Positions 1 through 64,000 of a DNA stretch of 64,000 nt are shown piece after piece; within the stretch, counting starts at the first letter, position 1; every line of letters begins with the position of its first letter. A program made the position numbers and the translations under genes. Below the pieces are notes generated by a model that saw only the letters and a program-made list of their open reading frames with translations, searched no databases and was not told the DNA's origin. Source of the DNA: Arthrobacter sp. V1I9. Its GTDB lineage: Bacteria; Actinomycetota; Actinomycetes; Actinomycetales; Micrococcaceae. The stretch is from assembly GCF_030817075.1 (NCBI RefSeq), contig NZ_JAUSYU010000001.1, positions 310,001 through 374,000 of the forward strand, given 5' to 3'.

Positions 1-53
1 ACGTCACCCAGGGCCCTAAGGGTCCGCAGGCGGAGAACATTCAGCCGCTCTAA
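1..53 (+). CDS. Cold-shock protein, C-terminal end only
   Basis: The third forward frame reads V-T-Q-G-P-K-G-P-Q-A-E-N-I-Q-P-L and stops at 51-53. This matches the usual end of small bacterial cold-shock (CspA-type) nucleic-acid chaperones, where a T-Q-G-x-x-G-P-Q-A motif lies in the last beta strand. Only about 16 codons lie inside the window; the start is off the left edge. A strong terminator follows directly, so this is the last gene of its transcript. Confidence 0.75.
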   Translation, partial: VTQGPKGPQAENIQPL

Positions 54-63
54 GCGGTTGTCG

Positions 64-97
64 AAAAGCTGACCGGCACAAGCCGGTCAGCTTTTTT
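64..97 (+). terminator. Rho-independent terminator after the cold-shock gene
   Basis: A perfect stem (AAGCTGACCGGC pairing with GCCGGTCAGCTT) around a four-base loop is followed by a T run at 92-97. It lies 10 bases after the stop codon of the cold-shock gene. Confidence 0.9.
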
Positions 98-461
98 GTT
101 CCCACAATCCATGGCAGCTAAGGCCGCAGTACTTTGCCTATGGCGGTTCAAAGCGTACCTGCACGGCATGTATGAGTTGAGCTCATTTCACCTGGATATT
201 TTCGCCGTGGCAGTTGACGAAACACCCCCTGAGCGGACCCAACGGCTTTGAACAGATGCCTTTTGAGGCTCCAGGCAGACCTACTCCTGTTGGGGGTGGC
301 GTCAGGAGGCGCCCCGCAGCGCCCGCCAAACACTGCACACGTGGACATTTCCTCCCCCAAATACGAAGGAAATGCATTTTAGTGCCATTCGGCAAAGAGT
401 GGTTCGGGGCATGCGCGGTCCTAGCCGACATCGGCGCTACCCCAAGGGACGCAGGGCCCGG
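98..461. other. Gene-poor stretch downstream of the first small-family gene
   Basis: No convincing gene. A 21-nt element at 350-370 (minus strand) recurs exactly at 47032-47052, downstream of the third family copy. On the minus strand it includes a Shine-Dalgarno-like GGGGGAGG just before an ATG at 348 that opens a 66-codon frame ending at 148; the product resembles nothing I know and its composition is not persuasive. Confidence 0.5.
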
Positions 462-941
462 CTACCGATACCAGCCCACGGAGCGGTCGAAACTCGTAGC
501 CAAGGCTCCTGTCCCTGGGGCGTCGCCCCCGCCTGCCGGAAAGAAGATGGCCCCAAATTGAGCACCTTGGGCTTCGATCCGTTCCCGCGCCCAAACCTTG
601 GCGTCCTCTATGTCCTTCGATGGGATGCTTTCCCGGGTGGTGCTACCGGGGCTGTGACGGATGTCCAACTGGTAAGCACCTGCTTGGGAAGCCCCGGCAT
701 GGCGGCCCGGGTCGCCCTCGTCCCTCCTGCTGATCATTACCTGCGCCGAGGCATGGAGAATCGATGGGTCCTTGGTATCACCGCCGTCTGCCTGCTGTTC
801 TATACGCAGGCGTGAGACCACGCTTTCCACGGTGTCGTCAGGAGTGAGCACGTAAGTGGATCCGCTGACATCAGCTTCTGAACCCCCGAGACTCTTCAAG
901 TAACGCATAAATTGTTCGGAGCTGGACTGCCTGGAGTTCAT
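462..941 (-). CDS. Small conserved hypothetical protein, GWYR family copy 1
   Basis: A 159-residue protein of unknown function, one of three paralogues here (others at 14155-14610 and 46415-46894). Shared blocks are an N-terminal S-S-x-x-Q-F-x-x-Y-L-K, a central S-I-L-H-A-S-A-Q-V-M-I-S-R-R, a D-I-E-D-A-K-V-W-A-R helix, and the ending S-F-D-R-S-V-G-W-Y-R. The frame opens 14 codons earlier, but the ATG at 941 follows an AGGGAGGG ribosome site that copy 2 shares, so it is the likely start. No signal peptide or membrane segment; it should be a soluble cytoplasmic protein. Nothing nearby indicates its role. It is nearer to copy 3 than to copy 2. Confidence 0.75.
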   Translation of the reverse strand: MNSRQSSSEQFMRYLKSLGGSEADVSGSTYVLTPDDTVESVVSRLRIEQQADGGDTKDPSILHASAQVMISRRDEGDPGRHAGASQAGAYQLDIRHSPGSTTRESIPSKDIEDAKVWARERIEAQGAQFGAIFFPAGGGDAPGTGALATSFDRSVGWYR

Positions 942-1016
942 GCACCCTCCCTGAGGGTAATTGCGCGGCGGATGCCGACCCACCCAACACTAGACCCCAG
1001 GACGCATTTGCGCCGG
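942..1016 (-). promoter_or_regulatory. Conserved leader/promoter of GWYR family copy 1
   Basis: About 75 bases upstream of the ATG match those before the other two copies: a CCGGCGCAAA block, 14-15 bases, a TAGTGT-like -10 box followed by TGG, then CATCCGCCGCG and ACCCTCAGGGAGGGTGC up to the start. Conservation of non-coding sequence before three dispersed paralogues argues for a shared promoter and 5' leader. The palindrome ACCCTCAGGGAGGGT may also form a small hairpin over the ribosome site. Confidence 0.55.
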
Positions 1017-1124
1017 GGCCGGCCTGAAGTATTTAAGCACACCTGCTAATGGGTAGTTGTGGGCCACCAGATTTACTTCTCGACGCCGGTGCCTGAACCA
1101 ATTCCAAACGCTGCGGGGAACTGA

Positions 1125-1352
1125 AGGTCAGGTCCAGGTCCCCAACGACCGGGTGATGAACTTGTTTTTGATCCGGAGAGGGTGGAGCCGTACGTCGTGT
1201 CCAGAGCGTGCGGAAGTCGTCACTACGGGAGGCGAGTTCTCCGATACGGTCGCTGAGGTCCCGGTCATAGGGTGCCCGGCCTGCAGCGCTGCGAAGTAGC
1301 GCTGTCGTTGGTCGGGCTGAGTCGTCCCAGTTTCGGTATAAGTTCCTGGAAC
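1125..1352 (-). pseudogene. Relic of an MmyB-type HTH regulator
   Basis: About 228 bases are clearly similar to the interior (roughly 18690-18920) of the intact regulator at 18498-19427, in the same orientation. The segment corresponds to the ligand-binding half, without the DNA-binding N-terminus or the C-terminal end, and has several indels (for instance an extra T in the T run near 1164-1168). No open frame spans it. It is a decayed partial duplication or the remains of a second regulator. Confidence 0.8.
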
Positions 1353-1420
1353 GGGCTTTTCGCCCTTTCCGCCGCTGTGACCCCGGTAGGACGGCCCTAC
1401 TGTAGAGATGGTCCTGTGTG

Positions 1421-1426
1421 TAGGCT
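1421..1426 (+). promoter_or_regulatory. -10 box for a leaderless transcript (first PNPOx gene)
   Basis: TAGGCT ends 6 bases before the ATG at 1433, with no Shine-Dalgarno sequence between. The same box at the same distance precedes the third gene of the cluster, supporting transcription starting at or next to the start codon. Confidence 0.55.
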
Positions 1427-1432
1427 CAGCCC

Positions 1433-1918
1433 ATGGATACTGCAGAGCCAGGACCAATAACTGACAATCTCAGCGTGCATGATTGCTGGAAGTACCTTCG
1501 CTCGGTGTCTGTCTGCCGGGTCGCTGTGCTGAGCGGGGACAGGCCGGACATCTTTCCCGTGAATTACGTGCCCAACTACGGGACCATCATCTTCCGGACG
1601 GGCCCGGGAACCAAGCTGGATGCGCTGCTGGCATCACCTGTGATCGTGTTGGAAGCGGACGGGCTGAACCGTTACGGCACGATCGCTTGGAGTGTTGTGA
1701 TCAAGGGACAGGCTGAGGTCGTATCCGAACGCGAAGAGCTTCAGGAAGCTGTCGAGGCAGGCTTGTCACCGTGGCAGCCGGGCGTCAAAGACAACCTCGT
1801 CCGGGTGACTCCGGTAGAAGTCAGTGGCCGCCGATTTGTTATCAGCTCGCCATCAGAGTGGTGGCCACCCCTTGCCTCAATTTCTTCCGAGCACGAAGAC
1901 GTCGGTGAAACGAGGTGA
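1433..1918 (+). CDS. PNPOx-like flavin-binding protein 1 of 3
   Basis: A 161-residue protein of the pyridoxamine 5'-phosphate oxidase-like split-barrel family (Pyridox_ox_2 type). These bind FMN or a related flavin and often reduce or sequester small molecules; the substrate cannot be read from sequence. Visible landmarks are C-W-K-Y-L-R near the N-terminus, R-V-A-V followed by P-D-I-F-P-V-N-Y, the I-F-R-T-G-P-G-T-K-L flavin-phosphate loop near residue 60, and a late V-S-G-R-R-F. It is the first of three tandem paralogues at 1433, 2061 and 2601. Cytosolic, without membrane segments. The start is the leaderless-type ATG after TAGGCT. Confidence 0.85.
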   Translation: MDTAEPGPITDNLSVHDCWKYLRSVSVCRVAVLSGDRPDIFPVNYVPNYGTIIFRTGPGTKLDALLASPVIVLEADGLNRYGTIAWSVVIKGQAEVVSEREELQEAVEAGLSPWQPGVKDNLVRVTPVEVSGRRFVISSPSEWWPPLASISSEHEDVGETR

Positions 1919-2060
1919 GGTGTCAGGTCAGAGGCGTCTGCTTCTCGGCTCGGTAAGTTCCACTTGCGTCGCACACGCTTATTTGTCCAGTACTCGACGT
2001 TCACAACCAAGAGCAACACCTGATTCAGCCCAAGTCGTGCACAGAACCCCGAGGTACTTT

Positions 2061-2522
2061 ATGAACGGTTTACCCAATGACAGCAAGCTCACCTTCGATC
2101 AATGCTGGGAGCTGTTGGCTTCGTCCGTTGTTGGACGGCTGGCCCTTGTCGTGAACGGGCACCCCGAAATTTTTCCGGTGAATTTCGTGCTCGAACGCCG
2201 GAGCCTCGTGTTCCGGACTGCCCCAGGGACAAAGCTGTGGGAATCCACGAAACAGGGGCCTGCTGCCTTTGAAATTGACGGTTACGAACTCGCAACCCAG
2301 GAAGCGTGGAGCGTCATCGTAAGGGGTACCACCTCTCTGATTCAGGACCCGGACGAACAAGCCGCCGTTGACACCCTCGGCCTGGAACCGTGGGAGCCCG
2401 GAACAAAACCCCACTACGTCCGGCTGTCCCCGCAAGCCCTGACTGGCCGGCGGTTCAAAGTCAACGCACCAGACGTATGGAACACCCGGACCAATGATCA
2501 GCGCCGCGCCTCATTCGAGTAG
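2061..2522 (+). CDS. PNPOx-like flavin-binding protein 2 of 3
   Basis: A 153-residue paralogue of its neighbours with the same landmarks: C-W-E-L-L, G-R-L-A-L, H-P-E-I-F-P-V-N-F, V-F-R-T-A-P-G-T-K-L, and L-T-G-R-R-F-K-V near the end. The open frame runs 79 codons further upstream, but that extension overlaps the previous gene's end and lacks family similarity. The ATG at 2061 follows a GAGG ribosome site, so unlike genes 1 and 3 this copy seems to have a conventional start. The intergenic block GCACCTGATGCAGCCCA before gene 3 recurs with changes before this gene, showing that upstream DNA was duplicated along with the genes. Confidence 0.85.
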   Translation: MNGLPNDSKLTFDQCWELLASSVVGRLALVVNGHPEIFPVNFVLERRSLVFRTAPGTKLWESTKQGPAAFEIDGYELATQEAWSVIVRGTTSLIQDPDEQAAVDTLGLEPWEPGTKPHYVRLSPQALTGRRFKVNAPDVWNTRTNDQRRASFE

Positions 2523-2587
2523 TTCCCTGCCTGTACCTGCAAGTGCGCACCTGATGCAGCCCACTGGTGCGGGTGACTCTGCCCGCG

Positions 2588-2593
2588 TAGGCT
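2588..2593 (+). promoter_or_regulatory. -10 box for a leaderless transcript (third PNPOx gene)
   Basis: TAGGCT lies 7 bases before the ATG at 2601. The same hexamer and near-identical flank (TAGGCTCAG) occur before the gene at 1433. Confidence 0.55.
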
Positions 2594-2600
2594 CAGGTCC

Positions 2601-3083
2601 ATGACCAACCAGCCCACTGCTTCCGGGGTGCCTTCGCCGGTAGAGAACCTTCAATCCCAGCAGTGCTGGGAGCTCTTGCGGCAGGTATCCGTTGGCCGGC
2701 TAGCCGTGTGGATTGATGACCACCCCGACATCTTCCCGCTGAACTACATTGTGGACCACGGCAGCGTCGTCTTTCGGACAGGCGAAGGATCTAAACTTAG
2801 CGGCGCCCTGGGTGAAACCCCGGTGGCTTTGGAGGCCGACGGTGTCGACGCCGCTTCCGGTGTGGCCTGGAGCGTTGTGGTCAAAGGCAAAGCCGCCGCC
2901 CTGACCCGGACAGAGGACATTCTTGATTCCGCGTCCCTGCACCTGTTCCCCTGGCAGGCCGGTCAAAAAGACCACTTCGTCCGAATAACCCCGGACACAA
3001 TTACCGGCAGACGCTTTCAGGTAACACCACCGCTGACGTGGTGGACACAGCTAAGCGGTGCTGTACACACATCCCCAGAGTAG
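2601..3083 (+). CDS. PNPOx-like flavin-binding protein 3 of 3
   Basis: A 160-residue split-barrel flavin-binding protein, paralogous to the two genes upstream. It has C-W-E-L-L, V-G-R-L-A-V, H-P-D-I-F-P-L-N-Y, V-F-R-T-G-E-G-S-K-L and I-T-G-R-R-F-Q-V in the family order. Genes 1 and 3 share W-S-V-V-x-K-G-K/Q-A and an F/S-P-W-Q stretch. Its own leaderless-type promoter means it can be expressed apart from genes 1 and 2. Substrate unknown; the tandem set suggests gene-dosage expansion or specialisation rather than three unrelated functions. Confidence 0.85.
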   Translation: MTNQPTASGVPSPVENLQSQQCWELLRQVSVGRLAVWIDDHPDIFPLNYIVDHGSVVFRTGEGSKLSGALGETPVALEADGVDAASGVAWSVVVKGKAAALTRTEDILDSASLHLFPWQAGQKDHFVRITPDTITGRRFQVTPPLTWWTQLSGAVHTSPE

Positions 3084-4025
3084 GCCGAGCTGCGCCTCCC
3101 CGCAGAACTACGTGTGGCGTGCCCGCCTAAGCTACAGCTCATGCCTTACGTAAAGCGCAAGGCTATCTCTGCTGCTATTCCTTCCCCCCGACGCGTACGG
3201 TGCAGCATGGCGAGGGGCCTCAGCCCCCGTTAACCTCGGCTCTAGATTTCTCCGGCGGCGTGAAACCCCGGGGGTGTGCCACTTGAACCTGCCCAGCCGA
3301 CCGACCACTATTCATCGATGTTCCGGGAGCTACAACCGCCGGAACGGCGGCCGCGAAGCATTTCTGCAGATCCAGCGAGGGACGTTGGTGGCGTGCGGGG
3401 TGGCGCTGACGGCGGTAACTAGAGCTGCATTCATTGCCATGGCTTCTCGAGGACGCAGCATCATGGCGGCCTGCCCAGCGGAACCGCCGACTGCTTGACG
3501 GCTCCAAAGGAGCCCGGACCGGCGTTCAGGTGGCCTGGTGCTGCTCGAGACCACCACCAAACGGAGACGTTTCAGCGTCACCATTAGGGCGGCTCTATTG
3601 CAGCATGCGCCTTAACCAGCTCAATAGCGAACCGGACCCCGTACCTGGACCACGAAACCGCCGCCACGACAGCGGCACCATCATTGATTAGCCTACGAGT
3701 GCTCCTGCTCTCCGGCCTGGCACCTCGCCCGGCGCCAGCATCGGGGATGGCACCCAGCTGTAGGCATTTGGATTCGCGAGGCGGCCACAAGCCACTGGTC
3801 CTATCCCCTCGTGCATAGGCAATGGACTGGTTCTCGAAAACGATGGATACCGAGAAGGGCCTGAGTGGAGGAGCCGTCAGGCTTCCTGGCTGCGAAGGCC
3901 GGGTAGTTTAACCGTTTCGGGCGCGGCGTGCGGTTGGCAGCTCTGCTCTGAGTGACGCACAGTACTCTTTGAGGACACGCCAGCGGTTCAGTCACCGAGT
4001 GTGAAGACCGGACAAGGGAGATACC
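3084..4025. other. Gene-free 940-bp stretch with an orphan copy of the PNPOx promoter
   Basis: Bases 3105-3143 repeat the promoter layout of the PNPOx genes: GTGCCCGCC, TAAGCT at 3128-3133, seven bases, then ATG at 3141. The frame it opens is only 31 codons (to about 3233) and has no family similarity, so this looks like the surviving promoter of a lost fourth copy. The rest has only frames with implausible composition. The last bases carry the AAGGGAG ribosome site of the next gene. Confidence 0.6.
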
Positions 4026-4904
4026 GTGCAGGAGTCCAAGAGCGTCGTGGTCGGCTATGACGGATCGGCCCAGGCAGCACAGGCGGTCCGGTGGGCGGCG
4101 GTTCAGGCGGCCCTGCGCAGCCGTCCCTTGCATCTGGTGCATTGCTCGGTGTGGCCTGAGCTGACTGACGACCTCGGCCCGGTTCCCGGCGTCGAGGGCA
4201 GTGGACTGGCCCGGTCCGCTGAAGTCACAGTCGAAGAGGGTGTGGCACATGCAGAGCAGGCCGCGCCGGGGGTGGAAGTCAGAACGAGCCTTCTGATCGG
4301 TTGGCCCAGGGAACAACTGCCCAAAGTTTCCGTCGGCGAGGAACTGTTGGTCGTTGGAAGCCGCGGCATCGGCGGTTTTCTCGGCCTGTTGGTCGGGTCC
4401 GTAAGTCTGGACATGGCAGCCACCGCTGCATGTCCAGTTGCCGTGATCAGATCCGACGAAAACCCTGACGGGCCGGTCGTCGTCGCTATCGACCATTCAG
4501 GTGCTACGGCTGCACTCGAGGATGCCTGCACCGTGGCCGCCGCGACGGGAGCGACGCTGGTGATTGTTCACGTCCAGCACGTCCCCGCTGGCTACAGATT
4601 GCTTCGGGACCCGGTCGACGTTCACCCTTCAGCGCAGTCGCTTCTGGACTCAGCGGTCGGTACTGCCCGTGAGCTGGCGCCGGGAATTACCGTCGAAAGC
4701 CGGCTGTTCACCGATACCTCCGTCGCTCGGGCCGTCCTGACTGCGTCCGAAGGTGCACGCCTCACCGTCGTGGGGACCAAGGGCTACGGGCTCATCAAAG
4801 GCACTATCGGTTCGACGGCCCATGCGGTCCTGCACCACGCCAACGGTCCAGTTCTCATTTCCCGGCGCAACACCACCGGGCAGGACATCCAGGACGAGCC
4901 GTAA
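4026..4904 (+). CDS. Universal stress protein, two tandem Usp domains
   Basis: A 292-residue cytosolic protein made of two UspA domains, about residues 4-140 and 148-285. Each ends with the nucleotide-binding signature: G-S-R-G-I-G-G-F-L-G-x-x-x-G-S-V-S in domain 1 and G-T-K-G-Y-G-L-I-K-G-x-x-G-S-T-A in domain 2. Such proteins bind ATP and accumulate under starvation, hypoxia or oxidative stress in actinobacteria. The start is a GTG at 4026 preceded by AAGGGAG. It is monocistronic, facing the convergent hydrolase gene. Confidence 0.93.
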   Translation: MQESKSVVVGYDGSAQAAQAVRWAAVQAALRSRPLHLVHCSVWPELTDDLGPVPGVEGSGLARSAEVTVEEGVAHAEQAAPGVEVRTSLLIGWPREQLPKVSVGEELLVVGSRGIGGFLGLLVGSVSLDMAATAACPVAVIRSDENPDGPVVVAIDHSGATAALEDACTVAAATGATLVIVHVQHVPAGYRLLRDPVDVHPSAQSLLDSAVGTARELAPGITVESRLFTDTSVARAVLTASEGARLTVVGTKGYGLIKGTIGSTAHAVLHHANGPVLISRRNTTGQDIQDEP

Positions 4905-4993
4905 ACAGCACGTCCCAATAAAAGTTCGTGACCGCAGCCCAGAGCCCAGTGCTGAGTCACCTCCGGGGAGTAAGCAGACGCAGCCTGCTTCCC

Positions 4994-6507
4994 TCAGGAG
5001 CGTGGAGTTTGTGGCAGCACGGTGTTGGTCATGTATTCGACGAATTCGGCGGGTTGTTCAAAGAGCGGCCGGTGCCCCGAGGTGGCCAGCACCGTGACGT
5101 CCTTGCTTGGTGCGTCAAGCATCGCAAACCATTGCTGAAATGGTCCGGAGCGGCCGGGCGCTTCGTGGGCCCCCTGTGCAAAATATACGGGCACTTCAAG
5201 TCTGGTCGCGGTCACCCGGAAGTCGATGTCCTGGAACTGCGGGTACATCACGGCAAAGGTGTCCATGAACGCGCCGAGCAGGTGGACCTGGTCTGTGAGG
5301 GTGTACTCGGGGACGAGGAAGTTCTCCGAGAACCCGCCTACTCCCTCTGAGTTGGCAGAGCGGTCGTACGGGTATACCTGCGGTTCGTGGGACAGCGCGG
5401 TTTCGTAGTCGAGCATGTTCTCGTAGGGTGGCTGGCCGATCTGATTCAGCTTCTGGACCAGCGCGGTGTCGCCGGTCCTGCCAGCCCAGGCGAGCGTGTC
5501 CTGGTAAAAAATTCGGTCTGTTTCCAAGGGACTGACCATCTGCCCGGTGCCGATGAAGGCATGGTAGAGCATTGGGGCTTCCTGGATGGCGAGGATTCCC
5601 GGGATGGTCCCGCCTGACTGGCCCATCAGATAGATCCGGTCCTGGTGGAAGCGGTCACGCAGGTAGTTGGTGACGGCAATGGTGTCCGCGACGGAACCGG
5701 CCAGGGTGAGCGAGGTGGCGGGGTCGAGTTCCGGGTAGGAGGTGCCGGTGCCCCGTTGGTCCACAATGGCGACGACAAAGGACTCTTCCAATTCCGGGAG
5801 GTGGTTGCGCATGGCGCCGCGTTCGGAGCCGCCCGGTCCACCTGCAAGGAACAGCAAGACGGGCTTTTCGGTACTCATCCCACGCAGCATCAGGCCCAGG
5901 TTCTTCCCTCCGGCTTCCACCGTGGTCAATTCATTGATACTGCCGACAACCGGCCTGGCGTCGGCGGCGAGCAAGGGCGCGGTAGTGGGCGGGCGGGCAA
6001 TCAACGCGGCCAGCGCAATGAGCGCCACCGCCGTGAGCCCGGCGACGCCGCGGCGAATGTATAGTCCGGCGCTTGCACGTTCTGGTGCTGAGAGCCTTCG
6101 TGCCGTTCCGGCTCCCATCGCTGCGCCGAGAACCATCGGAGTCAGGCCGATGAGCGTGTGGAAGACTCGTCCCACAACCAGCGCGAAGATGCCGTAGGGG
6201 CTTGTATGAATTCCGTCAACGGTGGGCCCGTCGGTTCCAAGCCGGGCAAGTTCATAGACCGCCGCGGCCACTGTCGGAGCTGCAAGCATGGCCCAACGCG
6301 ATCGAAGGACGAACCCTGCGACGACGCCCACTGCCAGGCCTATGCCCATGGTGCTGAGGGCTTCGGCAGTGGTCAGGGGGCCGCGGGGAATCCACCACCC
6401 CGCGAGGAGCCCCCCCACCCGCCAGTCGTGGCCAGCACGGCGGCCGTACCGATACGGCGATCGGCCCAGACCCTGGTAATGCTGCGCGGGATGGCTTGGT
6501 TGGTCAT
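4994..6507 (-). pseudogene. Membrane-anchored alpha/beta hydrolase, frameshifted near its start
   Basis: An alpha/beta hydrolase resembling proline iminopeptidases, with an oxyanion-loop motif G-G-P-G-G-S, D-Q-R-G-T-G-T-S, and a nucleophile elbow G-Q-S-G-G-T; a late G-H supplies the likely catalytic His. About 200 N-terminal residues hold four or five hydrophobic helices, so the enzyme should be membrane-tethered. The natural start is the ATG at 6507 (AGGGAAGAAG ribosome site), giving M-T-N-Q-A-I-P-R, but that frame is lost at a run of seven G (6410-6416, minus sense). The sequence continues in another frame as G-L-L-A-G-W-W. One base in this run would restore about 505 residues. It is a recent frameshift, a homopolymer sequencing error, or less likely slippage. 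Confidence 0.8.
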
Positions 6508-7073
6508 GATGAGCTTCTTCCCTGGGGGAACTGCGGCCGCCCTGCATCCTTGGTTCGGTGTGAAGCCGGCCCTCCGAGAGCATTGGCAGGGGCAGGAATG
6601 CGGACCAGATGATGCACGAGTTGTCGCTGACGGCGAAGACGAAGGCGGGAGGTTTGCTGGGCCTTTGCCGGCAGCGGCCGACCCTTGAGTGGAAGCGGCA
6701 ACCCGAAAGGGAGTGAGTTGCAGCCCGTACGGGGCAACCCGTGCGTGCTAGGCAGGGAGCTGGCGGGCCCTTGAGGTGTCTGAGTCCGGTCTTCACAGCA
6801 TACGGCCCTTAGCCCCGCATGCGTCCGTTGTCGTACACACCTCGGGCGGGAAACGGCAGCTGTGCCTAGTGGCCTGCCCCGGTAATCCTCCTGCCGGCTA
6901 TGGACAGGGGGGAGTAGGCTCAAAGCATCAGCCTGACGCACTGGTTGCAACCTCTCGGTGTCTTGATCGCCCTGCTTGCTTCGTGTCTACTTTCGCCGCT
7001 GACCGCACCGGCGAACACCTTGTCTCGGTACATTCCGTAGCCGCCGCGCACAATGAACGCTAGGAGTCAGCCC
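6508..7073. other. Divergent intergenic region, no gene seen
   Basis: About 565 bases between the minus-strand hydrolase and the plus-strand DUF6544 gene. Frames here have implausible composition and merge into the hydrolase's out-of-frame extension. GGAGTAGGCTC near 6910 resembles the TAGGCT boxes used elsewhere but no start codon lies close by. Confidence 0.5.
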
Positions 7074-8249
7074 GTGCCACAACCCCCGCGTGCTCATCAT
7101 CGGACCAGGCCGCATAAGAACGTTGCCGTAAAAGTCGCCTTTGCGGCCGTCCTCGGCGCCCACGGGCTTATCCATCTGCTGGGAGCCGCCAAGGGCCTGG
7201 GGTTCGCCGCCGTTCCGGAACTGTCGCAGCAGATATCCTTACCGCTGGGTGTTCTGTGGTTAGTTGCGGCGGCACTTCTCCTGGCCGGTTCGGTGAGCAT
7301 TTTCGTGCAGCCCAAGAGATGGTGGGTGCCGGCTGTGGTGGGCATCGTCCTCTCCCAGGTGGTGATCATTACGTCCTGGGCCGACGCCGCCTACGGGACA
7401 ATCGCCAACCTGATCCTGTTCGTCGGCGTCGTTTTTGGTTATCTCTCCGACGGGCCCCACAGCTTCCACGCCCAATACGACCAGGACGTCAGGCACGGCC
7501 GCGCCCGTTACGTCCGGCCGCCGGCACTTACCGAGGCAGACCTGGCCGGGATCCCTGACGTTGTGCAACGCTATGTTCGTCTCAGCGGCGCTGTGGGCCT
7601 GCCGAAAGTGCAGAACTTCTCAGCCCGCTATCACGGACAGATCCGCAGCGGTCCGTCCGCGCCCTGGATGCCTTTTACCGGTCGGCAAAGCAACTTTTAC
7701 GACCGGCCATCACGCCTGTTCCTCATGGACGCCTCTCGGGCCGGAATCCCGTTCCAGGCGTTCCATCGGTTCATCGGACCATCCGCAACGATGCGGGTGA
7801 AACTCGCATCAGCGGTGACGGTAGTCGATGCTAAAGGCCCGGAAATGGACGAGGCAGAGACGGTGACGTTGTTCAATGACCTTTGCGTGTTCGCACCAGG
7901 GGCGCTGGCGGATCCCGGCATCCAGTGGCGCGAAATCAATCCACTCACCGTCAGCGCAACCTTCACCAACCGAAGCCATAGCATTACTGCGGCTTTATCG
8001 TTCAATGACCACGGGGAACTAGTGGATTTCGCCGCGGACGGGCGCGGGGCCAGGACCGTGGACGGAAAGTCGTTCACGAAGATGCCGTGGTCAACCCCGC
8101 TCAGTAACTATCGACAGTACGGCCCGCACCGGATCATGGAACGCGGCGAAGGGATCTGGCACGCCCCCGCCGGAGACTACTCCTATCTGCGTTTCATCCT
8201 CGACTCGATCGAGTACAACGTGGCCCCACTGCCCAGCGGAAACCGCTGA
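7074..8249 (+). CDS. DUF6544-family membrane protein
   Basis: A 391-residue protein with three or four hydrophobic helices in the first 130 residues (one contains G-A-H-G-L-I-H-L-L-G), then a soluble domain of about 250 residues. The soluble part (P-x-x-V-Q-R-Y-V-R-L-S-G-A-V, W-M-P-F-T-G-R-Q, F-Q-A-F-H-R-F, and late R-Y/L-R-F-x-L-x-x-I-E-Y) is what I recognise as DUF6544, function unknown. The GTG at 7074 follows a good AGGAG at the right distance; the upstream ATG at 7053 has no ribosome site. Its stop overlaps the next start by one base (TGATG), so the two are translationally coupled. Confidence 0.8.
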   Translation: MPQPPRAHHRTRPHKNVAVKVAFAAVLGAHGLIHLLGAAKGLGFAAVPELSQQISLPLGVLWLVAAALLLAGSVSIFVQPKRWWVPAVVGIVLSQVVIITSWADAAYGTIANLILFVGVVFGYLSDGPHSFHAQYDQDVRHGRARYVRPPALTEADLAGIPDVVQRYVRLSGAVGLPKVQNFSARYHGQIRSGPSAPWMPFTGRQSNFYDRPSRLFLMDASRAGIPFQAFHRFIGPSATMRVKLASAVTVVDAKGPEMDEAETVTLFNDLCVFAPGALADPGIQWREINPLTVSATFTNRSHSITAALSFNDHGELVDFAADGRGARTVDGKSFTKMPWSTPLSNYRQYGPHRIMERGEGIWHAPAGDYSYLRFILDSIEYNVAPLPSGNR

Positions 8250-8794
8250 TGAGTTCGCCGCTGGTCCGACAAACAGGCCCATTCCGAGAAAAGGCGCCTC
8301 CGCGCTGGAACTGGCCGGCGATGGTGCGGAACAGGTTCTGGCTAATCGTACCGATCCTAGTGCTGGACCTTGCCCTCACCGGCCATCTCCCGCCTCCCCT
8401 TGCCCCCACCAGCGTGGCTCCGGTAATCCCGGTCTGGCTGGAACTGAGCGAGACTGTTTTGCGGGTCGCGGTCCTGGGTGCCCCATTGCTGATGCCCCTT
8501 TCCTTGCGGGCGCCTACCTCCCGGCCCGTGTTTGCTGTCTCCCTGGTGGGCCTGGGCGCATACACCGCAGCCTGGGCGGCAGTCGTCTGGGCACCAACGA
8601 GTACCTGGAGTACCAGCCTCATCGGCTTCACGGCATTGGCGTGGACCTCAATCATCTTGTTCGTCGGTATCGCTTTGCAGTCAACAATGCGTTTCATCCC
8701 CCGATACCGGCCGTGGATGTATCTAAGCGCCGCACTCCTCTTCGCCGTCGTGCACACACTTCCTATGGCGCTGATGTGGGACTCGTATTACTGA
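8249..8794 (+). CDS. Hypothetical integral membrane protein
   Basis: A 181-residue protein with about five hydrophobic helices (around residues 27-45, 70-88, 98-120, 128-148 and 160-176) and no motif I can assign. It overlaps the DUF6544 gene by one base and precedes the IS-disrupted membrane gene, so the three formed a small membrane-protein operon. The short basic N-terminal stretch should be cytoplasmic. Confidence 0.7.
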   Translation: MSSPLVRQTGPFREKAPPRWNWPAMVRNRFWLIVPILVLDLALTGHLPPPLAPTSVAPVIPVWLELSETVLRVAVLGAPLLMPLSLRAPTSRPVFAVSLVGLGAYTAAWAAVVWAPTSTWSTSLIGFTALAWTSIILFVGIALQSTMRFIPRYRPWMYLSAALLFAVVHTLPMALMWDSYY

Positions 8795-9030
8795 GGCCGG
8801 GTCCGGTCATGAAAGGTATGGAGGAACGGAGCATGCTGCTCAAGGCAGTAAAGGTGTTTCACACCCTGGCGTGGTTCACAATCGAGGCCTGCATGCTCTA
8901 CGTCCTGTACGCCGGCCTCCGGAGACGCTCGGATCGGAGGGCGGGACTCGCAGCGGCCGTCGTGGCCCTGGAAACACTGGTCTTCGCCGCCAACGGTTTT
9001 TCACTGCCCGTTGACCGCGGTGGCACGCAA

Positions 9031-9036
9031 TCTAGG
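9031..9036. repeat. Target-site duplication, left copy (TCTAGG)
   Basis: TCTAGG directly abuts the left terminal repeat and is repeated at 10111-10116 after the right one, the six-base duplication made on insertion. Confidence 0.9.
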
Positions 9037-9061
9037 TGTATTAACCACAGAGGTTAGTGAC
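9037..9061 (+). repeat. Left terminal inverted repeat of the IS
   Basis: TGTATTAACCACAGAGGTT then AGTGAC. It matches the reverse complement of 10086-10110 at 22 of 25 positions. Confidence 0.88.
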
Positions 9062-9146
9062 GATCGGCGTGGTGCGGTGACATGAAGAAGACCTCCGAGT
9101 GGAGTGGGGCTTGTCTAGAGTCCAATTCCACAAACGGAGGTCTTCA

Positions 9147-10106
9147 ATGTCCCACCCTAATGCTTTCCTGGCCCGCAGGGGACGGATTGAGCTGGCAAAG
9201 TGCATTGTCGAGGAGGGTTGGTCGTTACGCCGGGCCGCAGAGCGTTTTCAGGTCTCCGTCCCGACCGCGGCGCGCTGGGCCAGCCGCTACCGGGAGCTGG
9301 GCGAAGAGGGGATGGAGGACCTCTCCAGCCGTCCGTCCCGGTCTCCGCGCCGCACTCCTGTCCGGCGGGAACGACGGATCATCGCGCTGCGGGTCAACCG
9401 CCGCTGGGGGCCGGCGAGGATCGGTTACCTGCTTGGCATCCACCCCTCCACCGTGCACCGGGTCCTCTCCCGGTTCCGGCTTGCCCGGCTGTCATGGCTG
9501 GATCGGGCCACCAGCAGGGTGATCCGCCGCTACGAGCACCAGAACCCCGGGGACCTGGTCCACGTGGACATCAAGAAACTCGGCCGGATCCCTGACGGCG
9601 GCGGACACCGCGTGACCGGCCGGGCCGCGGGGAACCGGAACAAGACCGGCACCACTGCCAACCGCAGGCCCGGCTACGCCTACCTGCATAACGCGGTCGA
9701 TGACCACTCCCGCTTTGCCTACACCGAGATCCTCGCCGACGAGAAGAAGGAGACCGCCGCCGGCTTCTGGGAACGGGCAAACGCAGCGTTCAACGCCGCC
9801 GGGATCACGGTGATCCGGGTCCTGACCGACAACGGCTCCTGCTACCGCTCCCACGCCTTTGCCGAAGCTCTCGGTGTTGGCATCAAGCACAAACGCACAC
9901 GCCCCTACCGGCCCCAGACCAACGGGAAAGTCGAGCGGTTCAACCGCACCATGCTTGATGAATGGGCCTACGCGAAGCCCTACGCATCAGAGGCCGAGCG
10001 TGTTGCCGCTTTTCCGGCCTGGCTGCACCACTACAATCACACCCGGGGCCACACCTCACTGAAGGGTCAACCACCCGCCAGCCGTGTCACCAACCTCCGT
10101 GGGTAA
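9147..10106 (+). CDS. IS481-family transposase
   Basis: A 319-residue DDE transposase. Residues about 10-110 hold helix-turn-helix segments (W-S-L-R-R-A-A-E-R-F for target-DNA binding, and a second with R-I-G-Y-L-L-G-I-H-P-S-T-V). The catalytic core follows, with D in H-V-D-I-K-K-L-G, D in L-T-D-N-G-S, and E in T-N-G-K-V-E-R-F-N. It acts on the flanking inverted repeats. The frame opens 16 codons earlier; the ATG at 9147 after GGAGGTCTTCA is the better start, and it ends four bases before the right end. No disabling mutation is visible. Confidence 0.95.
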   Translation: MSHPNAFLARRGRIELAKCIVEEGWSLRRAAERFQVSVPTAARWASRYRELGEEGMEDLSSRPSRSPRRTPVRRERRIIALRVNRRWGPARIGYLLGIHPSTVHRVLSRFRLARLSWLDRATSRVIRRYEHQNPGDLVHVDIKKLGRIPDGGGHRVTGRAAGNRNKTGTTANRRPGYAYLHNAVDDHSRFAYTEILADEKKETAAGFWERANAAFNAAGITVIRVLTDNGSCYRSHAFAEALGVGIKHKRTRPYRPQTNGKVERFNRTMLDEWAYAKPYASEAERVAAFPAWLHHYNHTRGHTSLKGQPPASRVTNLRG

Positions 10107-10110
10107 TACA
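10086..10110 (-). repeat. Right terminal inverted repeat of the IS
   Basis: Ends with CAACCTCC, GTGGGTAATACA; pairs with the left end. It overlaps the last codons and stop of the transposase. Confidence 0.88.
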
Positions 10111-10116
10111 TCTAGG
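10111..10116. repeat. Target-site duplication, right copy (TCTAGG)
   Basis: Exact repeat of 9031-9036; after it the interrupted gene's reading frame resumes. Confidence 0.9.
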
Positions 10117-10281
10117 AGACGCCACAGGATCCGTCACTGACATCTACCTTCCAACCTGGCTGGCCAAAAACCTCCCGGCCATCCATGTCCCGCTGATCAT
10201 CCTTGCCGTGGCCCTTCACTGGCGGAACCTCGCGACTGCGACAGGCACTCCTGCCGGCCGGAAGCTGGACCGGCTGGCGGC

Positions 10282-12717
10282 CTAAGCCGGAGTGGAGCCG
10301 GTACGGAGGCCGCGGCGGTGGAACCGGAACAGGAATTCGATGGCAAGGGCACCGAGGAGACCGGCTACCAGAGATGCGGTGAGGTGATGTTCCCCCAGCA
10401 TCACAAAACCGAAGAAATCCTGGGGCAGGGGCAGGGTCAGCAGGAGAATAAGGCCGGCGTACATGGCCCCGATAATGACCAGCCGCCAGCTGTTCAGCGG
10501 CCGCGAGAGAACGACCAGTACCCATAGGGTAATCAGTGTCAGCACGAGAACTGAACCGGTCCGGGCGGCGGGGGTGTCCGAGCCGGTCTGCCGGGAGTAG
10601 GTGTTGATTGCCAGGACGGCGAGGGCGGTGATGAGCCCGGCGGGGACAGCGAAGGAGAGCGAGCGTTTCAGGAAGCCGGGCTCGTAGCGGCGCGCGTTCG
10701 GCATCAGTGCCAGAAAGAATGCCGGTATCCCTATGGTGATGCCGTCCGTCGCCGAGAATTGACGGGGCAGGAACGGGAACTCCCACAGCAGAGCGCCGAA
10801 CGTTATCGACAAGATGACTGCGTAAGCGGTCTTAGTCAGGAACAGCATGGAAACGCGTTCAATGTTGGCAATCACTTGCCGGCCTTCGGCTACGACTCCC
10901 GGGAGCCTGTCGAATCGGCCGTCCAGCAGCACCAGCCGCGATACCGCCTTTGTTGCGGCCGCAGCTGAGTCCATAGCGATGCCGATGTCGGCTTCCTTCA
11001 GGGCAAGGGCATCGTTGACGCCATCCCCGGTCATGGCCACGACGTGCCCGCGCGCCTGCAGGGCCCGGACCATGTCCTTTTTCTGGGCAGGGGTGACCCG
11101 GCCGAACACGGTGTGCTGCTCCATCACCTCAGCCAATTCACCGGGGTCGGTGGGAAGCTGACGGGCGTCATATCCGCCGTTGGTGGGCACACCGACTTCA
11201 CGCGCGACCGCTGCGACAGTACGGGGATCATCCCCGGAGATAATTCTCAGCCCGACGTCCTGATCCTTGAAATATGACAGGGTCTGCGCCGCGTCGGGGC
11301 GAACCTTTTCACGAAAGGTAAGCAGGGCGGTGGGCACGGGGGCGGCAGGAAGAACCGGGTCCTCGCTGCCAGCCCAGGTCGTGGCGGGTGCGTGCGCGAG
11401 AACCAGTGTCCGTAAACCTGTGGTGGCAAGTGTGGCCGCGAGGTCCAGGGCATGGCCGGCCCCGGCGGTCTCCGGGTCAAGGACCATCTCGGGTGCCCCG
11501 AGCAGCCATGTCCCCTCTGCCAAAGTGCCGGTGGCGAAGGTGACTGCGCTCCACTTTCTGGCAGAGGAAAATGGAACGGAGGAGAGCGGACGCAATGAAC
11601 CGCTGTGTGGAAATGCGTCGGCGAGGCACCGGGCGGTGGCGTTGGCGTTCGGATCCGCTCCGAACCAGCCAAGAACCTGGTTCCACCCTGCCGGCGGTAC
11701 GGTGCCGACGTTGTGGAAGGCGTCGAAAATGATTTTGCCCACAGTGAGCGTGCCGGTCTTGTCCAGGCATAAAACATCGACCCGGGCCAGCCCCTCCACC
11801 GCAGCCAGTTCCTGAATGAGTACTTTCTGACGTGCCAGCCGCACGGCGCCCACGGCGAAGGCGACACTTGTCATCAGCACCAGGCCCAACGGAATCATAG
11901 CGATGACGCTGGCGACGGCGCCGACGGCCCCGACTCTCCAGTTTCCGGTGGTGATGGCGTTCTGCCATCCGCCCTGGCCCTGCATCTGGGCGTTAATGAC
12001 GATGGCCATGATGGGCAATAGTCCCACGGTGATCCACCGCAGGACCCTGTTGAGGCCGGCACGGATCTCGGAATGGACCAAGGAGAAGCGTTTGGCCTCC
12101 ACGGTCAGGCGGCTTGCGAAGGACTCTGCGCCCACCCGGATAACCGCTGCCCTGCCCTGGCCGCTGACGACACTGGAACCGGACAGCACTTCGGTGCCTG
12201 CGCCTTTTCCCACGGGGTCTGACTCCCCGGTCAGCAGCGACTCATCAATTTCAAGTCCCTCTGCATCCAGCACGACCGCATCCGCGGCGACCTGGTCTCC
12301 GGCGCGGAGGACCAGAACATCGTCTTGAACAACGTCCTCGACATCGATGTCCTGCACCACACCGCCCCGGAGCACCCGTGCCCGCGGGGAGTTCAGGACG
12401 GCAAGGCGGTCGAGCGATTTCTTCGCCCGGTATTCCTGGACAACACCGATCAGGGCGTTGCTGACGGCAGCGAAACCAAACAGCGCATCACGCCACTGCC
12501 CGAGCAGGAGAAGCAACAAAAAGCTCCCGGCAACGATGCCATTGAAAAGAGTCAGGACATTGGCCCTGAAAATGTCCCAGAGGCTCCGGCTGGAAAAATC
12601 GGGGACAAGGTTGGTCGAACCGGCTTTCACGCGCGCGGCGACGTCACCAGCGGAGAGCCCCAGGATCGGGACTGCGGTCTGCACCTGGAGGACGGCGGTC
12701 TTTTTTTCGCCTGTCAC
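10282..12717 (-). CDS. P-type cation ATPase, CtpE-like
   Basis: An integral-membrane ATP-driven cation pump of about 811 residues. Visible parts: an N-terminal actuator segment, two early helices, the T-G-E-S-D-P-V dephosphorylation loop, a helix pair with the M4-like V-I-A-M-I-P-L-G, the D-K-T-G-T-L-T phosphorylation site, the nucleotide domain, the T-G-D-G-V-N-D hinge, and about six C-terminal helices. I see no N-terminal metal-binding domain and no CPC motif, so a heavy-metal exporter is unlikely. The arrangement recalls mycobacterial CtpE, reported to handle Ca2+; the substrate here is inference. The GTG at 12717 follows AAGGGA; an ATG at 12756 lacks a ribosome site. Its end overlaps the IS-disrupted gene's stop convergently. 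Confidence 0.88.
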   Translation of the reverse strand: MTGEKKTAVLQVQTAVPILGLSAGDVAARVKAGSTNLVPDFSSRSLWDIFRANVLTLFNGIVAGSFLLLLLLGQWRDALFGFAAVSNALIGVVQEYRAKKSLDRLAVLNSPRARVLRGGVVQDIDVEDVVQDDVLVLRAGDQVAADAVVLDAEGLEIDESLLTGESDPVGKGAGTEVLSGSSVVSGQGRAAVIRVGAESFASRLTVEAKRFSLVHSEIRAGLNRVLRWITVGLLPIMAIVINAQMQGQGGWQNAITTGNWRVGAVGAVASVIAMIPLGLVLMTSVAFAVGAVRLARQKVLIQELAAVEGLARVDVLCLDKTGTLTVGKIIFDAFHNVGTVPPAGWNQVLGWFGADPNANATARCLADAFPHSGSLRPLSSVPFSSARKWSAVTFATGTLAEGTWLLGAPEMVLDPETAGAGHALDLAATLATTGLRTLVLAHAPATTWAGSEDPVLPAAPVPTALLTFREKVRPDAAQTLSYFKDQDVGLRIISGDDPRTVAAVAREVGVPTNGGYDARQLPTDPGELAEVMEQHTVFGRVTPAQKKDMVRALQARGHVVAMTGDGVNDALALKEADIGIAMDSAAAATKAVSRLVLLDGRFDRLPGVVAEGRQVIANIERVSMLFLTKTAYAVILSITFGALLWEFPFLPRQFSATDGITIGIPAFFLALMPNARRYEPGFLKRSLSFAVPAGLITALAVLAINTYSRQTGSDTPAARTGSVLVLTLITLWVLVVLSRPLNSWRLVIIGAMYAGLILLLTLPLPQDFFGFVMLGEHHLTASLVAGLLGALAIEFLFRFHRRGLRTGSTPA

Positions 12718-12788
12718 ACTGGTCCCTTCATAGGAGTGATCCGCTGTCGTGAACACATTCAGCCACTGTGGACAGGAGCCGGTGGGGC

Positions 12789-13844
12789 TTAGGCGTTGAG
12801 CATCACTTTCAGCGCCTTGGTTTCGGCGGCACGTGAAAAGGTGTCGTATGCCTTTTCGATGTCGTTGAGGTCGAAGGTGTGACTGACGAACTGGTCAACG
12901 GGCAACTTCTTTTGCGCGACGAGCTTGAGCAGTGTGCCGGTGGTGTTGGTGTTCACCAGGCCGGTGGTGATGGTGATGTTCGAGATCCAGAGCCGGTCCA
13001 GCGGGAGGTTAACCCCCTTGCCGTGGACGCCGGCGTTGGCTACGTGACCGGCGGGCCTGACGATGTCCAGGGCCATGGTGAAGGTCTCCGGTATTCCCAC
13101 AGCTTCGATGGCAACATCCACGCCGAGGCCGTCGGTGAGGGCTAGTACCTGATCTTTCCAGTCGGCATCTGTTGACACGATGCTGTCGGTAGCTCCGAAA
13201 AGTTTGGCCTGCTCGACCCGGTTGGGGTCGATGTCGAGTGCGATGATCCGGGAGGGGCCGTACAGCCGGGCGGTGGTGATGGCGGCGAGCCCGACCGGGC
13301 CGGCGCCGACGACCGCGAGGACGTCCCCGGGCTTGACAGCCCCGTTCCGTACACCGATCTCGTGGCCTGTAGGGAGGATATCGGAGAGCAAGGTTCCCTC
13401 TTGGGGGCTGACGCCGTTGGGGATTTTGTGCACGGAAGTCTCTGCGTACGGGACGCGGACGAACTCGGCCTGCGTCCCGTCAATAAGGTGCCCGAGGATC
13501 CAACCAATCCCGGAAGCCCCTTCGTCTCCCAGACAGTGCGAGAAGACTCCTTGTTTGCAGTAATCACAATGCCCGCAGGCGGAGATGCACGAAAGGATCA
13601 CGCGGTCACCGATCACCAGAGCCGTAACCGCAGATCCAATCTCAGTGATTGTGCCGACGCCCTCGTGCCCGAGGATCCGGCCGTTTTCGACTGCGGGGAC
13701 ATCACCTTTGAGGATGTGCAGGTCCGTGCCGCAAATGGTGGTTGTGTCGATCTTTACGATGATGTCGGTCGGCTTCTGGATCCGTGGATCGGGAACAACT
13801 TCCCATGCCTTTTTGCCGGGACCGTGATAGACAAGCGCTTTCAT
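12789..13844 (-). CDS. Zinc-dependent alcohol dehydrogenase
   Basis: A 351-residue medium-chain dehydrogenase. Catalytic zinc ligands are Cys in T-I-C-G-T-D (about residue 38) and His-Glu in L-G-H-E-G; structural zinc is held by C-G-H-C-D-Y-C then C seven residues on (about 91-105). The cofactor site is G-A-G-P-V-G-L, with D in A-L-D-I-D suggesting NAD preference. It should oxidise alcohols or reduce aldehydes; the substrate is not determinable. It ends about 70 bases before the ATPase start on the same strand, so co-transcription is possible. Some 300 bases upstream are gene-free and run into the leader of the next GWYR gene. Confidence 0.93.
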   Translation of the reverse strand: MKALVYHGPGKKAWEVVPDPRIQKPTDIIVKIDTTTICGTDLHILKGDVPAVENGRILGHEGVGTITEIGSAVTALVIGDRVILSCISACGHCDYCKQGVFSHCLGDEGASGIGWILGHLIDGTQAEFVRVPYAETSVHKIPNGVSPQEGTLLSDILPTGHEIGVRNGAVKPGDVLAVVGAGPVGLAAITTARLYGPSRIIALDIDPNRVEQAKLFGATDSIVSTDADWKDQVLALTDGLGVDVAIEAVGIPETFTMALDIVRPAGHVANAGVHGKGVNLPLDRLWISNITITTGLVNTNTTGTLLKLVAQKKLPVDQFVSHTFDLNDIEKAYDTFSRAAETKALKVMLNA

Positions 13845-14080
13845 CGATGTTTCCTTCGATTGGCCAAGGCGCTCTCGCTCGAGAGCTGCGTTCGGCGGTA
13901 TCGCAGTCCTACACGAGTTGGGCTAAGCGTATACCTCCTGCCACTGAGGAACACTGCTGCACCCGTTCTCCGAGGGAGGGCCTGACCTGTTCCATGCGGG
14001 AATTACTTGTCCTTGCCCTTCCGCCGCCCATCGTTGGCAGAGCCATGGGCTTTTGCCAGCCTAAAACCTTTCGGGCACCA

Positions 14081-14154
14081 CCGGCGCAAAAGAGGGGGAC
14101 GGGTCTAGTGTTGGCCGTAACGGCATCCGCCGCGATTACCCTCAGGGAGGGTGC
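14081..14154 (+). promoter_or_regulatory. Conserved leader/promoter of GWYR family copy 2
   Basis: CCGGCGCAAA at 14081, 15 bases, TAGTGT then TGG, then CATCCGCCGCGATTACCC and TCAGGGAGGGTGC up to the ATG. It matches the leaders at 942-1016 (minus) and 46338-46414. Confidence 0.55.
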
Positions 14155-14610
14155 ATGAACTCCAGCCAGTCCAGCGCCGATCAATTCACGCAGTACCTAA
14201 AAACCGTCCGCGGTGCAAAATACCGCCCCTACCGGGTCACCGAACAAGACACCACGGAGAGCGTGGTGTCCGGCCTGCGGCTGGCGCAGCAGTCCCGGGG
14301 CTGCGTCCAGAGCGAGCCTTTCATTCTCCGTGCCTCCGCCCGGGTCCTGATCAGCAGGCGTAACGAACGCCAAGCCAGATCTTCCCGAGCGGCAAGGTAC
14401 CAGCTGGACATCCACCACAGCGCCAGCAATCGCACACGTGAAGCTATCCCCGTAAAGGATCTCGAGGACGCCAAAACCTGGGCAAGGACACGAATCGAAG
14501 CACAGGGCGCCGAGTTCGCAGCCATCTACTCTCCCGCGCTCGGGAGCACCGCACCAGGCACAGGAGCCCTCGTGTCCAGTTTCAACCGCTCCGTGGGCTG
14601 GTACCGGTAA
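14155..14610 (+). CDS. Small conserved hypothetical protein, GWYR family copy 2
   Basis: A 151-residue protein, the most divergent of the three paralogues. It keeps S-S-A-D-Q-F-x-Q-Y-L-K, E-S-V-V-S-G-L-R-L, F-I-L-R-A-S-A-R-V-L-I-S-R-R, the D-L-E-D-A-K-T-W-A-R helix and the end S-F-N-R-S-V-G-W-Y-R, but has a short gap after the first block relative to copies 1 and 3. The start is fixed by the same AGGGAGG ribosome site and leader. Soluble, function unknown. It lies alone between the dehydrogenase and the glycosyltransferase. Confidence 0.8.
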   Translation: MNSSQSSADQFTQYLKTVRGAKYRPYRVTEQDTTESVVSGLRLAQQSRGCVQSEPFILRASARVLISRRNERQARSSRAARYQLDIHHSASNRTREAIPVKDLEDAKTWARTRIEAQGAEFAAIYSPALGSTAPGTGALVSSFNRSVGWYR

Positions 14611-14933
14611 CCACACCAGGCACTCCACGTACCGCCCAATAGCCGTTGAGGTGGCGCACATCCGCTTACATCACCAGGGACTAAGGGCTATGCCGGCCAC
14701 GGAGCCGCCAATGGCAGCCTACCGACATTATGAACAGAGGGCTCGGCCCTTAGCTTTCCTGCCAGAGCCTGACAGTCCGGATATTGGGGATCACCGCCGG
14801 GGCACAGACCCGTCAGCGCACCTCCTGGCAACCGGGACCCAGACAACATTAGGCTGGCGCTGGCGGGAGCGGAACCGCTCCGGCGATAATGGTCCGGCCC
14901 GACAGACATAACCTGACTTCAGTTCATGTCGTC

Positions 14934-14939
14934 TAGTCT
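14934..14939 (+). promoter_or_regulatory. -10 box for a leaderless glycosyltransferase transcript
   Basis: TAGTCT ends 6 bases before the ATG at 14946; no ribosome site is present between. Confidence 0.45.
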
Positions 14940-14945
14940 CTCTTC

Positions 14946-16409
14946 ATGAACAGGACGTCTGCACGAGCCCCCGACACCGCTGCGGGAGAGCGTGTTCTTA
15001 TCCTGTCCGCAGGGGTGGGATCCGGGCACAACAGCGCCGCCGCGGCGGTGCAGCAGCCGTCCGCCGCCCGTGCCGACGTCGCCGAGGTGCAGGTGCTGGA
15101 CGTGCTGCAGGTGAGCAGCGTGCTGTACCGCGCACTGCTGGGAAAGGGTTACTTCGTCCTGGTCGAGAACTCGCCGTGGCTGGTCGAGTTGGGCTATGAC
15201 ATCAGCGACCCTCCGTTCCGGCGCCGGGGCCCAATAGACCCCTGGACACGGGTAAACGCCCTGCCGGTCATCGCTGCGATCAAGCGGTTCCGACCGACCG
15301 CGATCGTATGCACGCACTTCCTGCCAGCCCAGCTGGTGGCGTTACTGCTCCTTCGCGGCGTGATAGACGCGAGGACCGCTGTCGTCACGACCGATTACGA
15401 CTTCCAGGGCCTGTGGCTTACGGGCGCGTTCCATGCGCTCTTCCTGGCCAGGGAAGAGGGGAAGGTGGAGCTGATGGCGTTCGGCGTGCCTCCCGACCGC
15501 GTCGCGGCCACGGGCATCCCGATCGCCACACAGCTGAACCTCGCGCCCGCACGCGATGCAAACGAGCCCCCGAAGCTGCTGATCTCGGCAGGCGCGACAG
15601 GCGGCACCTATGCCGTCTCGGTCGTGCGGCAAACGCTGCACATGCGCTCGTCGTTCACGGCCACGGTCGTGTGCGGGCGCAACAACGCGTTGCGCCAGCG
15701 TATTGAGCAGCTGGTGACGCCCGCTGGCGACCGCTACCGCGTGCTCGGCTTCACGGCGGAGATGCCGCAGTTGCTGCGCCGCGCCGACCTCTTTGTGGGC
15801 AAGCCGGGCGGGTTGTCGGCGTCAGAGTGCATGGCTGCAGGGCTGCCCATGGTGTTAGTAAATCCCATCCCGGGACAGGAGGTTCGCAACGGGGACTACC
15901 TGATCGAGCAGGGAGCGGCGGTCCGCTGTAACACCGCTGCGACGATCGGCTGGAAGATCGACGAGGTGCTGCGCGAGCCGGGCCGCCTGCAGCGGATGCA
16001 AGCGGCGGCGCGGAGAACGGGCCGCCCTGGCGCTGCGGCGGACGTGCTGTCCAGACTGCTGGACGGGCCGTCCCGTCCGCTGGTCGTGACCCGCGCGGCG
16101 CAGAAGACAATCCTCGACGAGAGCGAGCGGCGCGTCGTGGCGACCGATTTGACGGGCCCCTCCTCACTGGTCCGGTTGATCGACTCGGCTGAGGGTAGCA
16201 CGGTCGCGCTGCTGCGAGCCGAGGAGCTGGGGGATCTGCAGAAGCGGTACGGAGCCCCGAACGGGGGTCTAGTGCTGCGGCGCAGCCAAGCGCTGGTGTC
16301 ACTCAGGTGGGAGGAGCAGCGGTTGCTCCGCGCCATGCTGCGGGGGGACGACACGCTGCCCGTCCGGGTCGAGGGGCTCCCGTCACCCCTTCGCTTCCTT
16401 CCCCGCTGA
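14946..16409 (+). CDS. MGDG-synthase-type glycosyltransferase (GT28)
   Basis: A 487-residue enzyme of the monogalactosyldiacylglycerol synthase / diacylglycerol glucosyltransferase type, moving a sugar from a nucleotide donor to a lipid acceptor at the inner membrane face. The N-terminal MGDG_synth domain opens with L-S-A-G-V-G-S-G-H-N-S-A-A (about residue 20) and holds V-T-T-D-Y-D-F. The MurG-like C-terminal donor domain has S-A-G-A-T-G-G and G-K-P-G-G-L-S-A-S-E. About 90 extra C-terminal residues (from roughly 395) have no motif I know. No transmembrane helix; such enzymes are peripheral. Upstream bases 14611-14945 are otherwise gene-free. Confidence 0.88.
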   Translation: MNRTSARAPDTAAGERVLILSAGVGSGHNSAAAAVQQPSAARADVAEVQVLDVLQVSSVLYRALLGKGYFVLVENSPWLVELGYDISDPPFRRRGPIDPWTRVNALPVIAAIKRFRPTAIVCTHFLPAQLVALLLLRGVIDARTAVVTTDYDFQGLWLTGAFHALFLAREEGKVELMAFGVPPDRVAATGIPIATQLNLAPARDANEPPKLLISAGATGGTYAVSVVRQTLHMRSSFTATVVCGRNNALRQRIEQLVTPAGDRYRVLGFTAEMPQLLRRADLFVGKPGGLSASECMAAGLPMVLVNPIPGQEVRNGDYLIEQGAAVRCNTAATIGWKIDEVLREPGRLQRMQAAARRTGRPGAAADVLSRLLDGPSRPLVVTRAAQKTILDESERRVVATDLTGPSSLVRLIDSAEGSTVALLRAEELGDLQKRYGAPNGGLVLRRSQALVSLRWEEQRLLRAMLRGDDTLPVRVEGLPSPLRFLPR

Positions 16410-16833
16410 CCGGCGACACGCGACCCCTATCGATCACAGGCGGTCCGACCGTCCCAGATGCCTTCCTCGTCCATCGGTCCCTCAGGGCCTCGCAACGACT
16501 TCGCGTTGCCGAACTTTCCCTGCAATACGCCCAGGCTGCTCCCTGTCAGACAGGTGGTTGTGCAGGGACGGCGGCGAAGGACAGACGCCCTTAGGTGCCC
16601 GTCTTTTGGACCGCTTCAGTCGCTTTGTGGTGATGCCAGCGTTCCCGGGTCTGCCTCACCGCGGGCGGTGTGCGGTGTGCGGTGGAAAATGATGGCCAAC
16701 AGGGGCGGACTATCTATTCAACGCTCGGGCGCGCATACTCAAGGAAGTGCCGCGTGTGTGGCTTCGCAAGTCCTCCAGTGTCCCCCCTTGTCAAGGGGTT
16801 GTTGTTTGGGCATAAAGAGGAATGAGGCCAGTC
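16410..16833. other. Intergenic stretch, no gene seen
   Basis: About 420 bases with only frames of implausible composition. The final bases, AGGAATGAGGCCAGTC, form a leader nearly identical to that before the paralogous GAF-ANTAR gene at 39719. CCCTTGTCAAGGGG near 16786-16799 is a short perfect hairpin just ahead of it. Confidence 0.5.
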
Positions 16834-17577
16834 ATGGCCCAAGAACCACGTCAATTGCAGCCAGAGCTGCTCGTCGACCACCTGCAGGACCTCGTCCTGA
16901 AGACCGGGGACGTAAAGGTGATGCTGGACGAACTCGCTGACTTCACGGCTCTCACACTCTCGGACCCTGCCGTTGCGTTCTGCAGCATCACCTTGTTGCA
17001 ACGAAAGAAACCCGTGACGGTGGCCAGCAGCGAAAAAGGCGCAGTCAGGCTCGACGAAACCCAATACCGCGCCGGCGACGGGCCATGCCTGACCGCCATC
17101 CGTGAAGAAACAGTCATCCATATACCCGACATGCGCCGGGAACACCGCTGGCCCGACTACACAGCAGCGGCACTGGTGGAAAAAGTCGGTTCAAGCCTGT
17201 CGGTACCACTGGTCCTGGCGGGAGAAGCGGAAGCGGGCCTGAACATGTACTCCACCCGCTCCCACGGATTCAGCGGGGAAGACATCGAAACAGTCGAGTC
17301 CTATGCGTATCACGCGTCCAAGGCGCTCCGGCTCGCGGTACGGATCAGCCAGCTGGCCGAAGCCAAGAACCATCTGACAGCCACACTTGAATCACGTACT
17401 GTCATCGACTTGGCCGCCGGGGCAATCATGGCGCAGAACCGCTGCAGCCAGGATGCTGCCATGAGAATCCTGAAAATTGCTTCCAATACCCGCAACGTCA
17501 AACTTCGGGAAGTCGCGGCATCAGTGGTCGCGTCACTGTCACAGGACCCGAAGGTCCGGACCCATTTCGACGCATAG
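16834..17577 (+). CDS. GAF-ANTAR RNA-binding regulator 1
   Basis: A 247-residue cytosolic sensor. A GAF domain (about residues 20-165, with D-G-P-C-L-T-A-I and S-L-S-V-P-L) is followed by an ANTAR domain (about 185-240, with I-D-L-A-A-G-A-I-M-A-Q-N-R-C-S and ending V-R-T-H-F-D-A). ANTAR domains bind paired hairpins in mRNA and act as antiterminators; the GAF domain senses a ligand or redox state. It is highly similar to the gene at 39719, including the leader AGGAATGAGGCCA, which also fixes the ATG at 16834. No paired-hexaloop RNA target was identified next to it. Confidence 0.9.
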   Translation: MAQEPRQLQPELLVDHLQDLVLKTGDVKVMLDELADFTALTLSDPAVAFCSITLLQRKKPVTVASSEKGAVRLDETQYRAGDGPCLTAIREETVIHIPDMRREHRWPDYTAAALVEKVGSSLSVPLVLAGEAEAGLNMYSTRSHGFSGEDIETVESYAYHASKALRLAVRISQLAEAKNHLTATLESRTVIDLAAGAIMAQNRCSQDAAMRILKIASNTRNVKLREVAASVVASLSQDPKVRTHFDA

Positions 17578-17757
17578 CCTGTCCGCACCAACGCCGGCAT
17601 GCCCGTCCGATGTGGTCATTCGCGAACCCCGGAAGTCCCGTTCCCCGGTAAACGTGAGGTCCTCCCGCGGCAGGCATCGTGCGGTTCCTTTAGGGCGTTG
17701 GCTGCGAATGCGGTCCCGAGATCCTTCCCTGGCCCTACCTGGTCCGGAACTACGTGA

Positions 17758-18009
17758 CCTGACGCGAAGATCCCTAGCTACCAGCAACGCGCCGCGTGGT
17801 TGGTCGCCTTCATCATCAACGGGGCCTTTCACGAGGCATGGCCCTCGGTGGTCACGAATGTCGCCTGGTTCGTTATTTCCGCCATCGCTCTTATCCGCAT
17901 GCGTTCGGCAAGGCTTCCGCCGACGCCACCCGTTGTTGATGTCCAGCAGGTTCAATTCCCCGGGGCCCCTGAAACCACCGAATCGCTGGACATTGTTGAT
18001 CCCGCGTAG
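17758..18009 (+). pseudogene. C-terminal fragment of a small membrane protein
   Basis: The frame after an in-frame stop at 17755-17757 reads Y-Q-Q-R-A-A-W-L-V-A-F-I-I-N-G, then V-V-T-N-V-A-W-F-V-I-S-A-I-A-L-I-R: two membrane segments and a proline-rich tail. The V-T-N-x-x-W arrangement recalls the end of CBU_0592/YgjV-like small membrane proteins. No start codon with a ribosome site and no N-terminal helices are present, so it looks like the remaining half of a gene. Confidence 0.5.
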
Positions 18010-18131
18010 TCTGCATACAAAACCGAGCAAGCGCAAGATCACGCCTACTTTCGGGCGTACGGCCAGCTCCGGTCAAGGTCGCCACTGGATCGGGAGATAC
18101 CGCAACTACTTCTATTTGCAGTATCGGTAAC

Positions 18132-18154
18132 GGCGATAATGGACCTTCCGTCAA
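18132..18154 (+). repeat. Dispersed repeat GCGATAATGGACCTTCCGTCAA
   Basis: The core CGATAA then A/TGGACCT and T/CCGTCAA recurs in diverged form at 47980-48004, 47382-47404 and 48642-48664. It may be a mobile-element end. It lies in a gene-poor 480-base stretch before the regulator at 18498, which also holds GTCAGGTTTGGGTGTT at 18293-18308. Confidence 0.5.
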
Positions 18155-18497
18155 CCTTCATCCGCGGCGGCGGCAAAGCACGGCGCGCCAGCAGGAGAGC
18201 GCTGCATCCGACCGGGGCGCCGAACCTCATACCGTCAGGTTGAGTCCTAAGGGCCTCCACGGAAAGAAGCAAGGGCATCCCAGGCCCTATCCGTCAGGTT
18301 TGGGTGTTCCGTAACCTGACAACGTTGTGCAGTGGATCCGTTCTCCGACCTGAGAAGTCCACGGTTGTGCAGAGGCACGAATAGTTCAACGTCGACTATT
18401 TTTCTGTACCAGTAAAGAGGTTTGCCTGGGGAGTCCGCCCCCTTCGTTCCGCTGGCGACCCCGGAAGAGGACTGGCATTGGTCGCACCTACGTTCGT

Positions 18498-19427
18498 TCA
18501 GCTTCGTTCGGTGTTGTCGGCGGGTGCGGTTGTTGAGCGCGTCTCGGGCTTCTGGTGCTGGGTTATTGGGTTGTTGGTTGCGGCCCAGTGGGCGAGGAGT
18601 TGGAGGCTGTCGTGCGAGGTGGAGCCCGGTTCGGCAGTGTAGGCGATGATGGACAGGCCTTTGTCGGTGGCGATTTCCAGTCGTTCGAAGGTCAGGTCCA
18701 GGTCTCCGACGATGGGGTGGTGAACTTGTTTTGATGCGGAGTGGTGGAGCCGTACGTCGTGGGCGGCCCAGAGTGCGCGGAAGTCGTCGCTGCGGGTGGC
18801 CAGTTCTCCGATGAGGTCGCTGAGGTTCCGGTCGTAGGGTGCCCGGCCTGCGGCGCTGCGCAGGAGCGCTACGGTTTGCCGGGCAGTGTCGTCCCAGTCC
18901 CGATAGAAGTCCCTGGAGCGGGGGTCGAGGAAGATGAACCGCCCGAAGTTCGCTGGTCTTTGCGGCTGGACATACATCTCTGAGTAGAACGCCCTTCCGA
19001 GCTGGTTCGAGGCGACGAGGTCCAGCCGTTCGCTCTGCACGATGGTGGGCAGGGCGGTTATCGCGTCGATCATTCTTTGCACGCCGGGTCGCACCTGTGG
19101 CGCCCGGGCGGGGCTGCGCCGGCGTGCCGTGTGTGTTCCTTCGTTGGCGGCGCGGACCAGGTCGTAGAGGTGGGCCCGTTCGGCGTCGTCAAGCTTCAAG
19201 GCCTGGCTGATGCCCTCCAGGACCGATTCGGAGACGCCTTTGGCGTTGCCGCGCTCAAGCCGGATGTAGTACTCGGTACTCATTCCCGCCAGCAGGGCGA
19301 CCTCTTCCCGTCGCAGGCCATTGACGCGGCGTTGGCGGTAGCCGAAGACGGGCAGGCCCGCTTGTTCCGGGGTGATCCTGGCCCGCCGGGTCATCAGGAA
19401 TTCACGGATCTCGTTGGCGCTGTCCAT
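18498..19427 (-). CDS. MmyB-type HTH transcriptional regulator
   Basis: A 309-residue regulator. Residues about 5-85 hold an XRE-like helix-turn-helix with R-R-E-E-V-A-L-L-A-G-M-S-T-E-Y-Y-I-R-L-E-R-G, diagnostic of this actinobacterial group; the rest is the PAS-like MmyB ligand domain (D-L-V-A-S-N-Q-L-G-R-A, F-L-D-P-R-S-R-D-F-Y, and late H-H-P-I-V-G-D-L-D-L). Such regulators control adjacent, often divergent, short-chain dehydrogenases. An SDR gene starts 127 bases away in the opposite direction, fitting that pattern. A decayed partial copy lies at 1125-1352. Confidence 0.92.
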   Translation of the reverse strand: MDSANEIREFLMTRRARITPEQAGLPVFGYRQRRVNGLRREEVALLAGMSTEYYIRLERGNAKGVSESVLEGISQALKLDDAERAHLYDLVRAANEGTHTARRRSPARAPQVRPGVQRMIDAITALPTIVQSERLDLVASNQLGRAFYSEMYVQPQRPANFGRFIFLDPRSRDFYRDWDDTARQTVALLRSAAGRAPYDRNLSDLIGELATRSDDFRALWAAHDVRLHHSASKQVHHPIVGDLDLTFERLEIATDKGLSIIAYTAEPGSTSHDSLQLLAHWAATNNPITQHQKPETRSTTAPADNTERS

Positions 19428-19517
19428 CCTTTGACGCTACGCCCAAAACCCGGTGTTAGGGGGTCACCAGCATTAACCCGATCAGCGAGGACTCCCTACG
19501 CCCGTTGCAGCCGATAT

Positions 19518-19533
19518 TGACTGAAGACAGTCA
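19518..19533. promoter_or_regulatory. Inverted repeat TGACT-N6-AGTCA in the divergent promoter region
   Basis: Five-base arms spaced by six sit 21 bases before the SDR start codon, within the region between the regulator and the SDR gene. Plausible operator for the divergent regulator; the arms are short. Confidence 0.35.
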
Positions 19534-19554
19534 CCTACACGAAAAGGAAACACC

Positions 19555-20400
19555 ATGACTGCTCAGGAAGTTTGGTTCATCACCGGCGCCGCCCGCGGAA
19601 TGGGCATCGACATCGCCCGTGCTGCCCTGAACGCGGGTCATGCCGTCGTCGGCACCGCCCGGGAAGCACACCGCGTCACCGAAGCTCTCGGGGAGCACGA
19701 GAACCTGCTCGCCGCATCCCTGGACATCACCGACGAAATCGCTGCCAAGACCGCAGTTGAAGCGGCCGTAAAGCGGTTCGGCCGTATCGACAGGCTCGTC
19801 AACAACGCCGGGAACTTCTACGCCGGGTTCTTCGAAGTCATCAGCCCGGACCAGTTCCGCCAGCAGATGGAAACGAACTTCTTCGGCCCCCTTAACGTGA
19901 CGCGTGCTGTGCTGCCGGTCATGCGCGCCCAGCGCAGCGGCCACATCATCACCTTCAGCTCCACCGCCGGGCTCACCGGCCAGGAGTTCGTCGCTGCATA
20001 CTGCGCCTCGAAGTTCGCGACCGAGGGCTGGATGGAATCCCTCCGGTACGACCTGGAGCCCTATGGCATCAACACCACCATCGTGAACCCCGGTTTCTTC
20101 CGCACCGAACTGCTCGTCGAAGGTGCCTCCACGATCTGGCCCGAGCTCTCCATTGGGGACTACGACCAGCGCACCCAGGGCACCATTGAGGCCTGGAAGG
20201 GCATGAACGGCAAGCAGGGCGGGGACCCGGCCAAACTCGCCGCCGCCCTCATCACGATCGCCGCCCAGGAACAGCCGCCGCTGCGTTTCCTCGCCGGCGC
20301 CGACGCCGTCCAGACCGCAGAAGACAAAGCAAAACTGCTCCTCGAACAGGCCAGCGCCTACCGCGAACTGTCCTCATCACTCGCCCACGACGACGAATAG
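19555..20400 (+). CDS. Short-chain dehydrogenase/reductase (SDR)
   Basis: A 281-residue classical SDR: nucleotide-binding T-G-A-A-R-G-M-G at residues 10-17, N-N-A-G near 84, catalytic Ser in F-S-S-T-A-G, and Tyr-Lys in Y-C-A-S-K. The R following A-A suggests NADP could be accepted. Substrate unknown. It starts with an ATG after AAAAGGAAA, is divergent from the MmyB-type regulator that probably controls it, and is followed by another SDR and an aldo/keto reductase on the same strand, together suggesting a carbonyl or quinone detoxification set. Confidence 0.93.
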   Translation: MTAQEVWFITGAARGMGIDIARAALNAGHAVVGTAREAHRVTEALGEHENLLAASLDITDEIAAKTAVEAAVKRFGRIDRLVNNAGNFYAGFFEVISPDQFRQQMETNFFGPLNVTRAVLPVMRAQRSGHIITFSSTAGLTGQEFVAAYCASKFATEGWMESLRYDLEPYGINTTIVNPGFFRTELLVEGASTIWPELSIGDYDQRTQGTIEAWKGMNGKQGGDPAKLAAALITIAAQEQPPLRFLAGADAVQTAEDKAKLLLEQASAYRELSSSLAHDDE

Positions 20401-20411
20401 ACAATGTCCGG

Positions 20412-20452
20412 TCCGGTGACCCCTGCGCCTGCTCCAACCACGGGTCACCGGA
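20412..20452 (+). terminator. Stem-loop after the first SDR gene
   Basis: TCCGGTGACCC pairs with GGGTCACCGGA around a loop of about 19 bases, starting 12 bases after the stop. No T run follows, so it may be weak or an RNA-stability element. Confidence 0.4.
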
Positions 20453-20659
20453 GCGTGGCCTAAAGCCTACAAAACGGAACGACAGACGCCCCTTAACACC
20501 CCTTCGGACCGTGGCGGACAGCACTGTTCCTGCCAACGGGCGGGCACCGCCGTGCCCGCCCAACAGCGCTTCCTCCAATAGGACCTCAGCGCCAGACCCT
20601 GCGAATTCTTCTGAATCAGTGCCAAGCCCGTATTGGCCCCATATGAAAAGGACACTGCT

Positions 20660-22628
<1,969 letters not shown>

Positions 22629-23040
22629 AGCCAACGCAGATCGGTGGACCTTGAAGGTTTACCGATCGTTTCCTCGCCCTGGCCCCGCTGTTCCTGACCG
22701 TCTTCGCGAACCTGAGGATGACTTACTTCGCGGGGCAGGAGCCGGAAATGAGTCCTGTTGTCTCCTGTCAACCAGTGAAATGGCGTTCAACGAGGCTGGG
22801 TCAGTTTGGGGTGTAGCTCACCTTGCTGCAAAGCCCGCGAATAACTGCTTGGTACTGTCGCGCACCCGGCGCCGGCTGCCTAAATCGGAACAATGAGTGC
22901 AACGCGTAGTTGCGAGGATGCCCGCGACTCAGGAGGGCCTGCAGGGGACCCCTGCCCTGCTGCCAGGCTTCGTTTCGCTAGGGACATGAGAGCAGAGGAG
23001 CTGCGTCCGCGAACTACCGCCGCACGAACTTTTGCCTAAT
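22629..23040. other. Intergenic stretch, no gene seen
   Basis: No convincing frame. It includes GTCAGTTTGGGGTGTA at 22800-22815, a diverged relative of the 16-base repeat at 33029 and 54925. Confidence 0.5.
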
Positions 23041-23057
23041 ATACCCCCTGGGGGTAT
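23041..23057. promoter_or_regulatory. CsoR-type copper operator
   Basis: ATACCCCCTGGGGGTAT is a perfect palindrome with the ATACCCC/GGGGTAT form bound by CsoR-family copper-sensing repressors. It lies about 110 bases before the copper-chaperone frame. No csoR gene is in this window. Confidence 0.8.
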
Positions 23058-23168
23058 GTTAGATTTATTGTCAGTGACTTGGTATGTCCCGGCCGGTGCT
23101 TTGCATCCGCCTTCACAGCCGTCATCCCCAGCGCCCCATTGATGCTTCGTCAAGGAATGGAAACTGGC

Positions 23169-23475
23169 ATGTCCAAATCTCGAAACCGCTACCAACTCCC
23201 CCTTGCCCAGGCGGCTGCAGGCTGCAGCTGCTGCTCATCCGAGCCATCCAATTCGGTCACCGACACTGGTGCAGTTGAGTTCACCGTTGAAGGCCTGACC
23301 TGCGGGCATTGTGTTCGGACTGTAGAGGACGCCGTCAGAGCCCTTGATGGTGTGGAATCTGCTTCCGTTGAACTCGTTTCCGGCGGCCGGTCCCGTGTGC
23401 ATGTGAGCGGCAGCCGCCGGCGCCGATGTCCGTGAGGCTGTCACCTCCGCCGGCTACACCGCCAGCAACAACTGA
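23169..23475 (+). pseudogene. CopZ-like copper chaperone, frameshifted at the 3' end
   Basis: A small heavy-metal-associated (HMA) domain protein that would carry Cu(I) to an exporter. After a Cys-rich N-terminus (C-S-C-C-S) comes the metal site G-L-T-C-G-H-C (Cys-x2-Cys) and R-A-L-D-G-V-E-S-A-S-V-E-L. The frame from the ATG at 23169 ends in a meaningless R-R-R-R-C-P at 23435, while the next frame from about 23410 reads D-V-R-E-A-V-T-S-A-G-Y-T-A to a stop at 23473-23475, the normal HMA ending. One extra base near 23403-23410 explains this. The metal site is intact, so a truncated product might still bind copper. Confidence 0.75.
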
Positions 23476-23670
23476 ACTTGTAACCCGGTCATCCGACCGG
23501 CCCGGCGATCAGCCGGGATAAACCGGCAGAAGCGGGAAGCGTGATCCTTGCTTTCGGCGTACGGGAGCCTGTCCGCGAACATAACCAGTCGGTCATGCCC
23601 CAACGGACGTGCGAGCCAGCTTTCGTGACTTTGGGGCCCTGCTGCACCCGCAAAATTTTTAGGAGATGTT

Positions 23671-25119
23671 GTGACAGAAAAGGCAGGACAGCGCCGCGGT
23701 TTGATACCGCTGCTGGTGATTGCGACGGCGCAGCTGATGCTGGTGCTCGACGACTCGATCGTGAATATTGCATTGCCGAGCATTCAGCAGGAACTCGGGG
23801 TAGGTCCCGTGCATCTGACGTGGATCGTGAATGCATACATCCTTGCTTTCGGCGCCTTGCTGTTGCTGGGCGGGCGGATCGGTGACCTTTATGGTCGTCG
23901 ACGGGTCCTGCGGGCAGGCCTGACCATCTTCGTGCTCGCATCGCTGGCCGGTGGAATCGGTATCAGCAGCGAAATACTCATTGCCGCCCGCGCCGTTCAA
24001 GGGCTGGGAGCGGCGCTGGTGGCCCCAAACGCGTTGGCACTGATCGCCACCACCTTTTCAGAGCACAAGACCCGTGACGCGGCGCTGTCACTGTACGGTG
24101 CGATGTCCGGCCTGGGAATCGTAGTTGGGCTGCTCCTCGGCGGGGTCCTGACCGGCACGCTCGGCTGGCGGTGGGTTTTCTTCATCAACATCCCCATTGG
24201 GATCCTCGTCCTCTTTGGCAGCCGAAACCTCCCCGAAGCAGACCGCCACCCCGGTAGCCTCGATGTCCGAGGCGCGGTGCTGGGAACCGGCGGCATGGTC
24301 TCCCTGGTGTACGCCATCACCCGCTTTGGTGAGGGTGGCTTCACAGACCCGATCGGGCTCGGACTCATCGGCGCCGCTGCCGTGCTGCTCGCGGCGTTCA
24401 TCACCACACAAGCCCGCAGCCGCACTCCGCTGGTCCCCCTGAGCCTGTTCCGGGACCGCAGCCGCGCCGGAGCCTACGGGTCCATGCTGCTGCTCGCCAT
24501 CGGACCCATGGGCACCTTTTACGTCATCACTCTCTATCTTCAGCAGGTCCAGCAGTACAGTCCCCTGCAGACCGGCGCCGGCTGGCTACCATTCGCGGCC
24601 GGGCTCGTGGTCGGCGCAGGCGCTGCCCCCAAACTGCTCAACCGGGCCGCTCCACGCTTCGTCGCCGCCGCCGGCGCGCTGCTCAGCGCACTGGCCGCTT
24701 TTTGGTTCTCCTTCATTCAGATCGACACGAACTACTGGCTGCACCTGGCACCGGCCATGTTCGTCCTCGCCCTCGGGTTCGGACTCGGCGTCATCGCCCT
24801 GACCCAGGCCGCGGTCTACCACACTGAATCAAAGGAGGCCGGGATTGCATCCGCCCTGCTGAACTCCGCCCAACAGATCGGCGTCGCGCTCGGTTTGGCC
24901 GTTCTGGCCGGGATCGCCGCAACCGTCACTGGCAGCGGGGGCCATGCGGACCTCTCCGGAAGCGGTCAACTTGTCGCCGGGTACGGCAGTGCGCTCACCG
25001 TCGCCGCCGGCCTGCTCATAGCTGCCGGAATACTGGCCGCCGCCACACTGCCCTCCAAACCGACGGCACAAGCACATGGCAAGCCCAGTGCCGCTAGGGT
25101 TGACCAACCGAGCCACTAG
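23671..25119 (+). CDS. DHA2-type MFS drug exporter, 14 helices
   Basis: A 482-residue proton-driven multidrug exporter of the inner membrane with about 14 helices. Helix 1 contains L-D-D-S-I-V-N-I-A-L-P-S-I; the loop 2-3 motif is G-G-R-I-G-D-L-Y-G-R-R-R; and G-P/L-L-L-G-G-V-L-T-G-T-L-G-W-R-W-V-F-F-I-N-type motif C features sit near helix 5. The start is a GTG at 23671 after AGGAG. A fragment covering about residues 365-455 of a sister gene survives at 47506-47775. No adjacent regulator in the same orientation; the upstream copper site is 600 bases away and separated by the chaperone. Confidence 0.92.
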   Translation: MTEKAGQRRGLIPLLVIATAQLMLVLDDSIVNIALPSIQQELGVGPVHLTWIVNAYILAFGALLLLGGRIGDLYGRRRVLRAGLTIFVLASLAGGIGISSEILIAARAVQGLGAALVAPNALALIATTFSEHKTRDAALSLYGAMSGLGIVVGLLLGGVLTGTLGWRWVFFINIPIGILVLFGSRNLPEADRHPGSLDVRGAVLGTGGMVSLVYAITRFGEGGFTDPIGLGLIGAAAVLLAAFITTQARSRTPLVPLSLFRDRSRAGAYGSMLLLAIGPMGTFYVITLYLQQVQQYSPLQTGAGWLPFAAGLVVGAGAAPKLLNRAAPRFVAAAGALLSALAAFWFSFIQIDTNYWLHLAPAMFVLALGFGLGVIALTQAAVYHTESKEAGIASALLNSAQQIGVALGLAVLAGIAATVTGSGGHADLSGSGQLVAGYGSALTVAAGLLIAAGILAAATLPSKPTAQAHGKPSAARVDQPSH

Positions 25120-25296
25120 CTGCAGAGACGAAGCTTGGGCATGCCGCCCGATCAGGGCGGCATGCCCGCCATTGGAGCCGGAGCTAATCAAGTGGCTGGA
25201 TACGAGGATGCGTGGGCCGGATTCCGCTCACAGGCTACCTTGCAGCTGTGCGTGCTTGGCCCAGCGGACCGAAGGGGGATCCGGCAACACATCATT

Positions 25297-25893
25297 TCAT
25301 GCGCTGTGTAGCGCGCGTTTGCGCGCGTACGCGCGTGCGGCGCGGACCCGGTCCCCGCAGCGGGTTGAGCACCATTGCCTTCGCGCGTGGGTGCGGAGGA
25401 AGAATCGCTGGCACCCGTCCGCTTCACAGGACGCGAGCACCGATGCCTGGTCGCCGCTCAGCAGCGAGGCAGCGTCGTCGGCGATGACGGCCATGACGTG
25501 CTCGATGACCTGTGTCACGGGATGCTTGGCGCTGCGGGTGAAGCCAGCCGTCGGGTCGAACTGAAGCAGGAGCGCCCCGGGTGCAGCAGTCAGCGCACGA
25601 TTTAGAGCTTGCACGGCCGCTGTCGGGGGGACGTCCCCCGTGGTGTGCGCGGTGAAGAGATCGCGCAAATCCGCACGCAGGGCTGCGAGCCTGCCCCGGC
25701 AGTGCTCCTGCAGCACCGTCTCCGGTCCGATGAGATCGTGCGCCATCAGCCAAGCCGCGGCGTCATCAGGACCGTCCAATTCGTCGTAGCGTCTGCCCCC
25801 GGGCAGTTCACTTGCGCTGTTGACCAACGCAAGGCTGGGATGCTCCTCGGCGCCCGGGACTGCAGTTAGTGAAGCATCTGACATGCTTCTCAT
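25297..25893 (-). CDS. CGNR zinc-finger (ABATE-domain) regulator
   Basis: About 198 residues. The N-terminal ABATE-type domain holds L-V-N-S-A-S-E-L-P-G-G-R and D-D-A-A-A-W-L; the C-terminal zinc finger has Cys in C-E-A-D-G-C and W-C-S-T-R-C-G-D-R followed by R-A-A-R-A-Y-A-R-K-R, a slight variant of the name-giving C-G-N-R. Such proteins are probable DNA-binding repressors of neighbouring oxidoreductases. Starts at 25893 and 25884 are both possible; neither has a good ribosome site. It is divergent from the LLM flavoprotein, with an inverted repeat between. Confidence 0.88.
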   Translation of the reverse strand: MRSMSDASLTAVPGAEEHPSLALVNSASELPGGRRYDELDGPDDAAAWLMAHDLIGPETVLQEHCRGRLAALRADLRDLFTAHTTGDVPPTAAVQALNRALTAAPGALLLQFDPTAGFTRSAKHPVTQVIEHVMAVIADDAASLLSGDQASVLASCEADGCQRFFLRTHARRQWCSTRCGDRVRAARAYARKRALHSA

Positions 25894-25906
25894 GTTATCA
25901 GGTCTA

Positions 25907-25944
25907 TTAACCGTGATAGCCCTGCTACGCTTCATCACGGTAAA
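25907..25944. promoter_or_regulatory. Inverted repeat, probable CGNR regulator operator
   Basis: TTAACCGTGAT and ATCACGGTAAA are 11-base arms matching at 10 positions, spaced 16 bases apart, between the divergent CGNR and LLM genes. Confidence 0.6.
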
Positions 25945-25971
25945 GAGCAATTGTTTCCATGAGGAGTTTTT

Positions 25972-27066
25972 ATGCAGTTCGGACGACCATCCGGCACGTC
26001 CCCGTTCACACTGTCGGTGCTGTCCGCAGGCGGCACTGGTGTCGGGATGACCGCGGGGGAGGGGCTCGAGGGCACGATCTCGCTGGCACGAGCGGCGGAC
26101 CAGCGGGGTTATCACCGGTTCTGGATGTCTGAGCATCATGGGATGGGTGCGACATCGGTGTCTTCACCACCGTTGATGATCGCCCGCCTCATCGCCGAGA
26201 CGAGGAACCTCCGCCTCGGCGCTGGAGGGGTGATGCTGCCCAACCACGCCCCGCTGCTGATTGCCGAGCAATTCGGGATGCTGGAGGCTCTCGCCCCAGG
26301 CCGGATCGATCTTGGGCTGGGCCGGGCACCGGGCACGGACGGGGCGACCGCTGCCGCGCTCCGGCGAGGCGCGGAAGCCAACGACGGATTCCCGCAACAG
26401 GTGCTCGAGCTGCTCGGCTTCCTGGGCGACGTCTTCCCTCCCGGGCACCCATACCGGCACGTTCACGCAGTTCCCGGCCCTTGGCAGGCAAAGGAAAACC
26501 GGGTGCCTGCGTCATTGACTGCGCCGGAGGTATGGGTGCTGGGTTCCTCTCCGTACTCAGCTCAGCTGGCTGGGCAGCTCGGCCGGCCGTATGCATTCGC
26601 ATTGCAGTTCGGCGACGCCGACGTCGACACGGCCATGCGTCTCTACCGTGAGAGCTTCCGGCCCTCCGACATACTTGCCGAGCCCCACACCCTCGTCAGC
26701 GTCCCCGCGGCGATCAGCGATGACCCGGCGGAGGCAAAACGGCAGGCGGCAACATCAGCCATGGCGATGCTGCGCATGTTCAGGAGCGAGGGCTACCTGC
26801 TCCTGCCCCCGGACGAGGTCGAGGCGTACCCTGCCACGATCCAGGAGCGGCAAATCCTGGACGCTTACATCGGACACAGTTTCCACGGCACTGCCGCTGC
26901 TGTCGCCGACCGTCTCGAAGCCCTGCACGAGCGCACCGGCGTCGATGAAGTGATGCTCGTGGTCGGCGGCCACTCAGCAGCCCTCGACCAGCGCGGGATC
27001 ACCCTCATCGCCGATCACTACAAACTCCCGCACCTGAACGAACCGCTACCGGCCACCGCGCAATAA
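25972..27066 (+). CDS. LLM-class flavin-dependent oxidoreductase (MsnO8-like)
   Basis: A 364-residue bacterial-luciferase-like TIM-barrel protein that would use FMNH2 or F420. Diagnostic stretches are S-V-L-S-A-G-G-T near the start, W-M-S-E-H-H-G-M, G-A-G-G-V-M-L-P-N-H-A-P-L, E-A-L-A-P-G-R-I-D-L-G-L-G-R-A-P-G and a late V-D-E-V-M-L-V-V. Strong GAGGAG ribosome site before the ATG. It is followed after 50 bases by an isochorismatase-like hydrolase, forming a two-gene operon probably repressed by the divergent CGNR protein. Confidence 0.93.
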   Translation: MQFGRPSGTSPFTLSVLSAGGTGVGMTAGEGLEGTISLARAADQRGYHRFWMSEHHGMGATSVSSPPLMIARLIAETRNLRLGAGGVMLPNHAPLLIAEQFGMLEALAPGRIDLGLGRAPGTDGATAAALRRGAEANDGFPQQVLELLGFLGDVFPPGHPYRHVHAVPGPWQAKENRVPASLTAPEVWVLGSSPYSAQLAGQLGRPYAFALQFGDADVDTAMRLYRESFRPSDILAEPHTLVSVPAAISDDPAEAKRQAATSAMAMLRMFRSEGYLLLPPDEVEAYPATIQERQILDAYIGHSFHGTAAAVADRLEALHERTGVDEVMLVVGGHSAALDQRGITLIADHYKLPHLNEPLPATAQ

Positions 27067-27116
27067 ACACATTTCGACACTTCGACGTCCACAACCCACC
27101 CCTAGAAGGAGAACCC

Positions 27117-27746
27117 ATGACCGCCCCCAACCGAGCCCTCATCGTCATCGACGCCCAACAGGAATACTTCGACGGACTGCTTCCAATCCAGTACCCCGCC
27201 CGTGACCAATCAATCACCAACATCCAGGCCGCGATCAACGCCGCGGAGCAGGCCGGAACTCCCGTCGTGCTCGTCCAGCACGAACTTCCGGCAGAAGCCC
27301 CGGTGTTCGGGTCCGGGTCGGCGACCTGGCAGAACCACCCCGAAGTCGCTGCCCGTGAGGACGCGGCAACTAAGCGCATTAGCAAACAGTTCTCCAGCAT
27401 CTTCGCTGGCACCGACCTCGAAGCCTGGCTGCGTGAACAGGGCATCGACACGATCACGCTCGTTGGCTTCATGACAAACAACTGTGTGATCGCCTCCGCC
27501 GCGGCCGCCGAGCCCCTCGGTTTCTCCGTCGAAGTCCTCTCCGACGCGACCGGAGCAATCGACCTCACCAACGACGCCGGCACCGCGCCGGCACGCCAAG
27601 TCCACGAGACCCTCATGGCATTGCTGCATTCAAACTGGGCCGCCGTCACCGACACCGCAACCTGGGCCCCGGCACTGCGTACGGGCGCGCCGCTGACCAA
27701 GAGCGACCTCATCACCTCCGCCGCACAAGGCCGCAGCACCCGGTAG
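27117..27746 (+). CDS. Isochorismatase-family cysteine hydrolase
   Basis: A 209-residue cysteine hydrolase. The triad is Asp in V-I-D-A-Q, Lys near the middle (probably in A-T-K-R), and Cys in F-M-T-N-N-C-V-I; the cis-peptide preceding the Cys is typical. Members hydrolyse amides or vinyl ethers; the substrate is not predictable. Start ATG after AGAAGGAGAA. Coupled with the LLM flavoprotein upstream. Confidence 0.92.
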   Translation: MTAPNRALIVIDAQQEYFDGLLPIQYPARDQSITNIQAAINAAEQAGTPVVLVQHELPAEAPVFGSGSATWQNHPEVAAREDAATKRISKQFSSIFAGTDLEAWLREQGIDTITLVGFMTNNCVIASAAAAEPLGFSVEVLSDATGAIDLTNDAGTAPARQVHETLMALLHSNWAAVTDTATWAPALRTGAPLTKSDLITSAAQGRSTR

Positions 27747-27779
27747 AAAACCCGAGTCAGCGGTCGTACCGGACCCGGC

Positions 27780-28070
27780 TTATGTGCAGATCGTCGGGTT
27801 TTTGCGGAAGATCTGTGTGGTTGTCATCCGGTAACTGAGTTCGCCGGAGAGTGCTTGGGGCGTTACCCAGACCTGGTGGCCTTGGCACGCTTCGAACATT
27901 TGGCGGGGGTTGTTGCGGTCGGCCGCGAGCCAGAGTATGGAGGAGTCGGGCATGACGTCTTCGACGAACCCGGTTCTGACTATCCGGCCGTTTTGGCGAA
28001 TTTCCACCAGAGCGTTGATCAGCAGGCTCCACTCACCGTGTTTACGCGGTGTTGCTCGGTTCAGTGTCAT
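27780..28070 (-). CDS. Small hypothetical protein
   Basis: A 96-residue soluble protein with L-V-E-I-R-Q-N-G-R-I-V-R-T-G-F-V-E-D-V and I-L-W-L-A-A-D near the N-terminus, suggesting a small beta-barrel, and a T-T-T-Q-I-F-R-K end. I do not recognise a family. It is convergent with the hydrolase and followed upstream by a strong hairpin that separates it from the aldolase operon. No clear ribosome site; TATAGA about 20 bases before the ATG could be a -10 box. Confidence 0.6.
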   Translation of the reverse strand: MTLNRATPRKHGEWSLLINALVEIRQNGRIVRTGFVEDVMPDSSILWLAADRNNPRQMFEACQGHQVWVTPQALSGELSYRMTTTQIFRKNPTICT

Positions 28071-28092
28071 GGGCTTTCAGGTTCTGGTCTAT

Positions 28093-28133
28093 AAGAGTGG
28101 CAGCGGCCCATATACGGGGCCGCTGCCACTCTT
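28093..28133 (-). terminator. Strong hairpin ending the hydroxy-acid operon
   Basis: AAGAGTGGCAGCGGCCC pairs fully with GGGCCGCTGCCACTCTT around a loop of about seven bases, 29 bases beyond the aldolase stop. It could act on either strand; T runs are short. Confidence 0.75.
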
Positions 28134-28161
28134 GTGGGCGGGGAGGGAGCCGAGGTGGCCT

Positions 28162-28803
28162 CTAGGAGGCGACGGCTTCTTTGATCCGGTCGCGGATCTG
28201 GCGTTCGAGGTTTTCTTGGGCGGGAAGGGCCTGAAGAGTTTCGTTAAGTTCTGATTGCGGGATGACCACTATGCCGTCCTGGTCTCCGATGACGACATCA
28301 CCTGGGTTGCAGACGACGTTGCCGCAGGCGACCGGTTTGCCAACGTACCCGGGACCGTTTTTGGAGGGCCCGGCGGGAACGACGGCGCGGGCGAAGACAG
28401 CAAGGCCCATCTCGTTCATCTCTTCGATGTCACGGACAGCCCCGTCAACGATCACGCCGGTGACGCCTTTGTGGAGGCAGATTTCGGCGAGGATGCCGCC
28501 GAAAACGGACCGGTTGGTGACGCCGTTCCCGGAGATGACCAGGACGTCCCCGGGTTTGGCTTCGTCGAGGCCGCGGTGGATGGCGAGGTTGTCGCCTTCC
28601 CAGATCTGAATGGGGAGGGCGGTGCCAGCCAATCGGGCGCCGGGGGTCAGGCACCGGATGTCCGCTGACATCATGTCCAGGCGTTTGCGTACGTCACCGA
28701 TCAACGCCGGGGGGTAGGCGGTCAGGGACTGGACGAGCTCCTGTTCGGGGCGGGGCCATTCGGGGTAGACGGTGATGTTTTCGGCGGAGGCGTTGATGTA
28801 CAC
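28162..28803 (-). CDS. RraA-family aldolase/decarboxylase
   Basis: A 213-residue RraA-fold protein, most like 4-hydroxy-4-methyl-2-oxoglutarate aldolase / oxaloacetate decarboxylase. These are metal-dependent and cleave hydroxy-oxo-acids to pyruvate. Seen are G-D-V-R-K-R-L, the core G-V-I-V-D-G-A-V-R-D (catalytic Arg and Asp ligand) and G-D-V-V-I-G-D-Q-D-G-I-V-V-I-P. It is the last gene of a three-gene operon, 30 bases after the dehydrogenase. Whether it acts as aldolase or decarboxylase here is inference. Confidence 0.88.
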   Translation of the reverse strand: MYINASAENITVYPEWPRPEQELVQSLTAYPPALIGDVRKRLDMMSADIRCLTPGARLAGTALPIQIWEGDNLAIHRGLDEAKPGDVLVISGNGVTNRSVFGGILAEICLHKGVTGVIVDGAVRDIEEMNEMGLAVFARAVVPAGPSKNGPGYVGKPVACGNVVCNPGDVVIGDQDGIVVIPQSELNETLQALPAQENLERQIRDRIKEAVAS

Positions 28804-28833
28804 GTGTGGTTCCTTGGAGTGTGGTGGGCCGGA

Positions 28834-29823
28834 TCAGGCGGGGATCGTGTGCAGGTCAGTGGCGTTGACCGGGAAGGCAGGGGATTCGCCCGCCATGACG
28901 GCCTGTACTTCTGACCAGGAGCGGGTGCCGGCTTCCTGGAATGCTTCCTGGGTCTGGCCGGCGATGTGCGGGGTGATAAGCAGATTGGGCACTTCGTGCA
29001 GCGGCACCCTGTTGTGGGACAGCGGGTCCTTCATGTCGATGCTCTCGGCTTCGAGCACATCAAGGGCCGCGCCGGCGAGGTCGCCGCTGGTCAGGGCCGT
29101 GACCAGGGCGTCTTCATCGATCAGCCCACCGCGGGAGGTGTTAATGACAATGGCGCCGGGTTTCATCAGGGCCAGTTCGCGGCTGGAGATCATGTGGCGG
29201 GTGCCGGGCAGCAGCGGGGCGTGCAGGGTGATGATGTCCGCCCCGTCATACAGGGTGTCCAGTTCCACCAGGTCAGCGCCCGCGGCCGCGGCATCGGCTG
29301 CTTTGGCGACCGGGTCGGAGGCGAGGACCCGCATCCCGAAGCCCCCTGCGATTGCTGCGACGCGTCTGCCGATGGCTCCGAAGCCCACAATTCCGAGGGT
29401 GCGGCCGGAGAGTTCGAAACCGACCAGGTCCCCGCGGCCCTCTGCCCATGTGCCGGCCAGGACACGGTTTGCGGCCGGGACGATCCGGCGCGTCAGGGAG
29501 AGCAGGAGAGAGAAGACGTGCTCGGCGACAGCGTTGCTGTTCGAGCCCGGGGTGCTGGTGACCCAGACGCCGTTTTCCGAAGCCGCCGGGATGTCGACGT
29601 TGTCGGTGCCGACCCCGTGACGGGCGATGATCTTCAGGCGGGGGGATGCTTCGATCATCTCGCGGGTGAAGGTTTCTGCCCGCAGGATCACTGCATCTAC
29701 GTTTTCGCTGATGTCGAGGTAGTTGACCTTGTCGGGGCCGTAGCCGACGTGCACGAGGGCGTTTTTGCGGATGTCTGCCAGGACGTCCTCGTGGATGGCG
29801 TCGGAGATGTAGATTTCGGTCAC
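28834..29823 (-). CDS. D-2-hydroxyacid dehydrogenase
   Basis: A 329-residue NAD-dependent dehydrogenase similar to phosphoglycerate dehydrogenase. The Rossmann site is G-I-V-G-F-G-A-I-G-R, the catalytic Arg lies in N-T-S-R-G-G-L-I-D-E, Glu in D-V-L-E-A-E, and His in T-P-H-I-A-G. It would interconvert a 2-hydroxy and a 2-oxo acid. Start is a GTG at 29823; the longer frame overlaps the transporter and is spurious. It lies 10 bases after the transporter stop. Confidence 0.9.
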   Translation of the reverse strand: MTEIYISDAIHEDVLADIRKNALVHVGYGPDKVNYLDISENVDAVILRAETFTREMIEASPRLKIIARHGVGTDNVDIPAASENGVWVTSTPGSNSNAVAEHVFSLLLSLTRRIVPAANRVLAGTWAEGRGDLVGFELSGRTLGIVGFGAIGRRVAAIAGGFGMRVLASDPVAKAADAAAAGADLVELDTLYDGADIITLHAPLLPGTRHMISSRELALMKPGAIVINTSRGGLIDEDALVTALTSGDLAGAALDVLEAESIDMKDPLSHNRVPLHEVPNLLITPHIAGQTQEAFQEAGTRSWSEVQAVMAGESPAFPVNATDLHTIPA

Positions 29824-29833
29824 GGTGCAGGGC

Positions 29834-31150
29834 CTAACGGTAGAGATGGGACGAAGGGTCGGAGTTGGCCCGCACGGTGAGGCCGACAACCAGCAGCCCG
29901 AGGGCGCCTGCGCCAACCAGGATGAAGGCGGGGACGAAGGTGTTGCCGGTCTGGTCGATGAGGAATGTGGCCAGGTAGGGGCCGGCGCCGCCACCGATGA
30001 CGGCTCCGACGCTGTGGCCGAAGGCGACGCCGGTGTGGCGGACGCGGGTGGGGTAGAACTCGAGCATGGCGCCGTAGGTCCCGGCCTGGCAGAGGGCGTA
30101 GGGGATGATGCCCATGCCCAAGCCCAGGAGGGCCAGGACGAAGGAGCCCTGGTTCATCATGGCGAAGGACGGGATCGTGATGGCGACGTAGGCCACGTAA
30201 GACCAAAGCAGGACCTTCTTGCTGCCGATGCGGCTGCCGAGCTGGCCGGCCATGGGAATCAGGAGCGCCGCGAAGAGGACCGCCAAGAGAACGATGGTGG
30301 AGGCCTCGCCCTTGGTGAAGCCGAGGACTTCGCTGAAGTAGACGGCGACGAACACGGTGCCGATATAGGTGCCGAGGTTCTGCACGAGGGAGATGGAGGT
30401 GACCTTGGCCAGTGCCTTGGGGTACTTGGTCAGGACCTCCTTGAACGGAGCTTTGGAGGTACCTTCAGTGGTTTTGTTGATGGCCTGGAACTCCGGGCTG
30501 TCTTCGACCTTCAGGCGCATCACCAGGCACAGGACGCCCAAGGGAAGAGCCAGAAGGAACGGGATGCGCCAGCCCCACGCTGCCAGGTCAGCGGCGGGCA
30601 TCATAGCCGCGGCCAGGGCTGCCAAACCGGCGGCAAGGCCCTTGCCGAGCTGGGCAACGGACGGGATCAACGAGACGAAGAGGGAGCGCCGGTTCGGTGC
30701 AGCCCACTCATGGATATAGGCGGCCGCGCCGCCGATCTCGCCACCGGTGGAGAAGCCCTGCAGCATGCGCAGCAGCACCAGCAGGATCGGCGCCAGGACG
30801 CCGATCTGGGCGTATCCCGGCAGCAGGCCGGTCAGGGTGGCGGCGACACCCATGCAGGTGATGCTCGCGATCAGGCTCGTCCGGCGGCCCTTCCGGTCCC
30901 CCAGGCGGCCGAAGAACACCGCACCGAGCGGGCGGACAATGAACGCGGAGCCGAACACCAACAGTGTGTTCAGCAGGCCGATGACCGGGTCATCGCCTGG
31001 GAAAAAGACGATGGCCAGCGTCGCGGCGACGTAGCCGTAGACGCTGAAGTCGTAGTACTCGATGAAGGTACCGAAGGCGGCAACGCCGGTCGCCTTCTTG
31101 GCTTTGGTGCGCCGGGCAGCATCTGGAACTGCCAATGTGGGGACGGTCAT
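29834..31150 (-). CDS. MHS-family metabolite:H+ symporter
   Basis: A 438-residue inner-membrane transporter with 12 helices. Diagnostic of the metabolite:H+ symporter group: G-T-F-I-E-Y-Y-D-F in helix 1, G-D-R-K-G-R-R motif A, R-M-L-Q-G-F-S-T-G-G-E-I-G-G in helix 4. These import organic acids. As first gene of the operon it probably brings in the hydroxy acid that the dehydrogenase and aldolase then degrade. Confidence 0.92.
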   Translation of the reverse strand: MTVPTLAVPDAARRTKAKKATGVAAFGTFIEYYDFSVYGYVAATLAIVFFPGDDPVIGLLNTLLVFGSAFIVRPLGAVFFGRLGDRKGRRTSLIASITCMGVAATLTGLLPGYAQIGVLAPILLVLLRMLQGFSTGGEIGGAAAYIHEWAAPNRRSLFVSLIPSVAQLGKGLAAGLAALAAAMMPAADLAAWGWRIPFLLALPLGVLCLVMRLKVEDSPEFQAINKTTEGTSKAPFKEVLTKYPKALAKVTSISLVQNLGTYIGTVFVAVYFSEVLGFTKGEASTIVLLAVLFAALLIPMAGQLGSRIGSKKVLLWSYVAYVAITIPSFAMMNQGSFVLALLGLGMGIIPYALCQAGTYGAMLEFYPTRVRHTGVAFGHSVGAVIGGGAGPYLATFLIDQTGNTFVPAFILVGAGALGLLVVGLTVRANSDPSSHLYR

Positions 31151-31180
31151 CCGAAGACCTCTCTGTCTTTTGATTTAGAA

Positions 31181-31201
31181 AAGTGGGACACTGTCTCACT
31201 T
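31181..31201. promoter_or_regulatory. Palindromic operator of the hydroxy-acid operon
   Basis: AAGTGGGACACTGTCTCACTT is a near-perfect 21-base dyad centred between the transporter and the divergent IclR-type regulator. Its position and symmetry fit an IclR dimer site. Confidence 0.7.
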
Positions 31202-31287
31202 CGGGGATTGATTAAAGAATGCCTGTGTTCCACGCCACTGTCAAGCGGTGGTGTGAAGCGCAGCGGAATCAAGAAGGAGGCCGGCGG

Positions 31288-32904
31288 GTGCCGTGGGATA
31301 CTGCACATATGGAGCAACTGGACCAGTCGGCACAGCGGGATGGCTCGAAAGAGGTCGTCGCCGTCCTTGAGGCTGTCATCGGCCGCGCCGGCTACGGATG
31401 GGGTGTTCGGGAGCTGGCCGAGGAACTGGGCGCGAGCCGAAGCACCGTGAACCGGATACTCAGCCGGCTGGTTGAGGAACGCCTGGTGTCCAGGGACGTC
31501 AGTGGCGCCTATATCATCGGACCGCGGCTGAAGGTCCTGTCCGCAGCGCTGCAGGAAGGCCATCCGCTCTTTGCCGAGGGGGAAAGAATTCTGGCGCGCC
31601 TAAGCCGGGCGTCCGGGGCGACTGCTCTGATGGCTGTCGAAACCGGCAACCCGGAGCAGTGCTTCGTCCTGGCCTCCGTGGAACCTGATGCGCCCGTCCG
31701 GTACACGCTGCCACCTGGTACGAACCTGCCAACCCATGCCGGTGCCCTTGGGCTGGCTATCCTTACCCGCCGCGGGACAGCTGGGCTGCCGGAGGAACTG
31801 AAGAAGTACACCGAAGCGTCCATTGACAGTAGGACCCGTATTGAGAATGCGCTGCAGAGCTATGCCACGACGGGCGCTGTCGTCAGCATCGGCCAGCACA
31901 TTCCCGACGCCGCCGGCATCGGCGTGCCGTTCACCGTCAACGACAGGCTGTTCGGGTCCCTGTCGCTGTCCCGGCCGCGGAACGAATTCAAGGAATCAGA
32001 CATCGAAGCCGGTGCCGAACTGCTCAGCGAAGCTGCCCGGGAACTCGAATCCCTCCTCACCGACCGCCCCAGCAACCGGAGGTTGGGGGAGGTTCTGCCT
32101 GAAGCCGAATCATCCGCACTCATACAACGGATCGCCGCCATCATCGCGGCGTTCTGTTCCGAGCCGCTGGCCGAACTGACGCTGCAGGACCTTTCGAGTC
32201 TGTGGGGAACCCGGTCCGTGGCGACCCGCCGGCTTGCGGAATCCGCCCGCGATATGGGGCTGATGACGAAGCTGGACAACGGAGCCTGGACGGCCGGGCC
32301 GACGCTGCTGCGCTGGTCAGCCTCGCTTGGCTTCAGCCACGACCTTCCGCAACTGGTGGACGAGGATCTGCGCGGACTCAGCGGACAAACGGGTGAAACC
32401 ACCACCCTGGCCCTCTACGACGCGGACACCGAAGTTGCCCACATCGGACGAACGATCGCCGGGGCCAGGAATGTCCGCTACGTTTTGGAAGAAGGCGAAA
32501 AAATTCCATTAACCGCCGGAGCTGCCGGCAAAGCAATCCTCGCCCACCTGCCCCGACACGTAAGCGCCAGGATAAGCCAAGAAGCGGGAGTTTCAGAACA
32601 AGAGCTTGAGCTCATCCGCTCCCAGGGCTGGGCCGCCACCGACAGTGAAAGAGTCCCTGACGCCCACGGCATCGCCGCACCATTCTTCGTCAACGGCATC
32701 ATTCGAGGGTCGGTCACCGTCACGGTCCCCAACCACCGGGTAGCCGGAACCCCGCCGACAGAGCTCACCAGCGCCGTAGTCTCCACGGCCCACCGGCTCT
32801 CACGCCTGCTCACCGTCAAAAGCGCAAGGCTCCCTGCCGGCCGTGAAGGCAAGCCCGGAGAGCTGGAATCTGAACGTGACGCAGTCTTCGCTGCCGCGCA
32901 ATAA
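31288..32904 (+). CDS. Tandem IclR-family regulator (two fused modules)
   Basis: About 538 residues, twice the usual 250-260, made of two complete IclR modules. Module 1: winged helix (W-G-V-R-E-L-A-E-E-L-G-A-S-R-S-T-V-N-R-I-L) and ligand domain containing L-P-P-G and L-G-L-A-I-L-T. Module 2 from about residue 275: a weaker winged helix (L-A-E-L-T-L-Q-D-L-S) and a ligand domain with L-T-A-G-A-A-G-K-A-I-L-A-H-L. Start choice: the GTG at 31288 has an AGAAGGAGG seven bases ahead; an ATG at 31309 is also possible. It faces away from the hydroxy-acid operon and likely controls it through the dyad at 31181. Confidence 0.85.
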   Translation: MPWDTAHMEQLDQSAQRDGSKEVVAVLEAVIGRAGYGWGVRELAEELGASRSTVNRILSRLVEERLVSRDVSGAYIIGPRLKVLSAALQEGHPLFAEGERILARLSRASGATALMAVETGNPEQCFVLASVEPDAPVRYTLPPGTNLPTHAGALGLAILTRRGTAGLPEELKKYTEASIDSRTRIENALQSYATTGAVVSIGQHIPDAAGIGVPFTVNDRLFGSLSLSRPRNEFKESDIEAGAELLSEAARELESLLTDRPSNRRLGEVLPEAESSALIQRIAAIIAAFCSEPLAELTLQDLSSLWGTRSVATRRLAESARDMGLMTKLDNGAWTAGPTLLRWSASLGFSHDLPQLVDEDLRGLSGQTGETTTLALYDADTEVAHIGRTIAGARNVRYVLEEGEKIPLTAGAAGKAILAHLPRHVSARISQEAGVSEQELELIRSQGWAATDSERVPDAHGIAAPFFVNGIIRGSVTVTVPNHRVAGTPPTELTSAVVSTAHRLSRLLTVKSARLPAGREGKPGELESERDAVFAAAQ

Positions 32905-33874
32905 GCCATGCCTGGTTCACGGCACGAAAGAGTCCGCTACAGCTGAAGTCAGTGCGGCTTTAGCGGCTAATTCAAGGTGGAGCGGAGAATCAGTTCCTAC
33001 GGCTTCTGCAGTCCGCCAAGGAGTCTTTGTCAGGTTGGGGTGTGACCCACTCTGACGTGCCGGAATTTTGTGCCGCAGGACGTGGAACCCGGCACGCATC
33101 CTGCAAGGTCTACTGCCGTGGAGCGCCTCGCCGGCTCTCGCCGCTTTCGCAGCAACGCGGACCTGGCTGGCTTCCGTTCTGCTACAGAGGTCCAAACAGG
33201 CCAAGCACCGCATTTGCTTAACGGATAGCCCTCAGGGTCTCTTCTGTTCCTCAAGATTTGATCAAGATTCGCCCCGACTCCGACACAGTTTTTAGAACTG
33301 GTCAGGAAAACGTGCCCCATTGCACGGCTTGGACGATGGCCAAGCGCGTTCTCAAACAGTAGAGGACGCGATGTCATTGCTGCTCAGAGCGCCGTGGACA
33401 AGCCCGGCGATTGTCCTGCGCTCTGGGCGGCGAAACAACGGTGTGACCGAAAGTACACTGTCTTATCGCAGCCGTGCTGTCGCTTCTAAATGTTTTTCCA
33501 CCACAGAGCAGGGCGACAGCGGGGGCTCCGAGCGGCTGCGTGCCCTGGTCGGAGGTGAGGACATCAAGGAACTCTGGACGGCATGTCCGGCCTAGCTGTG
33601 GCGGTGATGGCTGCGGCAACCCAGTGAAGCTGTTGAAAGTGTCGGTGACTCTTCTAGATGCAAGCGCAGCACCGCCATCGCAGGCAGCAGCGGATAAGGC
33701 GATGCTGCTTGACGGGATCGCACACTGCCTCGGAAGGCGAGTCGTACGATCTCACGAGCGCTTTTGTCGCGGTGACAGTCGTTAGGCCGAGGTGGTTGTT
33801 TTAGGCAGGATTTGGTCTCGGGTTGGACGACTCCGGAGGGAGCACTTGGCTCCTTAGTCCCCACGTACAGTCGA
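32905..33874. other. Gene-free stretch of about 970 bp
   Basis: No supported gene on either strand; all frames have implausible composition. It holds GTCAGGTTGGGGTGTG at 33029-33044, exactly repeated at 54925-54940, suggesting mobile-element debris. Confidence 0.5.
33029..33044 (+). repeat. 16-base dispersed repeat GTCAGGTTGGGGTGTG
   Basis: Identical to 54925-54940; diverged relatives at 18293-18308 and 22800-22815. All four are in gene-free DNA. Confidence 0.5.
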
Positions 33875-34048
33875 TTACTGCTGCCGACGACGGACGGCCG
33901 TGTGGACGGGAAGGGTCAGGAGTCTGGCCACTCCGGCCAGGGCAAGAAGGATGGTGATGGCGGCGAGTTGGGCCAGGAACATCAGCGCAGCCATGGCCAA
34001 CGTTCCGGTGTATGTCAGGGCAAAGGAAAGCGTTGTGGCTTCAGGCAT
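33875..34048 (-). CDS. Small single-helix membrane protein
   Basis: A 57-residue protein, M-P-E-A-T-T-L-S start, with one long hydrophobic segment (about residues 10-45) and a basic R-R-R-Q-Q tail. A GGAGAAG lies about 10 bases ahead of the ATG at 34048; the longer frame upstream has poor composition. No known family; it follows the small YILTS-family gene on the same strand. Confidence 0.45.
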   Translation of the reverse strand: MPEATTLSFALTYTGTLAMAALMFLAQLAAITILLALAGVARLLTLPVHTAVRRRQQ

Positions 34049-34173
34049 TGGCCGGGGCTTCTCCGAGTCGGATTCGAGGGAACAGGGCAGGGGAGGGATG
34101 CTCTGCCCTTCCAGTCCGTGCTTGGCGGATTGAGGGGTTGGCGAGCCGGGAAAGAGTTGTCCGGGTAGGCGCG

Positions 34174-34455
34174 CTAAACCAGGCTGGGTTGGCTTGTGAG
34201 GATGTAGTCCAGGGCGGCGGGGCCGGTCATTCGGAGTCCGGGCCAGATCGTGCGGTGGTTGTCCTGGCGCCTTGCGCTGAGCCCGAGGTTGGCCATTTCC
34301 GTCGAGAAGGATTCGCAGGTTGTGGGCGGTTGCCGGTGGAGGCCGCACCAGCTGAGGTACACCCCGTACAGCTGGTCTTCTGTGAGCCCCGTTTCTTTTG
34401 CAGTGTCTGCGGCGATGCAGTCTTTGATAAAACGGGTGTATTCCGAGGTTTCCAT
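34174..34455 (-). CDS. Small hypothetical protein, YILTS family copy 1
   Basis: A 93-residue protein sharing with the gene at 38806 a block D-Q-L-Y-G-V-Y-L-S-W-C, then R-Q-x-P, F-x-x-x-M-A, L-R-M and the end P-A-A-L-D-Y-I-L-T-S-Q-P-S-L-V. The family is unknown to me. The helical layout with conserved Trp-Cys suggests a small DNA- or protein-binding domain. ATG at 34455 after AGGAAACAG; the longer start at 34497 is less likely. A divergent TetR-type regulator ends about 80 bases upstream on the same strand. Confidence 0.7.
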   Translation of the reverse strand: METSEYTRFIKDCIAADTAKETGLTEDQLYGVYLSWCGLHRQPPTTCESFSTEMANLGLSARRQDNHRTIWPGLRMTGPAALDYILTSQPSLV

Positions 34456-34537
34456 CTCTGTTTCCTGTCTTCGGTGACTCGTTGAAGCTATGGACAACCC
34501 TGCAGCTGCTTTCCTTCAGCGCTTAAGGAGGCAGACT

Positions 34538-35197
34538 TTATGGCGCGCTGGCGTAGGAGGCGCCGGCGGTGGGAGTGGCGCTGCCCCCATGGTCGGAGAT
34601 GAGGGAAGCGGCCATGCGTTTGGCCAACACGGCCGCCTCTTTGTCTCCTTCGACCGCGGAGATGATGGATCCCTTTGTGAGGATGTGGCAGGAGCGGGCG
34701 AAGACGTCTGGTTGGTTGAGGCCGGCTTCCTCGGCCAGGGTTCGCATGAAGTCCCTGACCTGGGCAAGATAGCTGATGGATGCCTGCCCCAGGGGATGGG
34801 TGGGACCCATTTCCAGCATGGTGCTCACGAAGGCGCAGGCTTGGAAGTCGTCCTGACGGAACCACCCGTCCAGGACATCGAAAATGATCAGCAACTGGGC
34901 AGTCGGGTCATTGGTCTTTTTTCTGCATTCAGCGATGATGGCCTCGACGGTCAGGTCCTGGTGGCAGCGTTCCAGGAAGGCAAGGACCAGGTCGTCTTTC
35001 GAGGCGAAGTGTGCGTAGAAAGTGGCCTTGGCGACACCGGCCCGCGATATCAGCTCGTTTATGCCTACATCCCGGACGCTCCGCTGCGAAAACAACTCAT
35101 CTGCGGCGGCGAGTATGCGCTCCCGAGCGCCCACGGGCGGTGGAGCGGCAGAGATGCCAACCGGGTCGGCTAACGAGTATCGCGAGTGTTCGATCAC
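34538..35197 (-). CDS. TetR/AcrR-family regulator
   Basis: About 219 residues. Helix-turn-helix at residues 25-70: A-R-E-R-I-L-A-A-A-D-E-L-F, D-V-G-I-N-E-L-I-S-R-A-G-V-A-K-A-T-F-Y-A-H-F. The ligand domain holds A-C-A-F-V-S-T-M-L-E-M-G. Ligand unknown. A GTG at 35197 lies 7 bases after TACTGT, so a leaderless start is likely; the frame also permits a TTG two codons earlier. A palindrome 25 bases upstream is its probable operator. The small genes on each side are the only candidate targets. Confidence 0.9.
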   Translation of the reverse strand: MIEHSRYSLADPVGISAAPPPVGARERILAAADELFSQRSVRDVGINELISRAGVAKATFYAHFASKDDLVLAFLERCHQDLTVEAIIAECRKKTNDPTAQLLIIFDVLDGWFRQDDFQACAFVSTMLEMGPTHPLGQASISYLAQVRDFMRTLAEEAGLNQPDVFARSCHILTKGSIISAVEGDKEAAVLAKRMAASLISDHGGSATPTAGASYASAP

Positions 35198-35221
35198 CAG
35201 CAAGACAGTACACCAGCCCAG

Positions 35222-35235
35222 ACAGACCGGTCTGT
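35222..35235. promoter_or_regulatory. TetR-type palindromic operator
   Basis: ACAGACCGGTCTGT is a perfect 14-base palindrome of the AGACC-GGTCT type used by many TetR-family repressors, placed just upstream of the TetR gene's promoter. Confidence 0.75.
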
Positions 35236-35365
35236 AAACTACTGTCCATGCAGGTGCAGAGGCCTACGTCGCGCAGATGTCCGCCACCAATACCCGAAGA
35301 GGGCATTCAGGCCGAATCACAGGTCAGCCGATTGGATGGGCAGCCGGGGGCGACGCCACCGCGAA

Positions 35366-35602
35366 ATGTCCCGGCTGGCGATGACCGAGCTGGGACTATT
35401 CAGGATCCTCAATGATCCCCGGGGGCCGGAGGGGACGATCTCCGGATTGTCTGATGAACAACTCGCAGGACTGCTCGATGCCCTGTACCGGCATCTTGAT
35501 AACCCGACGCCGGAACCGGTCGCGATCTTCTGGTACGAGATAGGCGTCGAAGAAAGTTCCCGCAGGGCCCATCTGCCCGCACAATCAGCACCTCGGACCT
35601 AG
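35366..35602 (+). CDS. Possible small hypothetical protein
   Basis: A frame of 78 codons (or 73 from the ATG at 35381) with plausible composition: L-F-R-I-L-N-D-P-R-G, G-L-S-D-E-Q-L-A-G-L-L-D-A-L-Y and A-I-F-W-Y-E-I-G. It is divergent from the TetR gene and could be regulated by it, but the ribosome site is weak and I know no family. Confidence 0.4.
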   Translation: MSRLAMTELGLFRILNDPRGPEGTISGLSDEQLAGLLDALYRHLDNPTPEPVAIFWYEIGVEESSRRAHLPAQSAPRT

Positions 35603-35651
35603 GCAGTTCGGCTGGCCGCCGGTCTTTTAGATATGTCCGCGGGCATGGCAA

Positions 35652-35674
35652 GGCCCGGGCGAAGTGCCCGGGCC
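35652..35674. terminator. GC-rich hairpin between converging units
   Basis: GGCCCGGGC and GCCCGGGCC form a nine-base perfect stem around GAAGT, 18 bases beyond the DUF2382 stop. T runs are lacking on both sides. Confidence 0.5.
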
Positions 35675-35691
35675 CGTTGCGCAGCTGGTCG

Positions 35692-36332
35692 TTAGCGGCG
35701 GGTGTCGTCGATACCGTCGGTTTCGATGTTTTCTTTGCGGACTTCTTCGTTGACGGTGACGTTTTCGGTCACGGTGTCCTTGTCCAGGCGGACCCGTTCG
35801 ACAGGGACGGTTTCCTTTTCCACCACGGGACGTTCTTCGTGGAGGATGACTTCGTGTTCTTCCTCGCTGATCGCGGGGCCGCCCATCGCAGCGCCGACGT
35901 TCGCGTCGGTAATGGGTTCACGCTCGACCCGGACTTCTTCGCGCTGCACCGGGACGGTCGTGGTGACATTCTCGGTGGTGACGTACTTACGAAGCCGGGC
36001 CCGGCCTGCGGCCTGCTTCTCGGTACCGACGTGGAGCGGCTCTTCCGAGCGGGTCATCGCATCATCGGTGGTGGGGCCGGAGGTGTCGTGCCCGACCGTT
36101 CCGGTACGTTCCCCGGCATCGGCGGTGCCGGTCCGGGACGTGGTGTCCGTGCACGAGGTGCCGGACCGAGGTTGTAGTGCGCGTACAGCCGGTCCTCCTC
36201 GGAGGGCTCAAGATGGCCGTCTTCGGCGACCCGGGGAGCGTCCTTGACGTGGTCCCTTCTGTAGGGGACCACGGTGTCATTGCCCTCGGTGCGGGCATCC
36301 TGAAGCGGGACGAACGACTCCGAAGCCATCTG
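35692..36332 (-). pseudogene. PRC-barrel/DUF2382 stress protein, N-terminally truncated and frameshifted
   Basis: The C-terminal part (from the frame at 36057 down) is a clear DUF2382 domain: R-L-R-K-Y-V-T-T-E-N-V-T-T, E-P-I-T-D-A-N, and V-E-K-E-T-V-P-V-E-R-V-R-L. Upstream in another frame are the end of the PRC-barrel (S-E-S-F-V-P-L-Q-D-A) and D-G-H-L-E-P-S-E-E-D-R-L-Y-A-H-Y. The frames join at about 36170 by one base, giving S-G-T-S-C-T-D-T-T-S-R. Beyond about 36332 the PRC-barrel start is missing and replaced by a serine-hydrolase fragment on the other strand. Related proteins are YsnF-like general stress proteins. A short product from the internal ATG at 36057 could still be made. Confidence 0.75.
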
Positions 36333-36334
36333 GG

Positions 36335-36446
36335 CCTGCTGCCGGAACTCGACACCGGCGTCGTGGTCCTCAGCAACTCGGGCCGGTCCTTGGACGCTGG
36401 GGGAATGCGCCTTCTCATGGGCATGGAGGAAGCGCTGCGCCAATAG
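36335..36446 (+). pseudogene. C-terminal fragment of a beta-lactamase-like serine hydrolase
   Basis: Reads G-L-L-P-E-L-D-T-G-V-V-V-L-S-N-S-G-R-S then L-L-M-G-M-E-E-A-L and a stop at 36444-36446. V-V-V-L-S-N-S-G-R-S is the usual C-terminal strand of class-C-type serine hydrolases. Only about 35 residues remain, abutting the truncated DUF2382 gene. Confidence 0.65.
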
Positions 36447-36450
36447 CGTC

Positions 36451-36744
36451 TTATTCTGTGCAGGGGTAGATTATTTGGCTGTAACTGGCCCGTCGGCCGC
36501 TGACGCCGAGGGTGTTCAGAGATTCGTTTAGGGCGTGCGCCAGGAGATCGCGCTCAAGGGCAGGGAAGCTAAGGGCGCCGTAGACGTAGGCTTGGACCTC
36601 GATCAGGCCGGCTTCCCCTCCAATGCCGAAGTATTTCATCCAGACCTGCTCAAGAGTCAGTGATGCAGCCCTGAAGGCTAGATGAAAGTCCTGGCATTGT
36701 GCGTACTCATCCCCTGCGGCGGCCCATGTTTCATCCCTGGTCAT
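36451..36744 (-). CDS. Hypothetical protein coupled to a GAF-ANTAR gene
   Basis: A 97-residue soluble protein, with a W-M-K-Y-F-G-I-G-G motif and helical composition, whose start overlaps the end of the GAF-ANTAR gene by 14 bases. The overlap argues for translational coupling and a functional link. The family is unknown to me; members of this kind often follow ANTAR regulators in actinobacteria. Confidence 0.75.
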   Translation of the reverse strand: MTRDETWAAAGDEYAQCQDFHLAFRAASLTLEQVWMKYFGIGGEAGLIEVQAYVYGALSFPALERDLLAHALNESLNTLGVSGRRASYSQIIYPCTE

Positions 36745-37462
36745 GATCGAGTCCCGGCGTGGACTCGATGATCTCTTCTGCCACGTCCGGCAGCGTCCGG
36801 TTTTCGATGTGGGCTCTGGCCATCAGGTGAAGCATCGCGTCGTGCTTGCCGATGCCCTGGCCGGCCATGATGATCCCTTTGGCGGTGCTGATGATGTCCC
36901 GTTGGGTCAGTGTCGACTTCAGTTGCTCGCTCAACATTCGGCCGCGCTCCCGGGCCTGGACATTGACCAGGAAGATCGAGGCTTGGGCTGCGAACAGTTC
37001 CAGCAAATGACTCTGCCGATGCGTTGCCGCGTGGGGTTTGGCCCAGTAGATTTTGATGGCTCCGAAAGCCAGGTTTCCTGCAAGGAGGGGGACACTGAGG
37101 CAGGAGCGTAGGCCCAACTCATCCGCTGCCTGACCCCATTCAGGCCAGCGGAGGTCGGTGCGGACATCCGCTATATCCACCGGGTGTCCGGAGGCCCATG
37201 CACTCAGGCACGGGCCTTGTCCGAGATCATATTGGAAGGAGTCGGCCTCCAGCACAATTGTGCCCGTGGAAGCTTCGCTGCTGCGTCTGCCGTTGCTGTC
37301 AATCAGGGATACACCCGCTCCCGCGGCACCATCCGCGGCCAGGACCGCAGCTTCGGTGATGAGCTTCAGGGCATGGGCGACCGTCTCCTCATTTAGGAGC
37401 ACGTTGGACAGCCGGGCAAACACTGCGGCCAGCTCGTCAGCCAGCGGCAATTCAGTATCCAT
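36731..37462 (-). CDS. GAF-ANTAR RNA-binding regulator 2
   Basis: About 243 residues, a different subtype from the genes at 16834 and 39719. GAF domain about residues 20-160 with D-L-G-Q-G-P-C-L-S-A-W and S-C-L-S-V-P-L-L; ANTAR about 175-235 with R-D-I-I-S-T-A-K-G-I-I-M and H-D-A-M-L-H-L-M. The A-x-G-I-I-M core is retained, so RNA binding is plausible. Start: M-D-T-E-L-P-L-A-D-E-L at 37462 resembles the family; an ATG at 37519 after GAGG is an alternative. The 97-residue protein downstream overlaps it. Confidence 0.88.
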   Translation of the reverse strand: MDTELPLADELAAVFARLSNVLLNEETVAHALKLITEAAVLAADGAAGAGVSLIDSNGRRSSEASTGTIVLEADSFQYDLGQGPCLSAWASGHPVDIADVRTDLRWPEWGQAADELGLRSCLSVPLLAGNLAFGAIKIYWAKPHAATHRQSHLLELFAAQASIFLVNVQARERGRMLSEQLKSTLTQRDIISTAKGIIMAGQGIGKHDAMLHLMARAHIENRTLPDVAEEIIESTPGLDHDQG

Positions 37463-37609
37463 GACCGCTTCGATTCCAGCATTATGGTCGTAGGTGAACC
37501 ATCTGCTTATTCCCCTCATTTGAGCACACCTCGCTTCCACAAGCCACCGTCTGCAGTTAGCCTTCGGACGGGCCCAGGTACGACGGGCAGCGGCTGGTAG
37601 TCTGCAGCT

Positions 37610-37640
37610 GTCGCTTTCGTGCTGGCGTCAGGGTAGTGCC
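37610..37640 (+). repeat. 31-base dispersed repeat, copy 1
   Basis: GTCGCTTTCGTGCTGGCGTC then AGGGTAGTGCC; matched at 30 of 31 positions by 47475-47505. Copy 2 marks the boundary of an MFS gene fragment, so it is probably the end of a lost mobile element. Confidence 0.65.
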
Positions 37641-37799
37641 AAATTCCGTTTTTATTGACAGTGGCTCGTGATGTTCTCAGGTCCCACGCTGACAGTCGGC
37701 GGGCGCGAAAATCGGGGTGGGAAGCTCGCTGCCCCAAGCGGACTTCATCAAGTCCAGATTCTCTGGACTATCTCGACTGTTCTCGAGCCCTTACTGGGC

Positions 37800-38495
37800 T
37801 TAGTGGCCTGTAGCTAGTTGGGTGCTGAGTCCGTTGAGAAGGATGGTGAGGCCTTGGTCGAGTTCGGCGTCGCCGTCGTAGTCTGCGAGGACTGGTCCCA
37901 GTGCCCTGAGGTGGGGGAATTTTTTGGCTGGCAGGTGGTGCAGGCCCAGGCGCAGGATTGCTTCGTTTTCGTCCGGGTCCACGATGTATTCCTGGAGTTC
38001 GTTGAGGATGTGTCCGTAGAGGAATCCGTAGTAGGCGCGGTAGACGTGCAGGGCGTCGGTGGGGGCGAATCCGGCGTCTATCAGCAGCGTCAGGATTTGT
38101 TCCAGCGGACGGAGCGTCCCCAGCGGGCGTAAGCCCAGGGGAGTGGATAGTGGTCGGGTGACCAGCAGGGGCACGACGTTGGGGTGACGGAGGGCCAGGA
38201 GCCGGAGGTCGTGGGCTATCCGGCGCAGTTGTGCCTGCCAGTCAGGGTCATCGGGAAAGATCGCCAGTTCGTTGAACACGAGCTCGGTGACGCCGTCCAG
38301 CAGGGCAGCCCGGTTCGCTGCGTGCCGGTAGAGGCTCATGGGGTCACAGCCCAGTTCCTGGGCAAGACGGCGCATGCTCAACGCTTCGAGGCCTTCGGAG
38401 TCCACCAGCTCCAAAGCCGCTTTCAACACGATGTCCTTGCTCAGGCGCCCCCTTCGTGGGGGTGCTTGGTCGTCGCGACTTTCGGCAGAGGGCAT
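37800..38495 (-). CDS. TetR-family regulator with TetR_C-type ligand domain
   Basis: About 231 residues. The helix-turn-helix is at 20-65: V-L-K-A-A-L-E-L-V, L-S-M-R-R-L-A-Q-E-L-G-C-D-P-M-S-L-Y-R-H. The C-terminal ligand domain, with R-P-L-S-T-P and Y-G-F-L-Y-G-H, resembles the tetracycline-repressor class. Usual targets are efflux pumps or oxygenases. M-P-S-A-E-S at 38495 follows GGACGG; M at 38522 is an alternative. A perfect palindrome lies upstream, but on the far side only the small YILTS-family gene is found, so its original target may be lost. Confidence 0.9.
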   Translation of the reverse strand: MPSAESRDDQAPPRRGRLSKDIVLKAALELVDSEGLEALSMRRLAQELGCDPMSLYRHAANRAALLDGVTELVFNELAIFPDDPDWQAQLRRIAHDLRLLALRHPNVVPLLVTRPLSTPLGLRPLGTLRPLEQILTLLIDAGFAPTDALHVYRAYYGFLYGHILNELQEYIVDPDENEAILRLGLHHLPAKKFPHLRALGPVLADYDGDAELDQGLTILLNGLSTQLATGH

Positions 38496-38570
38496 ATCGG
38501 TCCGTCCAGTTGTTTCATGCACCCATACAGCGATACGTAAGCTTGCTAAACACCTAGCCTACGCCTAGAG

Positions 38571-38583
38571 TCTACAGTGTAGA
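38571..38583. promoter_or_regulatory. TetR-type operator TCTACAGTGTAGA
   Basis: A perfect 13-base palindrome about 50-75 bases upstream of the TetR gene, in the form known for TetR/ActR-type repressors with TetR_C domains. Confidence 0.75.
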
Positions 38584-38805
38584 GAACTTGTCGACATGGT
38601 TTCAGTAAAGGGATCAGTGTTGGCATGGCCGACCTGGCTGCTCACTTTTCATTCAGGGAGAACCTGCTTCACCAGGTAGAGCCTGCCGGAGCGTCGGAAA
38701 CGCGAATGGTCAGGTAGTACGCTCAGTGCCCCGTGCACGGCATCTGAGTTAAGGCCGCTGTAGCCGAACGGCGGAGACCTGCACCGTAGTGAAAAGAGCC
38801 CTACA

Positions 38806-39060
38806 TTGGCGCATTCACAGTTCGACCAGTTCCTCCAAGAAGCCACTTACAGAGACCACGAGGCCGGCATAAGCCTTCACGGGGACTCCCTTTACGGCCT
38901 TTACACCAGCTGGTGCTGCGTGTCCCGGCAGAAACCGCAGCCAGAACACGTTTTTTGGGCTGCAATGGCCCAGCGGCTCAGTCCCGGAGAAGGGCTGCGC
39001 ATGAAGAAGTGCCCTGCCGCTGCTGACTACATCCTCACCAGCTACCCGGCGATGGTCTAA
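38806..39060 (+). CDS. Small hypothetical protein, YILTS family copy 2
   Basis: An 84-residue paralogue of the gene at 34174: D-S-L-Y-G-L-Y-T-S-W-C, R-Q-K-P, F-W-A-A-M-A, L-R-M and P-A-A-A-D-Y-I-L-T-S-Y-P-A-M-V. Start uncertain: a TTG at 38806 after GAAAAGAG is the only in-frame option giving the full family length. Soluble; function unknown. It sits downstream of the TetR palindrome and could be that repressor's target. Confidence 0.65.
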   Translation: MAHSQFDQFLQEATYRDHEAGISLHGDSLYGLYTSWCCVSRQKPQPEHVFWAAMAQRLSPGEGLRMKKCPAAADYILTSYPAMV

Positions 39061-39480
39061 TCACCATGACCTCGACTCCACCGAGTAATAGCCCGCTCGA
39101 CGCGCCAACCGCGCGGGAAGCCCCCTGGTGCTGCGAGCGTGACACCAACCTCCACCTGGCGGTGGTGTGCCCAGCCGCCCCGGGCGCCGGCAGGAAGGTC
39201 AATCGCGGTGGCACCCACTGCTCCGCAGGCCGGCAGTCCCGGGTGATTGACATTCCGCCGCGGTGCTGATTACCGGGGCTGCGGAGAGCCCAGGGATCCG
39301 TCCGGATGCCAGGCGAAGACCACCGTCTGAACGTTCCCGGGCCAGCAAACGGCACCGAGGAATTACTTGCCACCTACTCTGCCACCGGGGCGCTGTGCCG
39401 CGCTGCGGATTCCAGGTCGAGTGCCCCGTTGGACTGCCCAGCCCCCTTGCTTGAGGGCAGACGCGAAGGACGATTCATTA
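39061..39480. other. Intergenic stretch, no gene seen
   Basis: About 420 bases with no frame of convincing composition on either strand. It ends with the AAGGAC ribosome site of the small acidic protein. Confidence 0.5.
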
Positions 39481-39614
39481 TGAATGACACCAGCCCCAGC
39501 ACCGCTGTCACCCATGCCGCCCTTGAGGACATGGATCTGACTCCGGAGGGTCTTGCCGACGCCCCGGCCCATGAGGAGGACCAGGAAAGCATCGTCCACA
39601 CCGGCAACAGCTAA
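39481..39614 (+). CDS. Small acidic hypothetical protein
   Basis: A 44-residue strongly acidic peptide (A-L-E-D-M-D-L-T-P-E-G-L-A-D-A-P, then H-E-E-D-Q-E-S-I-V) whose ATG at 39481 follows AAGGAC at suitable spacing. It precedes the GAF-ANTAR gene by about 100 bases. Probably disordered; function unknown. Confidence 0.5.
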
Positions 39615-39718
39615 GAGACCCAAACTCCATATGCGGTCGCCATGGGCGGCCGCAGCGTCCGTTCGGAACGCGCATCAAAGGGTGCCGTACGGGACATTAA
39701 TAGGAATGAGGCCAAGTC

Positions 39719-40462
39719 ATGGCCCCCGAACCACTTCACCTGCAGCCAGAGCTGCTCGTCGATCATCTGCAGGACCTCGTACTGAAGACCGAGGACGTGA
39801 AGGTGATGCTGGACGAACTGGCGAACTTCACTGCTCTCACACTTTCGGACCCTGCCGTTGCCTTCTGCAGCATCACCCTGCTGCGGCAAAAGAAGCCCGT
39901 GACGGTCGCCAGCAGCGCAGAGGGCGCACGCCGGCTCGACGAAACCCAATACCGCGCCGGTGATGGTCCATGCCTTACCGCCATCCGCGAAGGGAGCGTG
40001 ATCCACGTGCCGGACGTCCGGACAGAACGCCGCTGGCGCGGCTACTCAGCAGCGGCGCTGGCGGAAAAGGTCGGGTCCAGCCTGTCGGTGCCGCTGGCCC
40101 TGGAAGGGGAAGCCGAAGCTGGCCTGAACATGTACTCCACCCGCTCCCATGGATTCAGCGGCGAGGACATCGACAACGTCCAGTCCTACGCCTACCACGC
40201 CTCCAAAGCCCTCCGACTCGCGGTACGCATAAGCCAGCTCGCCGAAGCAAAAAACAACCTGGCCGCGGCAATGGAATCGCGCACCGTCATCGACCTGGCA
40301 GCCGGGGCGATCATGGCCCAAAACCGCTGCAGCCAGGACGCGGCCATGAAGATCCTGAAAATCGCATCCAACAGCCGCAACATCAAACTCCGTGATGTAG
40401 CAGCATCAGTGGTCGCCTCCCTGACCGCCAACCCGAAAATCCGCACCCACTTCGACGCCTGA
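39719..40462 (+). CDS. GAF-ANTAR RNA-binding regulator 3
   Basis: A 247-residue near-twin of the gene at 16834, differing at scattered positions: GAF with D-G-P-C-L-T-A-I and V-P-L-A-L, ANTAR with I-D-L-A-A-G-A-I-M-A-Q-N-R-C-S, ending I-R-T-H-F-D-A. The leader AGGAATGAGGCCAAGTC is shared with the twin, so regulation is probably shared too. Cytosolic sensor acting on mRNA hairpins; ligand and target unknown. A terminator follows 58 bases after the stop. Confidence 0.9.
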   Translation: MAPEPLHLQPELLVDHLQDLVLKTEDVKVMLDELANFTALTLSDPAVAFCSITLLRQKKPVTVASSAEGARRLDETQYRAGDGPCLTAIREGSVIHVPDVRTERRWRGYSAAALAEKVGSSLSVPLALEGEAEAGLNMYSTRSHGFSGEDIDNVQSYAYHASKALRLAVRISQLAEAKNNLAAAMESRTVIDLAAGAIMAQNRCSQDAAMKILKIASNSRNIKLRDVAASVVASLTANPKIRTHFDA

Positions 40463-40520
40463 CTTTCTTTCCATTGCCCGGCCGGGTAACAATTCTCCAC
40501 AAGTTAAGAACCTCTACCGG

Positions 40521-40563
40521 CACGGCTGGCCCGTTTGAGACGGGCCGGCCGTGAGACTTTTTT
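40521..40563 (+). terminator. Rho-independent terminator of GAF-ANTAR 3
   Basis: CACGGCTGGCCCGT and ACGGGCCGGCCGTG form a strong stem with one mismatch, followed by GAGACTTTTTT. Confidence 0.85.
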
Positions 40564-40576
40564 GCGGTGTAGCGGG

Positions 40577-40686
40577 TTAGCTGATGGTGAGCCTGCGGCC
40601 TTTGATCAGGAGCCAGGAGATCGCGGCTGTTTCACCGATGATGGCGAACAGCCCGTACATCGGGGTCAAGCCTTCGACGAACGCTA
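40577..40686 (-). pseudogene. C-terminal fragment of a DUF4386-like membrane protein
   Basis: The minus strand reads M-Y-G-L-F-A-I-I-G-E-T-A-A-I-S-W-L-L-I-K-G and a stop. This last-helix pattern (G-E-x-x-x-x-x-W-L-L-x-K-G) matches DUF4386 proteins. About 36 residues survive. Confidence 0.5.
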
Positions 40687-40701
40687 CGCCGACTCGGCGC
40701 G

Positions 40702-40785
40702 ACGTATGACGTGCTGGACGCTAATGGACGACCGATCGGCAGCTTCCGCAAGGACTTTGGCAAGTCCCTGCTGAGATCGACCTGA
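40702..40785 (+). pseudogene. Fragment of a LURP-one/scramblase-like protein
   Basis: Reads T-Y-D-V-L-D-A-N-G-R-P-I-G-S-F-R-K-D-F-G and S-L-L-R-S-T before a stop at 40783-40785. The Y-D-V-x-D-x-x-G-x-x-I-G-x-F-R-K pattern is a repeat strand pair of LURP-one-related proteins. Only 27 residues remain. Confidence 0.45.
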
Positions 40786-41200
40786 CACCTAAGCCCACGG
40801 GGTTGTGGTGCCTTTCCCTAGCTGGCATTGTTATTGGTTTCCGTAGCAGTGCAGCATCCCCCACGTCCTTGGTGAGGCACCTGATGAAGAATCCGCGATT
40901 AGTGGCGCGGCTGATGGTCAACCATGACACTGGCTTCCTGGTGACTTGTGGCTACGGTGCTGGGCCAACGGCGGAAGGGCCGACAGATTCGGCTTCGACG
41001 CCTACCTCCACTGGCTACGGCAGCCTGATGACTTTGACCAGCAGATACTTGCCTTGGCCTTCAAGGATATAAATGCCCGCTGGTTAGCCCAACGGATGCC
41101 GCGATCACGCGCCCAAGAGTTTCAGCCACACGAGAACCCCTTTCAACCGAGATGGGCGCAATACGACTAGGCGCATGCCGATTCACTCGCAAGCGAACCC

Positions 41201-41349
41201 GTGGGTCAGCTTCAGAGCATTCTCGTGGCCCGAAATCGCCCTGAGTTCCTCACCGGGCTCTCCAAGCTAGCTGCCGCAGCGGTCGGTGAGGCAGCTAGCG
41301 ACGATATTGAGCGCCTAGTTCGACCGCAAACGTGTGGAAGGATGGTCCC
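41201..41349 (+). pseudogene. N-terminal relic of a GAF-ANTAR gene
   Basis: Reads L-Q-S-I-L-V-A-R-N-R-P-E-F-L-T-G-L-S-K-L then A-A-A-A-V, matching the start of the intact gene at 51392 (L-Q-S-I-L-V-G-A-E and F-L-S-G-L-S-K-L-A-A-A-A-V). Similarity stops after about 45 residues and no GAF or ANTAR core follows. Confidence 0.75.
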
Positions 41350-41416
41350 GCATCCGGCCGATCCTCTCTTGCTAGGCCTGGCTTAATGTCCCCCGGGCGA
41401 TGAGGTGGCGTACCTT

Positions 41417-42568
41417 CTAGGCGGGTAGTGGGGAGTGTGGGTACTCCGGTTCCCGTTGCTGGAACTGCATCACGTCCTGGTTTAGGATCACGCCATCGCG
41501 GATTTCGATTGCGCGGCTGATGGTCTCGTTCCCCGTCCAGGCCGTTGGGCCGGTGATCACGGTTTCCAGGAAGGGCAGCAGGGCTTCACTGATCTCCCAA
41601 CTGGAGGACTTCCAGAGGTAGGAGGGGCTGTGGTCCACCGCGTAGTAATCGATGTGATCGCCCACTGTGAACATCGGCTCGGCGAAGGTGGTGGTCTTCG
41701 CCCAGCTAAAGCCCATACCCTCATCGCAGGAAACATCCACGATCAGGCTGCCGGGCCGGAAAGCGTCCAGGTCCTCCGTACGCAGGTAGGTCAAGGGTGC
41801 GTTGGGGTTTTGCAGGGTGCAGTTGACCACGATGTCGCTTTCGGCCAGGAACGGCGCCAGCGGGACCCGTCCGCGTTCGGTGATGACCTCGCTGAGGAAG
41901 GGTGCTTTGGGGTCGTGATCGAACTGGGCAATTCGCACCGAATGGATGGGCGAACCCACGGCGGCCACCCCGCGGTTAGTCAGGACCTGGACGTCGTGGA
42001 TGCCATGGGCGTTGAGGGCGGTGACGGCACCTCGGGCGGTCGCGCCGAAGCCGATGACGACGGCGCTGAGTCTCCGGCCGTAGTCCCCGGTGGAGCCGGT
42101 CAGGGCCAGTGAGTGCAGCACCGAGCAGTAGCCGGCCAGTTCGTTGTTCTTGTGGAACACGTGCAGCCCGAATCCGCCGTCGCTGGCCCAGTGGTTCATC
42201 GCCTCGAAGGCGATCAGCGTGAGTTTCTTGTCAATTGCCAGCTGGGTGATGGCCCGGTCCTGGACGCAGTGCGGCCAACCCCAAAGGACCTGCCCGTCAC
42301 GTAGTTCGGCAAGGTCTTCGGGCTGCGGCTTGGGCAGGAGCACGACGTCGGCCTCCGCCAACAGTTGCGCGCGGGGGACGATGCGCCCCACGAGTGGTGC
42401 CAGATGTGAGTCCGACAGGCCGAAACGCTCGCCGTAGCCTTCCTCAAAAATCAGGTGCTGCCGGATTTCGGGGGTGATGCGCTGCAGGTGCAGGGGGTGT
42501 ATCGGCAGGCGCCGCTCGTCAGGTTTTCGGGTGCTGGAAAGGACTCCGAGGGTGAGGTGATCCGTCAT
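41417..42568 (-). CDS. Alanine dehydrogenase / carboxyethylornithine synthase-like enzyme
   Basis: A 383-residue NAD(P)-dependent enzyme of the AlaDH/PNT-type family, closest in look to N(5)-(carboxyethyl)ornithine synthase, which condenses an amino acid with pyruvate. Landmarks: P-D-E-R-R-L-P-I-H-P at the N-terminus, F-E-E-G-Y-G-E-R-F-G, the K-P-Q-P segment, V-V-I-G-F-G-A-T-A-R-G-A nucleotide loop near the middle, and V-D-V-S-C-D-E-G-M-G-F. The long upstream extension of the frame covers a separate small gene; the ATG at 42568 is the likely start. It follows that 50-residue basic protein gene by five bases. Confidence 0.82.
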   Translation of the reverse strand: MTDHLTLGVLSSTRKPDERRLPIHPLHLQRITPEIRQHLIFEEGYGERFGLSDSHLAPLVGRIVPRAQLLAEADVVLLPKPQPEDLAELRDGQVLWGWPHCVQDRAITQLAIDKKLTLIAFEAMNHWASDGGFGLHVFHKNNELAGYCSVLHSLALTGSTGDYGRRLSAVVIGFGATARGAVTALNAHGIHDVQVLTNRGVAAVGSPIHSVRIAQFDHDPKAPFLSEVITERGRVPLAPFLAESDIVVNCTLQNPNAPLTYLRTEDLDAFRPGSLIVDVSCDEGMGFSWAKTTTFAEPMFTVGDHIDYYAVDHSPSYLWKSSSWEISEALLPFLETVITGPTAWTGNETISRAIEIRDGVILNQDVMQFQQREPEYPHSPLPA

Positions 42569-42573
42569 ACTGG

Positions 42574-42726
42574 TCACTTCTTCTTGGGGCTTGTTGACTT
42601 GGCGGGGGTGGCCTTGTCTCCGAAGCCGGGCGGCGGTGCTGACGCGGCCTTTTTGTCGGCGCGTTTTTCCTTGATGGTCCTGGCGGGTTTCTTGGATGCT
42701 GTTTGGCGGGGGGATTTGTCGGCCAT
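42574..42726 (-). CDS. Lysine-rich 50-residue basic protein
   Basis: M-A-D-K-S-P-R-Q-T-A-S-K-K-P-A-R then K-E-K-R-A-D-K-K-A, a P-P-P-G-F-G-D-K linker and a P-K-K-K end. Good ACAGGAG ribosome site at 6 bases. Its stop is five bases before the next start, so it is co-transcribed with the dehydrogenase. Charge and length suggest nucleic-acid binding; conserved small proteins of this look are common in Arthrobacter. Confidence 0.7.
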   Translation of the reverse strand: MADKSPRQTASKKPARTIKEKRADKKAASAPPPGFGDKATPAKSTSPKKK

Positions 42727-43405
42727 GATTACTCCTGTAGCGGAACCGAAGGTTCCTGGCTTCGAACGATACAGGTACCCACGAGTGCAGGCAGCAGAGC
42801 CCTCGATACGAGGCCTTCGGGAGCGCAGTCAAGACATCCTTGCTGCCGGCCGGGATCTGCCCTCCCCGTTAGCACCGACGCCTGCCTGACGCGCCAACGC
42901 GGCTAGGGCCGGTTTTGGTGCCCGCCTATTGCGCGAAATTGGGCCAGGAGACGCAACGTTTTCAGCTTCGTTAGTAAGCGGGCATAGGAGCAGGCGTTTC
43001 AATCGCGCCGATAGTGGATGGACTGCCGCCAGCGGCCAGCGGCCCATCTAACGCTGTTAGCTCAACTTCCCGGAAATGTGCTGCATTTGCGTCTGGTCCG
43101 GCGCTCTGGGCGTAAGCTCGAAGTACGTCGGGATGCCACGATTGGATATCCGGTTCCTGATAGGAGAGCCCACCCCTCTGCGCGGCCCCGGGAAAAACCG
43201 GGAATACGGCATTGAGTCACGCTGACTCGGATGCAGCCGAGGAGTTGGGACAAAAAAGCGGACAGATATCAGCGGAAATGCGTTTGCAGCACCCGCCAAT
43301 GTCCCCCCTCCAGTTGGCCCGGTCCCGGGTCACTGAGCCTAAGTCACAGCCGTTCCACGCGCACGCGGGCCCGGTAGTGCATTTGAAGAGCGTTGGCAAA
43401 ACGCC
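42727..43405. other. Intergenic stretch of about 680 bp, no gene seen
   Basis: No supported frame on either strand. Presumably holds divergent promoters for the genes at 42726 (minus) and 43406 (plus). Confidence 0.5.
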
Positions 43406-43848
43406 ATGACCACCACTCAGGCCCTTCCTCCCGTACGCGTCAATTCACCACTAACACTCACTGGGATCCTCGCCTCCGCGTTACCGAAAGACCTCGGCAC
43501 AGCGCGGGCACCTTCGCGTTACGTCGTTCCGGTAGTCTTTTCCCGCCGGCCCGAGCCCCGGGAATTGGATTTGCTCCAAGGAAGCAGCATCAGCCGCCGC
43601 CTTGACGAGGCCGGATACAGCGACGTCGAACTCCGCGTCTCAGACCGACGCCTCCTGATCACCAACACCAACCTCGTGGATCTCAAGTCAGGGTTGGCCC
43701 AACTGCTCGGCATAATCCTGAACGAAGTCACCACCAGGCGGACGGGGAACGGACAGAACGGGCAGAGGAACTTGATGCCCTCGGCATTATCGAGGAACAG
43801 CGGCTGGAAGCCATCCGGCGGGCCGCCGCGGAAATCCACTTCGACTGA
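43406..43848 (+). pseudogene. Hypothetical protein with an internal frameshift
   Basis: The ATG at 43406 opens V-V-P-V-V-F-S-R-R-P, D-E-A-G-Y-S-D-V-E-L-R-V-S and N-L-V-D-L-K-S-G-L-A-Q-L-L-G. After about residue 112 the frame turns to unlikely sequence, while the next frame gives E-R-A-E-E-L-D-A-L-G-I-I-E-E-Q-R-L then A-A-A-E-I-H-F-D and a stop at 43846-43848, a natural helical ending. A one-base change in the G-rich run near 43738-43755 would restore about 147 residues. Family unknown. Confidence 0.5.
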
Positions 43849-43912
43849 AGCCCGGTCCATGCAGGGCAGCGATCCCCGGCATTGATCAGATAACCGGCGA
43901 GGGCGCCCTGGG

Positions 43913-44817
43913 TCAGATAACGGCCAGGGCGCCCTTGGCGCTTTCCACCATCACATGGGTGGCGGCGGGAAGATGCTTGACCTCGCCGTCAATTTGGCAA
44001 GGAACAGGGTCCCGTGTGGTGAATGCGTAGCTGCTGACGCTTGGTTGATTCCCGAGTCCCAGCGTCACGGCCCGAAGAGTCATCAGGGCCATCTTCCAGC
44101 GCCCGGAGTGCGGGAGCGTCACGACCTCGAACCGGCCGTCGTCGGGGCCGACCGACTCGCTCACCGTCCCATACTTGGCCATCCGCGAGATATTGGCCAG
44201 TATCAGGCTGCCAAAGCCCGCGGTGGCCCCGTCGGCCCGGACGAGCTCGAACGGGCTCAAGTGAGAGAGCGTGCGCGCCACGGACAAAAGTTCGAGGAAT
44301 TTGCCCTTTCCCCCGCTCTCGATTCCGATTGCCATAAGCGGCGTAAGTCCGAAACCTATGTAGGAGTGGGCGTAGTGAACCTGTGCCGGCGGCTCTTCCC
44401 CAAACGTTATGCGCAGCAGGTCGATGTGCCGGACCTGTCCTTCCCGGATAGCCTGCGGCAACGTTGTAGCGGGCATGCTCCGGTGATGGTCATTGGCGTT
44501 CCCTGCCGCGACAACGGTGCACACCGCCTTGCTGTCTGGAACGTCCATCACCCCGTTGACAACCTCGTTGTACCCGCCGTCGCCGCTAACGGAAACAATT
44601 AGCGGAGACCCGGTGGCCGCCACGGACCGCGCCAGGTCCCGCGCGTGCCCCGCAAAGTCGGTCGGCAGCAAATCAACCTGCAGATCCGGTGCGCCGGCGG
44701 CGAGTTCCGTTGCAGTTCGTAGATCCTGGCGGTCATGCCAGGCTTACCGGGATTGAAGACCAGCACAGCCCGATCAAAACGTGCTTTAGGCGCCCCGTCA
44801 GGTCCACTCGCTGTCAT
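43913..44817 (-). pseudogene. Diacylglycerol-kinase-type lipid kinase, frameshifted
   Basis: The N-terminus (F-D-R-A-V-L-V-F-N-P-G-K-P-G, frame from 44817) and the rest (L-P-T-D-F-A-G-H-A-R onward) are in different frames joined at about 44712, where one missing G explains the break. The kinase loop is S-V-S-G-D-G-G-Y-N-E-V-V-N-G; usual members have G-G-D-G-T, so S and G-Y replace the common G and T, which may alter activity. The C-terminal domain has A-H-S-Y-I-G-F-G-L-T and C-Q-I-D-G-E. Intact, it would phosphorylate a membrane lipid at the inner face. It follows the 77-residue gene by 16 bases. Confidence 0.75.
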
Positions 44818-44833
44818 CGGCGTTGCAGCCCTA

Positions 44834-45067
44834 TCATTCCCCCAGGTCGTCCGCTACGCGGCGAAGGTCCTGAACCCAGCCGGTTGAACGGCTGGGCGCT
44901 CCGGAACTGGCTTCAAAGTTGCCAAGAGCTTCCGCTATGCGCTCCAGTGCTTCCGAGATATTGGCCTTGACTGCCGCGTATCCTTCCTCCGAGCGGGGGT
45001 CGGAAGAAGCCGCCGACAGCTGCTCAGCTCCGGACCTGATGACAAGTGAGGCCTCGTACTCGTTCAC
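44834..45067 (-). CDS. Small helical hypothetical protein
   Basis: A 77-residue soluble helical protein (N-E-Y-E-A-S-L-V-I-R-S-G-A-E-Q-L, I-S-E-A-L-E-R-I-A-E-A-L-G) starting at a GTG after GCGAGG. First gene of a two-gene unit with the lipid kinase. Family unknown. Confidence 0.6.
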   Translation of the reverse strand: MNEYEASLVIRSGAEQLSAASSDPRSEEGYAAVKANISEALERIAEALGNFEASSGAPSRSTGWVQDLRRVADDLGE

Positions 45068-45316
45068 ACCTGCACCTCGCACTTCCTTGCATAGGAGACG
45101 TGTAGCAACACTACGAGCACAACCATACATCCGCGGTACCCCAGCCGACTCGGTCCCCGGATGCACCAGCAGTTGATAGTTCCCACATGGAAATAAAAAA
45201 AGTACCAGCGGCCGAAAAGTGTGAGGTCATGGGCAGCACCTGCCATCAGGACGAGGATGCTTCGGTGTTTCCTACCTGGGCTTCCTGAAGAGCAGTTGCG
45301 ATGGGAGCATGCCCCT

Positions 45317-45643
45317 ATGAGTGACCAACACAGCAAGGACCGGCAGGACCAAAGCCTGCATCAGCACGGGCAGTCGGCCCCGAGCACGCAGCCGATGCGA
45401 ACCGTCGCGCAACGTCGACGGGAATCGGAAGAGAAGCTGGGTTCCCACCTTCGTGAAGCGCGTCAGAAGATTGAAAACCGTCAAGCCGCTGAATCAGAGG
45501 GAGCCGCCGGAAATTTCGGGGCTGAGGAAGTAGACGCCAGTGACGTTGCCACCATCCAAGCGAACGACCAGGTAAACGCCCCGGACCGCATCGATCTGAT
45601 CACCAACCAGGCCATCCCTAAAACGGGTAACGAAGAAGGATAA
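45317..45643 (+). CDS. Hydrophilic hypothetical protein
   Basis: A 108-residue Gln/Arg/Glu-rich protein with a predicted coiled-coil (R-T-V-A-Q-R-R-R-E-S-E-E-K then R-E-A-R-Q-K-I-E-N-R) and an acidic C-terminus. ATG at 45317 after GGAGC; the longer frame is less likely. No family recognised; composition is like stress-related disordered proteins. Confidence 0.55.
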   Translation: MSDQHSKDRQDQSLHQHGQSAPSTQPMRTVAQRRRESEEKLGSHLREARQKIENRQAAESEGAAGNFGAEEVDASDVATIQANDQVNAPDRIDLITNQAIPKTGNEEG

Positions 45644-46099
45644 AGCCCGTGGCAAAGCCTTGAAACTTTCAGTGGTGAGACTGCCGGAAGCAGCCCGCCA
45701 ACTTGTCGGCATCGATCGCAGTAGCCTCTCTAGCCCACCCCCTTTGGACTTGTTTCCGCCATTTTCCGTCGTGACAGTACCGAAGTCATCCCGACGGAAG
45801 ATCGCGGCGGGGGTTTTGGGACAACACCCTGTCGTTCGGAATCAACCTGCTCCGGCCGTCCAGTACTAGATTGGGCAGCTTGGTAGGCGACCAAGGGATG
45901 GGATTGCCCTGAAGCCGGCGAACCGCCCCCACGGTCAGAATCTCCCCGCGGAGCGCGATTTCTGCCCAGGAGGAGCCTGTCAGCTTAACGCCGACCATCG
46001 TCACCGTGCGAAGCATTGACGAAGTCCGCGATCTTGCCGTGTCCGGATCCTTCGGCGAGGAATTCCTCGTCTGCGAGGGGTGCGTGTGGCTGGTTCCAG

Positions 46100-46300
46100 T
46101 TGTCGAGTCCGTCAGCACTTTTGGGTCCCTGGAGACGGACACAATGACGGCTGCTGGGACATCACGGAGCTTCATGTTGCTTTGACGGCATCTTGAGGAT
46201 CTTCAGGGCCGATTCCTGGCTGCAGCGGTTCTGGACTATCACCGCTCCGACCGCGAGATCGATCGTGGTCCCGGGTTCCATCACGGTCGTGCGGGGAAGC
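46100..46300 (-). pseudogene. ANTAR-domain relic
   Basis: The minus strand reads I-D-L-A-V-G-A-V-I-V-Q-N-R-C-S-Q-E-S-A-L and K-I-L-K, then after a frameshift K-L-R-D-V-P-A-A-V-I-V-S-V-S and D-P-K-V-L-T. This follows the ANTAR ending of the genes at 16834 and 39719 throughout. The GAF domain is gone and the last residues are changed. Confidence 0.8.
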
Positions 46301-46337
46301 ACTACGGCCCCGGTAATGAAAAATATCCCTGTCCGCA

Positions 46338-46414
46338 CCGGTGCAAACGAGCCTCGCGGGGCTAGGGTTGGGTGGGTCGGCTATCGCCGCGCGAACTACC
46401 CTCAAGCAGGGTGC
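46338..46414 (+). promoter_or_regulatory. Conserved leader/promoter of GWYR family copy 3
   Basis: CCGGTGCAAA, 15 bases, TAGGGT then TGGGTGGGTCGG, and ACCCTCAAGCAGGGTGC up to the ATG; matches copy 1's leader most closely. It abuts the ANTAR relic. Confidence 0.55.
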
Positions 46415-46894
46415 ATGTACTCCAGGCAGTCCAGTTCCGAGCAATTTATGCGGTACCTGAAAAGTGTCGGGGGTTCAGAAGCTGATATCAGCGGACCTGC
46501 TTACATGGTCAGTGATGAAGACACCGTAGAGAGCGTGGTCTCGCGCCTGCGGATGGAACAGCGGCAAGACGGCTGTGAAGCCAAAGATCCGTCGATTCTC
46601 CATGCTTCTGCGCAGGTGATGATCAGCAGGCGGGATGAGGGCGATCCTGACCACCATGCCGGAGCTTCCCAGGAGGGGGAGTACCAGTTGGATGTCCATC
46701 TCGGTGAGGGGAACACCACCAGGGAAGGCGTCCCAGTAAGGGACATAGAGGATGCCAAGGTATGGGCACGTGCACGGATTGAGGCCCTCGGTGCCGAATT
46801 TGGAGCCATTTACTTCCCCGCAGGCGGGGGCCGCGCACCAGGGACAGGAGCCTTGGTGTCCAGCTTCGACCGCTCCGTGGGCTGGTACCGGTAG
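46415..46894 (+). CDS. Small conserved hypothetical protein, GWYR family copy 3
   Basis: A 159-residue protein nearly collinear with copy 1: S-S-S-E-Q-F-M-R-Y-L-K-S, D-T-V-E-S-V-V-S-R-L-R, S-I-L-H-A-S-A-Q-V-M-I-S-R-R-D-E-G, D-I-E-D-A-K-V-W-A-R and the S-F-D-R-S-V-G-W-Y-R end. The open frame extends 74 codons upstream through the leader and relic, but the ATG at 46415 matches the paralogues. Soluble; function unknown. Confidence 0.78.
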   Translation: MYSRQSSSEQFMRYLKSVGGSEADISGPAYMVSDEDTVESVVSRLRMEQRQDGCEAKDPSILHASAQVMISRRDEGDPDHHAGASQEGEYQLDVHLGEGNTTREGVPVRDIEDAKVWARARIEALGAEFGAIYFPAGGGRAPGTGALVSSFDRSVGWYR

Positions 46895-47474
46895 TCCGAT
46901 GCGCACCAGGGAATGGTCGGGGTGATGAGTAAGGGGCTGTTATGACGGACGCTGGTAACAGGATGGTTGAACACCCGGATCGCTGCCCCCGCCCCAACTA
47001 CACCCTCCGAGTAGTTAGACACGGGAACCGTTCCTTCGTATTTGGGGGAGGAGCGGGGACTCGAGTGTCCAGGTCAGACTGAAGCTGCTGAGGCCCCATA
47101 CGTTGCCGCGCGCAACTTACTGGTGTCCGTGCATGGTGTTTCTATACTATTCGTGCCGACGGACAGCTGAGCCGGAGCGATGCACGTTCTTACCGGCGCT
47201 TCATGCGAGTAGGGCCGCCAAACACGGGGAACTCCGACCAAGAGCGGTAGGCCGGAGTTCCGTGTCCAAAAGGTACACCCCAGCGTTGTAGTTCGCTAGG
47301 CATGTCACCGGCAATTCAAGCCGGTCAATGAAACAAGGGCAGCAAGTGGGCGTTCACGAACCCTTACCGGCAGGCCAAAGAGCCGATCATGGCGATTCCG
47401 TCAGGTCGCCGTTGGTTATGGCCTGGGGAGCAGAAAGGCGCGCTTCACCTTTCACGAGTTAAGGCATGGCAGCC
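46895..47474. other. Gene-poor stretch with a hairpin and repeated elements
   Basis: No supported gene. Contains the 21-base element shared with 350-370 (at 47032-47052), an imperfect hairpin at 47222-47266 (ACACGG-GG-AACTCCG against CGGAGTTCCGTGT, two bulged bases), and the dispersed repeat at 47382-47404. Confidence 0.5.
47382..47404 (+). repeat. Dispersed repeat related to 18132-18154
   Basis: GCCGATCATGGCGATTCCGT then CA. Preceded by CCAAAGA as in the copy at 48642 (TTTAAAGA). Confidence 0.45.
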
Positions 47475-47505
47475 GTCGCTTCCGTGCTGGCGTCAGGGTA
47501 GTGCC
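47475..47505 (+). repeat. 31-base dispersed repeat, copy 2
   Basis: Matches 37610-37640 with one substitution; directly abuts the MFS fragment, marking the break point. Confidence 0.65.
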
Positions 47506-47775
47506 CCGGCCATGTTCCTTCTCGCCCTCGGGTTCGGCCTCGGCGTCATTGCCCTGACCCAGGCCGCGGTCTACAACACGGCATCCCACGAGGCCGGCGT
47601 TGCCTCAGCACTGCTCAACTCGGCGCAGCAAATTGGGGTGGCCCTGGGATTGGCGGTTCTGGCTGGCATCGCCGCAACAGTCACCGGGACATCCGAACCC
47701 GGCGCAGCAGCGGACGCTCAACCGGTCGCCGGGTACGGTAGTGCACTCGCCTTGGCAGCCTTCTTCACCAGCTGG
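47506..47775 (+). pseudogene. Fragment of a DHA2-type MFS exporter
   Basis: About 88 codons equivalent to residues 365-455 of the exporter at 23671: F-L-L-A-L-G-F-G-L-G-V-I-A-L, S-A-L-L-N-S-A-Q-Q-I-G-V-A, V-A-G-Y-G-S-A-L. DNA similarity is also high. Both ends are abrupt and about 360 N-terminal residues are missing. Confidence 0.85.
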
Positions 47776-47979
47776 CGGCTCGGGGCCGACGCTGTGGACT
47801 CAGCAAAGTACTGGGCAACCTGGTATCCCGGAGGACCCAGAAGGCGGCGCTGAGGATCATCCCGCACGCCGTCTTAGGGCAGCGGATTCGTCCTCTTCTC
47901 GTGTCTCCGACCAAACAGGACTCACGTCGGCAGATAAATCGCAATCCTTTGAGGACTTGCTGCCCCTAATGACAAAACG

Positions 47980-48004
47980 CCGATAAATGGACCTTTCGTC
48001 AAGC
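47980..48004 (+). repeat. Dispersed repeat related to 18132-18154
   Basis: CCGATAAATGGACCTTTCGT then CAAGC; follows the MFS fragment region. Confidence 0.5.
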
Positions 48005-48129
48005 TACGGGCCCGTCGGGGCCAGAGGTCCCCGTCTAAGTAGTAGGGCAGGGAGGCCTGTAAAAATGGTGGGATGAATAAATTTGAAGCCGCGACCGGAG
48101 TGGGACAGGACTCGGTCCTGTAGGTTCGC

Positions 48130-48559
48130 GTGACACTGGTCGACAGCGAGCCTGAGATTTGGCGTCTGGTCGAGATCCGGGGCTCCCTGGCTTTGAGCCG
48201 ACAGGCCTGAGGAGGATTGCTCCCTGGACGAGCTGCTCGCGCTGGGATCGGGCGGCGCGTTCTACGAGTACGACTTTGGTGACAGCTGGCTACACCGGCT
48301 CGAGCTAGTGTCCCGCCGGCCCGCAGTCGAAGAGAGTCTGCCGGCCCGGCTGCTCGACGGTGCCCGGCGCGGCCCGCTGGAAGACTCCGGAGGTTTTCCC
48401 GGCTACGAGGAGATCATGGATGCCTTGGCCGACCGGTCGCATCCTGACCACGCTGAATACTCCGCATGGGTGGCCGACATAACCGGCTCCGATGCACCGT
48501 TTGACCCTGCCTTCCTGGACATCCCCGCCGTGAATCGGATGCTGGCTGAGCTATCTTGA
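48130..48559 (+). pseudogene. Decayed PRiA4_ORF3-family protein
   Basis: The last part (from about 48227) reads Y-E-Y-D-F-G-D-S-W-L-H-R-L-E-L, L-L-D-G-A-R-R-G-P-L-E-D-S-G-G and A-V-N-R-M-L-A-E-L, typical of the plasmid pRiA4b ORF-3 family. An upstream piece, V-D-S-E-P-E-I-W-R-L-V-E-I-R-G, is in another frame and stops at a TGA near 48207; the middle is deleted. A short product from 48308 (83 codons) could exist but would lack the domain core. Confidence 0.75.
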
Positions 48560-48641
48560 GTCAAGGGATTCCAAGCGAAGATGCCACGAATGACGGCAGA
48601 AAACGGCCCCTTTTGCAGGCCCTCCCCGGCCATTTAAAGAG

Positions 48642-48664
48642 CCGATAACAGTGATTCCGTCAAG
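48642..48664 (+). repeat. Dispersed repeat related to 18132-18154
   Basis: GCCGATAACAGTGATTCCGT then CAA; closes the relic zone that starts at 47382. Confidence 0.45.
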
Positions 48665-48793
48665 CTAGCTGCCGATGTCGGCGGTGGCGGTGTGGTCTTC
48701 ATAGAGAAATGGGCGAGCGGATAGGCGCTGAATGGACGAGGCAACGCAGGTGCCACCGCGGGTTCTTTTCAAGCACAAGTCTCCTCGTCAGGA

Positions 48794-50047
48794 TCAGAGG
48801 GTGGCTGCCTTTTTGAGCAGAACGTCTTTTTGTTGTTCGTTGGCGGTGAGTGCGGCTGCCTGCAGCAGTTCGGTTTTGGCTTCGTCGATTCTCCCGAGTT
48901 TGGTGAGCAGTTCTCCTCTGATACCGGGCAGAAGGTGTGAGCGGCGGAGGGCGCCCTCGGCAACGAGGCGGTCCACGATCTTCAGGGCGGCGGCAGGTCC
49001 GGTGGCCATGGAAACGGCTACGGCGTGGTTGAGTTCGACGACGGGGCTGGGTGCCAGGCGTCCGAGGGCTTCGTAGAGCAGAACGATTTTGTTCCAGTCG
49101 GTTCCTTCGAAACTGCGGGCGGTCGCGTGGCATTGGGCGATGGCAGCCTGGAGGCAGTAGTTTCCCCTTCCGCGGCCGAGCGCATCTGCCCGTGCCAGGG
49201 ATGTGAGGCCACGGCCGATTTGGGTCCTGTCCCAGCGTGATCTGTCCTGGTCCGCGAGCAGGACTGGGCGGCCGTCGCGGTTGACGCGCGCGGCGAACCG
49301 GGACGCCTGGAATTCCATCAGCGCAACGAGTCCGTGGACTTCAGGTTCCCGTGGCAGCAGGCCGGCGAGTACGCGGCCAAGGCGCAGTGCTTCGTTGGCG
49401 ACCTCGGTCCGGATCCACCGGTCGCCCGTTGTGGCGGCATAGCCTTCGGTGAAGATGAGGTACAGCACCGCCAGTACCGCGCTCAGGCGCGCGTTCCACT
49501 CGTTCGGTTCGGGGGTGTCGAAGGGCACCTGGGCGGCCGAGAGAGTCTTTTTTGCCCGAACGATGCGTTGCTGGACGGTGGCGACGGGAACGAGCAGCAT
49601 CCGTGCGATCTCCTCGGTGGTCAGGCCACCGACGGTTCGCAGCGTCAAGGCGACCTGCCCCTCACGGGAGAGCACGGGGTGGCAGGCGGTGAAGACGAGC
49701 CTAAGCACGTCATCGGGGATCGGCTGCCACTGGTCCTCAGTCACCTCCCTGAGGTCGTGGGCAATCGCGCGGTAGCGTTCGTCGAGCCGCTCCCGGCGGC
49801 GCCACGCATCTATTGCCTTGCGTTTAGCCACGACCGTGAGCCAGGCGCCCGGGTTATCCGGGACGCCCGACCCGGGCCATTGCGTCAGGGCGTCGATCAG
49901 GGCTTCCTGCGCGAGATCTTCAGCCATCCCCACATCGCCGGTCACCTTGGCAAGTGTTGCGATGATTTTGGCGCTTTCGATCCGCCACACCGCGTCCAGG
50001 GTCCGCTGAATAGCCGGCGTGGGGGAGGGCAGGTCCATCTCGGGCAT
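48794..50047 (-). CDS. ECF42-type RNA polymerase sigma factor
   Basis: About 417 residues. Region 2 (about 10-80) includes V-G-M-A-E-D-L-A-Q-E-A and W-L-T-V-V-A-K-R-K-A-I-D; region 4 (about 125-175) has G-L-T-T-E-E-I-A-R-M-L-L-V-P-V-A-T-V; the large C-terminal part is the DUF6596/TPR-like extension with A-V-L-Y-L-I-F-T-E-G-Y. This architecture plus a YciI-like partner gene is the hallmark of group ECF42, in which no classical anti-sigma factor is known and the extension is needed for function. Start at 50047 or 50038, close to the YciI stop. Confidence 0.92.
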   Translation of the reverse strand: MPEMDLPSPTPAIQRTLDAVWRIESAKIIATLAKVTGDVGMAEDLAQEALIDALTQWPGSGVPDNPGAWLTVVAKRKAIDAWRRRERLDERYRAIAHDLREVTEDQWQPIPDDVLRLVFTACHPVLSREGQVALTLRTVGGLTTEEIARMLLVPVATVQQRIVRAKKTLSAAQVPFDTPEPNEWNARLSAVLAVLYLIFTEGYAATTGDRWIRTEVANEALRLGRVLAGLLPREPEVHGLVALMEFQASRFAARVNRDGRPVLLADQDRSRWDRTQIGRGLTSLARADALGRGRGNYCLQAAIAQCHATARSFEGTDWNKIVLLYEALGRLAPSPVVELNHAVAVSMATGPAAALKIVDRLVAEGALRRSHLLPGIRGELLTKLGRIDEAKTELLQAAALTANEQQKDVLLKKAATL

Positions 50048-50051
50048 GTGG

Positions 50052-50477
50052 CTAGGGCTGGTTGAGTTCCTCGCGCCAACCTGCTTCCTTTTGCAGGTAC
50101 TCGTTGTCGGCGAAATCTTCAAAGTCGCTCATATCGGTCACGCGGCGGACTTCGAGTTTGCTGCCCGGGCCAAGGGGGCAGCGGCTGGCCCACTGGACCG
50201 CTTCTTCCTTGCTGGCGGTCTGGATGATCCAGAAACCGTTGAACAGTTCATGGGTTTCCCCATATGGACCGTCGGTCACGATGGGGTTCTCGGCTGAGAA
50301 GTCGATAACGAACGCTTCGCTCATGTCATCGGAGAGCCCTTCACCGGCGAGCAGCACCCCGGCCTTCATGAGGGACTCGTTGTAGGCGCCCATGGCGTTG
50401 ATGATCTGCTCGGAATCCGCGGTTTCGTATGCCTTTTTCGCCTCATCGGTAGACCGCATGATCAGCATGAACTTCAC
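50052..50477 (-). CDS. YciI-like (DGPF) protein, ECF42 partner
   Basis: A 141-residue dimeric alpha/beta-barrel protein of the YCII/DGPF group. Landmarks: V-K-F-M-L-I-M-R-S-T at the start, A-G-V-L-L-A-G-E-G-L, and the name-giving V-T-D-G-P-Y-G-E-T. It starts at a GTG after AAGGAGAAG and ends four bases before the sigma factor, so they are one operon. DGPF proteins are the standard neighbours and probable targets of ECF42 sigma factors. Confidence 0.9.
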   Translation of the reverse strand: MKFMLIMRSTDEAKKAYETADSEQIINAMGAYNESLMKAGVLLAGEGLSDDMSEAFVIDFSAENPIVTDGPYGETHELFNGFWIIQTASKEEAVQWASRCPLGPGSKLEVRRVTDMSDFEDFADNEYLQKEAGWREELNQP

Positions 50478-50795
50478 TGTTCTTCTCCTTCGTATTGAGG
50501 TCGCCTGATGCGTCCTTCTACTATCGCGTCGAACAGGCAAGCACCGGATCGACAAGGACTAGGAAAATTCTTATTCACAGACGCTGGATAGCAAAAGTAT
50601 TCCCGGTCTTTGCTCGGCCGCTCGATCCCCCTGGGCCGGTTATTGGAACACTCGAACACCCAGGCCCATACGTCCTCAGGAGTCCGCAGACGCGCTGTGG
50701 CAGGTATTGATCGGCCGGGGCATCACCCCCGGGAAGAACACCTTGGCCATGACCGGGCCGGCGGCGGCAGACTAGCTGGGAGACGGCGTCCGCGC

Positions 50796-51098
50796 TTAGC
50801 TTTCGCACTCGATGCAGTATGAGTGGCCGTCCGCCTCCCGCGCCCGTTGGGACCGGTGCCGGACCAGGAAACAGGAGTAGCAGGTGAACTCATCCGCGCC
50901 CTGGGGAATGACCTGAACGATGAGCTCCTCAGAGACAATTTCTCCCCCGGGAGTCAGTCCCTCATCGAGTGCGTCGGACTCGTCCAGTTCCGTGACGACG
51001 CTGCGGGCATCCGGGGCATTCGCGGACTGCAAGTCCTCCAGTGAACGCTCCTGGGACTCCTTGACGTCGGAACGCACTTCGTCATAATCAGTTGCCAC
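50796..51098 (-). CDS. DUF4193 zinc-ribbon protein
   Basis: A 100-residue actinobacterial DUF4193 protein: V-A-T-D-Y-D-E-V start, an acidic middle, then C-Y-S-C-F-L-V-R-H-R-S-Q and Y-C-I-E-C as a four-Cys zinc ribbon. GTG start at 51098 after GAGAAG; the longer frame is spurious. Function unknown; widely conserved in Actinobacteria. The 318 bases between it and the YciI gene hold no gene. Confidence 0.9.
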   Translation of the reverse strand: MATDYDEVRSDVKESQERSLEDLQSANAPDARSVVTELDESDALDEGLTPGGEIVSEELIVQVIPQGADEFTCYSCFLVRHRSQRAREADGHSYCIECES

Positions 51099-51391
51099 TT
51101 GGTGCTTCTCATTCCTGATGGATTTTTCTGACGAGACTCCAACGCCTGCCAAGGCGTCATTGTTCCCGAAAACAGGGCCCGCCAGACGCGGACATTGTGG
51201 TGTCATTCCATGCGGAGTCAGACGCAGGAATTCCATATCGGGTAACTGGCCCGTGTCGAGGCAGCACGGATAGGCGCCATCGGTCGGAGCTTGTCCTGGT
51301 GATGAAAGTTTCCCGTCGTAGAGCCGCGGCCGGCAGGTCGCTCTTGCGGCTCCACCAGCGGTAAGTACAGGCAAAACAGTAAGATGGGCCC

Positions 51392-52126
51392 GTGTTGAGT
51401 CCATCAGGTAACGATCCCAAAGATCAGCTCCAGAGCATCCTGGTGGGTGCAGAGAATGGCGCTGAATTTCTCTCCGGACTCTCCAAGCTCGCCGCCGCTG
51501 CAGTTTCCGAGGAATCCGGCGACACCGTCGAGTGTGCGGTCACGGTCAAGGCAGGGCGCAGTCCCGCCACTGCCGCAGGGAGCAGCGAACGTGCGGTGGA
51601 GTTGGATCAGATCGAGCCGGCCGTTGGTGATGGTCCCTGCATGGCAGCGCTCCGGGAGATGTCACCGGTGCTGATTGACGACGTCGCTGCCGATAATCGG
51701 TGGCCGGAGTTGAACCGGAAGTTCGCCGAAGCGGGCGTGCTCAGCTCCTTAGGCGTGCCTTTGGAGATCAGCGGGAACGCCAAGGCCGCTCTGAACTTCT
51801 TTGCGTCCAGACCCGGCGCGTTCACTCCCAAGGTCTATGAAAAAGCCGTCGGCTTTGCCGCCGCCGCCCATAATGCTCTGCACCTCTCAGTCCGCATTAT
51901 CACTGCAGTGAACCGCGCGGAAGATCTGGAGGCGGCCATGCACGGCAGGACCGCCATCGACCTGGCGTGCGGGGTCATCATGGCGCAGAACAGGTGCTCA
52001 CAGGCAGAAGCGATGGCCATCCTCAGCAAAGTCTCCAGTAACCGCAACCAGAAACTGCGTGCCGTGGCCGTTGAACTGGTTGAACGGCTATCCGGCCACA
52101 GCATCCAAACCCACTTCGATGCCTAA
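51392..52126 (+). CDS. GAF-ANTAR RNA-binding regulator 4
   Basis: A 244-residue GAF-ANTAR protein. GAF about residues 15-165 (D-G-P-C-M-A-A-L, L-G-V-P-L-E-I-S-G-N); ANTAR about 180-240 (I-D-L-A-C-G-V-I-M-A-Q-N-R-C-S-Q-A-E-A-M, ending I-Q-T-H-F-D-A). The start is a GTG six bases after TAAGAT, so probably leaderless. A relic of a relative's first 45 residues lies at 41201-41349. Confidence 0.9.
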   Translation: MLSPSGNDPKDQLQSILVGAENGAEFLSGLSKLAAAAVSEESGDTVECAVTVKAGRSPATAAGSSERAVELDQIEPAVGDGPCMAALREMSPVLIDDVAADNRWPELNRKFAEAGVLSSLGVPLEISGNAKAALNFFASRPGAFTPKVYEKAVGFAAAAHNALHLSVRIITAVNRAEDLEAAMHGRTAIDLACGVIMAQNRCSQAEAMAILSKVSSNRNQKLRAVAVELVERLSGHSIQTHFDA

Positions 52127-52296
52127 GGGTCAGCGGTTTCCGGGATCCGCTTTTTCCAGAAAAAATGAGCCGACCATGACACGTCCTTTACTCCGGCACG
52201 ACGCCGATGGTCGGCGCCGCGTCCTGGTCCCGCCCGGCGCCGGTGGGCACCGGCGGGACCGGTGCTGATCCCTTCGACAGGTGGTGCCACACGGGG

Positions 52297-53334
52297 TCAG
52301 CGCCAGCCGAGCTGCGGCGCCACGTGCTTCAGGATCGACTCGATGACGTGGGCGTTGTAGTCCACACCGAGCTGGTTCGGGATCGTGAGTAGCAGGGTGT
52401 TTGCCGCGGCGATCGCCTCGTCCTCGGCCAGCTTCGCGGCCAACCCGTCGGGGGTATCCGCGTAGGACCGGCCAAAGACCGCGCGCGTTTTCTCGTCGAT
52501 GTTGCCCACCTGGTCGGCGCTGTGGCGGTCGCGGCCGAAGTATTTCCAGTCGCGTTCGTCCGTCAGTGCGAAGATGCTGCGGCTGACCGAGACACGTGGC
52601 TCCCGCTCGTGCCCCGCCTCCTTCCAGGCCTGCCGGTAGAGCTCGATCTGCTCGGCCTGCTGGACGTGGAAGGGCTTGCCGCTCTCGTCGTCCTTGAGCG
52701 TGGAACTCTGCAGGTTCATCCCGAGCTTCGCCGCCCAGATGGCCGTCGCGTTCGAGCCGGAACCCCACCAGATGCGCTCCCGCAGGCCCTCCGAGTACGG
52801 CTCCACGCGCAGCAGCCCCGGAGGGTTCGGGAACATCGGGCGAGGGCTCGGCGCCGCAAAGCCCTCTCCGGTGAGCACCTCGAGCAGACGCTCGGTATGC
52901 CTGCGGCCCATGTCGGCATCCGACTCGCCCTCGGCGGGGGCGAAGCCGAAGTAACGCCAGCCGTCGATGACTTGCTCGGGTGAACCCCTGCTGATGCCCA
53001 GCTGCAGTCGGCCGCCCGAGATAAGGTCGGCCGCGCCTGCTTCCTCAGCCATGTAAAGAGGGTTCTCGTAGCGCATGTCGATCACGCCGGTACCGATCTC
53101 TATGCGACTGGTCCGCGCCCCGATCGCAGCGAGCAGAGGAAACGGGGATGCGTATTGCTGCGCGAAGTGGTGGACGCGGAAGTAGGCGCCGTCAGCCCCC
53201 AGATCCTCAGCCGCGACCGCGAGGTCGATCGCCTGCAACAGCGCGTCCGACGCGTTGCGCGTGCCGGACCCGGGGTGATCGGTCCAATGGCCGAAGGACA
53301 GAAATCCGATGTTCTTCACACCAGAGGCCAACAT
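52297..53334 (-). CDS. LLM-class flavin-dependent oxidoreductase
   Basis: A 345-residue luciferase-like protein: N-I-G-F-L-S-F-G-H-W, F-R-V-H-H-F-A-Q-Q, E-I-G-T-G-V-I-D-M-R, D-L-I-S-G-G-R-L-Q-L-G-I-S-R-G-S-P, and G-S-G-S-N-A-T-A. It would use reduced FMN or F420 on an unknown substrate. The frame extends 90 codons upstream with implausible sequence; the ATG at 53334 begins the family similarity. It is a different subgroup from the LLM gene at 25972. Confidence 0.9.
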   Translation of the reverse strand: MLASGVKNIGFLSFGHWTDHPGSGTRNASDALLQAIDLAVAAEDLGADGAYFRVHHFAQQYASPFPLLAAIGARTSRIEIGTGVIDMRYENPLYMAEEAGAADLISGGRLQLGISRGSPEQVIDGWRYFGFAPAEGESDADMGRRHTERLLEVLTGEGFAAPSPRPMFPNPPGLLRVEPYSEGLRERIWWGSGSNATAIWAAKLGMNLQSSTLKDDESGKPFHVQQAEQIELYRQAWKEAGHEREPRVSVSRSIFALTDERDWKYFGRDRHSADQVGNIDEKTRAVFGRSYADTPDGLAAKLAEDEAIAAANTLLLTIPNQLGVDYNAHVIESILKHVAPQLGWR

Positions 53335-53697
53335 GATGGCAGCCGGCCATATTCCCCGGCGGAATCCCGGACTCGCACCCCTTCCCAAACAAGGGACGCC
53401 TCCGCCACAGCCGGAGATCCGGCCAGTCCATCGCCTCCCTGACAGGTGAACGGTTTCCGCGTGCGGGTTCGGGCCGGTAGTGCCGGATTTAGTCTTGCCC
53501 ATCAGCAACCTGGAACGGTTTCTGACCTCCCCGGGCCCGACGGACCAACCCACACGAAGAACTCGGTTGCGCTCCTCTCTGCCGGAGCTCCCGCCCATCT
53601 TCAAGAATCAATATCCCACTTCAAGGCGCAATTGCCGAGCAGTAGGCACAGCGTCATGCGGCTGGGAGATCTTGCCGTTTCTGACACAATGACGTGC

Positions 53698-54798
53698 ATG
53701 GGAATCCGTGCTTGGCCGTTTCTTTTGAAGTGGACAACGGTGGTGCCGGTACTGGCGATCGTGGCCTTGGTCGTGACCCGGGGCCGGGACCTGGGAATGG
53801 TGGCGGTGACAGTAGTTGCTGTACTGCTGGCAGGGGCGGTCCTGGCGGCGGTTCACCATGCCGAGGTAGTGGCCCATCGGGTAGGGGAACCCTTTGGCTC
53901 GCTGGTGTTAGCAGTGGCGGTAACGATTATCGAAGTGGCTCTGATTGTCACTCTGATGATCTCCGGCGGTCCTGAGACCGCTTCTCTGGCCCGCGATACA
54001 GTCTTCGCCGCCGTTATGATCACAACCAACGGTATTGTCGGGCTCTCCTTGTTGCTCGGCGCAATCCGGTACCGGTTGGCTGAATTCAATGCCGAGGGCA
54101 CCGGCGCGGCCCTGGCTACGGTCGCCACCCTGGCCACCCTGTGTCTGGTTCTGCCCACGTTCACAACCAGCACGCCCGGCCCGCAGTTTTCCACCACCCA
54201 GCTCGCCTTTGCCGCCGTGGCGTCTCTGGTGCTCTACGGCATGTTTGTCTCCACTCAGACCGTGCGCCACCGCGACTTCTTCCTACCTGTGGCCGCCACT
54301 GATACCGGGAAGACTGAGGGCGAACACGCACCTCCTCCCACCACTCAACAGACGGCCCTGAGCATCGGGCTACTGCTGGTGTCCCTTGTAGCCGTGGTCG
54401 GGTTGGCGAAAGTCGAATCTCCGGCCATCGAGGCCGGGGTTGCGGCCCTCGGCTTTCCTCATTCCTTTGTGGGCGTGGTAATCGCGCTACTCGTCCTTGC
54501 CCCAGAAACCTTGGCCGCAGCGAACGCAGCCCGTCGCAACCGCATCCAAATCAGCCTCAACCTCGCCCTGGGTTCTGCCATGGCAAGCATCGGGCTTACT
54601 ATCCCGGCCATAGCTATCGCCTCGATTTGGCTGGAAGGCCCCCTGCTGTTGGGCCTGGGTGCCACCCAAATCGTACTGCTGGCCCTCACCATCCTCGTAA
54701 GCGTGCTCACCGTGGTCCCCGGCAGGGCAACTCGTCTTCAAGGTGGTGTCCACCTCATCCTGCTGGCGGCCTTCCTCTTCCTCGCCGTCAGCCCCTGA
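53698..54798 (+). CDS. Ca2+/H+ antiporter (ChaA-type CaCA family)
   Basis: About 366 residues with 11 hydrophobic helices. The two inverted alpha-repeats of the cation/Ca2+ exchanger family are visible: V-A-V-T-I-I-E-V-A-L-I-V with I-T-T-N-G-I-V-G (first), and L-L-V-L-A-P-E-T-L-A-A-A-N-A with N-L-A-L-G-S-A-M-A-S (second); acidic residues in each bind the ion. It exports Ca2+ (or Na+) in exchange for protons. Starts at 53689 and 53698 are possible; neither has a ribosome site. The 277 bases downstream hold only a 16-base repeat. Confidence 0.9.
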   Translation: MGIRAWPFLLKWTTVVPVLAIVALVVTRGRDLGMVAVTVVAVLLAGAVLAAVHHAEVVAHRVGEPFGSLVLAVAVTIIEVALIVTLMISGGPETASLARDTVFAAVMITTNGIVGLSLLLGAIRYRLAEFNAEGTGAALATVATLATLCLVLPTFTTSTPGPQFSTTQLAFAAVASLVLYGMFVSTQTVRHRDFFLPVAATDTGKTEGEHAPPPTTQQTALSIGLLLVSLVAVVGLAKVESPAIEAGVAALGFPHSFVGVVIALLVLAPETLAAANAARRNRIQISLNLALGSAMASIGLTIPAIAIASIWLEGPLLLGLGATQIVLLALTILVSVLTVVPGRATRLQGGVHLILLAAFLFLAVSP

Positions 54799-54924
54799 GA
54801 TCCATCCGCCACGGAGTTGTGCCCTTGTCCCATAACTCCGCCGGAGTTGAAGCCCCTGGGCTTTTCCATGATTCGTTTGGCCACAGAAGTCGGCTCATTC
54901 GGAAATCGGGAATTTCGCTTTAAC

Positions 54925-54940
54925 GTCAGGTTGGGGTGTG
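54925..54940 (+). repeat. 16-base dispersed repeat GTCAGGTTGGGGTGTG
   Basis: Exact copy of 33029-33044, in gene-free DNA between the antiporter and the GntR regulator. Confidence 0.5.
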
Positions 54941-55075
54941 CCACAACTGCACGACTCAGAAGCGCGGTGGGGTTGCGTAGTCCGCTCCGTCCGCACTGCT
55001 AATGACGCACCAGCGGTGTCAGTTCAGGCATCTGCTCCTGGGGTCGGAAGTCATCTGCACTTCTTGGCGTTTCCT

Positions 55076-55936
55076 TCAGCGTGGGCCTCGTTCGAGGTCC
55101 GCCAGCTCGGATTCCAGTTGCTGCGTCAGGGTCCGCAGGCGTCGGACGTGTTCCTGGGAGATAGGCGTCGGCTGCGACGTCACTTGTGCGTCGACGTCAA
55201 AGACGGTGTTGGGGCTGTGCCAGACGTTGAACCATTCGAGGCCGTGGCCCAGGGCGTCGCGTGTAACGCCTTGGAGCAGGAGCAGGGGTTCGCGGGTACT
55301 GGTATGGAGTTTGAGCGCCAGGTCAGCATCTGCGGCCACGGCCTGGACCTGTCTGGGTCCGCCTGCCGGATGGTAGCCGTGCTCCCGCATGAGGTTGAGC
55401 AGTGATGCGTTTTCCAGCAGTTCCTTGGTGAAGTGGGGAAAGAGATCCCGGGGAACCCAGGTTCTCATGAACGCTACCGGGACTTCTTCGAGGTAGCGGA
55501 TCCGTTCAATTTTCCATGTGTTGGTGGTGTTCAGTGCCTCTGCCGCTGATTCGGGCGGGGCGGCATGTTCGACGGCGACGACGTGGGTGCGCAGGCGCTG
55601 GCCGTGCGCGGCGGCCTGTTCATCCAGCCCACCGGCACGCTGGAGATGCCGGCGGAGGACCGGTGCGGCGGCCACGACGCTGCCGCGGCCGCGCTGGCGA
55701 CGGATCAGCCCGAGGTCGGACAGTCCGGACAAGGCCTGACGTACCACGCTGCGGGAAACACCGAACTGTTTCTGGAGTTCCTCTTCGGTGGGAAGGGGAG
55801 AACCGGGGAGCAGCGGCCGTTCCAGTATCTGCCGGTGCAGGATGTCCCGGATCTGCGCATGAAGGGGCGGCCCCTCCTCCCGATTCAGGCCGTTAGCCCG
55901 CTCCCGGGACTCTGCCCCGGCTGGTTGCACACTCAC
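55076..55936 (-). CDS. GntR-family regulator with UTRA domain
   Basis: About 286 residues. Winged helix at about 20-85: L-P-T-E-E-E-L-Q-K-Q-F-G-V-S-R-S-V-V-R-Q-A. UTRA ligand domain from about 110 (R-I-R-Y-L-E-E-V-P-V-A-F and W-V-P-R-D-L-F-P), the HutC subgroup type that binds sugar-phosphate-like effectors. GTG start at 55936 five bases after AAAGGAG. It is divergent from the permease/RuBisCO-like operon and is its probable repressor. Confidence 0.9.
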   Translation of the reverse strand: MSVQPAGAESRERANGLNREEGPPLHAQIRDILHRQILERPLLPGSPLPTEEELQKQFGVSRSVVRQALSGLSDLGLIRRQRGRGSVVAAAPVLRRHLQRAGGLDEQAAAHGQRLRTHVVAVEHAAPPESAAEALNTTNTWKIERIRYLEEVPVAFMRTWVPRDLFPHFTKELLENASLLNLMREHGYHPAGGPRQVQAVAADADLALKLHTSTREPLLLLQGVTRDALGHGLEWFNVWHSPNTVFDVDAQVTSQPTPISQEHVRRLRTLTQQLESELADLERGPR

Positions 55937-56022
55937 ACTGACTCCTTTGCCGCTCGAGCACATCATAGCCCGCACGCGTGGCATCTCCTGCTTGACGGGT
56001 GATCAAAACCACAGGTAATGTA

Positions 56023-56037
56023 CGTACTAATTGTACG
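56023..56037. promoter_or_regulatory. Inverted repeat CGTAC-TAATT-GTACG, probable GntR operator
   Basis: A perfect dyad with five-base arms and five-base spacer, extended by TGTACG on the left, located between the GntR gene and the permease start (56086). Confidence 0.55.
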
Positions 56038-56085
56038 GACTTGATCCGGCGACTGGAACATACAATGACGTAGAAAGGTCGAGTA

Positions 56086-57096
56086 ATGACTCAGCTGCAC
56101 TTGAGGGGCGGGCGCTCACGCCTACCAATGTTTGCCTTCCTCCAAAAGGTCCCCGCTGGCATGATGCTGATCCCGCTGATGCTGGGGGTGCTGATGAACA
56201 CCTTCGCGCCCGAAGCCCTGAAAATCGGCGGCTTCACCACCGCGCTGTTCAAGGAGGGGGCCCTGACACTGATCGCGGTGCTGATCCTCGCCACCGGCGC
56301 CCAGATCACCGGAAGCCACAGCGGCAAGGCTGCCGCCTCCACCACCACCGTTGTGCTGGTCTGCAAGACCCTGATCCCGGCCACGATTGCGGTGATCCTG
56401 GGCCTGATGGTCGGCATCGACGGCATCGCCGGGGTATCGATCCTGGCGATGCTGGCAATCTTCGGAAACAGCAACGGCGCCCTCTGGCTGGCGTTCGCCG
56501 GCCAGTACGGCGACGAGCGGGACACCGGCGCCTACGTCGCCAGCGCCTTTGATGACGGACCATTTCTGGCACTGATCTTCCTCGGCGCATCCGGGCTGGG
56601 CGACATCCCGGTGCTGGCCTTCGCCGCGGCATTGATTCCGTTCATCATCGGCCTCATCATCGGCGCAGTCGACCGGGAGTGGACGAAGGCCCTGGACCAC
56701 GTGCCGAACATCGTGATCCCGTTCATGTCCTTCGCCGTTGGCACCGGCATCAACCTGAAGACCGTGCTCACCGGCGGCTTCGCCGGGATCTTCCTCGGCC
56801 TGATAGTCGTCATCTTCACCGGAGGCCTGACCTACCTGGGATACCGGTTCGTCCTCAAGCGAGGCTTCAAGAGCGGCATCGGGTTCGCCGCCGGCACCAC
56901 GGCCGGCAACGCCGTCGCCGTACCCGCGGTAGTAGCCGTAGCCGACCCAAGATTCGAACCCTTCGTCGCCTCCGCCTCAGCCCAGGCCGCCACAGCCGTC
57001 CTCGTGACAGCACTACTCGCCCCAATCGTCGCCTCCTGGGCCCTGAAACGGGCAGGAGGCCTCCAGCCGGCCGACCCGGTCCCCACCGCAGTCTGA
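56086..57096 (+). CDS. 2-keto-3-deoxygluconate permease (KdgT-type)
   Basis: A 336-residue inner-membrane transporter with about ten helices. KdgT signatures: F-L-Q-K-V-P-A-G-M-M-L-I-P-L at the N-terminus, F-G-N-S-N-G-A-L, F-D-D-G-P-F near the middle and G-F-A-A-G-T-T-A-G-N-A-V-A near the end. Proton-linked uptake of sugar acids. First gene of the operon; the context suggests that its substrate is the sugar acid processed by the RuBisCO-like enzyme set rather than KDG itself. ATG after GAAAGGTCGAG. Confidence 0.9.
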   Translation: MTQLHLRGGRSRLPMFAFLQKVPAGMMLIPLMLGVLMNTFAPEALKIGGFTTALFKEGALTLIAVLILATGAQITGSHSGKAAASTTTVVLVCKTLIPATIAVILGLMVGIDGIAGVSILAMLAIFGNSNGALWLAFAGQYGDERDTGAYVASAFDDGPFLALIFLGASGLGDIPVLAFAAALIPFIIGLIIGAVDREWTKALDHVPNIVIPFMSFAVGTGINLKTVLTGGFAGIFLGLIVVIFTGGLTYLGYRFVLKRGFKSGIGFAAGTTAGNAVAVPAVVAVADPRFEPFVASASAQAATAVLVTALLAPIVASWALKRAGGLQPADPVPTAV

Positions 57097-57136
57097 ATAA
57101 AACCACCCCTACATCCCATTTATGGACGGAGAAACC

Positions 57137-58402
57137 ATGCGCGACCCGCGCTCGGTGCGTTGCACCTACTACCTGGAGTCCGAAATTGACCCTGCGAAGG
57201 CCGCAGCCATCATGGCGGGCGAGCAGTCAAGCGGCACCTTCCTGCCGGTACCCGGCGAGTCTGCACGTATCCGGGAGCGGCACGCCGCCCGCGTCTCGGA
57301 CGTTCAGGAGCTTGGCTTTTGCCGGCCCTCCCTGCCGTCACGGACAACCCCCGAGAAGGTCCGGGCCGCCCTTGTCACCGTCGATTTCCCCATGGAGAAC
57401 GTCGGCACGGACCTGGCCACCCTGCAGACCGCCATCGCCGGCAACCTCTTCGAACTGGGCGACCTTTACGCCTGCCGCCTGCAGGACATAGCCCTGCCCG
57501 AGGACTTCGTCGCCGCCCACGCTGGCCCGGCATTCGGCATCGAGGGGACGCGCAAGCTCATCAGCGACGTTCAGGGCGTCATGGTGGGCACCATCGTCAA
57601 ACCCAACGTCGGACTCTCGGAAGAGGAGTTCCGGCTGGTGGTCCGGGACCTGGCGTTGGCCTCCATCGACCTGATCAAGGACGACGAACTGATGACCGAC
57701 CCCGCCTACCTGCCGTTGGAGCGGCGGGTCGTGGTCGCCACTGAGGAAATCCGCGCCGCCGAGCAGGTTAGCGGCCACTCCACCATGTACGCCTTCAACA
57801 TCACCGGTGACCTCGCCGGACTGCAGAAGCGCCACGACCTGGTCGTTGAAGCAGGCGGCACTTGCGTGATGCTGAACATCCCCGTGATGGGACTGCCCGC
57901 CCTGGCCATGCTGCGCAGCTTCGCCGAGGTACCGATCCACGGCCACCGGGCAGGCCTTGCGGCCTCGATGCGGTCCAAGGCCCTTGGCATGGACTACCGG
58001 GTCTGGCAGCAGATGGCCCGCCTCGCCGGCGCCGACCACCTGCACGCCAGCGGGCTCGGCAGCAAGTTCTACGAACTGGACGAAGAGGTCGCCGCAAACA
58101 TCCGCAGCCTCCTCGAACCCCTCGGACAGACCATCGCGCCGCTGCCTGTCCTGTCCTCCGGGCAGAACGTCACCACCCCCGGACCCACCTTCGACGCCGT
58201 AGGATCCACGGACCTGATGATGCTCGCCGGCGGCGGCGTCGCAGCCCACCCGGACGGTCCCGGCGCCGGGGTGCGAAGCCTGCGCCAAGCCTGGGAAGCA
58301 GCCGTGTCCGGGGTACCCCTCCAGGCGGCAGCGAAAAAGCAGTCCGAAACCGGTGACGATGCACTCCTGCACGCCGTCCAAACCTTCGGAAAAGGTGCCT
58401 GA
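57137..58402 (+). CDS. RuBisCO-like protein (form IV large-subunit homologue)
   Basis: A 421-residue homologue of the RuBisCO large chain. Active-site equivalents retained (usual spinach numbering in brackets): E29 (E60), N103 (N123), K155 (K175), K181-D-D-E184 (carbamylated K201 with D203/E204), H270-R271 (H294-R295), H303 (H327), K310 (K334). K177 is replaced by N157, so it is probably not a CO2-fixing enzyme. Form IV proteins perform enolisation/decarboxylation-type chemistry; with a DUF1537 kinase next door, the nearest known case is OiaX, 3-oxo-isoapionate-4-phosphate decarboxylase of apionate catabolism. That match is inferred. ATG at 57137 follows GGAG; an upstream ATG at 57122 lacks one. 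Confidence 0.9.
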   Translation: MRDPRSVRCTYYLESEIDPAKAAAIMAGEQSSGTFLPVPGESARIRERHAARVSDVQELGFCRPSLPSRTTPEKVRAALVTVDFPMENVGTDLATLQTAIAGNLFELGDLYACRLQDIALPEDFVAAHAGPAFGIEGTRKLISDVQGVMVGTIVKPNVGLSEEEFRLVVRDLALASIDLIKDDELMTDPAYLPLERRVVVATEEIRAAEQVSGHSTMYAFNITGDLAGLQKRHDLVVEAGGTCVMLNIPVMGLPALAMLRSFAEVPIHGHRAGLAASMRSKALGMDYRVWQQMARLAGADHLHASGLGSKFYELDEEVAANIRSLLEPLGQTIAPLPVLSSGQNVTTPGPTFDAVGSTDLMMLAGGGVAAHPDGPGAGVRSLRQAWEAAVSGVPLQAAAKKQSETGDDALLHAVQTFGKGA

Positions 58403-58403
58403 C

Positions 58404-59702
58404 ATGCCCGCTTTTGGATTCGTCGCAGACGACCTCACCGGAGCCGCCGACGTCCTGGCCCAGTCCCACCGCTACGGACTCGAAGCTGTCCTGGTCATTG
58501 GCGACGCGCCCCTGCCCGCCGATGCTGACGTCGTCGGAATCGCCGGACCCTCCAGGTCCCTGGCAGGGACGGCATTCGACACCCTGGTACGCAGGGATCT
58601 GGCCGGCATCGCACCGCTGAACCTGGAAGTGCTGCTCTACAAGGTCTGCTCCACCTTCGACAGTTCGACCACGGTCGGAAGTATCGGCCGCGGAATCCAG
58701 CTTCTCCATGAGCAATTCCCCCTGCACGGCCCCATCCCGGTCGTTCCGGCCCAACCGGCCTTTGGCCGCTACACCGCTTTCAGTAACCACTATGCGGCAC
58801 ATGCCGGCCAGGTCTACCGGCTGGACCGCCACCCGGTCATGTCCGGGCATCCGTCCACCCCCATGGCCGAGGCCGACCTGCGCCAGGTCCTCGCTGAACA
58901 GCTCGGCACCGGGGACGTTCCCGGTGCCATCCACCTGCCCGCCTATGAGGACGGCACCTTCAAGGACGCCTGGGCCGACCGGCGGCGGGAGCCCGGAGCG
59001 CAGGCCTTTGTTGTGGACGCCGTGGACGAACGCCACATGGACGCCGTCGCCGAAGCACTGACGCGCGAGGAACACGGGCACGGTCCTTCCGTGGTGGTCG
59101 GCTCCGGCGGAATCATGGCAGCGCTGGCGCGGTCCATCTCGGACCAGACTCCGCGCGGGCCTGGACCGCAGCAGCCATCAGGACCCGTGCTGGCCATCAG
59201 CGCCTCTGCCTCCAGCACCACAGCCGAACAGATCAACGACGCCGTTTCCCAGGGTTGGGAGGACGTGCCCGTATCGGCCGAGCTGCTGCACGGACACGAC
59301 GCCGCGGCCGTAGCCGCCCTGGACCGCCGCGTTTCAGCAGCCCTTCAGAAGGGCCGGAACGTCATCGTCCACACCACCCGAGGACCGGGGGATCCCCGTT
59401 ACGGGGCCGCCAAACCGGCTGATGCCGGCTACGTCGGAGCACTGATCGGAGGGATTGCCGCCCGCATGGCCACAGCCGGCCTCACCCGGGACATCGCCGT
59501 GTGCGGCGGAGATACCTCCAGCCACGCACTCATCGCTATGGGCGTCCGCGAACTGCGCGTCTCCGACCAGTTCGTCACCGCAGGCCCGGTCCTGCAGGCT
59601 GACGGCGGCTCCGCCGTCGCCGGCTGCCGCTTGCTGCTCAAGGGCGGACAGGTCGGTCCCATCAACATCCTGCGCCGCTTCGCCGGCCAACTTCCCGACT
59701 GA
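58404..59702 (+). CDS. DUF1537 four-carbon acid sugar kinase (OiaK-like)
   Basis: A 432-residue kinase. The N-terminal domain opens with F-V-A-D-D-L-T-G-A-A-D-V (sugar-acid binding) and has D-S-S-T-T-V-G; the C-terminal nucleotide domain has V-V-G-S-G-G-I, S-A-S-A-S-S-T-T, H-T-T-R-G-P-G-D-P, and C-G-G-D-T-S. Such kinases phosphorylate C4 acids or 3-oxo-isoapionate ahead of decarboxylation or aldol cleavage. The start is one base after the RuBisCO-like stop, so expression is tightly coupled and the product is likely that enzyme's substrate. Confidence 0.9.
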   Translation: MPAFGFVADDLTGAADVLAQSHRYGLEAVLVIGDAPLPADADVVGIAGPSRSLAGTAFDTLVRRDLAGIAPLNLEVLLYKVCSTFDSSTTVGSIGRGIQLLHEQFPLHGPIPVVPAQPAFGRYTAFSNHYAAHAGQVYRLDRHPVMSGHPSTPMAEADLRQVLAEQLGTGDVPGAIHLPAYEDGTFKDAWADRRREPGAQAFVVDAVDERHMDAVAEALTREEHGHGPSVVVGSGGIMAALARSISDQTPRGPGPQQPSGPVLAISASASSTTAEQINDAVSQGWEDVPVSAELLHGHDAAAVAALDRRVSAALQKGRNVIVHTTRGPGDPRYGAAKPADAGYVGALIGGIAARMATAGLTRDIAVCGGDTSSHALIAMGVRELRVSDQFVTAGPVLQADGGSAVAGCRLLLKGGQVGPINILRRFAGQLPD

Positions 59703-59755
59703 TACCCATCCAAGCATTCCCCACGCATCACCAGAACCAATGAAAGGCGGCCCCC

Positions 59756-60799
59756 ATGCGGGCAGTAGTCAAAACCGCGGCCGAACGAGGCGTTGAATAC
59801 GTCACCGACGCCGGAGACCCCAAAGCATCAGAAGGCACAGTCGTCATCGAGGTAGGCGCCGCCTCCCTCTGCGGCACAGACCGGGAACTGTATGAATGGA
59901 CCCCCTCCGCGCAGGCCTTCAACCTCAACCTCCCTGTCATCCTGGGCCATGAAGGCGCAGGCACCGTAGTCGAGGTCGGGCCCGGCGTCAGCGGACTGAA
60001 GGTGGGTGACCAGGTAGCACTTGAAAGCCACTTGACCTGCGGGCAGTGTTTCCCCTGCCGCACAGGAGATGCCCACACCTGCGAAAACACAGGCATCCTG
60101 GGCATGCATATCGACGGCGTCTTCGCCCAATACGCCGCCGTGCCGCAGGACATCTGCGTCAAGCTCCCCACCGGACTGTCCCTTGAGTCCGGCGCCCTGC
60201 TCGAAGCGGCCGGCGTCGCAGTCCACGCCATCCAGCGCGCCAACTACTCCGTAGCAGGACGGGCCGTTCTCGTCAGCGGCGCAGGCCCCGTCGGTTTGGT
60301 GGTCGTGAACCTGGCACTGCTCATGGGCGCCTCCCACGTCATCGCCGTCGACCCCAACCCCTACCGGCGCGCCCAAGCCGAAAAACTCGGCGCCATCGCA
60401 CTGCACCCCAACGACGGCATCGTCGAACGCTGCCGTGAACTGACAGGCCGCCGCGGCGGCTTCGACGTCGCCTTCGAATGCTCCGGAGCCCCCGGCACCT
60501 TGGCAACACTCTTCGAAGCCGTCCGCCGTGAAGCCACCGTCGTCACCGTCGGCCACCCGAGCCGACCCGCAGAAGTCGACATCGCAGCCCACATCAACAA
60601 AAAAGGCATCACCCTGCGCGGAATCTTCGGGCGCCGCCTTTGGGAAACCTGGGAACAAAGCCTCCTGCTCCTGGACTCCGGCAAGCTCGAGCTCGACTGG
60701 CTCATCACCCACCGCAAGAAACTCAGCCAATTCGATGAAGCCGTCGAACTCCTCACCGGAGACGCCTGCAAAGTCCTGCTCATCCCGGGCCTCGGCTGA
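59756..60799 (+). CDS. Zinc-dependent sugar/polyol dehydrogenase
   Basis: A 347-residue medium-chain dehydrogenase like threonine or sorbitol dehydrogenases. Catalytic zinc: Cys in L-C-G-T-D, His-Glu in L-G-H-E-G-A-G. Structural zinc: C-G-Q-C-F-P-C and Cys seven residues on. Cofactor loop G-A-G-P-V-G-L, with Asp in A-V-D-P-N favouring NAD. Last gene of the operon; it probably oxidises the sugar acid to the 3-oxo acid the kinase uses. Good GAAAGGCGG before the ATG. Confidence 0.9.
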   Translation: MRAVVKTAAERGVEYVTDAGDPKASEGTVVIEVGAASLCGTDRELYEWTPSAQAFNLNLPVILGHEGAGTVVEVGPGVSGLKVGDQVALESHLTCGQCFPCRTGDAHTCENTGILGMHIDGVFAQYAAVPQDICVKLPTGLSLESGALLEAAGVAVHAIQRANYSVAGRAVLVSGAGPVGLVVVNLALLMGASHVIAVDPNPYRRAQAEKLGAIALHPNDGIVERCRELTGRRGGFDVAFECSGAPGTLATLFEAVRREATVVTVGHPSRPAEVDIAAHINKKGITLRGIFGRRLWETWEQSLLLLDSGKLELDWLITHRKKLSQFDEAVELLTGDACKVLLIPGLG

Positions 60800-60845
60800 C
60801 CATAGCCCAAACCGCTGAACCGTCCAGCGTCGCATCAAAGAGACC

Positions 60846-60879
60846 AAGCGGGGTGTGCATATGCGATGCACCCCCGCTT
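60846..60879 (+). terminator. Hairpin ending the RuBisCO-like operon
   Basis: AAGCGGGGTGTGCAT pairs with ATGCACCCCCGCTT (one G-U and a bulge), 47 bases after the last stop. TTCCTCTTC follows rather than a pure T run. Confidence 0.6.
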
Positions 60880-61120
60880 CCTCTTCACAAATGAGCGCCA
60901 AACGAGCGGAGAGCTCCACAGGTCAACGGGGCGTTCCCACACCAAGCGATGCTCCGTATGAAGCTGCTGGCCGCTCTACCGTCCATCCAGGGGCCGGTCA
61001 CGACAGCTCAGAAGTGTAGCGGGCGTACAGGTCCGGCAGGCAGCCCACCGGCCAGGGCGGGAGCAGCATCATAGTGCCCCGATTCCCCAAAGTGAAAACC
61101 GGCATGGGACAATGGCAAGG

Positions 61121-62359
61121 ATGACTTCCCCCACTCCTTCCTCTGAAACCGCCCGCGCCCGCCAACAGGGCGGCGCGCCGGCCGACAGCACCCGCCCGCA
61201 GGTCCTCCCCACCGCCGAGGGCTGGGAGCAGGCGCGCACTGTCGAGGGCCGTCCGCTGCTCCAGTTCGCGTCCCCGCGGGTGAAACAGCCGCCAACGCAC
61301 CTGGCCGACCTGACCCTGGCCGAGCGTGCCGAGAAGCTGAAGGAGCTTGGCGTCCCTGCCTTCCGGGCCAAGCAGCTCTCCACGCACTACTTCCAGCACT
61401 GGACCACGGACCCGGAAGCCATGAGCGATCTGCCCAAGGTTGGCCGCGAAGAGCTCGTCTCCCAGATGTTCCCGCCGCTGCTCACCGAGGTCCGCCGCCT
61501 CCGCACGGACAAAGGGGACACCATCAAGTTCCTCTGGCGGCTCTTCGACGGTGCGCTGGTGGAGTCCGTGCTGATGCGCTACCCCGGCCGCATCACCCTC
61601 TGCGTTTCCTCGCAGGCCGGCTGCGGAATGAACTGCCCCTTCTGTGCCACCGGCCAGGCCGGGCTGACCCGCAACATGTCCACCGCGGAGATCGTTGACC
61701 AGGTGGTTGCTGCGAACCGCGCCATCGCGGCAGGCGAGCTGGGCGAAAACGAGCACGACGGCGAGCGGGTCACCAACATCGTCTTTATGGGGATGGGCGA
61801 GCCGCTAGCCAACTACAAGCGAGTGATGGGCGCTCTCCACCGCTTTGTGGACCCCTCGCCGGAGGGCCTGGGCATGTCGGCCCGGAACATCACGGTCTCC
61901 ACGGTGGGCCTGGTCCCTGCCATCCGCAAGCTTGCGGAGGAGGACCTGCCGGTCACCTTTGCGCTGTCCCTGCACGCTCCCGACGACGAGCTCCGCGACG
62001 AGCTGATCCCGGTCAACAACCGGTGGAAGGTGGACGAGGCGCTCGACGCGGCCTACAACTACTACCGCAAGACTGGCCGCCGGGTCAGCATCGAGTACGC
62101 GCTGATCAAGGACATGAACGACCACCCCTGGCGTGCAGACCTGCTGGCCAAGAAGCTGAACCAGCGCGGCCGCGGCTGGGTGCACGTAAACCCGATCCCG
62201 CTCAACCCGACCCCGGGCTCCATCTGGACCGCCTCGGAAAAGCCGGTGGCGCAGGAGTTCATTGAGCGGCTCCGCGCCGCCGGGGTGCCCTGCACCCTGC
62301 GCGACACGCGCGGCAAGGAGATCGACGGGGCCTGCGGGCAGCTGGCTGCCGCCGACTAA
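61121..62359 (+). CDS. rlmN: 23S rRNA (adenine2503-C2)-methyltransferase RlmN
   Basis: A 412-residue radical-SAM methyltransferase that methylates A2503 of 23S rRNA and also some tRNAs. The iron-sulfur site is C-G-M-N-C-P-F-C (Cys-x3-Cys-x2-Cys) near residue 170; G-M-G-E-P-L-A-N is the SAM-binding glycine motif; Cys in T-L-R-D-T-R-G-K near the end and an earlier Cys act in the ping-pong mechanism. An N-terminal extension of about 45 residues is usual in actinobacteria. ATGs at 61112 and 61121 are both possible; GACAAT upstream suggests a start at or near the transcription start. This is core housekeeping, marking the return from accessory DNA. Confidence 0.95.
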
Positions 62360-62661
62360 CGAGCGCGGCTGTCGGCTGCTCGGATTACGACGGCGGCGGC
62401 ATCCTTTGCTGCGGACGAGCACTTGGCGCGCTCCCGGCCCATGCCTCCGTAACGGGCCGCTCCGCGCGTACCCGCTTTTTGAACGCGCCCTCGCCTTCCC
62501 TGTGCCGTTGGCGTGCCCATTTTCGGCAGCCGAGGGATATGTACGCCAGCGACAGATTGCAGGCGAATAGCTCCGTGAGGGCAACCCGGGGAAAGTTCAA
62601 GGTTTTTATAACTCGAATTGCCTATGTTGGCCGTACCCCCAGCAAACAGTTCGGAGTGGTC
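62360..62661. other. Intergenic stretch, no gene seen
   Basis: About 300 bases between rlmN and the multicopper-oxidase unit, without a plausible frame; it likely contains the promoter of the latter. Confidence 0.5.
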
Positions 62662-62853
62662 ATGAATTTTCTGCACGACGCCGCCGCGGCGATCGCCAAA
62701 CGTGGTAACGCCGAAACAAGCGGTCGGACGGCTTTCGGCAAGGTCTCGATTATTCGCGTCAGCCGCTTACCCCGCCTGGACGCCGGGGGCCACAGCCCGG
62801 TAATGAACCATAGGACGGCAGCGTCGGTTATCACGATGGAGGCGTTCTCATGA
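62662..62853 (+). CDS. Small hypothetical protein coupled to the multicopper oxidase
   Basis: A 63-residue frame starting at an ATG after GGAGTGG: M-N-F-L-H-D-A-A-A-A-I-A-K-R-G then G-K-V-S-I-I-R-V-S-R and N-H-R-T-A-A-S-V-I. Its stop overlaps the oxidase start by four bases (ATGA), an arrangement typical of coupled genes. Family unknown. Confidence 0.55.
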   Translation: MNFLHDAAAAIAKRGNAETSGRTAFGKVSIIRVSRLPRLDAGGHSPVMNHRTAASVITMEAFS

Positions 62854-64000
62854 GCCCGCTGAACATGTATATCAATGATGGCTTCCTTCCCATGGTGGAC
62901 GGATCACTGGTTTACCACCGGGGGTTCGGCGACAGGGCTACCCGGACAACTGACGCGAATCCCGCCCTGAAGATGAACCCGCACGTCTTTACGGCCGCCG
63001 GTGCGGTGAAAGCCAGCCGCTACTACCCCCTCAACGCCCCTTTGCCTCCTTTCGGAAGGCCGCAGCCCCTAAGGGAGGACCCGCAGTTCGAGCGCCAGTT
63101 TCTGCCCCGGCGCGCCCACTGGGCCAGCTACTTCCCGCAGCGGACGCTCATTGCCGAAACCGGCAGTACCGTCAGCATCCTGCTCCACAACAACTTGGCC
63201 CAACCACACGAACTGCGCTTTCACGGTGCCCGTGCGGCGGCTACTGCCGGTGGGCCCAGGGGAGACGTCAGCAGCGGAATCGTCAACCCGGGGCAAAGGA
63301 AAGAAGTGAAATTCGTGGCCCCCGCTCCCGGCACGTACTTGTTCTCCGACCCCGGAAACGAGCCAGTCGAAAGAACCCTGGGCCTGTACGGTGCCTTGGT
63401 TGTCATTGATCCTCGATATGCGTGGCGCCTTAGCCCTACTGGCGCCGAGTTCGAGCGCCAATGGCTGTGGCTGTGCCACGATGTGGAACCGAACTGGGCG
63501 CGCATTGCCTCCAAAGGCCAAGCGGTCAATCCTGCCACCACTCCTGCCGTGCCGCGGTACTTCACGCTCAACGACTACTCCGGCTTCCAGGCGCTGGCAC
63601 TTACCACGGACGAGGTGTTCAACGAGCACCGGGAGGAGGACACGCTGCCCTCGGGCTTCCCCAGGGAAACAGATGTGCGGAACTTCAGCGCGTCGCCGCA
63701 GCCGGGTGCAGTCCGCACGGGGCAGCTGGTGAGGATGGTCAACGCCGGCATCGTGGATCACCAGCTGCACTACCACGGGAACCATGTGTGGACGGTGCGG
63801 GCCAACGGCCTGGACTTCCCCCGTTCAGGTGGCAGGGTCAGCCCTGCAGGCGACGTCATCCTTCAGCAGTGGGAGGACACAGTCCAGCTGCAGCCGCTTG
63901 AAACCAAGGAAGCAATGCTGCCGGTCCGGCGTCCGCCTGAAGTCATTGACGAAGTGTGGGATGCCAGGACCGAGGACTGGAAGTACCCCATGCACTGCCA
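62850..64000 (+). CDS. Multicopper oxidase, N-terminal part
   Basis: An open frame of 383 codons running off the right edge. It shows cupredoxin repeats: L-R-F-H-G-A-R (type-2/3 region, degenerate compared with the usual H-x-H), P-G-T-Y-L-F-S-D-P-G, a second repeat with H-Q-L-H-Y-H-G-N-H-V-W (H-x-H), and Y-P-M-H-C-H at the edge, normally part of the H-C-H type-1/type-3 ligand set. Such oxidases couple substrate oxidation to O2 reduction, often on copper, manganese or phenolics. No signal peptide is evident at this start. The unusual G-A-R after the first H suggests that copper loading of the first domain may differ from laccases. Confidence 0.85.
   Translation, partial: MSPLNMYINDGFLPMVDGSLVYHRGFGDRATRTTDANPALKMNPHVFTAAGAVKASRYYPLNAPLPPFGRPQPLREDPQFERQFLPRRAHWASYFPQRTLIAETGSTVSILLHNNLAQPHELRFHGARAAATAGGPRGDVSSGIVNPGQRKEVKFVAPAPGTYLFSDPGNEPVERTLGLYGALVVIDPRYAWRLSPTGAEFERQWLWLCHDVEPNWARIASKGQAVNPATTPAVPRYFTLNDYSGFQALALTTDEVFNEHREEDTLPSGFPRETDVRNFSASPQPGAVRTGQLVRMVNAGIVDHQLHYHGNHVWTVRANGLDFPRSGGRVSPAGDVILQQWEDTVQLQPLETKEAMLPVRRPPEVIDEVWDARTEDWKYPMHC

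What the first reader, a model, noticed from the sequence alone, without database searches (positions are those of the whole stretch)
56019..60879. RuBisCO-like protein embedded in a GntR/KdgT/DUF1537/Zn-dehydrogenase operon
The gene at 57137 keeps nearly all active-site equivalents of RuBisCO, including the carbamylation site K-D-D-E and the loop-6 lysine, but has Asn for K177. It is one base from a DUF1537 kinase and shares an operon with a sugar-acid permease and a zinc dehydrogenase under a divergent GntR-UTRA repressor. Known logic (OiaK phosphorylates, OiaX decarboxylates a 3-oxo-isoapionate) fits, but the usual apionate lactonase and oxidoisomerase are absent, so the substrate may be a different branched or C4-C6 acid. 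A predicted route is uptake, oxidation to a 3-oxo acid, phosphorylation, decarboxylation.
Basis: partly seen in the sequence, partly recalled or inferred. Interest (0 to 1): 0.85.

Follow-up and report, generated by a model that had tools for sequence, protein, structure and literature searches.

The report
RuBisCO-like sugar-acid breakdown operon
A soil actinobacterium carries a compact set of genes in which a relative of RuBisCO, the plant CO2-fixing enzyme, most likely helps to eat a branched plant sugar acid, possibly the backbone of the molecule that plants make to switch RuBisCO off at night.

Summary
A GntR-UTRA repressor lies divergent to KdgT permease, RuBisCO-like protein (RLP), DUF1537 kinase and zinc dehydrogenase; RLP and kinase genes are one base apart. 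The unit is a conserved but patchy actinobacterial module: in 30 of 30 relative loci examined, kinase, Zn-dehydrogenase and a KdgT-family permease accompany the RLP (GntR in 27). The RLP belongs to the OiaX-like (3-oxo-isoapionate) superclade but to its own clade (support 100/100), far below the OiaX cut-off (363 versus 700 bits). It keeps E60, N123 and H327, which the 9 OiaX rows examined have lost and the 55 other OiaX-like rows keep. I therefore expect hydrolytic C-C cleavage to 3-phosphoglycerate rather than plain decarboxylation. No apionate-oxidoisomerase-like or lactonase-like gene was found in the genome. The dehydrogenase is nearest to L-threonine 3-dehydrogenases, fitting uptake, C3 oxidation, phosphorylation, RLP cleavage. 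My leading substrate is D-hamamelonate (2-carboxy-D-arabinitol), whose 3-oxo 5-phosphate is RuBisCO's six-carbon intermediate minus one phosphate; an RLP in a D-hamamelose pathway is already published for another bacterium. Reactions and substrate are inferred, not shown. Verdict: new variant of the known DUF1537/RLP acid-sugar module.

The parts
55076..55984 (-). GntR-family repressor with UTRA ligand domain, divergent
   Evidence: Pfam UTRA 80.3, GntR 66.3 bits; found in 27 of 30 relative loci
56023..56037 (.). candidate operator palindrome CGTAC-TAATT-GTACG
   Evidence: only copy in the window, none in 100 shuffles; the form CGTAC-N5-GTACG in 8 of 28 GntR-upstream regions, window included; 3 places in the whole genome against 7 for the reversed control pattern, so candidate only
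56086..57096 (+). KdgT-family sugar-acid permease
   Evidence: Pfam KdgT 342.7 bits; below the KdgT equivalog cut-off, 195.6/453.8; KdgT family in 30 of 30 loci, two subtypes (12 at 70% or more, 18 under 50% identity)
57137..58402 (+). RuBisCO-like protein, predicted C-C cleaving enzyme on a phosphorylated 3-oxo acid
58404..59702 (+). DUF1537 (four-carbon acid sugar kinase family) kinase, OiaK-like
   Evidence: Pfam SBD_N/NBD_C; OiaK 186.6/700 bits; its clade matches the RLP clade
59756..60799 (+). zinc-dependent dehydrogenase, threonine-3-dehydrogenase-like, predicted C3 oxidation
   Evidence: Pfam ADH_N/ADH_zinc_N; best NCBIfam tdh 287.1/458.35; the top five PDB sequence matches are named L-threonine 3-dehydrogenase (two of them 'probable'), 249.5 to 201.1 bits, next best 137.6; in 30 of 30 loci

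Best explanation
The operon degrades a C2-branched sugar acid. Steps: (1) the acid enters by the KdgT-type permease; (2) the TDH-like Zn-dehydrogenase oxidises the C3 hydroxyl to a 3-oxo acid; (3) the DUF1537 kinase phosphorylates the terminal hydroxyl; (4) the RLP, with carbamylated Lys181 and Mg2+, cleaves the phosphorylated 3-oxo acid as RuBisCO does with its carboxylated intermediate, giving 3-phosphoglycerate plus a small acid (glycerate or glycolate); (5) GntR-UTRA releases the operon when the acid or an intermediate binds. Leading substrate: D-hamamelonate (2-carboxy-D-arabinitol). Shown by sequence: gene set, its conservation, the clade, kept and changed residues, no match to apionate-type genes. 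Inferred: every reaction, the regulator's ligand and the substrate. My rough odds: step order 0.75; cleavage to 3-phosphoglycerate rather than plain decarboxylation 0.55; hamamelonate 0.3.
For: Unit conserved in 30 of 30 loci (29 genomes or records counting EpRS71 once; seven named actinobacterial families). RLP and kinase of these loci each form one clade with support 100 and a long stem. E60/N123/H327 kept in 15 of 15 clade rows and 55 of 55 non-OiaX relatives, lost in 9 of 9 OiaX rows; also kept in two Xanthobacter RLPs, the genus of one of the two characterised RLPs named in a review (passage). A second lineage pairs RLP and DUF1537 kinase with KdgT permease and one short-chain dehydrogenase (3 of 18 annotated regions). 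Pyruvate kinase within 9 kb of the RLP in 4 of 18 annotated regions suits a 3-phosphoglycerate product. Four of the 120 listed close relatives carry the JGI name transcarboxylase/hydrolase (automatic naming). Clade-unique residues sit at the barrel mouth, 8 of 9 (expected 4.0, P 0.006, post hoc). An RLP in a D-hamamelose pathway giving 3-phosphoglycerate and glycolate is reported (passages).
Against: No gene for the second product is recognised as conserved in the unit, and pyruvate kinase is labelled near only 1 of the 30 actinobacterial loci. RLPs in apionate-type gene contexts are scattered over the tree (8 label changes for 9 rows), so context and clade do not map one to one. In Arthrobacter EpRS71 an ApnL-like gene lies about 9 kb from one of its two RLP units. 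The AU test does not reject a tree joining this clade to OiaX (p 0.15). The published hamamelose RLP and the X. autotrophicus RLP were not retrieved. The dehydrogenase's position specificity is inferred from its nearest relatives, and it is below the threonine dehydrogenase cut-off.
Confidence: 0.5

Rival explanations
1. It is an apionate/isoapionate operon: the RLP acts on 3-oxo-isoapionate 4-phosphate, as decarboxylase (OiaX) or transcarboxylase/hydrolase, and isoapionate is oxidised directly by the Zn-dehydrogenase.
For: RLP and kinase fall in the same superclade as OiaX and OiaK-type proteins. Several non-OiaX RLPs sit with some or all of the PGDH_C, Gfo/Idh/MocA and large hypothetical genes that I label ApnO/ApsD/ApnL from recall. 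In Arthrobacter EpRS71 ApnL-like, NanR-like and PGDH_C genes lie about 9 to 21 kb downstream of one of its two RLP units.
Against: No PGDH_C and no ApnL-like match in the window's genome; three control genomes ring for both. In EpRS71 the PGDH_C gene directly follows a TIM-barrel gene, possibly its own RLP-free decarboxylase (role recalled). Clade-unique pocket residues; RLP and kinase far below the OiaX/OiaK cut-offs.
Confidence: 0.2
2. The substrate is a linear C4-C6 3-oxo acid (for example 3-oxo-tetronate or 3-oxo-pentonate); the RLP replaces the class II aldolase-type decarboxylase OtnC and gives a ketose phosphate and CO2.
For: The kinase family includes 3-oxo-tetronate kinases (model NF043035; window kinase 129.7/350). 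OtnC-like genes lie near four of the 30 loci and an OtnK-like gene near one.
Against: Where OtnC-like genes occur they come in addition to the complete RLP unit; E60/N123/H327 are kept, unlike in the OiaX decarboxylases.
Confidence: 0.2
3. The RLP is a methionine-salvage enolase (MtnW) or an autotrophic RuBisCO.
For: Shares the fold and the metal-site residues with both.
Against: MtnW model 146.2/513.6, form III model 226.5/497.45 bits; K177, T173 and W66 changed; separated from the MtnW and RuBisCO rows with support 97; sugar-acid gene context in 30 of 30 loci.
Confidence: 0.02

Closest known systems
3-oxo-isoapionate-4-phosphate decarboxylase OiaX with kinase OiaK (D-apiose catabolism, Carter et al. 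2018; paper not read, known from citations and recall)
   Same: RLP next to DUF1537 kinase; acid-sugar catabolism; same superclade
   Different: Separate clade; 363/700 bits; E60/N123/H327 kept where OiaX rows have D/G/Q; no oxidoisomerase-like or lactonase-like gene found; KdgT permease and TDH-like Zn-dehydrogenase instead
3-oxo-isoapionate-4-phosphate transcarboxylase/hydrolase (Xanthobacter autotrophicus RLP; which of the two reactions belongs to which RLP is my recall, the review passage names both together)
   Same: Two other Xanthobacter RLPs keep E60, N123, H327, K334 as ours does
   Different: 45% identity to the X. flavus protein; L instead of W at the H298 position and N instead of S at the I382 position; no apionate-type genes. 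The X. autotrophicus protein itself was not retrieved
RLP of the D-hamamelose pathway, Ochrobactrum anthropi (Kim, Lim and Lee 2018)
   Same: Reported to end in 3-phosphoglycerate and glycolate (passage in PMC8914248); hamamelonate is the acid form of that sugar
   Different: The paper was not read and its protein not retrieved; relation of sequence and gene set unknown
DUF1537 four-carbon acid kinase pathways (3-oxo-tetronate kinase with OtnC; D-threonate kinase; recalled from Zhang et al. 2016, not held)
   Same: Kinase family; phosphorylation before C-C bond breakage
   Different: RLP in place of OtnC; kinase well below the 3-oxo-tetronate (129.7/350) and D-threonate kinase (72/450) cut-offs
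PDB 3nwr, RLP of Burkholderia fungorum
   Same: Closest solved structure, 41-43% identity, TM 0.89/0.93
   Different: Groups with the TRAP-linked RLPs, for whose loci labels no KdgT and no Zn-dehydrogenase

Membership tests
OiaX decarboxylase (NF042437) | score over the curated equivalog cut-off (700 bits) | tested here: not met
   363.3 bits; controls: L106 780.2 and 15 of 199 order genomes over the cut-off
OiaX decarboxylase (NF042437) | OiaX residue pattern D60/G123/Q327 (derived here) | tested here: not met
   E/N/H in 15 of 15 clade rows, D/G/Q in 9 of 9 OiaX rows
OiaX decarboxylase (NF042437) | apionate oxidoisomerase and lactonase in the genome | tested here: not met
   no PGDH_C and no ApnL-like match in G000; G395, G396 and G398 ring; the 14 named control genomes did not ring for PGDH_C
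3-oxo-isoapionate-4-P transcarboxylase/hydrolase | RuBisCO catalytic residues kept (except K177) | tested here: met
   E60, N123, K175, K201, D203, E204, H294, H327, K334 kept
3-oxo-isoapionate-4-P transcarboxylase/hydrolase | forms 3-phosphoglycerate and glycolate from 3-oxo-isoapionate 4-phosphate (products recalled) | not testable with these tools
   needs an enzyme assay
D-hamamelose pathway RLP | homology to the O. anthropi RLP and its gene cluster | not tested
   sequence not identified among the calls made; known only from citing passages
RuBisCO forms I-III | K177 and family cut-offs | tested here: not met
   N157 at K177; form III model 226.5/497.45 bits, PRK04208 209.3/438, PRK13475 139.2/489
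MtnW enolase | family cut-off and clade | tested here: not met
   146.2/513.6 bits; apart from the MtnW row L121 in the tree (L121 identified)
DUF1537 kinase family | SBD_N and NBD_C domains over Pfam cut-offs | tested here: met
   162.8/25 and 75.1/28.3 bits
OiaK kinase (NF042436) | curated equivalog cut-off | tested here: not met
   186.6/700 bits; the Rhizobium L108 kinase reaches 526.5, also below
L-threonine 3-dehydrogenase | curated equivalog cut-off | tested here: not met
   287.1/458.35 bits, though nearest among solved structures
KdgT 2-keto-3-deoxygluconate transporter | Pfam KdgT family; TIGR00793 equivalog | tested here: inconclusive
   Pfam family met 342.7/25, equivalog not met 195.6/453.8

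The most novel reading that the evidence does not exclude
Actinobacteria use a RuBisCO relative to eat 2-carboxy-D-arabinitol (D-hamamelonate), the backbone of the plants' night-time RuBisCO inhibitor CA1P: after C3 oxidation and 5-phosphorylation the substrate is RuBisCO's own six-carbon intermediate minus the 1-phosphate, and the RLP finishes the hydrolytic half of the RuBisCO reaction to give 3-phosphoglycerate and glycerate (or 3-phosphoglycerate and glycolate after decarboxylation and oxygenation).
Probability: 0.25. Interest if true: 0.75.

Novelty: new variant of a known kind. Interest (0 to 1): 0.5.

Why it matters
It defines a coherent actinobacterial RLP subfamily, seen in Arthrobacter, Pseudarthrobacter, Rhodococcus, Streptomyces, Pseudonocardia, Geodermatophilus and others, whose listed names are mostly generic 'ribulose-bisphosphate carboxylase large chain' or 'RuBisCO large subunit C-terminal-like'. 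A residue signature (E60/N123/H327 kept versus lost) gives a testable split between hydrolase-like and decarboxylase-like RLPs. If the substrate is 2-carboxyarabinitol, an enzyme of the RuBisCO family would recycle the backbone of RuBisCO's own inhibitor. In the listings of four searches of an open-access library I saw no title on bacterial degradation of that acid; the D-hamamelose paper of Kim et al. is known to me only through citing papers.

Tried and rejected
MtnW and autotrophic RuBisCO were rejected on cut-offs, residues and tree. Plain OiaX membership was rejected. I first suspected that pyruvate kinase was a conserved member of the actinobacterial unit; it is labelled near only 1 of the 30 loci, so it counts only as a hint from 4 of 18 annotated regions of mixed groups. 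I tested whether Arthrobacter EpRS71, where a PGDH_C gene rang, links our unit to apionate: the result is ambiguous. The PGDH_C gene is about 21 kb and an ApnL-like gene about 9 kb from one of two RLP units; between stand a NmrA-like gene, SDR-labelled genes, a NanR-like gene and several that I did not identify. An operator-based regulon search gave three places in the genome against seven for the reversed control, so it is uninformative beyond the operon. Promoter-like sites: 2 found, shuffles 0.6; terminator-like: 1 found, shuffles 2.9; not used. The AU test did not reject joining the clade to OiaX.

The barrel-mouth test was defined after I had seen the clade-specific positions, so its P values are optimistic; the three thresholds gave 8 of 9 (P 0.006), 10 of 13 (P 0.014) and 12 of 15 (P 0.003).
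Full report
What is there. The window lies in a 4.05 Mb single-contig genome (window = C1:310001-374000). The RLP stop and the kinase start are separated by one base. The genome has one RuBisCO-family match and three DUF1537 kinases, ours included.

Conservation. A scan of named genomes with the RLP gave 70 loci, of which 29 (L036-L064) are close actinobacterial relatives (64-95% identity). With the Rhodococcus plasmid locus L032 that makes 30; L039 and L041 come from one genome, and L054 and L055 have near-identical surroundings, so they are not all independent. In all 30 a kinase (within 3 kb) and a Zn-dehydrogenase (within 4 kb) lie on the RLP's strand and a KdgT-family permease lies in the same fetched stretch; GntR was found in 27. 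Of the three without a GntR match, L054 carries a DeoR-type regulator, and L055 and L056 have a gene of the same cluster. The permease comes in two subtypes, 12 loci with at least 70% and 18 with under 50% identity to ours, before or after the enzymes; exchange of one KdgT subtype for another argues that a sugar acid is carried. The unit is patchy: of 245 genomes of the family 6 (our own included) have a close copy at 81% identity or more, one has a 49% relative and one a spurious fragment. In the class sample 12 of 394 genomes have an OiaX-like RLP above 360 bits, none over the 700-bit cut-off; two of the 12 are of this clade, the others are 44-48% identical to ours (8 of those 10 placed in the tree).

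Clade. In an 86-row tree (84 of the 153 RLP-bearing sequences extracted, plus two PDB sequences) the KdgT-linked actinobacterial RLPs including ours form one clade, support 100, stem 0.79. They stand apart from the OiaX clade (support 100, stem 0.87), a GH127-linked clade (8 of its 10 rows have that gene labelled), a TRAP-linked clade holding PDB 3nwr, and other actinobacterial RLPs. RLPs in apionate-type contexts do not form one group: nine rows need eight label changes, so context and clade do not map one to one, which is a caution for any assignment by clade. A careful tree of 58 rows (21 of 79 dropped for speed) gives 100/100 for our clade; a tree joining our clade to OiaX is 12.2 log units worse but not rejected, p 0.15. 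In a 61-row kinase tree our loci again form one clade, support 100, stem 0.76, and the TRAP- and GH127-linked kinases do too, but the two OiaX-linked kinases do not group together. So for our unit RLP and kinase have travelled as a pair. NCBIfam scores: RLP 363/700 for OiaX, kinase 187/700 for OiaK and 130/350 for 3-oxo-tetronate kinase, dehydrogenase 287/458 for threonine 3-dehydrogenase, permease 196/454 for KdgT. None of the four reaches a named equivalog.

Active site. Against spinach numbering (recalled), all 15 clade rows keep E60, T65, N123, K175, K201, D203, E204, H294, R295, H327, K334, G403 and G404; they have N at K177, I at T173, F at W66 and Q at G381. The nine OiaX rows (7 over the cut-off, plus the two annotated loci L106 and L107) have D60, G123 and Q327; all 55 other OiaX-like rows keep E, N and H like ours. 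Two Xanthobacter RLPs keep E, N and H too. [quoted passage not shown] that the second reaction belongs to Xanthobacter is my reading and recall. The simple reading is that OiaX lost residues needed for carboxylation and hydrolysis, while our clade kept them. Our clade differs from all 64 other OiaX-like rows at nine barrel-domain positions; eight lie at the C-terminal mouth of the barrel strands of the model, expected 4.0, P 0.006 (post hoc). Two positions are telling: N344 next to Q343 (others mostly W, S or T) and, nearly unique, L274 at the H298 position (others mostly W, F or Y). Loss of bulky groups there suggests a larger or differently shaped substrate. This is inference; no ligand was modelled.

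Why probably not apionate. The genome has no PGDH_C (oxidoisomerase-type) match and no ApnL-like match; the same searches rang in three control genomes. The links PGDH_C = ApnO, Gfo/Idh/MocA = ApsD and large hypothetical = ApnL are recalled. Arthrobacter EpRS71 has two copies of our unit (L039, L041). Beside one of them lie an ApnL-like gene at about 9 kb (29% identity) and a PGDH_C gene at about 21 kb; the PGDH_C gene directly follows a xylose-isomerase-like TIM-barrel gene, which may be the RLP-free decarboxylase of that pathway (recalled), and genes of other or unknown kinds stand between. This neighbour could be read either way; the other copy shows no such genes within 10 kb.

What it does instead. 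The dehydrogenase is nearest to L-threonine 3-dehydrogenases (top five PDB matches, 249.5 to 201.1 bits; next best 137.6), enzymes that oxidise the C3 hydroxyl of a C2-substituted acid. One such oxidation, one phosphorylation and one RLP step make a complete route. A second lineage has assembled the same functions from other parts: LysR, RLP, kinase, short-chain dehydrogenase and KdgT permease in Rhizobium Pop5, Agrobacterium CG920 and Rhizobium etli NXC12 (3 of 18 annotated regions fetched). Pyruvate kinase stands within 9 kb of RLPs in Rhodococcus DMU1, Bradyrhizobium elkanii, Cupriavidus pinatubonensis (with enolase) and Azospirillum oryzae (4 of 18), which suits 3-phosphoglycerate as product, though it is labelled near only 1 of the 30 actinobacterial units. 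The genome has two glycerate kinases over the cut-off and a GlcD-like protein below it (380.5/567.9), so glycerate or glycolate could be used.

Substrate. The six-carbon acid that fits KdgT uptake, C3 oxidation, terminal phosphorylation and RuBisCO chemistry is D-hamamelonate, that is 2-carboxy-D-arabinitol. Its 3-oxo 5-phosphate is RuBisCO's carboxylated intermediate without the 1-phosphate (chemistry from general knowledge). A review passage says that plants convert hamamelose to 2-carboxyarabinitol and that in several species its pool in the light greatly exceeds that of CA1P in the dark; the identity of CA1P with D-hamamelonic acid 2'-phosphate is the title of a paper in its reference list (PMC9833046). 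[quoted passage not shown] PMC8914248 (passages) says that in Ochrobactrum anthropi the RLP does the last step, linked to 3-phosphoglycerate and glycolate. I have not read Kim et al. and did not identify its protein. This raises the odds for hamamelonate here and lowers the novelty of the idea.

Judgement. A real, conserved, to my knowledge uncharacterised actinobacterial variant of the DUF1537/RLP acid-sugar module (DUF1537/RLP pairs as such were noted by Zhang et al. 2016, recalled); mechanism likely, substrate a good but unproven candidate.

Noticed in passing
L067, L068, L070, L072-L074, L082, L084, L092, L099, L100, L113: RLPs beside a GH127-type (beta-L-arabinofuranosidase) gene in 12 loci (DUF1537 kinase labelled in 11, GH78 in 7), from Acidobacteria, Gammaproteobacteria and Croceibacterium: a separate RLP clade in pectin-type clusters, no ApnO labelled in them.
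   Followed up: partly
L075, L077, L079-L081, L083, L085-L088, L090, L093-L098, L102: 18 loci with LacI regulator, TRAP transporter genes, RLP and kinase (clade holding PDB 3nwr); no dehydrogenase labelled directly in the unit, though some conserved ORF clusters were not identified. The imported acid may already be a 3-oxo acid.
   Followed up: partly
L033:8946-18256: Streptomyces plasmid with Zn-dehydrogenase, RLP and DUF1537 kinase inside a GH28/GH78/GH2 cluster.
   Followed up: no
L112:8983-13204: Haloarchaeal plasmid RLP-kinase pair with Zn-dehydrogenase and cupin genes.
   Followed up: no
L159:12445-14500: Arthrobacter EpRS71 TIM-barrel (AP_endonuc_2) gene directly before a PGDH_C gene, with an ApnL-like gene at L159:2223-4094: candidate RLP-free apionate pathway in a genome that has two RLP units.
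   Followed up: partly
G000:C1:2748517 and 3404450 (L155, L154): Two further DUF1537 kinases elsewhere in the window's genome.
   Followed up: no
window 51392-54798 and 61112-62359: Flanks: a radical-SAM protein with RlmN-type N-terminal domain (just below its cut-off) downstream; upstream a Na/Ca-exchanger family protein (53446-54798), a luciferase-like monooxygenase (52297-53604, minus) and a GAF-ANTAR protein (51392-52126).
   Followed up: no
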